The notes beneath the pieces are model-generated. The model worked only from the letters and a program-made list of their open reading frames with translations, was not told where the DNA came from and searched no databases. A DNA stretch of 33,606 bases from Pseudoxanthobacter soli DSM 19599 (lineage in GTDB: Bacteria; Pseudomonadota; Alphaproteobacteria; Rhizobiales; Segnochrobactraceae). Below are positions 1-33,606 of this stretch, in pieces. Numbering within the stretch: position 1 is the stretch's first letter; each line of letters opens with the position of its first letter. The translations under genes and the position numbers were made by a program. The stretch spans positions 1 through 33,606 of the forward strand of contig CAMDHY010000041.1 of the NCBI GenBank assembly GCA_945898215.1, in the 5' to 3' direction.

Positions 1-722
1 GCCGTGGCGGTGAGCGGGAAGCCGTCGATCAGCGCCGCGAACGCCGGGTCGTCGGTGACGCTCGGCTTCACCAGGACATGTTCCCGGACGGCGTCGGCGG
101 CGAGCGCTTTATCTCCATCGAGGGCGACGGGGGCCGCGGCGGCTCCGCCCGCTGCTCCGGTGGCCGTGGCCGCCGCGAACAGTGGGTGCCCGCGTCCGCA
201 ATAGAGCACGAGCTCCTCGCGGAACAGCGGCACCGTCTCGAGCTCGGCGAGCGCCCTCGGCAGGACGGAAATGCCGAAGTCGGCGCGGCCGTCGAGCACC
301 GCCGCCTCGACGCCGCCGGGCGTCGCCGATTCGAGAGTCAGGGACACGCGCGGGTGGCGGCGGGCGAAGGCGCCGAGCGCGGTGGCGATCGGCCCGGCGG
401 CGATCGAGACGATGTTGTCGACCAGGAAGACGCTGACGGCGCCACCGAGGCGGCCGGTGGCGGTGGCGACGCGGTCGCGGAAGGCGGCGAGGTCGTCGAA
501 CAGCTGGCGCGCCGCGGCGTAGACGGCGTGACCCTCCGCCGTCAGCGCAAAGCCGCCCCGGCCGCGGGTGCAGAGGGTTGCCCCGAGGCGCTGCTCGAGG
601 CCGGAGATGTCGAGGCTGATCGCCGACTTCGACTTGTCGAGCACCACCTCGGCCGGCCCGAAGCCGCCGTGCTCGACGACGACGCGGAACACCTTCAGGA
701 GGCGCAGGTCGACATCGGAGAC
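1..722 (-). CDS. LysR-family transcriptional regulator, C-terminus beyond window edge
   Basis: The minus-strand frame whose codons begin at plus coordinates divisible by three encodes a LysR helix-turn-helix. It begins near SDVDLRLLKVFRVVVEHGGF, continues with KSKSAISLDISGLEQRLG, and is followed by a substrate-binding domain (a GRLGGAVSVFLVDN-type stretch, then a DFGISVLPR stretch). It is still open at base 1, so the C-terminal part of the effector domain lies outside. The start is unresolved: I find no ATG, GTG or TTG in frame close to the first conserved residue, and the frame stays open upstream through low-complexity codons, so 722 marks the start of recognisable homology. The gene is divergent from the cysteine hydrolase-psuK-psuG run, the usual arrangement for a LysR activator of the neighbouring operon. 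Family assignment is firm; target and inducer are inferred only. Confidence 0.85.
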
Positions 723-1123
723 GGCGCCGCGGAACGTACGCGACGCCCCGTCGCGGCTCTCGGCCGGCCGGCGGGCGGGTGCTGTACGCCCATCGGCCGG
801 CGACGATGGCGAAAGATCGGCGGCGGGCGTGTCGGTGCGCTTCTCGTCCGGCAGATCCGCCTCCCCTCGATCGGTGCCGGCGCCGACAGTGCCCTCGTGG
901 CCCGGCCCCCGGCAAGGGCAGGCCGAGGCGGGAACACCGGCCCCACGCAAACCGGCCCTCCGGCACCCGACCGCAGGACACACCCGCCCCAGAGCACCCC
1001 GCCCCAAGCACCCCGGCCCGCAGCACACCGGCCCGCAGCACACCGCACCCCTTGCCAGCACGGCGCGGCGCGTGCTTGTCGTCGCTGGTCGCCGCCGGCG
1101 TTTGGGCAAGGGGAGTGGAGAGA
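723..1123. other. Divergent intergenic region between lysR-like gene and hydrolase operon
   Basis: About 400 bases separate the recognisable LysR start from the hydrolase start at 1124. The region is extremely C-rich on the plus strand and contains the short tandem repeat listed separately. A purine-rich stretch (gggagtggagaga) just before 1124 serves as ribosome binding site for the hydrolase. LysR-type T-N11-A boxes should lie here, but I could not pick one with confidence. The region is long enough to hold the true start of the LysR gene. Confidence 0.5.
970..1050. repeat. Imperfect ~15-bp GC-rich tandem repeat
   Basis: The unit ccggcccgcagcaca occurs twice head to tail at 1013-1027 and 1028-1042. 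Degenerate copies precede it (cccgccccaagcac and acccgccccagagcac) and a partial copy follows (ccgcacccc). This makes four to five units in roughly 80 bases, located between the LysR-type regulator and the hydrolase operon. The two exact copies are read directly; the flanking units are judged by eye. Confidence 0.7.
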
Positions 1124-1792
1124 ATGCAGATCGCTTGCGAGGATGGTCGCGTGTTCCCCGCGCCGGCCGGGCGCACGGCGCTCATGGCCATCGACATGCA
1201 GCGCGACTTCCTCGAGGACGGCGGCTTCTGCGCCGCGGCGGGCGACGACGTGGCCCTGCTGCGGCGAACGATCCTGAAGGTCGCGACGCTGTCGGCCGCG
1301 GCCCGGCGGGCCGGCTGGACGCTGATCCACACCCGCGAGGGCTACGCTCCCGACATGTCCGACGCCTCGGCGATGAAGAAGGAGCGCAAGGTCGCCGGTC
1401 GCGACGGGCCGCTCGGCCGCTTCCTCATCCGCGGCGAGCCCGGCCACGACTTCATCCCGGAGCTCAAGCCGCATCCGGGCGAGATCGTCGTCGACAAGCC
1501 GGGCTTCGGCGCCTTCCACGGCACAGACCTGCAGGCAAAGCTCGCCGCGCTCTGCATCGAGCGGCTGATCCTCTGCGGCATCACCACCCAGTGCTGCGTG
1601 CAGTCGACGCTGCGCGAGGCGGTCGACCGCGGCTTCTACTGCCTGACGGTGGCCGACGCCTGCGCCGCCTTCGAGCCGGCCGTGCACGCGGCGGCGCTGA
1701 CGCTGATCCGGGCCGAGAACAACCTGTTCGGCTGGATCGCCGACACCGAGGCGGTGGTGGCCGCAGCCGGCGGCGCGCCCCGGACGGCCTGA
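1124..1792 (+). CDS. Isochorismatase-family cysteine hydrolase (RutB/biuret-hydrolase-like)
   Basis: 222 residues, the normal length for isochorismatase-fold amidohydrolases. The catalytic triad of the fold is visible: Asp24 in MAIDMQRDF, Lys125 in VVDKPGFGAF and Cys158 in GITTQCCVQSTLREAV. The C-terminal FGWIADTE resembles the end of ureidoacrylate hydrolase RutB, while the TTQCCVQSTLREAVDRGF segment also resembles cysteine hydrolases that act on biuret-type compounds and neighbour allophanate hydrolases. The ATG at 1124 follows a purine-rich ribosome binding site and precedes the first conserved strand by about 20 residues. It lies 21 bases upstream of the pseudouridine kinase and is probably in the same operon. 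Since PsuG releases uracil, a hydrolase acting on a pyrimidine-ring breakdown product or another ureide is plausible. The exact substrate (ureidoacrylate, biuret, N-carbamoyl compound) cannot be settled from sequence. Confidence 0.88.
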   Translation: MQIACEDGRVFPAPAGRTALMAIDMQRDFLEDGGFCAAAGDDVALLRRTILKVATLSAAARRAGWTLIHTREGYAPDMSDASAMKKERKVAGRDGPLGRFLIRGEPGHDFIPELKPHPGEIVVDKPGFGAFHGTDLQAKLAALCIERLILCGITTQCCVQSTLREAVDRGFYCLTVADACAAFEPAVHAAALTLIRAENNLFGWIADTEAVVAAAGGAPRTA

Positions 1793-1813
1793 GCCCCTCG
1801 CCCGCCGTACCCC

Positions 1814-2779
1814 ATGCAACCGCCTCGCCCCATCATCTGCCTCGGCGGCGCCGCCGTCGACCGCGTCTACCGGCTGGCGGCGCCGGCGGTGGCGGGCACC
1901 TCGAACCCGGCAACCGTCCTCGGCAGCGCCGGCGGCGTGGCGCGCAACGTCGCCGAGCTGCTGGCGCGGCTCGGCGTGCCGGTGTCACTCGTCTCGGCCG
2001 TGGGCGAGGACGAGGGGGGCCGGTCGCTCCTCGCCGATCTCGCGGCACTCGGTATCGACACGGCGGGGACGGCTGCGGTCGCCGGCGCGGCGACTGCGGA
2101 GTACGCAGCCGTCACCGATCCCGACGGCGAGCTCGTGATCGGCGTCGCGGCGATGGGCGTGCTCGACCGGCTGGATGCCGCGCTGGTGGCTGCGAACGCG
2201 GACCGCCTTCGGTCTGCCGACTGGGTGCTCGCCGACTGCAACACTGCCGCCGATGGGCTCGCGGCGCTGGTCGCGCTCCGGCGCAGAGCCCGCTTCCGCC
2301 TCGCCGTCGACGCCGTGTCGACGCCGAAGGTGACGCGGCTGCCGGCGGAGCTCGACGGCGTCGACGTGCTCTTCCTCAATGCCGACGAGGCGCGTGCCCT
2401 CGTCGGAACCGGGGACGGCGCGACGGCCGGGCCGGTGGCGCTCGCCGCTGCCGTTCTGGCGCGCGGCGCCGGTTCGGTGGTGCTGACCCTCGGAGCGGAG
2501 GGGGCACTCGTCGCGCACTCTGCCGCAACGATTGCGGTGCCGGCGGCGCCGGCGATCGTGGCCGAAGTGACCGGGGCGGGCGACAGCCTGATCGCCGCGA
2601 CGCTCTGGCGGCTTTCGGCGGGTGACGCGCTTGACGCCGCCGTGCGCTTCGGTTCGGCTCTCGCGGCCCTGACCCTGGAGGCGACCGGCAGTGTCCGCCG
2701 CGACCTGCCGGGCGCAACGCTCGCCGAAGCGGTGGCGGCACAGTTGGCACGGCTGCCGCCGAACAAGAGGATCGCATGA
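1814..2779 (+). CDS. psuK: PfkB-family pseudouridine kinase
   Basis: 321-residue PfkB/ribokinase-fold sugar kinase. The glycine-rich GSAGGVARNVAELLARLG (about 38-54) is the substrate-side signature typical of pseudouridine kinases. VDAVSTPKVTRL (about 165-176) is also characteristic of PsuK. The C-terminal PfkB signature EVTGAGDS carries the catalytic base Asp257. It would phosphorylate pseudouridine at the 5' position using ATP. The ATG at 1814 is preceded by no clear Shine-Dalgarno, so it may be translated by coupling to the hydrolase ending at 1792. The stop overlaps the psuG start by four bases (ATGA at 2776-2779), which supports an operon and a matched function. The assignment rests on signature plus the psuG partner; another nucleoside kinase is a weaker alternative. 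Confidence 0.9.
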   Translation: MQPPRPIICLGGAAVDRVYRLAAPAVAGTSNPATVLGSAGGVARNVAELLARLGVPVSLVSAVGEDEGGRSLLADLAALGIDTAGTAAVAGAATAEYAAVTDPDGELVIGVAAMGVLDRLDAALVAANADRLRSADWVLADCNTAADGLAALVALRRRARFRLAVDAVSTPKVTRLPAELDGVDVLFLNADEARALVGTGDGATAGPVALAAAVLARGAGSVVLTLGAEGALVAHSAATIAVPAAPAIVAEVTGAGDSLIAATLWRLSAGDALDAAVRFGSALAALTLEATGSVRRDLPGATLAEAVAAQLARLPPNKRIA

Positions 2780-3711
2780 CGACGCCGAACGGATTGCTGC
2801 CGAACGATCTCCTCACCGTCCACCCCGAGGTCGCGGAAGCGCTCTCCGCCGGCCGGGCGGTGGTGGCGCTGGAATCGACCATCGTCACCCACGGCATGCC
2901 GTATCCGCAGAACCTCGAGACCGCGCGGGCGGTGGAGGCGGTGGTGCGCACCGGCGGCGCCGTGCCGGCGACGATCGCGGTGATCGACGGCCGCATCGTC
3001 GTGGGGCTCGACGAGGCGGCGCTCGGACGGGTGGCCGAGGCCGGGGCGACCGCAGCGAAGGCGTCGCGCCGCGATCTCGCGGTGCTGCTCGCCGCCCGCC
3101 GCCTCGCCGGCACGACGGTCGCCACCACGATGATGGCGGCGGCGATGGCCGGCATCCGCCTGTTCGCCACCGGTGGCATCGGCGGCGTCCACCGCGGCGC
3201 CGAGACGAGCTTCGACGTCTCCGCTGACCTGCGCGAGCTCGGGCGGACGCCGGTGGCCGTCGTCTGCGCCGGGGCGAAGTCGATCCTCGACCTGCCGAAG
3301 ACGCTCGAGGTGCTGGAGACCGAGGGCGTGCCGGTGATCGGCTACCGGACCGACGCCTTCCCCGCCTTCTTCGCCCGCGACAGCGGCGAGCGCGTGCCGC
3401 ATCGGCTCGACGCGGCGGACGAGATCGCGGCGGCGGCCGCCCTGCACTGGCGCCTCGGCGGCGGCGGCGTGCTCGTCGCCAACCCGATCCCCGAGGCGGA
3501 TGCACTCTCGGGCGCGGAGATCGACGCGGAGATCGCCCACGCGGTCGCCGAGGCGCAGGCGGCCGGCGTCGCCGGCAAGGACGTGACGCCGTTCCTGCTC
3601 GACCGCATCAACACGCTCACCGCCGGCCGCAGCCTGACGGCTAACATCGCGCTGGTGAAGAACAACGCCAGGCTCGCGGCCGAGATCGCCGTGGCGCTCG
3701 CCGCCGGCTGA
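2776..3711 (+). CDS. psuG: Pseudouridine-5'-phosphate glycosidase
   Basis: 311 residues, full length for PsuG. The enzyme cleaves the C-C glycosidic bond of pseudouridine 5'-phosphate to uracil and ribose 5-phosphate. Every active-site residue known from the E. coli enzyme is present with a constant offset of two: Glu33 in ALESTIVTHGMPYPQN, Lys95 in AAKASRRD (the Schiff-base lysine), Asp151 in SFDVSADL and Lys168 in CAGAKSILDL. The C-terminal GKDVTPFLLDRINTLT and SLTANIALVKNNA blocks are also typical. The gene overlaps psuK by four bases. It is convergent with the TauE-like gene, with eight bases between the stops. The family call is close to certain. Confidence 0.96.
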   Translation: MTTPNGLLPNDLLTVHPEVAEALSAGRAVVALESTIVTHGMPYPQNLETARAVEAVVRTGGAVPATIAVIDGRIVVGLDEAALGRVAEAGATAAKASRRDLAVLLAARRLAGTTVATTMMAAAMAGIRLFATGGIGGVHRGAETSFDVSADLRELGRTPVAVVCAGAKSILDLPKTLEVLETEGVPVIGYRTDAFPAFFARDSGERVPHRLDAADEIAAAAALHWRLGGGGVLVANPIPEADALSGAEIDAEIAHAVAEAQAAGVAGKDVTPFLLDRINTLTAGRSLTANIALVKNNARLAAEIAVALAAG

Positions 3712-3719
3712 GGCCGCCG

Positions 3720-4553
3720 TCACTTCCCGAAGACGATGCCCCAGCCCATGCGGACGGCGGTGAGGAACAGGAAGGCGGCGAACAGAAGCTTGAGCGACCG
3801 CTGCGGGATCATGTGCGCGACCTTCGCTCCGACGGAGGGGAGCAGCAGGCCGGCCGGCAAAAGCAGCGCAAAGGCGACGAGGTTGACGTAGCCGATCGAG
3901 AACAGCGGCCGGCCCGCCACGTCGAGGCCGTTGACCACGAAGCCGACGGCGCCGGGGATGGCGATGATCGGCCCGAGGGCCGAGGCGGTGCCGACGGCGT
4001 TGCGAATCTGGTAGCCGACGGCGGTGAGGATCGGCACGCTGAGGGTGCCGCCGCCGATGCCCATCAGGGTCGAGAAACCGCCGATGAAGAAGCCGACGGC
4101 GTGCTTGACGAAGCCGTTCGGGAAGCCGTCGCTGACCTTTCCGCCGTTGCGGCGGATGAACATGTCGACGGCGACGATCAGCGCGATCACCGCGAACACG
4201 CCCGACAGCACCTTGCCGTCGACATGGCGGGCGATGACGACGGCGAGAAGCACGCCGGCGAAGGCGAGCGGGCCCCAGCTGCGGATGAGCGTCCAGTCGA
4301 CGGCGCCGCGCTTGGAATGGCTGCGGGCGGACATGAAGCCGGTCGGGATGATGGTGAAGAGCGAAGTGCCGACCGCCATCTGCATGGCGAGCGACGGCGG
4401 CAGGCCCATGAAGGTGAACATCTGGAACATCACCGGGACGGTGACGATGCCGCCGCCGACGCCGAGCAGGCCGGCGGCGAAACCGGCGACGGCACTCGCC
4501 GCCGCGAGCGTGCCGACCCACAGGGCGAGCGTCGTCGGATCGAGGGCTTCCAT
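3720..4553 (-). CDS. TauE/SafE-family sulfite/organosulfur exporter
   Basis: 277-residue polytopic inner-membrane protein with two homologous halves, each carrying the GxGGG signature of the TauE/SafE (DUF81) family: GLLGVGGGIVTVPVM near the N-terminus and STLMGIGGGTLSVPILTAVG mid-protein. About eight hydrophobic segments are readable, ending in LLFAAFLFLTAVRMGWGIVFGK. A GGAG eight bases upstream favours the ATG at 4553; an in-frame GTG at 4559 lies only two bases from that GGAG. Members export sulfite, sulfoacetate or other small anions, or act in uptake. Nothing nearby (no taurine or sulfonate genes) tells which. It is convergent with psuG and divergent from the AhpD-like gene. Confidence 0.9.
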   Translation of the reverse strand: MEALDPTTLALWVGTLAAASAVAGFAAGLLGVGGGIVTVPVMFQMFTFMGLPPSLAMQMAVGTSLFTIIPTGFMSARSHSKRGAVDWTLIRSWGPLAFAGVLLAVVIARHVDGKVLSGVFAVIALIVAVDMFIRRNGGKVSDGFPNGFVKHAVGFFIGGFSTLMGIGGGTLSVPILTAVGYQIRNAVGTASALGPIIAIPGAVGFVVNGLDVAGRPLFSIGYVNLVAFALLLPAGLLLPSVGAKVAHMIPQRSLKLLFAAFLFLTAVRMGWGIVFGK

Positions 4554-4692
4554 AGGCACGGCTCCGGATTAGCTTGGGCGCGCGGGGTGAGGACCCGGGC
4601 GCCCTGCGGGCAGGCGCGGGCCGGACCCGCTTGGAGAGCGACGGCACGCCGGTGCGGGTTCGCCGCCCCCTTGGGAGAAGGACGGAGATTCA

Positions 4693-5100
4693 ATGTTAAC
4701 CGGGCGGCTCATCGAGTATGACGAGGCGGGCGACGACGTACGCCGGATTTACGACGACATCAAGCAGTCTCGTGGCGTCAAGGACGTCAACAACTTCTGG
4801 AAGGCTCTTGCGAACCATCCGCCGACATTGGTTCGCACTTGGGAGAGCCTGAAGGAGGTGATGGCTCCGGGGGCGCTCGATGCTCGCACGAAGGAGATGA
4901 TCTACCTTGCGGTGTCGATCAGCAATGCGTGCGAGTACTGCATTCGCTCGCACGCCCGCGGCGCGGCGAAGCAGGGCATGACGGCGGAGATGTTCGCCGA
5001 ACTCGCCGCCGTCGTCGGCATGGCGAACGAGACGAACCGGCTGGTCGCCGCCTGGCAGGTGCCGGTCGATGAGGCGTTTGCCGGGACGCTGCAGTTCTGA
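4693..5100 (+). CDS. Carboxymuconolactone decarboxylase/AhpD-like protein
   Basis: 135-residue all-helical protein of the CMD/AhpD family. The redox motif CEYCIRSH supplies Cys80, Cys83 and His87, as in AhpD-type peroxidases and disulfide reductases. The upstream segment LDARTKEMIYLAVS is the conserved helix before the motif. The ATG at 4693 is preceded by GGAG at 4684-4687. Such proteins remove peroxides or act as small thiol oxidoreductases. It sits divergently from a TauE-like exporter and upstream of a DsbB-like gene, although a 380-base repeat-bearing gap makes one transcript unlikely. Substrate unknown. Confidence 0.9.
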   Translation: MLTGRLIEYDEAGDDVRRIYDDIKQSRGVKDVNNFWKALANHPPTLVRTWESLKEVMAPGALDARTKEMIYLAVSISNACEYCIRSHARGAAKQGMTAEMFAELAAVVGMANETNRLVAAWQVPVDEAFAGTLQF

Positions 5101-5479
5101 GGGGTGGGCGTGAGGCGTGAGCTGGGTCGCTTAGGCAGTGGCTGGGTCGCCGGCCTGCGATGATGCACCTCGCCTCCCTGCTCATCCCTCTCCGGAGTCA
5201 TTCCCGGCCTAGTGCCGGGAACCCATGCGACGCAGGCCAAGCGACTGGACCACGAGAGGTCCTCCCCCGCTGAAGCGAATGGGTTCCCGGCTCTAGGCCG
5301 GGAATGACCCCGATAGTGGGAGGAAGTGTGAGGCGACCTGCGGCTTCGGGATCAATGAGGGGCGATGTAGAGTGCCGCGATGGCGGCCAGCGATTCGGCT
5401 CCGGGTGCACGGGTCCGCTGCAGGCGCGACGGGGACGGCCGGGACCGGCCGAACGGCCCTGGACGGGGAGGCGCGAGCC
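5101..5479. other. Intergenic region with a palindromic repeat, no gene seen
   Basis: This 379-base gap between the AhpD-like gene and the DUF5993 gene holds the palindromic element listed at 5197-5308. I see no convincing coding region. The stretch before 5480 ends with ggacggggag, a usable ribosome binding site for the small gene that follows. Confidence 0.6.
5197..5308. repeat. GTCATTCCCGG-type intergenic palindrome (copy 1)
   Basis: The left arm at 5197-5228 starts GTCATTCCCGGCCTAGTGCC. Its near-perfect reverse complement lies at 5277-5308, ending ggccgggaatgac; by eye about 30 of 32 positions pair. Each arm also folds on itself (CCCGGCctagtGCCGGG). A second element with the same outer sequence occurs at 23372-23456, showing a dispersed family. 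Such elements in alphaproteobacteria are usually transcribed hairpins at gene ends. Confidence 0.85.
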
Positions 5480-5635
5480 ATGATGAGCGTGCCGTTCTTT
5501 GGGTGTGCGCTGGCGATGCTGGCGGTCTGGGCGGGCCGGCGCTGGATCGCGGTCGGGCTGTGGGCGCTGTCGCTGATCGCGCTCGCGGTGCTGTTCCGCC
5601 TGCACGCCACCGACGCCCTGCCGCTGGCCTTCTGA
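5480..5635 (+). CDS. DUF5993-like small membrane protein
   Basis: 51-residue hydrophobic protein starting MMSVPFFGCALAMLAVW, with two short membrane segments separated by AGRRW and ending FRLHATDALPLAF. Length, the internal basic turn and the HATDxLPLxF tail match small DUF5993-type proteins typically encoded directly upstream of dsbB-like genes. The ATG at 5480 has a ggacggggag ribosome binding site; a second ATG follows immediately. The stop is 11 bases before the DsbB-like start, so the two are almost surely cotranscribed. Its role is unknown; a partner or assembly factor of the DsbB-like protein is an inference from linkage. Confidence 0.75.
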   Translation: MMSVPFFGCALAMLAVWAGRRWIAVGLWALSLIALAVLFRLHATDALPLAF

Positions 5636-5646
5636 GGACGGCGCCG

Positions 5647-6210
5647 ATGTCTCCCAACCTCTCCCGCGCCCTCAACATCGCCGGGGTGTTCGCCATCTCG
5701 GCGATCCTTCTGGTGGCCTTCTGGGACCAGTTCGCCAACGCCGAACTCCCCTGCCCGCTCTGCCTCCTGCAGCGGGCGGGATTCGTCTGCGCGGCGATGG
5801 GGCTCGCCCTCAACATCCGCTTCGGGCCGCGGCCGAGCCACTATGCGATCGTCGTGTTGTCGTCGCTCGTCGGGGCGACGGCGGCGGTCCGGCAGGTGCT
5901 GCTGCACGTCGCCCCGAACACCGGTGCCTATGGCGAGGCGCTGTTCGGGCTGCACTTCTACACCTGGGCCTTCGTGGTATTCGCCGCGATGGTGGCCGGC
6001 AGCGCGGTGATGCTGTTGTTCGACCGCCAGTTCGAACCGCCGCGGCCGGCTGGACTGCCGTGGCTCGGGACGGCGGCGCTGGCGCTGGCCGGCCTGCTGG
6101 CGCTCGGAAACGGCGTCTCGACCGTGCTCGAATGCGGCGGCGGCCTCTGCCCGGACAACCCCGCCGGCTATCAGCTGCTCGACCCCGCGCCGCCGGCTCC
6201 GGCCGGCTGA
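5647..6210 (+). CDS. DsbB-family disulfide bond formation protein
   Basis: 187-residue inner-membrane protein. The first cysteine pair, Cys36-Pro-Leu-Cys39 in LPCPLCLLQR, is the DsbB quinone-side motif directly after membrane segment 1, followed by the conserved Gln-Arg. Four further hydrophobic stretches follow at about 46-58, 65-88, 103-125 and 138-160. The second cysteine pair is Cys163/Cys168 in ECGGGLCPDNP, near the C-terminus after the last hydrophobic stretch. In E. coli DsbB that pair sits in the loop between helices 3 and 4. It would reoxidise a periplasmic DsbA-like thiol oxidase using quinone. No dsbA is in the window. It follows the DUF5993 gene at 11 bases. Confidence 0.88.
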   Translation: MSPNLSRALNIAGVFAISAILLVAFWDQFANAELPCPLCLLQRAGFVCAAMGLALNIRFGPRPSHYAIVVLSSLVGATAAVRQVLLHVAPNTGAYGEALFGLHFYTWAFVVFAAMVAGSAVMLLFDRQFEPPRPAGLPWLGTAALALAGLLALGNGVSTVLECGGGLCPDNPAGYQLLDPAPPAPAG

Positions 6211-6299
6211 CCCAAGGGCCTGCCGACGGCCACGCGGTTGCTACCCGCGGGGCGGTCCGCTATACGCCGTCGATCCCCACGAACCCCCGAGTCCGACCG

Positions 6300-7151
6300 A
6301 TGAAGAGCGATACCATCGCCGTCTGCGCGATCGCCAAGAACGAGGGGCCCTATCTCCTCGAGTGGATCGCCCACAGCAAGGTCATCGGGTTCGAGAAGAT
6401 CATCATCTACGACAACGAGAGCACCGACCACGGCCCGGCGATGCTGAAGGCGCTCGCCGCCGCCGGCGAGATCGATCTCAACATCTGGGTCTGGCCGAAG
6501 GACGCCGAGACCGGCCCGCAGGTGCCCTGCTACACTGCCGCCGTCGAGAAGTACCGCGACGAGATCGAGTGGATCGGCTTCATCGACATCGACGAGTTCC
6601 TCGTCCTCAAGAACCACGACAACGTCCGCCACTTCGTCGAGGACTACAGCGAGGCGAACGGCATCGCCATCCACTGGAAGCTGTTCGGCTCCGACGGCCA
6701 CAAGAAGCGCAATGACGACAAGCTGGTGTCGGAGCGATTCACGCGCTGCGAGGACGTGGCGCGCAACCCGCTGTTCGGCCGCTCGGCGAAGAGCATCTGC
6801 CGCATCGACAAGATCGTGCGGGTGAAGCCGCACTTCTGCATCCTGTCGGAGGGCCTCTACTTCAACGAGAAGAAGCGGGCGATCCAGCCGAAGCGGCAGC
6901 CCTTCGGCACCCACGAGATCGCGCAGATCAACCACTACTTCACGAAGAGCTACGAGGAGTGGCTGATCAAGGCCGAGCGCGGCCGGCCGAGCCGCTCGCT
7001 GTCGGCGGAGGACAAGTTCCGCGCCATCGAGGAGTTCCGCAAGTTCGACCGCAGCCATGTGGTCGACACCTCGATCGAGAAGTATCGCGAGGCGACGAAG
7101 GCCGAGATGGCGCGGCTGAAGGCCGTGATCGACGCGGTCCCGGCCGCCTGA
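6300..7151 (+). CDS. Glycosyltransferase of the GT92/GT2-like type
   Basis: 283-residue cytosolic glycosyltransferase. The N-terminal VCAIAKNEGPYLLEWIAHSKVIGF followed by IIIYDNESTD is the nucleotide-sugar binding start of the GT92 and related Glyco_tranf_2_4 families. The metal-binding DxD is Asp96-Ile-Asp98 in WIGFIDIDEFLVL. HWKLFGSDGHKKR and HEIAQINHYFTKSYEEWLIKAERGR are later family blocks. The ATG at 6300 was chosen because the conserved fold begins five residues in, and upstream codons are non-conserved. It stands alone: 89 bases after dsbB and convergent with allophanate hydrolase. Acceptor (polysaccharide, lipid or protein) unknown. Confidence 0.88.
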   Translation: MKSDTIAVCAIAKNEGPYLLEWIAHSKVIGFEKIIIYDNESTDHGPAMLKALAAAGEIDLNIWVWPKDAETGPQVPCYTAAVEKYRDEIEWIGFIDIDEFLVLKNHDNVRHFVEDYSEANGIAIHWKLFGSDGHKKRNDDKLVSERFTRCEDVARNPLFGRSAKSICRIDKIVRVKPHFCILSEGLYFNEKKRAIQPKRQPFGTHEIAQINHYFTKSYEEWLIKAERGRPSRSLSAEDKFRAIEEFRKFDRSHVVDTSIEKYREATKAEMARLKAVIDAVPAA

Positions 7152-7160
7152 GGGCGGCCG
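7141..7160 (+). terminator. Hairpin at the glycosyltransferase stop codon
   Basis: CGGCCGCC (7141-7148) and GGCGGCCG (7153-7160) form a perfect eight-base stem. The loop tgag contains the TGA stop of the glycosyltransferase gene. It lies between two convergent genes and has no run of T, so a rho-independent role is uncertain. Confidence 0.4.
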
Positions 7161-7183
7161 CTGCCTTCTCACCGTCTGCTCCG

Positions 7184-8986
7184 TCAGCCCGCCGCGCGAA
7201 AGGCCCGCCAGCCCCCGAAATCGGTGATCTCGCGCGCCGCGGCGAGCCCGCTCGCCTCACACAGGAAGCCCGGCGCCTCGCTGCCGTCGTCGAGCCGCAC
7301 CTTGCCGATGCCGAGCGGCGCCGGGATCGCCGCGACGAACGGCCCGAAGGCCTCGGCCGGCAGCGACCACAGCTCCACCGCGATCCCCGGGCCCGAAAAG
7401 CCCGGCGCGCGCACCAGCCCCGGCTTCGGCGGCGCGGTGCCGTCGAGGGCGTAGAGGCGGTAGTCCGGCGCCGTCCGGCAGGCGCGCTCAAGCACCCCGC
7501 CCCGCGCCACCAGGTCGCCGTTCAGCGGCTCGCCGGAGAGATGGGCGCCGACGACGACGATCGGCAGCCGGGCCGCCGCGGCGGCGGTGCCCGGGGCGGT
7601 CGCCGGCGCCCGCGGCGGGGCGAGGCTGCCGCCGGCATCGACGCCGGGGCCATAGCCGCCGGCGCGGTGCAGGGGCTCGGCGACGGCCGCCAGCGCGTCG
7701 TCGTGGAAGGCCGGCGCCACCAGCATCGCCCCGACCGGCAGGCCGTTCGCGCGAAAGCCGGCGGGCACGGCGACGGAGCAGCAATCGAGCAGGTTGGCGA
7801 AGTTCGTGTAGATGCCGAGGGTGGCATTCAGCCGAATCGGGTCGGCGAGCACGTCGGCGACCCGGTAGGTCGTCGGCGTCGTCGGCAGCAGCAGCACGTC
7901 GATCGTCGCCCACTCGACCTCCGCGCGGCGGCGCAGCTCGGCGAGGCGGTAGAGGCCGCGGAAGGCGTCGGCTGCGCTCATCTGGAGCGCCCAGCCGAGG
8001 ATGGTGTGGACGGTCGGATCCATCGCCGCGCCGTGCTCGCGGAAGAACGGCTCTATGGCGGCGAGACGCTCGGCGACCCACGGGCCGGCGTAGAGATAGT
8101 CGGCCGTCTCGCGGAAGGGACGGTAGTCGATCGCGACGGGGCGGTGGCCGGCGGCGACCATCCGCGCGATGGCGGCATCGTAGGCCGCCTCCGCCTCGGC
8201 GTCGCCGAAGAAGGCGCGGTCGCCACCGGTGAGCACGCCTACGCGGAGCGGGCCAGCGGGCAGCGGCTGCTGCCGGGCCTCGCGCGAATAGGCGTCGCCG
8301 GCGTCGAGGCCCTCGGCGAGGCGGCGCACGAGGGTGGCGTCGTCGACTGTGGTGGCGAACACCGAGACGCAGTCGAGGGTGCGGCAGGCCGGCAGCACGC
8401 CGGTGGTGGGCAGTAGCCCGAGCGACGGCTTCACGCCGACGATGTTGTTGAAGGCGGCGGGCACGCGGCCGGAGCCGGCGGTGTCGGTGCCGAGCGAGAA
8501 CGGCACCTGTCCGCTCGCGACGGCGATGGCAGAGCCCGAGCTCGAGCCGCCCGACACGTACTCGGCGTCGAACACCGAGCGCGGCGCACCGTGCGGTGAG
8601 CGGACACCGACGAGGCCGGTGGCGAACTGGTCGAGGTTGGTCTTGCCGATCGGGATGGCGCCGGCCGCCCGGAGCCTGGCGACGACGGTGGCGTCCCGCT
8701 CCGGCGTGAAGGCGAAGGCCGGGCAGGCGGCGGTGGTCGGCACGCCGGCGAGGTCGATGTTGTCCTTCACCGCGAACGGCACGCCCCAGAGCGGCCGGCC
8801 GTCGCGGGGGCCGAGAGCTGCGGCCTCGGCGAGGAGAACGGCGCGGTCGCAAACGGCGATCCAGACGGCCGGATCGCCGTTTGCGATGCGGGAGAGCACG
8901 AGATCGATCGCAGCGACGGGTGTCAGGCGGCCGCTCGCATAGGCCTCCGCGAAATCGGCGATCGCGGGAACGCGCGGCAGCGTCAC
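7184..8986 (-). CDS. atzF: Allophanate hydrolase
   Basis: 600 residues with the two-domain layout of AtzF-type allophanate hydrolase, which converts allophanate (urea-1-carboxylate) to ammonium and carbon dioxide. The N-terminal amidase-signature domain carries Lys74 in GVPFAVKDNID, cis-Ser148 in SGGSSSGSA and nucleophile Ser172 in GTDTAGSGR. The spacing between the three is identical to K91/S165/S189 of the characterised enzyme. The C-terminal domain (about 465-600) has VVVGAHLSGEPLN and the closing GFLCEASGLAAAREITDFGG, typical of AtzF. No urea carboxylase is adjacent, so the source of allophanate may be biuret or another ureide; two cysteine hydrolases of suitable fold are in the window. 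It is divergent from the NAPRTase-like gene, with a possible operator in between. Confidence 0.93.
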   Translation of the reverse strand: MTLPRVPAIADFAEAYASGRLTPVAAIDLVLSRIANGDPAVWIAVCDRAVLLAEAAALGPRDGRPLWGVPFAVKDNIDLAGVPTTAACPAFAFTPERDATVVARLRAAGAIPIGKTNLDQFATGLVGVRSPHGAPRSVFDAEYVSGGSSSGSAIAVASGQVPFSLGTDTAGSGRVPAAFNNIVGVKPSLGLLPTTGVLPACRTLDCVSVFATTVDDATLVRRLAEGLDAGDAYSREARQQPLPAGPLRVGVLTGGDRAFFGDAEAEAAYDAAIARMVAAGHRPVAIDYRPFRETADYLYAGPWVAERLAAIEPFFREHGAAMDPTVHTILGWALQMSAADAFRGLYRLAELRRRAEVEWATIDVLLLPTTPTTYRVADVLADPIRLNATLGIYTNFANLLDCCSVAVPAGFRANGLPVGAMLVAPAFHDDALAAVAEPLHRAGGYGPGVDAGGSLAPPRAPATAPGTAAAAARLPIVVVGAHLSGEPLNGDLVARGGVLERACRTAPDYRLYALDGTAPPKPGLVRAPGFSGPGIAVELWSLPAEAFGPFVAAIPAPLGIGKVRLDDGSEAPGFLCEASGLAAAREITDFGGWRAFRAAG

Positions 8987-9288
8987 GGCCGGGCCCTCCC
9001 GCAGACGGCGGCCCGGGCGGGCGAGACGGTGGGGCCGGGCTGATCGACGAAAACGGCACGCACCACGGTCTGCCTCCAGTGATGGCGCGGCAGCGCGCCG
9101 CGACGGTTGTACACAATAGGGGGAAAACAGATTAGAAAATAGTCACGCACAAGGGATTGGCGGTGGAAGGCGCTGGACGGTTTCGGCCCGCTCGCGGGTG
9201 CTTGACGGCCCGGAGTGGTTGAATCTGCACGGGAAGTGGGGCACGGATCGGTGGCCGACGTTTGCGGCGAGACGGGAGGAGCCCCGCC
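8987..9288. other. Divergent promoter region, allophanate hydrolase / NAPRTase-like
   Basis: This 302-base divergent intergenic region includes a locally AT-richer patch at about 9105-9155 containing TTGTACACAA (9107-9116) and attagaaaatagt, unlike the surrounding GC-rich DNA. This is where promoters for both directions would be expected. A GGGAGG at 9274-9279 serves the gene at 9289. No coding sequence is convincing here. Confidence 0.5.
9107..9116. promoter_or_regulatory. Possible operator TTGTACACAA
   Basis: TTGTACACAA is an imperfect palindrome about 120 bases upstream of the allophanate hydrolase start and 170 bases upstream of the NAPRTase-like start. Its TTGTA-ACAA core resembles the centre of the palindrome at 10641-10660, within which GTATACAAA follows TTC. 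It may be a second site for the same regulator. The match is short, so confidence is low. Confidence 0.3.
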
Positions 9289-10602
9289 ATGCGACAGACC
9301 GACCTCCCCGCCCGCGAAAAGCTGAAGTCAGACATCGCCCGACGCAGCGACGCCTACTTCCTGAAGACGGCGGCGATCGTCGCGGCGCACGGCGACTGCC
9401 GCGCCACCTATGCGGTGTTCCTGCGCACCGACTGCATCGTCGCGGTCGACCGCGCGGTGGAACTCCTGCACGAGCTCTATCCCGCCGACGCCACCTGGCC
9501 GATCGAGGTACGGCGCACCGCGCCGGAGGGCACCATCCTCGCCTCCGGCCGGCCGCTCCTCTACGTCAGCGGCAGCATGACGGCACTGGCGCCGCTCGAG
9601 ACGCTGCTCCTGCAGCGCGTCGGCTTCGCCTGCGTCTCGGCGATGAACGCCTTCACCATGTGCCAGGCGATGCCAAAGGCGTCCTTCATCGCCATGGAAG
9701 CGCGGCACTGCACGGGCGACGACATGCACCTCGCCTGCGCCTACGGGGCGAGCGTCGGCTCACGCACGGCGCAGCTGATGGGCGCCGTCGCCTTCATCGG
9801 CACCTCGACGACGATCGCAGCGCCCTTGTTCGGGGCCACCGAGGGGCTCGGCACCATGCCGCACGCGCTCATCGGCTACGCCAAGGCGCGCATCCTCGCC
9901 CGCGGCGGCGATCCGGACGTGGAGAGCGCCACGCTCGAGGCGGCGAAGCTCTATGCCGAGACCTTCCCGGACGAGACGACCTACACGGTGCTGGTAGACT
10001 ATGACGGGCGCGAGATCACCGACGCGCTGGCGGTTTGCCACTGGTTCTACAGCGAGGCGCGCCTGCAGGACCGGGACAAGAAGCTCGCCTTCCGCATCGA
10101 CACCCACGCCGGCCGCCACCTCGAGGGCCTCGACTGGGGCGGCTCGGTGGAGACGCTCTTGCGCTGGACCCACAAGGGCACGCCGGGCGAGGTCGCCAAG
10201 CTCGCGCTGCAGGGCTTCATGATCGACGACCTCGACGGGCTGTCTTCCGACGAGATCCGCGACAAGTGCCTGTTCGGCACCGGCGTCACGGCGGCGAGCA
10301 TCGTGCGCTTCCGCAAGGCGCTCGACGACGCCGGCTACAAGACGCCGACGATCGTCGCCTCCAGCGGCTTCGACGTCCTGAAGTGCCGCGTCTTCGGCAA
10401 TCTCGGCATCCCCGTCGACGTCGTCGGCACCGGCAGCTTCATCCCGGCGAAGATCAACCGCACCCACGCCACCGCCGACATCGTCCGCTACGAGATGCCG
10501 GACGCCGAGGGAAACCTCGTGCCGTTCGACCTCGTCAAGGTCGGCCGCGAGCACCTCCTGATGGGCGCCGGCCGGCTTTCGCCGGAGCCCCGCGAGCGCT
10601 GA
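9289..10602 (+). CDS. Nicotinate phosphoribosyltransferase-like protein
   Basis: 437 residues, similar in length to NAPRTases. The enzyme class makes nicotinate mononucleotide from nicotinate and PRPP. Visible blocks are an N-terminal RSDAYFLKTAAIVAAHGD, then LYVSGSMTALAPLETLLLQRVGF, a central GTSTTIAAPLFG then GLGTMPHALIGYAKA, AFRIDTHAGRHLEGLDWGG and a phosphate-binding ASSGFDVLKC segment before GIPVDVVGTGSF. The IDTHAG motif replaces the more common LDSGD, as in divergent NAPRTase-like branches, so substrate may differ. The ATG at 9289 has GGGAGG at 9274-9279; an in-frame TTG at 9262 has no such site. The next gene, the periplasmic binding protein, starts 73 bases downstream behind its own promoter-like sequence. 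Involvement in nicotinate salvage is inferred from family and from neighbouring nucleoside enzymes. Confidence 0.82.
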   Translation: MRQTDLPAREKLKSDIARRSDAYFLKTAAIVAAHGDCRATYAVFLRTDCIVAVDRAVELLHELYPADATWPIEVRRTAPEGTILASGRPLLYVSGSMTALAPLETLLLQRVGFACVSAMNAFTMCQAMPKASFIAMEARHCTGDDMHLACAYGASVGSRTAQLMGAVAFIGTSTTIAAPLFGATEGLGTMPHALIGYAKARILARGGDPDVESATLEAAKLYAETFPDETTYTVLVDYDGREITDALAVCHWFYSEARLQDRDKKLAFRIDTHAGRHLEGLDWGGSVETLLRWTHKGTPGEVAKLALQGFMIDDLDGLSSDEIRDKCLFGTGVTAASIVRFRKALDDAGYKTPTIVASSGFDVLKCRVFGNLGIPVDVVGTGSFIPAKINRTHATADIVRYEMPDAEGNLVPFDLVKVGREHLLMGAGRLSPEPRER

Positions 10603-10613
10603 CCACATCGGCG

Positions 10614-10643
10614 TTGACAGAACTGGCGCCGCGGCCTCAAACT
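10614..10643 (+). promoter_or_regulatory. Candidate promoter with TTGACA -35 box
   Basis: A perfect TTGACA at 10614-10619 lies 56 bases before the solute-binding protein ATG. The -10 region at 10637-10643 (tcaaact) is a poor match to TATAAT, though alphaproteobacterial promoters often depend mainly on the -35 box. The palindrome at 10641-10660 would sit at or just after the -10 region, where a bound repressor blocks initiation. Confidence 0.5.
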
Positions 10644-10660
10644 GTTCGTATACAAACAGT
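10641..10660. promoter_or_regulatory. 20-bp operator palindrome before ABC importer operon
   Basis: ACTGTTCGTATACAAACAGT pairs with its own reverse complement at 18 of 20 positions: perfect six-base arms ACTGTT/AACAGT and a palindromic GTATAC core. It lies between a TTGACA box and the ribosome binding site CGGAGGGG (10661-10668). GTATAC-centred palindromes are typical of FadR/GntR-type regulators, but no such regulator is encoded in the window, so the binding protein is unknown. Confidence 0.7.
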
Positions 10661-10675
10661 CGGAGGGGTCCGATC

Positions 10676-11755
10676 ATGCGCACTCTCGTCGATCGCCGTC
10701 GCTTCAACCTCCTGCTCGGGGCCGGCGTCGCCGCCGGCGCGCTGGGCACCCGCATGCCGCGCGCCCGTGCGGCCAACAAGATCACCGTGCTCAACTGGCA
10801 GGGCTACGGCACCGACGAAGCCTGGGCGCTGAAGCTGTTCGCGGAGCAGACCGGCATCGAGGTGGTGCACGACTATTTCAACTCCGAACAGGAGATGTTC
10901 ACCAAGCTTCGGACCAATCCGGGCGCCTACGACGTCGCGCTGATCAACAGCGCCTGGACGAGCCGTATCGCCGAGGAAGGCCTGCTCGACCCGATCGATT
11001 TCAACACGGTGCCTAACTCCGCCGACCTCGACCCGCTGCTGCGAGACAGCTCGAACTTCGCCTTCGACGGCAAGCCCTACGGCGTCGCCTGGGTGTGGGG
11101 CATGAACGGCCTCGGCGTCCGCAAGGACAAGGCCGCCGGCGCGCAGTCGCTCGAGGTGCTGTGGTCGCCGGAGGCGGTCGGCCGCGTCGCCCTTTATGAC
11201 GACGCCATCACCGAGGTCGGCATCGCCGCCCTCCTCTTCGGCGAGAGCATCAACGACCCGAAGGACATGAAGGCCATCGTCGAGAAGCTCAAGGCGATGA
11301 AGCCGAACGTCAAGCTGATCTGGTCGAGCGAGGACCAGTGGAACAAGGCGTTCTCCGCCGGCGAGTTCGACTACTCGATCTACTGGTCGGGTGCCGCCGG
11401 CCGCTCGCAGAAGACGTTCAAGCTGCCGGTCGAGTTCATCGTGCCGACGGAAGGCGCGATCGGCTGGCTGGACGGCCTGTCCGTGCCCGCCTCGGCGCCG
11501 AACAAGGCGGAAGCGTTGTCGTTCATCAATTACATGATCGACCCGAAGTTCTATGTGCAGTGGGCGACCGAGGTCGGCGCGCCGGCGTCGGCGAACGCCA
11601 AGGCGATGGAGGAGCTGCCGGCGGACGATCCGCAGAAGCTCATCCACAAGACCGAGTACCTGAAGAACCTGCAGTTCATGTCGCCGATGCCCGACGAGCG
11701 CCGCCAGGCCTTCGTCGACGCCTGGGAAGAGGTGAAGGCGTTCTACGCCTCCTGA
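10676..11755 (+). CDS. PotD-like periplasmic solute-binding protein
   Basis: 359 residues of the spermidine/putrescine-type (PotD/PotF) extracellular binding family. The N-terminus DRRRFNLLLGAGVAAGALG has a twin arginine followed by a hydrophobic stretch, a Tat-like signal ending near PRARA. Mature landmarks are LNWQGYGTDEAWALKLF (equivalent to NWTEYV of PotD), YDVALINSAWTSRIAEEGLL and YGVAWVWGMNGLGVRKD. The C-terminal FINYMIDPKFYVQWATEVG is also typical. Ligand-contacting aromatic and acidic residues of true PotD are not clearly conserved in order, so the ligand need not be a polyamine. It is the first gene of a collinear importer, glycosidase and ribokinase run. Confidence 0.88.
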   Translation: MRTLVDRRRFNLLLGAGVAAGALGTRMPRARAANKITVLNWQGYGTDEAWALKLFAEQTGIEVVHDYFNSEQEMFTKLRTNPGAYDVALINSAWTSRIAEEGLLDPIDFNTVPNSADLDPLLRDSSNFAFDGKPYGVAWVWGMNGLGVRKDKAAGAQSLEVLWSPEAVGRVALYDDAITEVGIAALLFGESINDPKDMKAIVEKLKAMKPNVKLIWSSEDQWNKAFSAGEFDYSIYWSGAAGRSQKTFKLPVEFIVPTEGAIGWLDGLSVPASAPNKAEALSFINYMIDPKFYVQWATEVGAPASANAKAMEELPADDPQKLIHKTEYLKNLQFMSPMPDERRQAFVDAWEEVKAFYAS

Positions 11756-11791
11756 GGCGAGCACGCACTCCGAGGCAGAGACACCTGAACG

Positions 11792-11815
11792 GGCGCCGGC
11801 TTGACCGCCGGCGCC
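11792..11815 (+). terminator. Intercistronic hairpin after solute-binding protein gene
   Basis: GGCGCCGGC (11792-11800) and GCCGGCGCC (11807-11815) form a perfect nine-base stem around the loop ttgacc, in the 88-base gap between the binding-protein stop and the first permease. There is no T-run. Stem-loops here commonly stabilise the upstream message or partly terminate, so that binding protein is made in excess of membrane subunits. That role is inferred. Confidence 0.55.
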
Positions 11816-11843
11816 GCACTCCCCGGCGGCAGGCGAGGCAGGC

Positions 11844-12734
11844 ATGAGCGAGCCGCAGAGCGGCGCGCCGGCACGGCGCGGCCTTTCTCCCGGTGCCGTC
11901 ACGGCGGCACTGGTGACACCGGCCTATCTGTGGCTGACGGTGGCGATCTTCCTACCGCTCGTCGCCATGCTGGTGTTCTCGTTCCTGACCGCCGCGCCGT
12001 TCGGCAATCGCGCCGTCGAGTTCACCGGCGCCCACTATCTCGTCTTCTACAACCGGCCCTACCTCGTCGAGGTGGCGCTGCGCTCGCTGGCGCTCGGCGC
12101 CTGGACGACCGGCATCTGTGCCCTGATCGGCCTGCCGGCGGCGCTCGCCCTGTCGCGGGCCTTCCGCGGCCGCACCCGGGAGGTGCTGTTCTTCCTCGTC
12201 ATCCTGCCGTTCTGGACGAACGGCCTCGTTCGCGTGTTCTCGTGGACGATGGTGCTGCGCGAGAACGGCATCCTCGACGACATCGTGCGGGCTTTCTGGG
12301 CGGACGCGCCGTCGATCGGCATCCTCTACAGCTACCCGGCGATCGTCGTCGGGCTGGTGCACGCCTACCTGCCCTACATGATCCTCACCTGCTACCTCTC
12401 GGTCGTCGCCATCGACGACGAGATCCTCGAGGCGGCCCGAAGCCTCGGGGCGCGGGCGCCGGTGGTGTTCGGCAAGATCGTGCTGCCGCTGGCCGCCCCC
12501 GGGCTCATTGCGGGCTCGGTGCTGATCTTCGTGCCGGTGATCGGCTCGTTCATGGAGCCGCGCATCCTCGGCGGCACGGCGGGCGTCACCATCGGCACCG
12601 TCATCGAGGACCAGTTCACCCAGGCCTTCAACTGGCCGCTCGGCTCGGCGCTGTCGTTCATCATGCTGGCGGTCGTGCTCGTCGTCTTCGCCGTGTTCTC
12701 GCGCGCCCTGCGCGGCCGGCTGACGCTGTCGTGA
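11844..12734 (+). CDS. PotB-like ABC importer permease
   Basis: 296-residue inner-membrane permease. After a short cytoplasmic start it has LVTPAYLWLTVAIFLPLVAMLVFSF as membrane segment 1, with about six segments in total. The EAA loop that contacts the ATPase is visible as EILEAARSLGARAPVVFGKIVLPLAAPGL. GTVIEDQFTQAFNWPLGSALSFIML is a typical PotB-type C-terminal block. It pairs with the following PotC-like permease, whose start is eight bases after this stop. Substrate is unproven; PotB-like permeases serve polyamines and many other solutes. Confidence 0.92.
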   Translation: MSEPQSGAPARRGLSPGAVTAALVTPAYLWLTVAIFLPLVAMLVFSFLTAAPFGNRAVEFTGAHYLVFYNRPYLVEVALRSLALGAWTTGICALIGLPAALALSRAFRGRTREVLFFLVILPFWTNGLVRVFSWTMVLRENGILDDIVRAFWADAPSIGILYSYPAIVVGLVHAYLPYMILTCYLSVVAIDDEILEAARSLGARAPVVFGKIVLPLAAPGLIAGSVLIFVPVIGSFMEPRILGGTAGVTIGTVIEDQFTQAFNWPLGSALSFIMLAVVLVVFAVFSRALRGRLTLS

Positions 12735-12741
12735 GGGCGGC

Positions 12742-13521
12742 ATGACGGCGCTGGGCAAGCTGTTCCTCTTCGCGGTGCTGGGCTTCCTCTACCTGCCGGT
12801 GGCGGTGCTGGTGGCGATGGCCTTCAACGCCTCGCCGCTCTACGCGCTGCCGTTCGAGTTCACGACGCACTGGTTCGAGGAGCTCGCCGGCAACGACAAG
12901 CTGCTCGCCGCCACCCGCAACTCCGTGCTGATCGCCATCCTGACGACGGTGCTCGCGACCGTGATCGGCGCGCTCGCGGCGATCGCGCTGTCGCGCCGGC
13001 GCTTCCGCGGCCGCACGCTGCTGCGGCTGCTGCTGTTGCCGCCGATCGCCATTCCCTGGCTGATCATCGGCACGGCGATGCTGGTCTTCTTCTTCTGGAC
13101 GGGCATCGGCCGCGGCCTGCACGCGATGGTGCTCGGCCACGTCGCGCTCGCCATTCCCTATGTCGTGCTCGTCGTCGGTGCCGGCCTCAACAACACCCGC
13201 ATCGACCTCGAGGAGGCGGCGATGAGCCTCGGCTCGACGCCTTTGCACGCCTTCTTCGCGGTGACGCTGCCACTCCTGATGCCGAGCCTGATCGCCGCCG
13301 CGCTGTTCGCCTTCGCGGTGTCGCTCGACCAGTTCGTCATCTCCTATTTCCTGGCGACGCCGGGCGTCTCGACTCTGCCGGTGGAGATCTACACCTCGAT
13401 CCGCAAGGGCTTCACGCCTGAGGTCAACGCGGTGTCCTCGCTGCTGCTCGCCGCCTCGATGATCCTCATCATCATCTTCGCGCGGCTCACCAAGGTCGGA
13501 GGCGTCAGTGGCCGCCGTTGA
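12742..13521 (+). CDS. PotC-like ABC importer permease
   Basis: 259-residue second permease. FLFAVLGFLYLPVAVLVAMAFNASP is membrane segment 1, followed by the binding-protein-dependent transport domain. Its EAA loop reads IDLEEAAMSLGSTPLHAFFAVTLPLLMPSL. The SLDQFVISYFLATPGVSTLPVEIY block is diagnostic of PotC/PotI-type subunits. The gene overlaps the ATPase gene by 14 bases. Together with the PotB-like protein it forms the membrane channel of the importer. Confidence 0.93.
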   Translation: MTALGKLFLFAVLGFLYLPVAVLVAMAFNASPLYALPFEFTTHWFEELAGNDKLLAATRNSVLIAILTTVLATVIGALAAIALSRRRFRGRTLLRLLLLPPIAIPWLIIGTAMLVFFFWTGIGRGLHAMVLGHVALAIPYVVLVVGAGLNNTRIDLEEAAMSLGSTPLHAFFAVTLPLLMPSLIAAALFAFAVSLDQFVISYFLATPGVSTLPVEIYTSIRKGFTPEVNAVSSLLLAASMILIIIFARLTKVGGVSGRR

Positions 13522-14569
13522 CGCTGAGACGATCGGCAAGAGCTACGGCGCCACGGCGGTGCTCGACGACGTGTCGCTCCGCTTCGAGGACGGGCGGTTC
13601 ACCAGCCTGCTCGGCCCGTCCGGCTCGGGCAAGACGACGCTGCTCCGGATCGTCGCCGGCTTCGTCACCGCCGACCGCGGCCGCATCCTGATCGGCGGCG
13701 AGGACGTCACGTCCGTGCCGGTCTGGAAGCGCGCCATCGGCATGGTGTTCCAATCCTACGCCCTGTTCCCGCACATGAGCGTCGACGACAACGTCGCCTT
13801 CGGCCTCGCCCGCCGCGGCGTGCGCGGCGCGGAGGCGAGCCGCCGCGTCGGCGAGGCGCTGGAGATGGTGCGGCTGTCCGGCTTCGGGGCGCGGCGGCCG
13901 AAGGAGCTCTCCGGCGGCCAGCAGCAGCGCGTCGCGCTCGCCCGCGCCATCGTCACTCGGCCGCGAGTGCTGCTCCTCGACGAGCCGCTGTCGGCCCTCG
14001 ACCGGCGGCTCCGGCAGGAGATGCAGGTGGAGCTGAAGCGCATCCAGCGCGAGGTCGGCATCACCACGATCTTCGTCACACACGACCAGGAGGAGGCGCT
14101 GGCGCTCTCCGACCACGTCGCCATCCTCGACCGTGGCCGCATCGTCCAGGCGGGGCCGCCGGGCGAGATCTACGAGCGGCCGGCGACGCGGTTCGCGGCG
14201 AGCTTTCTCGGCGATGCCAACTTCCTCGAGGGCGTTGTGGCCGAGGGTGGCGTCATCGTCGGCGGCGTGCTGGTGCGGACCGATGACCCGTTGCCGGCGC
14301 CGGGCACCAAGGCGCTGCTCGCCGTGCGGCCGGAGAAGATCGCCCTCGTCCCGGCGTGGGGCGCCGCCCCGGCCGGCCACAACGCCGTGCCGGCGACGGT
14401 GCGGCAGGTGGTGTATGCCGGCGCGGCCTCCACCTACCTCCTCGACGGGCCGGGCGGCGTCGCGCTTACGGTGTTTGCGCAGAACCGCACCGGCGGGCCG
14501 GTGGCGGAGGCGGGTGCGACGGTGACGCTCGCCTTCCCGCCCAAGCAGACCATCCTGATAAAGGACTGA
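13508..14569 (+). CDS. PotA-like ABC importer ATPase
   Basis: 353 residues starting at GTG within the end of the permease gene, so translation is probably coupled. Walker A GPSGSGKT is at 36-43, the Q-loop in VFQSYALFPHMSV, the ABC signature LSGGQQQR at 134-141, Walker B LLLDEP at 155-160 and the H-loop in FVTHDQEEAL. The C-terminal extension (about 240-353) is a TOBE domain, with LAVRPEKIALVP and a closing VTLAFPPKQTILI. It energises the PotB/PotC-like channel. Only four bases separate its stop codon from the cysteine hydrolase ATG. Confidence 0.95.
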   Translation: MAAVDAETIGKSYGATAVLDDVSLRFEDGRFTSLLGPSGSGKTTLLRIVAGFVTADRGRILIGGEDVTSVPVWKRAIGMVFQSYALFPHMSVDDNVAFGLARRGVRGAEASRRVGEALEMVRLSGFGARRPKELSGGQQQRVALARAIVTRPRVLLLDEPLSALDRRLRQEMQVELKRIQREVGITTIFVTHDQEEALALSDHVAILDRGRIVQAGPPGEIYERPATRFAASFLGDANFLEGVVAEGGVIVGGVLVRTDDPLPAPGTKALLAVRPEKIALVPAWGAAPAGHNAVPATVRQVVYAGAASTYLLDGPGGVALTVFAQNRTGGPVAEAGATVTLAFPPKQTILIKD

Positions 14570-14572
14570 GGC

Positions 14573-15172
14573 ATGCTCCCCTTCGGCCCCCTCGGACCCG
14601 GCACCGTGCACGTCGCGGTCGACCTGCAGCGCATCTTCGCCGAAGAGACGGCCTGGCAGTGCACGGCGATCCCGGCGATCGTGCCGAACGTCGTCCGCCT
14701 CGCCTGCGCGAAGCCCGGCCGGACGGTGTGGACGCGCTTCGTCGTGCCCCACCACCACGACGACGCGCCGGGCATGTGGCGCGACTACTACCGCCACTGG
14801 GCGCAGTTCACCGGGCGCAACATGGACGCGGCGATGGTCGACCTCGTCGACGATCTCCTGCCGCACGCCGACCCGGAGCTCGTCATCGACAAGCTCACCT
14901 ATTCCGCCTTCGAGGTACCGGCCTTCGCCGAGCTGCTCGACCGGCTCGGCGCCGACACGCTGGTGTTTTCCGGCGTCGAGACCGACGTCTGCGTGCTCGG
15001 CACGCTCTTGCCGGCGATCGACCGCGGCTACCGCGTCGTCGCGGTGTCGGACGCGCTCGCCTCGTCGTCCGAGGCCGGCCACCGGGCGACGCTCGACGCC
15101 GTGCTGCCGCGCTTCGACCGGCAGGTCGAGATCGCCACCACCGACGACGTCCTGAAGGCCTGGCAGGGTTGA
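14573..15172 (+). CDS. Isochorismatase-family cysteine hydrolase (second)
   Basis: 199 residues, slightly short but complete for the family. The catalytic triad is Asp17 in VAVDLQRIF, Lys107 in VIDKLTYSAF and Cys140 in SGVETDVCVLGTLL. GVETDVCV is close to the motif of nicotinamidase/isochorismatase-type amidohydrolases. The HHHDD run at about 60-64 (VVPHHHDDAPG) is suggestive of a metal site but unproven. The ATG lies four bases after the importer ATPase stop, so it is in the importer operon and probably acts on the imported compound or its released base. With an NAPRTase-like gene at the other end of the run, a nicotinamidase-like role is one option; a ureide amidohydrolase is another. Confidence 0.88.
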   Translation: MLPFGPLGPGTVHVAVDLQRIFAEETAWQCTAIPAIVPNVVRLACAKPGRTVWTRFVVPHHHDDAPGMWRDYYRHWAQFTGRNMDAAMVDLVDDLLPHADPELVIDKLTYSAFEVPAFAELLDRLGADTLVFSGVETDVCVLGTLLPAIDRGYRVVAVSDALASSSEAGHRATLDAVLPRFDRQVEIATTDDVLKAWQG

Positions 15173-15218
15173 CCGCCCTGCCCTCGTGAACGTCTAGCCC
15201 GTTGAAAGTCTGGGGACC

Positions 15219-17513
15219 ATGAGCGCCGTCACCGATCTGCCGCCCCGCGGCGCCTTCGCCCCGACCGCCGTGCCGGGTACGACGACCATCCCGCTCGCCC
15301 GCGCCTGGAACACCTGGGGCCGCCGGCCGGCGGAGATGATGTTCCTGCCGCTTGGGGTGCGCCTCACGCCCGTCGCCTATGCGGCGAGCACGCGCCAGGC
15401 GACCGACTTCCCGCCCGGGGGCGGCGCCCGCTACGGCCGCCACGCCGTCGACGGGTCGCTGGTCGAGATCGGCCTCGATCACGCCGGCACCCACGTCGAC
15501 CTCACCTGGACGAAGCCCGACCCCTATGCCGTCGTCGGCAGCTGGACCGCGCCGACGCTCGGCGAATGGGGCCTCCGGTTCTGGTTCTGCCTGTGCGTTT
15601 CCGCCGACGGCGGCGAGATCGTACGGCACGACGCGGCCACTGGCGCGACGGTGGTGCGCGTCGGCCACCGCTTCGTTGCCGTCGTCTCGGCCGACGCGCC
15701 GTCGCTGGTGAGCGGCCATGCGACGATCGCCGACCTGAAGGTCGAGTACGAGCGGCACGGCTACTGGCACCTGTCGGCCCGGTCCGACGCTGCCCCGGTG
15801 CTGGCGCTGCGCTTCAACTTCGAGATGATGCGCACCTCCCGCATCGCCGCCGCCGTCGCCGACCGCGAGGACCTCGCCATTGCGCGGGCGAAGGCGGCAC
15901 TCGCCGGCGAGGCACCGGCCGTCGCTCCGGCGCAGGAGGGGGCGAACGCCGGCTCGCTCGACGCGGTGCGCGACGTCATCGCCTGGAACACCGTGTGGGA
16001 CGGCATCAACGCGCGGCCGTACACGGCGATCAGCCGCAACTGGGACGTCGCCAAGTTCGGCGGCTTCGGCGTCTGGCTCGACGACCAGCTCTATGCCGCG
16101 ATGGCCGCCGCCATGCTCGACCCCGAGCTCGCGCGGGAAAACCTCGCGGTGTCGCTGTCGAACGCCACCCCCGAGGGCAACCTCGCCTGTCTCATCACGG
16201 CGATGGACGGCTGGGTCGACCGCACGCAGATCCCCGTCGCCTCCTTCGTCGCCTGGTCGATCTTCGCCCGCACCGGCAGCCGCTCGATGCTGTCGCTCGC
16301 CTACGACGCCTTGGCGCGGAACCAGCGCTGGTGGTGGCGGGTGCGCGACCCGCACGGCCGCGGCCTCGTCTCCTACGGCACGTCGGACGTCGGCGAGGGG
16401 CTCTACAAGGGCACCCACTTCGGGGCGCGCAACGAGTCCAGCATGGACAACGCGCCGATCCACGACGAGACGCGCTACGACCCGCAGACGCGCACGCTCG
16501 ACTGCATGGACGTCGGCCTCAACAGCCTCGTCGCGCTCGACGCCGAGATGCTGGCGCTGATCGCGACCGAGCTCGGCGACGCCGAGGGGGCGGCTGAGTT
16601 CGCCGCCCGGGCCGAGGCGACGCGGCGGAAGATCCGCGAGGAGCTGTGGGACGAGGGCCGCGGGATCTTCGCCAACCGCCTGTGGGACGGGCGCTTTGTG
16701 AAAAGCGTCGGGCCGACGAGTTTCTACCCGCTCATCGCCGGCGCAGCGTCGCCGGATCAGATCGAGCGCCTCCTCGTCCATCTCGACGATCCCGACCTGT
16801 TCGGCGGCCGCTTCGGGCTCCCCGGCGTCGCGCGCAACGACCCGGCCTTCCCCGACAACACCTACTGGCGCGGCCGCATCTGGCCGCCGCTCAACTTCCT
16901 CACCTGGCACGGCCTGAAGCGCGTCGGCCGCCATGCGGAGGCGTCGAAACTCGCCGAGAAGAGCCTCGCCCTGTTCGCTCAGTCGTGGGACGAGCGCCGG
17001 CTCTGCCCGGAGAACTTCAACGCCGACAGCGGCGAGGCCCTTGACCAGCCCGACACCGAGGGCTTTTACGGCTGGGGCGTGCTGATGCCGGCGATGGGCG
17101 TCGGCGAGATCGTCGACGTGACGCCGTGGGAGGGTTTTGCGCTCGTCCACGACGGCCGGCCGGTGCGGATCGGGCCGTTGGAGACGCCGGCGGGGCGGCT
17201 GACGATCGAGAGCGACGGGGCGGTGCTGGCGCTGTCGCGCGGCGGGGCGACGGTGTTCTCCACTGACGTGCGGGGCCGCCTCACCCATCTGCGCCTCGAC
17301 ACCCGCGGGCTGTCGGTGACGCTGCCGGCGGGCACCGAGGCCGGCATCCTCCGCTTGCCGGGCGTCCCTGCGACCGCCATCGTGGCGGCGACGATCGGCA
17401 GCGAGCCGGCGACGTGGCGCGCGGACGGCGACGGCATCGTTCTCGACGTGCCCGGTGGGCGCCAGGCGCCGGTGAGGCTCGTGGTTGCCGTCGACCGGGA
17501 GGGGGCACGATGA
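15219..17513 (+). CDS. GH63/MGH1-like (alpha/alpha)6 glycoside hydrolase
   Basis: 764 residues without an obvious signal peptide, so probably cytoplasmic. The N-terminal half (about 20-240) is beta-rich. The catalytic barrel (about 250-640) shows GH63/mannosylglycerate-hydrolase-like blocks: YGTSDVGEGLYKGTHFGARNESSMDNAP with Asp410 as likely general acid, then TSFYPLIAG, DNTYWRGRIWPPLNFLTWHGLKR and LCPENFNADSGE with Glu598 as likely base. The C-terminal about 120 residues look like a small beta domain. The TGA overlaps the ribokinase ATG by four bases. A glycosidase between a small-solute importer and nucleoside enzymes is unusual and suggests the imported solute bears a sugar. Exact glycosidic specificity (alpha-glucose, alpha-mannose, trehalose-like) cannot be read. 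Confidence 0.85.
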   Translation: MSAVTDLPPRGAFAPTAVPGTTTIPLARAWNTWGRRPAEMMFLPLGVRLTPVAYAASTRQATDFPPGGGARYGRHAVDGSLVEIGLDHAGTHVDLTWTKPDPYAVVGSWTAPTLGEWGLRFWFCLCVSADGGEIVRHDAATGATVVRVGHRFVAVVSADAPSLVSGHATIADLKVEYERHGYWHLSARSDAAPVLALRFNFEMMRTSRIAAAVADREDLAIARAKAALAGEAPAVAPAQEGANAGSLDAVRDVIAWNTVWDGINARPYTAISRNWDVAKFGGFGVWLDDQLYAAMAAAMLDPELARENLAVSLSNATPEGNLACLITAMDGWVDRTQIPVASFVAWSIFARTGSRSMLSLAYDALARNQRWWWRVRDPHGRGLVSYGTSDVGEGLYKGTHFGARNESSMDNAPIHDETRYDPQTRTLDCMDVGLNSLVALDAEMLALIATELGDAEGAAEFAARAEATRRKIREELWDEGRGIFANRLWDGRFVKSVGPTSFYPLIAGAASPDQIERLLVHLDDPDLFGGRFGLPGVARNDPAFPDNTYWRGRIWPPLNFLTWHGLKRVGRHAEASKLAEKSLALFAQSWDERRLCPENFNADSGEALDQPDTEGFYGWGVLMPAMGVGEIVDVTPWEGFALVHDGRPVRIGPLETPAGRLTIESDGAVLALSRGGATVFSTDVRGRLTHLRLDTRGLSVTLPAGTEAGILRLPGVPATAIVAATIGSEPATWRADGDGIVLDVPGGRQAPVRLVVAVDREGAR

Positions 17514-18472
17514 GCACCGCTGCGGGCACACTCGACCTAGTCGTCGTCGGCTCGATCAACGTCGACCTCGTCGTCCACGCCGACGCGCTGCCGCGGCCGG
17601 GCGAGACGGTGGCGGGCTCGCGCTTCGAGCGCTTCTTCGGCGGCAAGGGCGCGAACCAGGCGGTGGCCGCCGCCCGCGCCGGCGCCAAGGTCGGCTTCGC
17701 CGGTGCCGTCGGCGACGACGCCTTCGGCACCGAGGCGCGCGCCGACCTCGCGGCCGAGGGCATCGACATCGCAGCGGTGCGCACGCTGCCGGGCGTCGCC
17801 ACCGGCATCGCGGCGATCGTCGTCGACGCCAAGGGCGAGAACCAGATCGCCCTCGCCGCCGGCGCCAACGCGCTGGTCGACGAGGCCTCGGCCGAGGCGG
17901 CGCTCGCACGGCTGAAGACCGGCGGCTTCGTCGCGCTGAGCTTCGAGGTGCCGGATGCGCCGCTGGCGGCCGCCGCACGGCTCGCCGCCAAGGCCGGCGC
18001 CCGCGTCGTCGCCTCCCCGGCCCCGGTGCGGAAGCTCGCCGACGACATCCTCGCGGCGCGACCGCTGCTCGTGCTGAACGGCGACGAGGCGGCGACGCTC
18101 GTCGACCTGCACTATCTCGAGATGTCGACGGCGGGTGCCGCGGACAGCCACGCCCGCGCCGCCGGCGCGGCGCTCGCGCTCTCCGCCCTCTGCGGCGCGC
18201 CGGTGGTGGTCACCATCGGCGCCGACGGGGCGATCGTCACCGACGGTACCACCGTTACCCACGTGCCCGGCCGGCGCGTCACCGTCGTCGACACCACCGG
18301 CGCCGGCGACACGCTGGCGGGTGTGCTGGCCGCGGGGCTGGCGCAGGGGCTGAAGCTCGACGTCGCCGCCGCGCGTGCGGTCGCGGCGGCGGCCCTGTCG
18401 GTCGGCGCCGCCGGCGCGCGGACGGGGATGCCAACGGGTGAGGCGATCGACGAGGCGGTCGCCGGCGGTTAA
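17510..18472 (+). CDS. rbsK: Ribokinase (PfkB family)
   Basis: 320 residues, normal ribokinase length. LVVVGSINVDLVVHADALPRPGET at 10-33, FFGGKGANQAVAAARAG at 42-58 (the sugar-binding PfkB signature 1) and VVDTTGAGDTLAG with catalytic Asp267 (signature 2). It would convert ribose to ribose 5-phosphate with ATP. The ATG at 17510 overlaps the glycosidase stop (ATGA), marking it as the last gene of the importer run. Its stop is five bases from the stop of the convergent nucleoside hydrolase, whose ribose product it could use. Another pentose as substrate is possible. Confidence 0.9.
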   Translation: MSTAAGTLDLVVVGSINVDLVVHADALPRPGETVAGSRFERFFGGKGANQAVAAARAGAKVGFAGAVGDDAFGTEARADLAAEGIDIAAVRTLPGVATGIAAIVVDAKGENQIALAAGANALVDEASAEAALARLKTGGFVALSFEVPDAPLAAAARLAAKAGARVVASPAPVRKLADDILAARPLLVLNGDEAATLVDLHYLEMSTAGAADSHARAAGAALALSALCGAPVVVTIGADGAIVTDGTTVTHVPGRRVTVVDTTGAGDTLAGVLAAGLAQGLKLDVAAARAVAAAALSVGAAGARTGMPTGEAIDEAVAGG

Positions 18473-18477
18473 CCGGG

Positions 18478-19410
18478 TCAACCGGCCGCCAGCGCCGCCA
18501 TCAGGCGCGCCCGCCAGCGCGACGGGTCGACCGAGCGGACCACCGTCGCGTTCGGCGGGCGGCCGGTCAGGCCGCGGTGGTCGACGACGGTGGCGCCGCG
18601 GCTGAATTCGGCGCGGACTTCCACGGCGACGTTGAGGAACTCCGCCTTCGTCACCAGCGTCGCGTCCAGCGCCACCGCCATCGCCAGCGGGTCGGGCAGG
18701 TCGAAGACGTCGGTGTTGCGCCGCGACCGGACGAACCGGCGGAGGCCGGCGGTGGCGTCGATCGCGAGCGCCGCACGGGCGGTGCCGAGGGCCCGCCACG
18801 CCGCGACGTCGGCGTCGTCGAAGGAGGCGTCGCGGCGGGAGACGTCGCAGCCGACCATCATGATCGGCAGGCCGCTGGTGAACACCGCCCGCGCCGCCTC
18901 GGAGTCCACCCAGATGTTGTACTCGGCGACCGGGGTGACGTTGCCGACGCCGTCGCCGGTGCCGCCCATGACGACGCAGCGGGCGATCTTGTCCGCGAGA
19001 TCCGGGTCGCGGGCGAGCGCCAGCGCGAGGTTGGTGAGCGGGCCGAGCATCACCAGCGTGAGCGCGCCGGCGTGGCGGTCCGCCATCTCGAGGATGACGT
19101 CGATCGCGTCGCCGTCCGCCGGCGCGCGGCCGCCGATCGGCAGGCCGGCATCGCCCATGCCGTCGGCGCCGTGCACCATCTCCGCCGTGGCGAGCGGGCC
19201 GGCCAGCGGCCGCGCGGCACCGACGTAGACCGGCACGGCGGAGCCGCAGACCTCGGCGACGTAGAGGGCGTTCTGCACGGCCTGCTCGACCCGGCAGTTG
19301 CCGGCGACCGCAGTGATGGCGACCACCTCCACGGAGGGTTCGGCGAAGGCGATGAGCAGCGCGATGGCGTCGTCGGCGGCGGTGTCGGTGTCGATGAGGA
19401 GGGGGATCAC
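18478..19410 (-). CDS. Nucleoside hydrolase (inosine-uridine preferring type)
   Basis: 310 residues. The N-terminal Asp cluster IDTDTAADDAIAL supplies the calcium-binding and catalytic aspartates (Asp7, Asp9, Asp13, Asp14). The ribose-contacting VAEYNIWVDSEAA (Asn165, Asp169) and the late PDPLAMAV (Asp240) complete the fold signature. The His usually just before that Asp (HDPLA), a leaving-group acid in many family members, is Pro239 here, so base preference or mechanism may differ. It cleaves N-ribosides to base plus ribose; ribose could pass to the ribokinase encoded convergently five bases away. On the minus strand it lies downstream of the Urt-like importer but is separated from it by a 384-base repeat-rich gap. 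Confidence 0.9.
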   Translation of the reverse strand: MIPLLIDTDTAADDAIALLIAFAEPSVEVVAITAVAGNCRVEQAVQNALYVAEVCGSAVPVYVGAARPLAGPLATAEMVHGADGMGDAGLPIGGRAPADGDAIDVILEMADRHAGALTLVMLGPLTNLALALARDPDLADKIARCVVMGGTGDGVGNVTPVAEYNIWVDSEAARAVFTSGLPIMMVGCDVSRRDASFDDADVAAWRALGTARAALAIDATAGLRRFVRSRRNTDVFDLPDPLAMAVALDATLVTKAEFLNVAVEVRAEFSRGATVVDHRGLTGRPPNATVVRSVDPSRWRARLMAALAAG

Positions 19411-19457
19411 GGGGCGACCTCGATTGTCCCGAGCGAGCCGCCAACGAAGAGACGAGC

Positions 19458-19512
19458 CCCCACCCTCCCCTCGAGGGGGAGGGTCGACGCGCGGAGCGCG
19501 GCGGGGTGGGGT
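19458..19512 (-). repeat. CCCCACCC...GGGGAGGG intergenic repeat, copy A
   Basis: On the minus strand this reads CCCCACCCCGCC, a small GCGC hairpin, then ACCCTCCCCCTCGAGGGGAG and a terminal GGTGGG. The layout (C-rich flank, hairpin, CTCCCC/GGGGAG hairpin) matches the copies at 19589-19672, 24651-24702 and 24751-24803. It resembles the RIME-like nested-palindrome repeats known from Hyphomicrobiales; the name is by analogy. Confidence 0.7.
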
Positions 19513-19588
19513 GGCGCCGCCGGGAGGCGGCGGAAAAGACTTGCAACGTCAGAGATGTAGCAGTTCGCGCGCGGGCTCCCGCCCGCGG

Positions 19589-19672
19589 TCACCCCACCCC
19601 GTCGGCCTTTGGCCGCCGACCCCCGGATCAAGTCCGGGGCAGGCTCTGCCCCTCCAGGGGAGGGTGGGAGTT
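19589..19672 (+). repeat. CCCCACCC...GGGGAGGG intergenic repeat, copy B
   Basis: Plus-strand copy of the same element, facing copy A as a large inverted pair. It contains GTCGGCctttGGCCGCCGAC, a CCCCGGatcaagtCCGGGG stem and CCCCTCCAGGGGAGGGTGGG. An extra stem-loop relative to the other copies makes it longer. Confidence 0.7.
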
Positions 19673-19734
19673 GGTGCACTCGATAGGTATCATCCATCGC
19701 GCCCACGGCAGGGGTTTGGCGCTCGGGATGGATC

Positions 19735-19752
19735 GCCCGGTCAAGCCGGGCG
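19735..19752. terminator. GC-rich hairpin downstream of the LivM-like gene
   Basis: CGCCCGG and CCGGGCG, separated by tcaa, form a compact seven-base stem about 45 bases past the stop of the minus-strand LivM-like gene. The surrounding gatggatcgcccggtcaagc text looks like part of another dispersed alphaproteobacterial repeat. A termination role is possible, but there is no T-run on the minus strand. Confidence 0.35.
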
Positions 19753-19794
19753 ATGACGGATGCAATTGGTGGAAGCGATACGTCCATCATCGTC

Positions 19795-20790
19795 TCACCC
19801 ATCCTTGCGTCCCTTCCCCCACCAGCCGTCGAGCTTCGCCAACACCTCCCCGACGACGCCGCGGGGGAGGAGGACCACGCAGGCGACGAACAACAGCCCG
19901 AGGGCGAGGAGCCAGGAGGCGCCCAGCGCCTCGGACAGGCGCGCCTCGGCGCTCTTCACCAGGATCGCGCCGAGGAAGGCCGCGATCAGCGCGCCTCGGC
20001 CGCCGACGGCAACCCAGATCAGCGCCTCGGTCGAGAGCGCGAAGCCGATCAGCGGCGGCGAGACGAAAGCGAACTGCGCCGAAAACAGCGCACCGGCGAA
20101 GCCCGCGACGGCCGCCGACAGCGTGAAGGCGGAGAGCTTCGTGCCCGCCGTGTCGTAGCCGAAGGCGGCGGTGCGCTCCTCGCTGCCGGAAATCGCCCGG
20201 AGCACGCTGCCGAAGGGCGAGCGCACGACGGCCTCGAGGCCGAGCCAGACGAGGGCGGCGGCCGCCAGCATCGCCGCATAGAGCGGCACCGGCTCCCACA
20301 GCTCGAAGGACCAGCCGGCGAGGCCGAGATCGAGCGGTGGGACATTCATCAGACCATTGAGCCCACCGACGAAGCCCCAGTTGATGAACAGCCGCTCGAC
20401 GACGACAGCGATCGCCAAGGTCGCGATGCCGAAATAGGCGCCGCGCAGGCCGCGGCCGTAGAACAGGAAGCGGCCGACGACGTTCGCCGCCACCGCCGGC
20501 ACGGCCATCGCCGCAGCGAGCCCAGCCCAGGTGGAGGTGACCGCCGTGAGCCCCGGCACCATCCCGAGGGTCACCAGGCTCATGGCGTAGGCGCCGAGGC
20601 CGAAGAACACCGCCTGGCCGAAGCACAACAGCCCCGCCTGCCCCCAGATCAGCGCGAGGCTCATCGCCAGAATGCCGTAGGCGAGGAACTGCGACAGCTC
20701 GCCGAGCCGCCAGTCGTCGAGCACCAGCGGCGCCAGCGCCAGCAGCGCGAACACCAGCGGGGCTGCGAGGGTAGACGGCTTCAGGCTCAT
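19795..20790 (-). CDS. LivM/UrtC-type ABC importer permease
   Basis: 331-residue integral membrane protein. FALLALAPLVLDDWRLGELSQFLAYGILAMSLALIWGQAGLLCFGQAVFFGLGAYAMS is the classic LivM/UrtC N-terminal region (the GQAGLxxxGxxxFxGLGAY block), and FVSPPLIGFALSTEALIWVAVGGRGALI is the conserved late block found in UrtC. About eight to nine membrane segments. The ATG at 20790 overlaps the stop of the LivH-like gene by four bases, so the two are cotranslated. It forms a channel with that protein for urea, short amides or branched-chain amino acids. There is no fused or adjacent UrtD-type ATPase. Confidence 0.9.
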   Translation of the reverse strand: MSLKPSTLAAPLVFALLALAPLVLDDWRLGELSQFLAYGILAMSLALIWGQAGLLCFGQAVFFGLGAYAMSLVTLGMVPGLTAVTSTWAGLAAAMAVPAVAANVVGRFLFYGRGLRGAYFGIATLAIAVVVERLFINWGFVGGLNGLMNVPPLDLGLAGWSFELWEPVPLYAAMLAAAALVWLGLEAVVRSPFGSVLRAISGSEERTAAFGYDTAGTKLSAFTLSAAVAGFAGALFSAQFAFVSPPLIGFALSTEALIWVAVGGRGALIAAFLGAILVKSAEARLSEALGASWLLALGLLFVACVVLLPRGVVGEVLAKLDGWWGKGRKDG

Positions 20791-21638
20791 CGCCGCTCGC
20801 GCCCGCCGACGACGCCGCGCGGGAACAGCCGGATGACGACGATCGCAAGCGTGAACACGACGATCTGCGCCACCACCGGCGACCAGAGGCGCGCGATCAC
20901 CGTGTCGGTGCCGCCGACGAGCACACTGCCGGCGAGCACGCCGGCGAGGTGGCCGGTACCGCCGACGAGGATCGCCAGGAACGCCGGCACCAGGAAGCCG
21001 AGCCCCATCTGCGGGTCGACGCTCATCAGCGGCGCCATCACGGCGCCGGCGAGGCCGGCGAGGGCTGCCCCGAAGGCGAAGGTCAGGCGGTCGAGCCGGC
21101 GGGTGTCGATGCCGAGGCACGAGGCCATGCGGCGGTTGGCGATCACCGCCCGCGCCGTCAGCCCGAAGCGGGTGCGGAAGAACAGCAGGAACGTTCCGGC
21201 GATCACCGCCACCGAGACCGCCATGACGAACAGCCGGTAGGCTGGATAGGGCGCACCGAAGATCTCCACCGCGAAGTCGAACGGCGGCGAGGCGGTGCGC
21301 GACTGCGGCCCGAAGGCGAGGACCACCGCCTGCTTGATGGCAATCGACAGCCCCCAGGTGGCCAGGATCGTGTCGAGGAAGCGGTGGTAGACGTGGCGGA
21401 CCACCAGTTCCTCGATGGCGAGCCCGACCACGGCGAGCAGCAGCGGCGCGAGGATGAGCCCGAGCCAGAACGAGCCGCCGAGCATCTCGGTGATCGACAG
21501 CGTGTAGGCGCCGAGCAGGAACAGCTCGCCGTGCGCCATGTTGATGACGTTCATCAGCCCGAAGACGACGACGAGCCCCATCGCGACCAGCGCGATGACG
21601 AGCACGTAGTTGAGACCGTCGAGGGCGGCGAACAGCAC
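20787..21638 (-). CDS. LivH/UrtB-type ABC importer permease
   Basis: 283-residue permease beginning at GTG. GLVVVFGLMNVINMAHGELFLLGAY is the LivH hallmark. LDTILATWGLSIAIKQAVVLAFGP and FGLTARAVIANRRMASCLGIDTRRLDRLTF are close to the urea-type UrtB subfamily rather than LivH proper. The C-terminal GHLAGVLAGSVLVGG and IRLFPRGVVGG finish the domain. It starts 10 bases after the ATPase stop and overlaps the next permease by four bases. The urea/amide assignment is by subfamily resemblance only. Confidence 0.9.
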   Translation of the reverse strand: MLFAALDGLNYVLVIALVAMGLVVVFGLMNVINMAHGELFLLGAYTLSITEMLGGSFWLGLILAPLLLAVVGLAIEELVVRHVYHRFLDTILATWGLSIAIKQAVVLAFGPQSRTASPPFDFAVEIFGAPYPAYRLFVMAVSVAVIAGTFLLFFRTRFGLTARAVIANRRMASCLGIDTRRLDRLTFAFGAALAGLAGAVMAPLMSVDPQMGLGFLVPAFLAILVGGTGHLAGVLAGSVLVGGTDTVIARLWSPVVAQIVVFTLAIVVIRLFPRGVVGGRERR

Positions 21639-21648
21639 CGGCGGGGTC

Positions 21649-22362
21649 CTACAAGGCGAGGTGGCGGGTGACGAGGTCGGGCGCGGCGCGCACCGCCGCC
21701 ATCGGATAATCGGCGGTGATGCGGCCGTTCTCGATCATCGCGCAGCGGCCGGCCATGCGCATCACCATGTCGAGGTTCTGCTCGGCGATCAGGATGGCGA
21801 GGCCGGTCTCGGCGGCGTGCGCCGCGAGCCGCTCGGCGATCTCGGCGACGATCGAGGGCTGGATGCCCTCCGAGGGCTCGTCGAGGAGCAGCAGGCGCGG
21901 GCGCGACACCAGCGCCCGGGCGATGGCGAGTTGCTGCTGCTGGCCGCCGGAAAACGTGCCGGCCTTCTGACCGAGGCGCTCCATAAGGATCGGGAACAGC
22001 GCCAGCACCGGATCGGCGAAGCCCGGCCGCGGTCGCTCGTGACCGAGGACGCCGAGTTCGAGGTTCTCCATCACGGTGAAGTCGGCGAACAGGTCGCGGC
22101 CCTGCGGCACGAAGGCGACGCCGAGGCGGGCGATCGTGAACGGGGCGAGGCCGGCGGTGTCGCGGCCGGCCACAGTGACGCGGCCGGCGGTGCGCGGGAC
22201 GACGCCCATGACGGCGCGCATCAGCGTCGACTTGCCCATGCCGTTGCGTCCCATCAGCCCGACGACCTCGCCGGCGGCCACCGCGAGGTCGAGCCCGTCG
22301 AGCACGCGGCTGCCACCATAGCCGGCGACGAGGTCGTCGATCGCGAGGGCGGGCGTGGTCAT
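21649..22362 (-). CDS. LivF/UrtE-type ABC importer ATPase
   Basis: 237 residues. Walker A GRNGMGKST is at 38-46, the Q-loop in GVAFVPQGRDLFADFTVMENL, the ABC signature FSGGQQQQLAIARAL, Walker B LLLLDEPSEGIQPSI and the switch His region AEQNLDMVMRMA (Gln in place of the usual His, as is normal for LivF-type proteins). LDEPxEGIQPSI is a hallmark of UrtE. This importer class normally uses two ATPases (UrtD plus UrtE); only this one is encoded here. It heads the minus-strand run urtE-, urtB-, urtC-like and starts about 90 bases after the TIM-barrel gene stop. Confidence 0.92.
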   Translation of the reverse strand: MTTPALAIDDLVAGYGGSRVLDGLDLAVAAGEVVGLMGRNGMGKSTLMRAVMGVVPRTAGRVTVAGRDTAGLAPFTIARLGVAFVPQGRDLFADFTVMENLELGVLGHERPRPGFADPVLALFPILMERLGQKAGTFSGGQQQQLAIARALVSRPRLLLLDEPSEGIQPSIVAEIAERLAAHAAETGLAILIAEQNLDMVMRMAGRCAMIENGRITADYPMAAVRAAPDLVTRHLAL

Positions 22363-22451
22363 GCGGGCTGGAGCACCTGAGCATCGTCGCCCGAGCGCAA
22401 CGCTGCATCGCCGAGAAGACCGGCCGCGTGCAGCCGGGTCAAGAGTCCCGG

Positions 22452-23294
22452 CTACGCCGCCGCCAGCGCGTCCCAGCGCTCGGTCACCAGGCGGCGGAGT
22501 TCCAGCGCCTCGGCCCAGCGGTCGGACATCTCCTGCCCGTCGGAGCCGGTCATGGCGTAGTCGCGTGGGCCGAGTTCGTTGAGGAAGATCATCGCGTCGT
22601 CAGCACCGGAGCGCTCGCGCCACATCCGCATGCCGTCGGTCCACCACTGCAGGTGGGTGTCGAGCCATTTGCGGTTCTGCGGCCAGCCGATCGGCACCTG
22701 GATCTGGTTGCGCGTCGCCACCCGCCCCTGCAGCGAATCCGAGCGGGCGAGGATCGCCTGGACGTGCGCCTCCAGGAACTCCGGGATCGGATGCGGCATC
22801 TCGCGGTCGACGACATAGTGCGAGAGATCGGCCGACAGCCGCACCTCGGGGATGCGCTCGATCAGCAGCAGCGTCGAAAACAGGTCGTTGGTCAGGCAGT
22901 TGCGGTGCGTCTCGAGTTCGATCGGCACGCCCTCCTCCGCCGCGACCTGCAGCCAGCCGCGCACGGGCGCCACCATGTCGTCGACCGACAGCGGCATCAC
23001 CTGGCCGATGACGAAGACGACGGGGGCGCCGATGTCCTTGGCGAGGTGGAGCGCCGGCCGCAGGTCCTCGACCGACTTCGGGAACGCCGTCAGAAGGCCG
23101 CCGAGGCCGGTGCGGGCATAGAGCGGCACCAGCGCCTTCGCCGTCTCGAGGTCGAGGGCGCCGAGGTCGATGCCCATGCCGAAGTAGCCGGCGTCCCGGA
23201 CGCGCTCGAAGCGCTCCTCGACCGGCCGCTCGGCCACCCCCGGCCGCCGCTCCTCGGTGGCCCACAGCGACTGGTAGAAGCGGAGGGACTGCAT
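22452..23294 (-). CDS. Sugar-phosphate isomerase/epimerase-like TIM-barrel protein
   Basis: 280-residue protein of the xylose-isomerase-like TIM-barrel superfamily. Visible strands include YFGMGIDLGAL, GAPVVFVIGQVMPLSVDDM, GVPIELETHRNCLTND and VRLSADLSHYVVDRE; the Glu-Thr-His and Asp-Leu-Ser-His sets would be the divalent-metal ligands at the barrel mouth. The late IFLNELGPRDYAMTG gives a further Glu. The ATG at 23294 has GGAG upstream and precedes the first strand; a longer open frame to 23369 is low-complexity and ignored. Substrate unknown: the family isomerises or epimerises sugars and also includes lyases. It precedes the Urt-like importer genes on the same strand. Confidence 0.8.
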   Translation of the reverse strand: MQSLRFYQSLWATEERRPGVAERPVEERFERVRDAGYFGMGIDLGALDLETAKALVPLYARTGLGGLLTAFPKSVEDLRPALHLAKDIGAPVVFVIGQVMPLSVDDMVAPVRGWLQVAAEEGVPIELETHRNCLTNDLFSTLLLIERIPEVRLSADLSHYVVDREMPHPIPEFLEAHVQAILARSDSLQGRVATRNQIQVPIGWPQNRKWLDTHLQWWTDGMRMWRERSGADDAMIFLNELGPRDYAMTGSDGQEMSDRWAEALELRRLVTERWDALAAA

Positions 23295-23371
23295 GGCGGC
23301 TCCGGGGGCAATGGGGGCGGGGTGATGGGGCGGGGTGGAAAGGGGATGATGGGGGCAGGACCCCTCCACTG

Positions 23372-23456
23372 GTCATTCTCGGGCTTGTCCCGAGAACCCA
23401 TTCGCGCGCCGAGAATGCTGAGCCGGATGGGTTCCCGGCACAAGGCCGGGAATGAC
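23372..23456. repeat. GTCATTCCCGG-type intergenic palindrome (copy 2)
   Basis: It starts gtcattctcgggcttgtccc at 23372 and ends ggcacaaggccgggaatgac at 23456. Both ends match the outer arms of the element at 5197-5308, and each half forms its own stem (CTCGGGcttgtCCCGAG and CCCGGcacaaggCCGGG). The two halves differ more from each other here than in copy 1. It lies in the 255-base gap between the TIM-barrel and desaturase genes, in which I see no gene. Confidence 0.85.
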
Positions 23457-23549
23457 TACGGAGGGGGTTCGTGAAGAAGGGATAACCACCGAGGCGATGG
23501 CCGGACAGCCCGTGCACAAACGTCAGGAACCGCGGCTCCCGACCGCCCA

Positions 23550-24536
23550 CTACGCCGCCTTCGCCGCCCGCGCCTTGGCGGCGTGGTCGGAGATCCACAT
23601 CTCCTCGTCGGGGAAGTCGGCCTCGGTGCGGCCGCCGGCAAACGCCTTCAGCACCTCCCACTGGAAGGCGAGGTAGCTCATCGTGTGGGGCTCGCGGCCC
23701 TTCTCGGTGAACAGCGCATTGTGCAGTTCGGGAAGCTGGTGGAAGGGCACGCCGGGGAAGGCGTGGTGGGCGGTGTGGTACTGCATGTTCCACGCCATCC
23801 AGCGCATCACCGCGTTGGTGCGGGTGGAGCGGGTGTTTTCGAGAATGTTCGGCTCGTGGGCGAGGCCGAGGTGCTCGATGGTGTTCTGCAGCTGGTGGAC
23901 GACCTTCGTCACCATCATCGGCGCGAGCCAGAGGATCACCGCCGCCCACGTCTGGAAGACGACCGACAGCACCGCGATGGCGATGTAGCCGGCGGCGTGC
24001 CAGCGCCCTTCGCGGACCACTTCCGGCCGGCGGGCCTCGGGGATGTAGGGCTCTGTGACGATGCCGAGCGAGAAGCGGACGATGCGGCGGACGCGGTAGT
24101 ACCAGTAGGTCGGCCCGAGCACGTAGAGCACGTAGGACGTGAAGGTGTAGGGCGGGCGGACCAGCTCGCCGTCGCGGTTCCAGTCCTGGGTGTAGCGGTG
24201 GTGGGCGAAGTGCTGCAGCTGGTCGAAGTCGCGCGGGAAGATAACGATGAAGCCGAACAGCCGGCCGAACCACTCGTTGAGCGCGCGCGTCTTGAACACC
24301 GTCCAGTGGCTGAGCTCGTGCTGGCCGGCATAGAGGAAGTTCAACAGGACGCCGTGGACGATGAAGATCGGCACCGCCCACCAGGTGCCCCAGGTGAGCC
24401 ACAGCGCCGTCCCGCTGACGGCGATCGCCCCGAGGTGGCTGCCGACCTGCAGGAAGCCGGCGAGGTCCGACTTGCCGGAGAGCGCCCTGAGGCGGGCGGG
24501 CTCGATCATGTCGCGGCGCGCGAAAACCTCATCCAT
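23550..24536 (-). CDS. Membrane fatty-acid desaturase-like di-iron protein
   Basis: 328 residues with the three histidine boxes of membrane di-iron desaturases and hydroxylases: HELSH at 73-77, HFAHH at 109-113 and QYHTAHH at 252-258. A further His in NTIEHLG (His222) is also conserved. Hydrophobic pairs lie at about 36-70 and 183-207, placing the boxes on the cytoplasmic face. It probably inserts a double bond or hydroxyl into an acyl or isoprenoid chain using oxygen. The ATG at 24536 was chosen because the fold begins shortly after; upstream in-frame codons look non-coding. The flanking importer and TIM-barrel genes do not suggest a substrate. Confidence 0.88.
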   Translation of the reverse strand: MDEVFARRDMIEPARLRALSGKSDLAGFLQVGSHLGAIAVSGTALWLTWGTWWAVPIFIVHGVLLNFLYAGQHELSHWTVFKTRALNEWFGRLFGFIVIFPRDFDQLQHFAHHRYTQDWNRDGELVRPPYTFTSYVLYVLGPTYWYYRVRRIVRFSLGIVTEPYIPEARRPEVVREGRWHAAGYIAIAVLSVVFQTWAAVILWLAPMMVTKVVHQLQNTIEHLGLAHEPNILENTRSTRTNAVMRWMAWNMQYHTAHHAFPGVPFHQLPELHNALFTEKGREPHTMSYLAFQWEVLKAFAGGRTEADFPDEEMWISDHAAKARAAKAA

Positions 24537-24650
24537 CTTCAGTCTTCTCCCCCGTGCGGATGGGAGACGATGCGGGAGCGGCGGGCGTCTCGCAAGCGTG
24601 GCGTTGGAAAGGTCGCTTGAGTGTTGGCTCAAGTGATGGGGGGGGTGTTT

Positions 24651-24702
24651 CCCTGCCTGCCAGGGGGAGGGACAGGCGACTGCAGGTCGCCAGGGTGGGG
24701 CC
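24651..24702 (-). repeat. CCCCACCC...GGGGAGGG intergenic repeat, copy C
   Basis: Minus-strand copy: CCCCACCCTGGCGAcctgc, a short hairpin, then TGTCCCTCCCCCTGGCAGGC. Paired with copy D as a long inverted repeat with a 48-base spacer, so the transcript could form a large hairpin. Confidence 0.75.
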
Positions 24703-24750
24703 AGTCAATCCGGCATGCGACGCTCGTTGGGGTCGAGCCCCTGATTCACA

Positions 24751-24803
24751 GGCCCCACCCTGACCGCTTCGCGGTCTGTCCCTCCCCCTGGCAGGGGAGG
24801 GAC
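24751..24803 (+). repeat. CCCCACCC...GGGGAGGG intergenic repeat, copy D
   Basis: Plus-strand copy: ggccccaccctgaccgcttc, with the GACCGCttcGCGGTC hairpin, followed by TGTCCCTCCCCCTGGCAGGG and gagggac. It has the cleanest layout of the four copies and defines the element: C-rich flank, hairpin, spacer, CTCCCC/GGGGAG hairpin. Confidence 0.75.
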
Positions 24804-24922
24804 ATTCCACCGGCGTTGCGCCGTCCGCCGCTTGTTGCTAGCGCTTTCATCACGCGGCGGGGGTTGCGAGACCGGAGCGCCCCGTCGTTGTACCCTCGCC
24901 CGCCCGCCGGAAACGCCCGCCG

Positions 24923-26275
24923 ATGATCCGCCTCGCCGTTCTGCTCGTCGGTGCCGATGCGATGCGGCGCAAGTGGAAGCTGCTCGCCGCCATCGGCATC
25001 GTGTGGATCGTGCTCGCCGTCGTCGTCGCCGCCGACATGGTCGACGGTGCGAGCCGGACGGCGACGTGGATCTTCGGCTACTTCCTCGTCGTCGAGGGCG
25101 CCGTGACGCTCCTGATGATGATCGGCGCCGGCGGCAGCAACGGGGTGCTGCTCGCCCGCGCCGCCGGGCTCGTTGTGCTCGGCTGTCTCATCCTCGACTT
25201 CCCCTTCGAGAACTCGATCGCCAATAGCGTGCTGTTCGGCCTCGCCTTCCTCGTCGACGGCTTCGTGCGGCTGGCCACCGCCTGGGTGATCCGCTACCGG
25301 CGCTGGCAGGTGGTGGCGATCGGCGGGCTGCTGGAGATGGCGCTCGCCGTCATCTGCTTCTCGAGCTGGCCGATCCCCTACTACAAGACCGTGCCGTTCT
25401 GCGTCGCCGTGGCGATGCTGATCACCGGCTGGAACTGCCTGCGCATCGGCCTCTTGCTGCGCCACGTCGGCCGCGACGCCTCGCTGTCGGCGCTGCCGAT
25501 GTTCACGCTGCGCTCCTGGCGCGGCCATGCGCCGGAGGCACCGACGCCGGTCGCGCGGGAGGCGCGCATCCCCCTCGTCGTGCACGTCTGGACGCCGGTC
25601 GGCTCGGCCGAGGACGTCGAGCGCCGGCCGCTGATCGACCGCTACATCGCCGCCGTCGACGGCAAGGGCGTCATCTCCACCGGCCACGCCTCGATCGAAC
25701 TGCAACCCGACATCTATGTCAGCCACTATCCCGGGGTGGAGATCGACCACTCGCCGGACGATTTCGGCGCACTTCTGAAGGCGTCGGGCGACAACGACGT
25801 CAAGGGACGCTTCCAGCCGTCCTACGCCTACGAGGTCTCGCAGTGGTGCGAGGCGGACGCGAACGTCAAGTTCCGGCGCTACGACGCCGCCAAGCTCGCC
25901 GCCTGGTGGGAGGTCTACCGGCGCGACGACACCTACAACCTCACCGACCGCAACTGCTCGATCGCCGTGGCCCTGGCGCTCGATGCGGCGCTCGAGGGCG
26001 CGCTCTACTCGCGCTTCGTCTGGAGCCGGTTCTTGCTGCTGCTGCTCAACCCCGACCTCTGGCTCGCGGCGACACTGCGCTTCCGGGCTGAATCGATGAC
26101 GTGGACGCCGGGCCTGGTGCTCGACTACGCCCGCGCCGTCCGCCGCGTCGTCGAGCCCCTCGACCGCGGCTATGTCGGGCGCCTGCAGGACACCGCCCGC
26201 CGCTGGCACGAGACCCGCGAAGTCGCCAAGCTGCGTCGCGAGATCGAGGCCGCCAGCAAGGACGGCCTCGTCTGA
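24923..26275 (+). CDS. HdeD-like membrane protein fused to a permuted papain-like domain
   Basis: 450 residues. The N-terminal about 185 residues have six hydrophobic segments (KLLAAIGIVWIVLAVVVAADM, then repeats of the type GYFLVVEGAVTLL and FLVDGFVRLATAWV), the pattern of HdeD/DUF308 acid-resistance membrane proteins. A soluble C-terminal part (about 217-380) shows TGHASIELQPDIYVSHYPG with His255 and, far downstream, YNLTDRNCSIAVALALDAALEG with Cys345. The His-before-Cys order with an NC motif resembles circularly permuted papain-fold (NlpC/P60, LRAT or PPPDE-like) domains. The ATG at 24923 keeps a short leader; Met14 is an alternative start. The MFS gene follows after 31 bases. The cysteine-peptidase or acyltransferase activity is inferred. 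Confidence 0.72.
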   Translation: MIRLAVLLVGADAMRRKWKLLAAIGIVWIVLAVVVAADMVDGASRTATWIFGYFLVVEGAVTLLMMIGAGGSNGVLLARAAGLVVLGCLILDFPFENSIANSVLFGLAFLVDGFVRLATAWVIRYRRWQVVAIGGLLEMALAVICFSSWPIPYYKTVPFCVAVAMLITGWNCLRIGLLLRHVGRDASLSALPMFTLRSWRGHAPEAPTPVAREARIPLVVHVWTPVGSAEDVERRPLIDRYIAAVDGKGVISTGHASIELQPDIYVSHYPGVEIDHSPDDFGALLKASGDNDVKGRFQPSYAYEVSQWCEADANVKFRRYDAAKLAAWWEVYRRDDTYNLTDRNCSIAVALALDAALEGALYSRFVWSRFLLLLLNPDLWLAATLRFRAESMTWTPGLVLDYARAVRRVVEPLDRGYVGRLQDTARRWHETREVAKLRREIEAASKDGLV

Positions 26276-26306
26276 GCATGGCGACCACGCAAAGGGACAA
26301 GCCGCG

Positions 26307-27461
26307 ATGACCGCCGACCTCGCCCTCGCGCCGCGCACGCGCCTCGTCTCGATGGCGGCGGTGATCTCCGTCGCGATGATCTTCGGCCTCACCTACTCGC
26401 TGTCGGCGGCGCTGATCGCCATCGATCTCGCCGAGCGCGGCTACGGCGAGACGATGATCGGCTTCAACGCCGCCATGCACGCGCTCGGCACCCTGCTGGT
26501 GGCGCCGATCCTGCCGCGCCTCGTGGCGAGGATCGGGCCACGCCGGATCGTCGTGCTGTCGCTCGGCGTCGCGGCGGTGACGCTGGCGCTGTTCCCGGCC
26601 TCGCCGCTGCTCTGGCTGTGGTTCCCGCTGCGCTTCGTGCTGGGGGCGGCGAGCGAGGTGCTGTTCGTGCTGTCGGAGACGTGGACGAACTCGCTCGCCG
26701 AGGAGAAGACCCGCGCCCGCTCGATGGCCGCCTACATGATCGCGATGTCGCTCGGCATGGCGCTCGGACCTCTGATCCTGTCGATCGTCGGCTCGCAGGG
26801 CGCGCTCCCCTACCTGATCGGCACGGTGCTCTGCATCGGCGCGCTGGTGCTCGTGGCGCTGCCGATCGTGAAGGCGCCGCACTTCGAGGAGCCGGAGATC
26901 TCAAACCCGCTGCACTATGTGCGGCTGGCACCGCTGGCGATCGCCACGACCATCCTGATCGCGGCGCTGGAGTCCTCCGGCCTGTCGTTCCTGGCGCTCT
27001 ATGCGATGGGCCAGGGGTGGGACGAATCCGGCGCGGCGAGCCTGATCTCGACGATGATGTTCGGCGCCATCGTCTGCCAGGTGCCGGTCGGCTACCTCGG
27101 CGACGTCATGGACCGGCGGAAGCTGGTGGTGGTGCTGGCGATCGTCGCCACCATCGGCGCGGCGGCGTGGCCGTTCGTGCTGCACGACCCGCTGATCGCC
27201 TATCCGCTGCTGTTCCTCTGGGGCGGCGCCTTCGTCGGCATCTACACGATCATGCTGACGGTGGTGGGCAGCCGCTTCCAGGGCAGCGACCTCGTCGGCG
27301 TCTATGCGGTGATGGGGCTGTCGTGGGGCGGCGGCCTGCTCCTCGGCCCGGCGCTCGCGGGCTTTGCCATGGACCGGCACGTGCATGGCCTGCCGATCTT
27401 CGCCGCCGCCGCGTGCCTCCTCTACGCCTTCTACGCCATGCGGACGCGGTCGCAGGCGTGA
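26307..27461 (+). CDS. MFS transporter
   Basis: 384 residues with about 12 membrane segments. The first half has the MFS loop motif in LPRLVARIGPRRIVVLSLG between segments 2 and 3; the second half has the equivalent GYLGDVMDRRKLVVVLAI. FVLSETWTNSLAEEKTRARSMAAYMIAMSLGMALGP is typical of the YcaD/UMF-type branch of the superfamily. GACAAGCCGCG before the ATG at 26307 gives only a weak ribosome binding site. It follows the HdeD fusion by 31 bases and is probably cotranscribed. Substrate unknown. Convergent with the TPR-glycosyltransferase gene. Confidence 0.9.
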   Translation: MTADLALAPRTRLVSMAAVISVAMIFGLTYSLSAALIAIDLAERGYGETMIGFNAAMHALGTLLVAPILPRLVARIGPRRIVVLSLGVAAVTLALFPASPLLWLWFPLRFVLGAASEVLFVLSETWTNSLAEEKTRARSMAAYMIAMSLGMALGPLILSIVGSQGALPYLIGTVLCIGALVLVALPIVKAPHFEEPEISNPLHYVRLAPLAIATTILIAALESSGLSFLALYAMGQGWDESGAASLISTMMFGAIVCQVPVGYLGDVMDRRKLVVVLAIVATIGAAAWPFVLHDPLIAYPLLFLWGGAFVGIYTIMLTVVGSRFQGSDLVGVYAVMGLSWGGGLLLGPALAGFAMDRHVHGLPIFAAAACLLYAFYAMRTRSQA

Positions 27462-27515
27462 GGCGCAGACGACGGCAGCATCTGCGGCGCGTCCTGCGGT
27501 ACAGCGGCGCCTCAC
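27458..27515. terminator. Inverted repeat between convergent genes
   Basis: GTGAGGCGC (27458-27466) and its perfect complement GCGCCTCAC (27507-27515) bracket 40 bases that contain smaller stems. The element fills the space between the MFS stop and the TPR-glycosyltransferase stop and could end transcripts from both sides. There is no T-run. Confidence 0.35.
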
Positions 27516-27518
27516 GCG

Positions 27519-30455
27519 TCAGCGCCGCTTGGCGAACGCCTGTTTCGCCCAATGCTGCACGGTCGACTTGTATGAGGCCTTGCAGCCCGGCGTGCAGATG
27601 CGCTTCAACTCGAAGCGCTCCAGCACGACAATGTCGCGACCGAGACCGTCCAGGCGAGCCGGATCGGACGCGAGATGGTGTGCCAGCGCGCGGGTGAGCA
27701 CGCCCGGGCCGGTGGAGACCCAGATCGATTCCGCGTCGCCTCGCAGCGTCGCGGCCACCGCCTGCCGGAGGGCGGCCCCGATGACGGGGTGGCGGGGAGC
27801 GGCCGCGATGAAGTTGTTGCCGACGGTCCCCATCGGCTCCTGCCAGAGCAACATCTCCGCCATCGCGGTGGCGTCGTCGAGCGCGCTCATGCAGCGGTCG
27901 TCGGCGTCGGCATAGACGCCGCCTTCCCGCCAGAGCACCGCGAGACGGAACAGGTCGGCCTTGTGGGCGACCTGACGGGCGGTGCGAAAGGCGCGCTGCA
28001 CACGCGGGCCGCTGTAGGCGGCGAGCCAGCGCGTCGCAGCCTCGAGGTCGAAGCAGCGGTAGCGCCACGTCGGGTTGGTGTCCGACCATGTGCGCATCAG
28101 CTCGACGACATCGCCCGGCACGTCCGCGCGGTCCCAGAACTGATGGAGGCAGCGCGGTATGCGGCGAGCGCCACCCGATGGGCCCGGCAGCAGCGCAAGT
28201 CGCCCCGTTCGCCGCAGCAGGGTGAGCAGCGCGATGGCACCGCCGGTGTACGCTGGCTCTTCACGGATCGCGGCGAGCAGCGCCTCGACCCGGAAGCTCT
28301 CCAGTGCCGCCCGCGCGGCATCGAGGGCAGGCCCGTTCGACCAGATCTCGTTGAGGATCTCGCCGATCAGGCTCTGGGACGGGTTGCGCGACCGGCCCTG
28401 GATGACCAGGCTGCCCTGCCGAAGGCGATGCACGACGTGCAGGTGGCGGCGCGCATCCGCGACCTTCAGTTCCGCGACGTCGATGCGGGCAAGGCCGGCG
28501 TGAGCGGCGCCGTAGCGCGGATGATCGCGCACCGCCGCGGCGAAGGCCGAGCGAGCCTCCTCGAAGCGCCAGCGAGTTTCGGCGAGCTTGCCGGCAAGCG
28601 TCAGCCGCACCGCCCGTTGCTGTGGCGTCGCGACCGGGAGTCGCCCGATCGCGGCCCCCACCGCCGCGAACCGGCCGAGCTCCAGGTCGCGCTCGATGCG
28701 CCGCATCCGCAGCCCGATATCGGTCGGAAACCGCACTTCGGCGTTCGAGAGCGCGGCGTCCGCCTCGTTGTCGCGGCCGCGCTGCAGCAGGTGGTCGACG
28801 CGGGCGAGTGCAAGGGCAGGATCGGCGCCGATCACCCGCTCGGCTTCGTCGAGCAGGTCCAATGCCGCCTGCGCCGATTGCTGCTGGCTCGCCGCCGTCG
28901 CGAGGTGCACCCACGGCTCGGCTCGCGCGGGGTCGGCGGCGCGGGCACGCACGAGCAAGGCGCTCGCCTCGTCGTCCTCGGCGAGGAGCAGCAGTTCGCC
29001 GAGCCGCAGCAGGGCGCCGGCGTGGTCGGGGTGGCGCACCAGCACGGCTTCGAGCGCCGCCTTCGCGGCCGCGATACGGCCGAGGGCGCGCAACTCTCCA
29101 GCCACCAGCACGGACGGCGAGGGGCGTGCCGGCGCCCGTCGCTCGGCGGCCCGGAAGAAGGCTAGCGCCGCATCGTGATCGCCGCGCGCCCGCGCAATCC
29201 GCCCCTGCTGCAGCAGCACGTCGACGTCGGCCGGAAAGTCCGCGGCAAGCTCCGCAACGCGCGTCACCGCGTCGTCGATGCGGCCAGCGAGACGCAGCGC
29301 CTCGACGATCCGCAGCCGGAGGATCCGGTCGAAGGCGTGCCGCGAAAGCGCCGCCTCATACGTCGCAAGCGCCCCCGCCCGGTCGCCACGCGCCATCTGA
29401 CAGTCGCCGATGCCCAGAACCGCGCCAAGTTGTCCGCGGTCGCGGGTGGCAACGGCGCGAAAGATCGCTTCCGCTTCCGCGATCCGGCCAAGCGCGGCGA
29501 GTTCGGTGGCGGTCTCGATCGCCACGGAGGCACGACCACTCCGGCGGCGTTCGGCAGCGCGAAAGCGCTCGAGCGCGCCGGCATGGTCGCCCAGCGCCCG
29601 TGCCAGCTTTCCCGCAAGAACAAGGACGTCGGGGTCGTGACGGCGGCCGGCCGAGAGAAGCGCGATATGCTTCTCAGCGGCGGCAAGGTCGCCGAGCGCG
29701 AGGAGTTGCTCGCCGATCCGCACGCGCAGCCGCAGATCGTGCGGACGGCGGCGGAGCGCGGCCCGGTAGTGGGCCAGCGCGGCGGCGGCATCACCGCGGC
29801 GGTGCGCCACCTCGGCGCGGCCGACGAGGGCGACTGTGGTCTTCGGCGCCGCATCGAGGATGGCTGCATAGGCGGCGTCAGCCGTCTGGTAGAACGACGC
29901 CGCACGGCGGGCCGCCCGCTTTGCGGCAGTTCTCCGGCTCCGGCGATCATCGCCGTCGCCGCCCCGTGCGGCGATGGCGGATTCCCGGTCGCCGCAGGCC
30001 CGCGCGAGATGGCCCGACTGCAGCAGGATGTCGGGATGGCCGGGGTGGTCGGCCAGCAATCGTGCCAGGGCCTGGCCCGCCAGATCGAGGCGGCCGAGCC
30101 GGCGGTGAAGCTCGGCAACCCGCAGTCGCAATGCGAGGTTTCCCGGCATCGCCGACAGGGCCACGCGGACCTTCGCCAGCGCGGCCGCGTCGTCACCGCG
30201 TCTGCAGGCCACCTCCGCCAGCCCGCGCAGGGCCTCCGGCTGGCCGGGCTCGATGGCGAGTGCCGCGCGCCAGGCGGATTCCGCAGCGTCGATCCGCCCC
30301 TCGGCGAGAAGATCGCGCGCGATGTCGAGACGCAGCTGGAGCGAGCGGGGATCGGCGGCTTCGGGGTCACCCGAGATTGACAGCCCGGACGTACTTCCCT
30401 CAGCCGCAGCACTTGCGCCGGTGGCGGTTGGCCATGTCCAGGGAGCCTTCGCCAC
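27519..30455 (-). CDS. Large TPR protein with C-terminal GT32-like glycosyltransferase
   Basis: 978 residues starting at GTG. Residues about 35-690 are tandem TPR-like helical repeats rich in Ala, Leu and Arg, for example LLAEGRIDAAESAWRAALAIEPGQPEALRGLAEVA and FRAAERRAPARPSPSVLVAGELRALGRIAAAKAAL. The C-terminal about 210 residues are a DXD-type sugar transferase (Gly_transf_sug/GT32-like): RIPRCLHQFWDRADVP, RQVAHKADLFRLAVLWREGGVYADADDRC with the metal-binding DADD near residue 850, GNNFIAAAPRHPVIG and STGPGVLTRA. The TPR part probably binds the acceptor protein or an assembly partner. It lies 17 bases downstream of the Hint gene on the same strand, so the two are likely cotranscribed. Its C-terminal domain is closely matched by the gene at the right edge. 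Confidence 0.87.
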   Translation of the reverse strand: MAKAPWTWPTATGASAAAEGSTSGLSISGDPEAADPRSLQLRLDIARDLLAEGRIDAAESAWRAALAIEPGQPEALRGLAEVACRRGDDAAALAKVRVALSAMPGNLALRLRVAELHRRLGRLDLAGQALARLLADHPGHPDILLQSGHLARACGDRESAIAARGGDGDDRRSRRTAAKRAARRAASFYQTADAAYAAILDAAPKTTVALVGRAEVAHRRGDAAAALAHYRAALRRRPHDLRLRVRIGEQLLALGDLAAAEKHIALLSAGRRHDPDVLVLAGKLARALGDHAGALERFRAAERRRSGRASVAIETATELAALGRIAEAEAIFRAVATRDRGQLGAVLGIGDCQMARGDRAGALATYEAALSRHAFDRILRLRIVEALRLAGRIDDAVTRVAELAADFPADVDVLLQQGRIARARGDHDAALAFFRAAERRAPARPSPSVLVAGELRALGRIAAAKAALEAVLVRHPDHAGALLRLGELLLLAEDDEASALLVRARAADPARAEPWVHLATAASQQQSAQAALDLLDEAERVIGADPALALARVDHLLQRGRDNEADAALSNAEVRFPTDIGLRMRRIERDLELGRFAAVGAAIGRLPVATPQQRAVRLTLAGKLAETRWRFEEARSAFAAAVRDHPRYGAAHAGLARIDVAELKVADARRHLHVVHRLRQGSLVIQGRSRNPSQSLIGEILNEIWSNGPALDAARAALESFRVEALLAAIREEPAYTGGAIALLTLLRRTGRLALLPGPSGGARRIPRCLHQFWDRADVPGDVVELMRTWSDTNPTWRYRCFDLEAATRWLAAYSGPRVQRAFRTARQVAHKADLFRLAVLWREGGVYADADDRCMSALDDATAMAEMLLWQEPMGTVGNNFIAAAPRHPVIGAALRQAVAATLRGDAESIWVSTGPGVLTRALAHHLASDPARLDGLGRDIVVLERFELKRICTPGCKASYKSTVQHWAKQAFAKRR

Positions 30456-30472
30456 GACGCCCCTGGCGGCGC

Positions 30473-31561
30473 TCAGGCGGCCTTGCCGCGCCGGCGGCGG
30501 CCGAACAGCTGTTTCGCGCGGGCGGCAAGCCGAGTGGCAATCGGGCGGGGGAGCTGGCGCGACGAGCGCACGCGCGGCAGTTCCAGTTCGACGACGTCGA
30601 GCTCCTCCACGCCGTAGAGGTCTTCGTACTCCCGCCAGTTGTCGAAGCGGCGGCGCGTGACGTTGTCGACGAAGGTCTCCGCCGGCGTGTTCTCGGCGAG
30701 GATCAGCGCGTGGTCCTCCGCCTCGACGTGAAAATAGACGAAGCGCTCCGGCAGGTCGGACATGCGCTCGACCGCAATGCCGTCAACCAGCGCGCCGGCC
30801 TGCACCAGCGACCCGTCGACGAGTAGCGCGTGGTCCGGCGAGACGCACAGGTCGCGGGACGGCACGCCATCGGCCAGCGCGCCCGCGCGGATGCGGATCG
30901 GGCGGCCATGCAACGGATCGGCGAAGCGCGGCATCACCGTCTGCCGGCCGATCCACTTCACCCGCCGCGTGCCACCGTCGGCCGTCGAGACGACATCGCC
31001 GATCGCGAGGTCCTCGACCGGGCGCTCACCGCCAGGGCAGCCGATCAGCGTGCCGGCGAGGAAGCAGAGTGCAACGGACTCGACAACCGGAGTAATGATC
31101 GTCCCACCCGGATATCCATTATTTGATAGAAAAATTACTTTGTCTGGACCTCTTATTGTCTCTACAATTATCTCTCCCCTAAAATGGCCAATATACCTGC
31201 ACCAAATTCCATCGCCATCATAAGAAATGAGAACCTTATCCCCTGGAACGAATATCCCTAAATTATCGTCATAAACAAAAGCGCCCGGTATGCCCCAATA
31301 CTGCCAGGATTCCCATTCCTCAAGTCCGGGGCCAGGGACGGCGAACGTTCCGTCGGAATTGCGTATGAGTTGATAGTAGCCTTCAAAGTCGTTCCAGCTC
31401 ATCGACAGCCCCCCGAGTGAACTCTTTGCGCCATCGCCACGCAGCAGCTTGTCTTGGACCACCGCCAATGGCGAGGTCTTCAGCCGGGCGCTCGCCACCA
31501 GGGTGTCGATCATCATGCCAGCGCGACAGCCCAGATTGTTCGGATGAACTTTCCCGAACAT
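30473..31561 (-). CDS. Mosaic Hint (Hedgehog/intein-type) domain protein
   Basis: 362 residues. The C-terminal Hint domain runs from about 165 to 315: CFLAGTLIGCPGGERPVEDL (nucleophile Cys and A-block), IGDVVSTADGGTRRVKWIG, SPDHALLVDG (the B-block His) and HVEAEDHALILAENTPAETF. Hint domains self-splice or self-cleave, releasing the upstream segment. Residues about 54-160 (EGYYQLIRNSDGTFAVPG onwards) come from markedly AT-rich DNA. Residues 1-50 are read from DNA that in another frame encodes a second Hint start (see the pseudogene entry). TTGAGG seven bases before the ATG at 31561 supports that start; Met54 (31402), behind a G-run, is an alternative. The TPR-glycosyltransferase follows 17 bases downstream. 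Role unknown: autoprocessed surface or effector protein is a guess. Confidence 0.8.
   Translation of the reverse strand: MFGKVHPNNLGCRAGMMIDTLVASARLKTSPLAVVQDKLLRGDGAKSSLGGLSMSWNDFEGYYQLIRNSDGTFAVPGPGLEEWESWQYWGIPGAFVYDDNLGIFVPGDKVLISYDGDGIWCRYIGHFRGEIIVETIRGPDKVIFLSNNGYPGGTIITPVVESVALCFLAGTLIGCPGGERPVEDLAIGDVVSTADGGTRRVKWIGRQTVMPRFADPLHGRPIRIRAGALADGVPSRDLCVSPDHALLVDGSLVQAGALVDGIAVERMSDLPERFVYFHVEAEDHALILAENTPAETFVDNVTRRRFDNWREYEDLYGVEELDVVELELPRVRSSRQLPRPIATRLAARAKQLFGRRRRGKAA
31440..31530 (-). pseudogene. Frameshifted remnant of a second Hint-domain start
   Basis: On the minus strand this stretch encodes, in one frame, CRAGMMID and then, one base out of register, PGGERPAEDLAIGG. The intact gene has CFLAGTLIG followed by PGGERPVEDLAIGD. 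DNA at about 31467-31528 aligns with DNA at about 30997-31057 at roughly 48 of 61 positions by eye, with one single-base gap. The remnant is embedded in the 5' part of the present Hint open frame, which reads through it out of register. It looks like the start of an older Hint gene left behind after a duplication or module replacement. Confidence 0.7.
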
Positions 31562-31636
31562 CGTTAAGCCTCAAGAGGTTCGGCTCCATTCACAATGCGA
31601 CTAGCGAACAAAGGGGCAAGCCGGGACGGTCCGCCC

Positions 31637-32062
31637 CTACCGCGGCAGCGCCTCCGGCGCGTATTGCTCGACGAACGCCCCGCTCGCCGGGATCGGCGTG
31701 ATGATGTCGACCAGGACGCCGTTCGGGTCGGTGGTGATGAAGTGGCGCTGGCCGAAGGCCTCGTCGCGCAGCGGCAGCAGCACCGGCAGGCCGGCCGCCT
31801 CGACGCGGGCATACTCAGCGTCGACGTCCTCCACCTCGAAGTTGAGGATGACGCCGCCGGCGCGGCCGCGACCGACGGCGGGGATGGTCGCGTGCCCGCC
31901 ATCGAGGATGGCGAGGTTGACCGAGGCGTCCTCGACCGACTGCAGGTGGACGTACCACGCGCTCGCAAACAGCGGCGTGAAGCGGAAGTGGCGGACGTAG
32001 AAGGCGGCCGTGGCCGCCACGTCGGCCACCATCAGGACCGGGTAGTAGCTCGTCACCCGCAT
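31637..32062 (-). CDS. VOC-superfamily (glyoxalase/bleomycin resistance-like) protein
   Basis: 141 residues, one VOC module of paired beta-alpha-beta-beta-beta units. [23 protein letters not shown] opens the first half; [56 protein letters not shown] is the classic second half with the DPNG turn. The ATG at 32062 is preceded by a strong ribosome binding site, AAGGAGGA (complement of 32068-32075). It could be a glyoxalase, dioxygenase or antibiotic/electrophile-binding protein. The gene is divergent from a TetR regulator across a shared inverted repeat, so TetR probably controls it and the VOC protein acts on, or protects from, the inducer. Confidence 0.9.
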
Positions 32063-32085
32063 CGCTTTCCTCCTTCGCGCCATTC

Positions 32086-32135
32086 GCATACGGTCTGCAT
32101 GTTTTCTCTCAGTAACAAACAGACAGACTGTATGC
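32086..32135. promoter_or_regulatory. Paired operator arms in the VOC/TetR divergent promoter
   Basis: GCATACGGTCTG (32086-32097) and CAGACTGTATGC (32124-32135) are reverse complements at 11 of 12 positions, spaced by 26 bases. The left arm sits just upstream of the VOC ribosome binding site; the right arm overlaps the TetR ATG at 32132. The spacer (ttttctctcagtaacaaaca) is AT-rich for this genome and would hold the promoters. The arrangement fits a TetR repressor controlling both genes. Confidence 0.65.
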
Positions 32136-32788
32136 AAGAGCGGCGGAGCAATCGCGAGCGGACGGAGGAGATGCGCGGGCGCCTCATCGCGGCGGCCCGG
32201 GCGCTGTTCGTCGACAGGGGCTACGCCGACACCGGCACGCCGGAGATCGTGGCTGCCGCCGGCGTGACGCGCGGCGCGCTCTATCACCACTTCGCGGACA
32301 AGCAGGCCCTGTTCCGCGCCGTCGTGGAGACCGAGGCGGCCGTAGTGGCGGCGGCGATCGAGGACGCCGCGGCGGCCGGCGACGCCGAGAGCACCAATGG
32401 CGGCACCAGCGACGGCATCCCTGCGGCGCCCGGCCACGGGATCCGGCGCCTCGTCGCCGGCGCGCGGGCCTACCTCGTGGCGATGGCGGTGCCGGGGCGG
32501 ACGCGGTTGCTGTTGGTGGAGGCGCCGGCGGTACTGGGCGCGACGGAGGTTCGCGCCATCGACGGCGGCCACGCCGAGCGGACCCTGCGCGCGGGGCTCG
32601 AGGAGGCGATCGAGGCCGGGGAACTCCGCGCCCTGCCGCTGCCGGCGCTGACCTCGCTGCTGTCGGCGCTGTTCGACCGGGCGGCCCTCGACGCCGCGGC
32701 GGACGGGGACGCCGGGAAGGCGATCACGGTAATCGAAGCCTTGCTAGCCGGGCTGGCGCCGCCGCCTGCCCGCGGCGGGACCGGCTGA
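32132..32788 (+). CDS. TetR/AcrR-family transcriptional repressor
   Basis: 218 residues with the start used here. The N-terminal DNA-binding domain reads [57 protein letters not shown] (about 10-66), a textbook TetR helix-turn-helix with the GxLYHHFxxKxxLF recognition helix. The remainder is an Ala-rich all-helical ligand domain ending [12 protein letters not shown]. The ATG at 32132 begins near the domain; an in-frame ATG at 32099 would add 11 residues. Neither has a clear ribosome binding site, and the upper start falls inside the operator region. Divergent from the VOC gene, with probable autoregulation through the paired arms. Confidence 0.92.
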
Positions 32789-32853
32789 TGGGCACCGGCT
32801 GACCGGGGACCGAACGAGGCATCGCCCGTCTCGACTGCCGATCGGCGTGGCCG

Positions 32854-33606
32854 TCACACCGCCTGGCCGAACTCCTCCTTCGACCAGTGGCGGGTTGTGG
32901 TCTTGTAGGCGACCCGGCAGTTCAGCGCGCAGAAGCGGCGGAGCTCGAAACGCTCAAGCACGACGAGCTCCCGGCCGAGGGTCGCCCGGTTGGTCTCCGA
33001 GCCGGCGAGATGGGCGGCGAGCGCCCGCGTCAGCAGGCCCGGCCCGGTGGAGAGCCAGATCGTGTCGGCATCGCCGCGCAGCATCGCCGTCACGGCGAGT
33101 TCGAGGGCGAGGCCGATCAGCGGGTGGCCGGGGACGGCGGCGATGAAGTTGTTGCCGATCGAGCCGCGGCCCTCCTGCGGCACCACCAAGGCGCGGCCGG
33201 CGAGGTGCGGATCGAGCGGCGCCGTGCAGCGGTCGTCGGCGTCGACATAGACGCCGCCCTCGTGGAAGAGCAGAGCCAGGCGCAGCAGGTCCGCCTTCTG
33301 CGCCGGCTTGCGGGCGGCGCGATAGGCGCGGCGGATGCGCGGGTCCGGCAGGCTCTCGAGGTAGGCGCGGGCCGTGCGATCGGTGTGGCGGACGTGATCG
33401 AAGCCGGGATTTCCCTCCCGCCAGCTCGCCATCAGCTCGACGATGTCGTCGGCTACCGCCTCGGTATCCCAGAACTGCAGGATGCGGCGGGGGACCGACA
33501 CGGTACCCGACGACGGCGGCTGCACGTCGAGCAGCCCGTTGCGGCGGAGGAACACGAAGAAGGCGATGGCGCCGGGGGTGTAGTCGGGCTCCTCGTGGGC
33601 GAGGGT
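32854..33606 (-). CDS. GT32-like glycosyltransferase, N-terminus beyond window edge
   Basis: The open frame runs off the right edge: residues before the GTG at 33555 are coding too, since TLAHEEPDYTPGAIAFF matches AIREEPAYTGGAIALL of the TPR-glycosyltransferase. The visible 250 residues contain VPRRILQFWDTEAVADDIVELMASWREGNPGF, KPAQKADLLRLALLFHEGGVYVDADDRC with the metal-binding DADD, GNNFIAAVPGHPLIGLALELAV, WLSTGPGLLTRALAAHL and FCALNCRVAYKTTTRHWSKEEFG. The order and spacing equal those of the C-terminal domain at 27519-28200, so the two are paralogs. This one may also carry an N-terminal TPR region outside the window. It is convergent with the TetR gene. Confidence 0.88.
   Translation of the reverse strand, partial: TLAHEEPDYTPGAIAFFVFLRRNGLLDVQPPSSGTVSVPRRILQFWDTEAVADDIVELMASWREGNPGFDHVRHTDRTARAYLESLPDPRIRRAYRAARKPAQKADLLRLALLFHEGGVYVDADDRCTAPLDPHLAGRALVVPQEGRGSIGNNFIAAVPGHPLIGLALELAVTAMLRGDADTIWLSTGPGLLTRALAAHLAGSETNRATLGRELVVLERFELRRFCALNCRVAYKTTTRHWSKEEFGQAV

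Follow-up and report, generated by a model that had tools for sequence, protein, structure and literature searches.

In the window (the whole stretch of DNA that was analysed, 33,606 nucleotides from Pseudoxanthobacter soli DSM 19599), the forward-strand open reading frame at 24923..26275 was translated into a protein of 450 amino acids, in which a DUF308/HdeD-type membrane domain is joined to a C-terminal domain that appears to be permuted papain-like (DUF4105/Lnb-like). Both halves were found in 45 homologous loci. The frame starts with ATG, and this start is supported by Met1, which was invariant in the aligned homologues (7/7). A YcaD-like MFS transporter gene (26307..27461, forward strand; MFS_1, 137.5 bits) starts 31 nt past the stop of the fusion gene and is possibly co-transcribed with it. 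A fatty acid desaturase gene (23550-24632, reverse strand; FA_desaturase, 124.6 bits) lies upstream in divergent orientation; it was dropped as a candidate partner, since none of the ORFs from the other 44 loci clustered with it. The reverse strand also encodes a long protein (27519-30455) that has many TPR-like repeats and, as read from the sequence, an apparent sugar-transferase end; it is adjoined by a Hint_2 domain protein (30473-31561; 134.6 bits).

The N-terminal half was predicted to contain six membrane segments with both termini inside (residues 18-180; 24974..25462, forward strand), on the basis of the DUF308 match, the helices of a low-confidence model and the loop charges over 45 proteins. 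In the Pfam scan of the window protein, residues 80-146 scored 28.0 bits with PF03729 (DUF308; cut-off, 25), and the hydropathy profile had six main peaks between residues 25 and 171, consistent with six membrane segments. AlphaFold2 placed helices at residues 18-40, 44-68, 74-92, 98-123, 128-146, and 153-180 (low-confidence model; pLDDT 48-72 per ten-residue block). A profile of the membrane half matched all of the 45 loci (worst E value, 7.7e-36). The DUF308 model itself was run on nine family members only: five of seven matched at E ≤ 1, and two (L131 and L134) gave no match at E ≤ 0.1. The window protein did not reach the HdeD equivalog model of NCBIfam (NF007577; 13.9 versus 189 bits), and the term "HdeD-like" is therefore used only at the level of the DUF308 superfamily, which includes HdeD. 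At that level, the HdeD-type N-terminus named in the original prediction was borne out by the Pfam score and the six hydropathy peaks. Proteins of the HdeD/DUF308 group (PF03729) thus have the membrane domain in common with the fusion, which scores above the DUF308 cut-off; to our knowledge, HdeD proper is without an enzyme domain, unlike the fusion.

The mean number of lysine and arginine residues over the 45 proteins was 3.31 in the N-terminus, 0.31 in loop 1, 1.96 in loop 2, 0.18 in loop 3, 2.56 in loop 4, 0.27 in loop 5, and 2.84 after segment 6. Since this alternation is a clean positive-inside pattern, both ends of the membrane half should be cytosolic, and the C-terminal enzyme domain is predicted to face the cytosol. 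The predicted location sets the fusion apart from Lnb_N, which is named periplasmic by Pfam; a periplasmic catalytic domain, which is a feature of Lnb, disagrees with the charge distribution of the fusion.

The conserved part of the putatively catalytic C-terminal domain covers residues 216-403 (25568..26131, forward strand), as judged from the alignments A3 and A4 and the Lnb_N matches. The His-then-Cys reading had been based on His255 in TGHASIEL and Cys345 in NCSIAVAL. These motifs begin at residues 253 (within STGHASIEL) and 344, respectively, and both residues were present and invariant in 45/45 loci; variability of either one, which had been named as evidence against the reading, was thus not seen among the 45 loci. 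The proposed catalytic base, His255 (motif STGHA; 25685..25687, forward strand), precedes by 90 residues the proposed nucleophile, Cys345 (motif YNLTxRNCS; 25955..25957, forward strand), which sits within YNLTDRNCSIAV in the second half of the window protein. A candidate for the NlpC/P60 signature tyrosine, Tyr338 (25934..25936, forward strand), is found seven residues before the cysteine in 45/45 proteins. Two polar residues may orient His255, namely Ser267, 12 residues after it and a candidate third catalytic residue (25721..25723, forward strand; invariant in the 36/36 rows of A4), and E259 (44/45 proteins). The segment WTPGLxxDYA (residues 394-403; 26102..26131, forward strand) is a signature of the family. 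In all, Gly254, His255, Pro270, Tyr338, Cys345, Trp394, Thr395, Pro396, Gly397, and Asp401 were each invariant in 45/45 proteins, and Asn344 was found in 43/45. Six homologues were 50-62% identical to the window protein in the C-terminal domain (A3) and 42-54% identical to it over the whole protein (A1). As read from these alignments, the C-terminal domain is conserved as an active enzyme would be.

The 45 loci consisted of the window, 4 loci from genome contigs, 26 from genomes, and 14 from plasmids, and included some near-copies. Of the 44 plasmid records, 15 were taken up and 14 used; the one on the Pseudomonas silvicola plasmid p1 (L132, 4578-5738), where the possibly decayed gene is annotated in two pieces, each a short hypothetical protein, was excluded. 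Note that three near-copies (L017, L085, and L086, of which L017 was cut at a contig end) are absent from A4 and the tree and were counted among the 45. The fusion is more than a chance joining, because His255 and Cys345 were invariant in 45/45 proteins and the membrane-half profile matched all 45 loci; the catalytic-half profile also matched all 45. It is a real, conserved, and under-annotated two-domain family. With the whole protein as the query, 12 of 61 near genomes matched (own genome included), and four of these have the full-length fusion; the remaining eight matched in the membrane half only, as did an additional place in G002, which is among the four, with 22-27% identity to the fusion. 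With the C-terminal domain as the query (E ≤ 0.001), matches were found in 8 of 385 genomes from the class and in 16 of 398 from the phylum. A survey of how many genomes encode the fusion had been proposed in the original prediction; the near-genome, class, and phylum searches, the samples of which overlap, gave 25 different genomes in total, and there were plasmid copies in addition. Among 72,556 plasmid records, 43 matched the whole protein and 44 matched the C-terminal domain at a looser limit, and the carriers include Agrobacterium, Roseomonas, Pantoea, Burkholderia, and Caballeronia. When the E. coli copy was used as a DNA query, the fusion was found in 3 of 5,426 E. coli genomes, on plasmids in every case. 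No match to the fusion was found in 50,697 phage records, and no relative was found in three scans of viral contigs. When the family profile was searched against 200 genomes (E ≤ 0.5), seven genomes had the fusion, 13 others matched weakly (E value, 0.023 or worse), and no stand-alone C-terminal domain was found.

For the kinship of the C-terminal domain, 36 such domains were scanned against 24,736 Pfam families (E ≤ 1). Lnb_N (DUF4105, PF13387) was matched by 27/36 domains (best E value, 1.7e-4) and RTE1-like by 8/36 (best E value, 0.032); these were the only families with more than one matching member, and four others were matched by one member each. The matches are not independent tests, because the members are related. 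The window domain itself scored below the Lnb_N cut-off (14.3 versus 22.2 bits), and the member from Pantoea soli, the record of which names DUF4105, scored above it over the Cys half (22.5 versus 22.2 bits). When Lnb_N was scanned over 200 genomes (E ≤ 0.05), five places were found below the cut-off, of which four are the fusion, in agreement with the places given by the class and phylum searches; in the same scan there was no match in at least two other genomes that carry the fusion, G000 and G516. Conversely, the best non-fusion match of the family profile in the 200 genomes (E value, 0.023) was a DUF4105 protein with an Lnb_N E value of 5.5e-23. Profile comparison with hhalign gave a score of 29.1 against 23 Lnb_N proteins (shuffled columns, 15.5 ± 2.9; 0/150 reached the score), with an HH-suite probability of 14% over 37 columns around the Cys, and a score of 33.1 against the DUF4105 protein L118 (shuffled columns, 13.8 ± 2.7; 0/150), with a probability of 45% over 65 columns; L118 was chosen as the best non-fusion match and itself belongs to the 23 Lnb_N rows. 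No significance was obtained against the DUF4105 subfamily encoded next to the fusion (21 proteins), where 38/200 shuffles reached the score. Comparisons with small sets were weak (P = 0.57, 0.095, and 0.0092); in the last of them, the His positions were aligned with one another, as were the Cys positions.

The similarity to Lnb_N is mostly confined to the Cys half. There, the Tyr at C-7 was found in 45/45 fusions, 23/23 proteins of the first Lnb_N set, and 19/20 of the neighbour subfamily (21 rows, of which one was not counted in the residue tally), and the Asn at C-1 in 43/45, 23/23, and 20/20, respectively. The His-then-Cys order is also common to the fusion and Lnb_N/DUF4105 proteins, whereas the latter are without the HdeD part, are named periplasmic by Pfam, and in many cases are 600-700 amino acids long with a long C-terminal part, which we read as a beta-barrel. 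In excerpts of two papers, both RTE1/TMEM222 and DUF4105 are listed as papain-like (PMC10318531), and Tyr101 and Cys108 of PPPDE1 have the same spacing as the Tyr at C-7 and the Cys of the fusion (PMC3142127). The fusion gave no Pfam match at E ≤ 1 with LRAT (PF04970), PPPDE, or Peptidase_C92 YiiX (PF05708). These families have the permuted order in common with the fusion, and they were set apart from it on the basis of Pfam matching; in three loci of the LRAT search (L106, L107, and L110), Y-[DN]-L-x3-N-C was read, which resembles the Cys motif of the fusion. By sequence matching, the domain is closer to Lnb_N/DUF4105 than to any other Pfam family, LRAT and PPPDE included, and kinship with permuted papain-like (NlpC/P60) proteins is very probable. 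The permuted papain reading of the original prediction therefore held at the sequence level, through the invariant His, Cys, and Tyr and the Lnb_N and RTE1 matches, while LRAT and PPPDE, which it had given as examples, were unmatched.

AlphaFold2 was run twice, on the whole protein and on the domain, each time with an alignment of four rows (the window, L014, L015, and L016). The whole-protein model had a mean pLDDT of 47.0 (25-36 over residues 201-340) and no confident fold. The model of the C-terminal domain contained strands and then, as expected, a helix starting two residues past the Cys; at its mean pLDDT of 38.5, this proves nothing. Among the PDB matches, MmpL4 (E value, 0.0021; window residues 119-265), a foldase (E value, 2.2 with the window protein and 0.071 with profile A4), and two serotonin-receptor chains (E values, 0.6 and 0.98 with profile A4) were taken as chance. 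A "putative RTX-toxin" chain, 5xn7, matched profile A4 with an E value of 0.12, its N-A-S pairing with N-C-S; this is not evidence alone, and the structure is described as papain-like in an excerpt of PMC10318531.

Gene neighbours were compared by clustering all ORFs of at least 110 codons around the 45 loci; 50 clusters were common to at least three loci, and the identities of neighbours were taken from the 25 largest of these 50. A cluster of MFS genes adjoins the fusion in 22/45 loci (same strand in 20), and in five annotated plasmids there is a 4-base overlap between the fusion and the MFS gene. Since MFS genes adjoin the fusion on either side of the tree's midpoint root (a root for drawing only), the association looks old. 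In the three MFS neighbours checked, YcaD (PRK03633) was the best match, well below the cut-off; it was the best NCBIfam match of the window MFS protein, with 73.8 bits (cut-off 361). We know of no substrate of YcaD. A protein with MASE1 is encoded directly upstream of the fusion in 5/45 loci (three of the five checked by Pfam), all in one six-member clade, the named members of which are enterobacteria. These loci are L134 (4570-7757), L103, L092, L044, and L137, with a PAS match in L092 and a weak one in L103. A gene for a true Lnb_N protein (115.6-152.1 bits) was found next to the fusion in 4/45 loci, which fall on three tree branches, two of them meeting at an unresolved fork; this Lnb_N subfamily matched only 14 of 200 genomes. 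In L134 and L103, the order MASE1, fusion, and Lnb_N may represent a three-gene membrane unit, partly on plasmids, and one genome (G660) has three copies of the fusion (L095, L096, and L097), only one of which adjoins an Lnb_N gene. One of the four loci with an Lnb_N gene, on an Ochrobactrum plasmid, also has a gene for a patatin-like phospholipase, and a DedA/VTT gene is near the fusion on an Agrobacterium plasmid. The Lnb_N, patatin, and DedA/VTT neighbours hint at membrane lipids, naming no substrate.

With moderate confidence, we favour the reading that the fusion is an enzyme of the inner membrane, namely a thiol acyltransferase or phospholipase with inner-leaflet lipids as substrates. 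The six HdeD-type segments would anchor the enzyme domain at the inner leaflet and perhaps feed lipid to it, and the cytosol-facing C-terminal domain would have the permuted NlpC/P60 fold, nearest to DUF4105/Lnb. His255 would activate Cys345, on which an acyl group taken from a phospholipid of the inner leaflet would form a thioester, with Tyr338 helping to hold the transition state; transfer of this acyl group to water would make the enzyme a phospholipase, and transfer to another acceptor a transacylase, and the YcaD-like MFS neighbour may move the substrate or the product. The acyl chemistry is proposed because it is carried over from the relatives Lnb, Tox-Act1, and YiiX. In the excerpts of PMC12994826 and PMC3142127, the permuted relatives are described as acting on lipids: Lnb is an N-acyltransferase and Tox-Act1 is a phospholipase (PMC12994826), and the pocket of YiiX contains a fatty acid (PMC3142127). 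The original prediction had proposed a membrane-tethered cysteine hydrolase or acyltransferase linked to an acid-stress membrane domain, which would be a new role for the HdeD family. Of this, the fusion and the invariant His and Cys stood, and the enzyme chemistry is drawn by analogy from relatives; nothing linking the fusion to acid stress was found in this sequence analysis.

Other functions were weighed against this. The papain-like residues, in their putative catalytic role, would also suit a membrane-anchored cysteine peptidase or amidase that cuts peptides or lipo-amides on the cytosolic side; the records CP061774 and NZ_CP012399 name the fusion "protease", and permuted enzymes of the C92 group are said to be lipid amidases (PMC10318531, in excerpt). 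However, none of the 36 C-terminal domains matched a peptidase-named Pfam family at E ≤ 1, and Lnb_N, the nearest family, is reported to include a lipoprotein N-acyltransferase (PMC12994826, in excerpt). We regard a peptidase or amidase as possible though doubtful. The layout of a membrane part and an enzyme part is also used by abortive systems, which, together with the presence of the gene in 43 of 72,556 plasmid records, would suit a conflict protein, that is, a membrane-damaging or lipid-degrading effector related to Tox-Act1 that functions in defence or self-poisoning with the HdeD part as a sensor. Tox-Act1 is indeed reported as the sister clade of DUF4105, and the Tox-Act1/TseH effectors have a related permuted NlpC/P60 core and phospholipase activity (PMC12994826, in excerpt); compared by description only, these are secreted toxins, whereas the fusion is a membrane protein, often adjoining a transporter gene. 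No PADLOC match was obtained at E ≤ 0.1, the 50,697 phage records contained no match, and the recurrent neighbours among the 25 largest of the 50 clusters were the transporter, MASE1, and Lnb_N, none of them a defence gene. A conflict role is thus improbable.

A lipoprotein N-acyltransferase like Lnb would account for the similarity to Lnb_N; it is nevertheless very improbable, the Lnb_N domain being named periplasmic by Pfam and that of the fusion being predicted as cytosolic from the charges in 45 proteins. Finally, the C-terminal domain would not be papain-like at all if its His, Tyr, and Cys motifs were convergent. With this, the lack of a confident fold (pLDDT 47.0 and 38.5), the profile comparison that was not significant (38/200 shuffles), and the limitation of the similarity mostly to the Cys half would agree, whereas the several sequence links to papain-like families argue against it, and we consider convergence unlikely.

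HdeD is a well-known acid-resistance gene, and we know of no biochemical role for it. A natural, conserved fusion with a domain whose nearest family includes an acyl-moving enzyme is a direct and testable clue on HdeD, and the fusion, with 25 genomes and the plasmids, is common enough to study. A thiol acyltransferase or phospholipase of the kind favoured above would extend the lipid-acting permuted NlpC/P60 enzymes by one that faces the cytosol. More speculatively, and with low confidence, HdeD-type domains might be a membrane platform that senses inner-leaflet lipids or presents them to an acyl-transferring enzyme; the fusion would then correspond to Lnb on the cytosolic side and remodel phospholipids under stress, a lyso-lipid or acyl product being handled by its own YcaD-like transporter, and would have spread among proteobacteria partly by plasmids. 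Among the matches listed in a search of open-licence papers by title and start of the abstract, no paper on a fusion of HdeD/DUF308 with a cysteine enzyme was found, and the main texts of PMC12994826 and PMC10318531 mention neither HdeD nor DUF308. In existing records, members are named "protease", "DUF308", "DUF4105", "MFS transporter", or hypothetical, and the RefSeq name of the three E. coli plasmid copies is "HdeD family acid-resistance protein". The label "MFS transporter" is placed on the fusion itself in three plasmids (L042, 8001-9338; L044, 7710-9011; L137, 6001-7293), which looks like misannotation, and the copy in L134 is annotated as TctB family.
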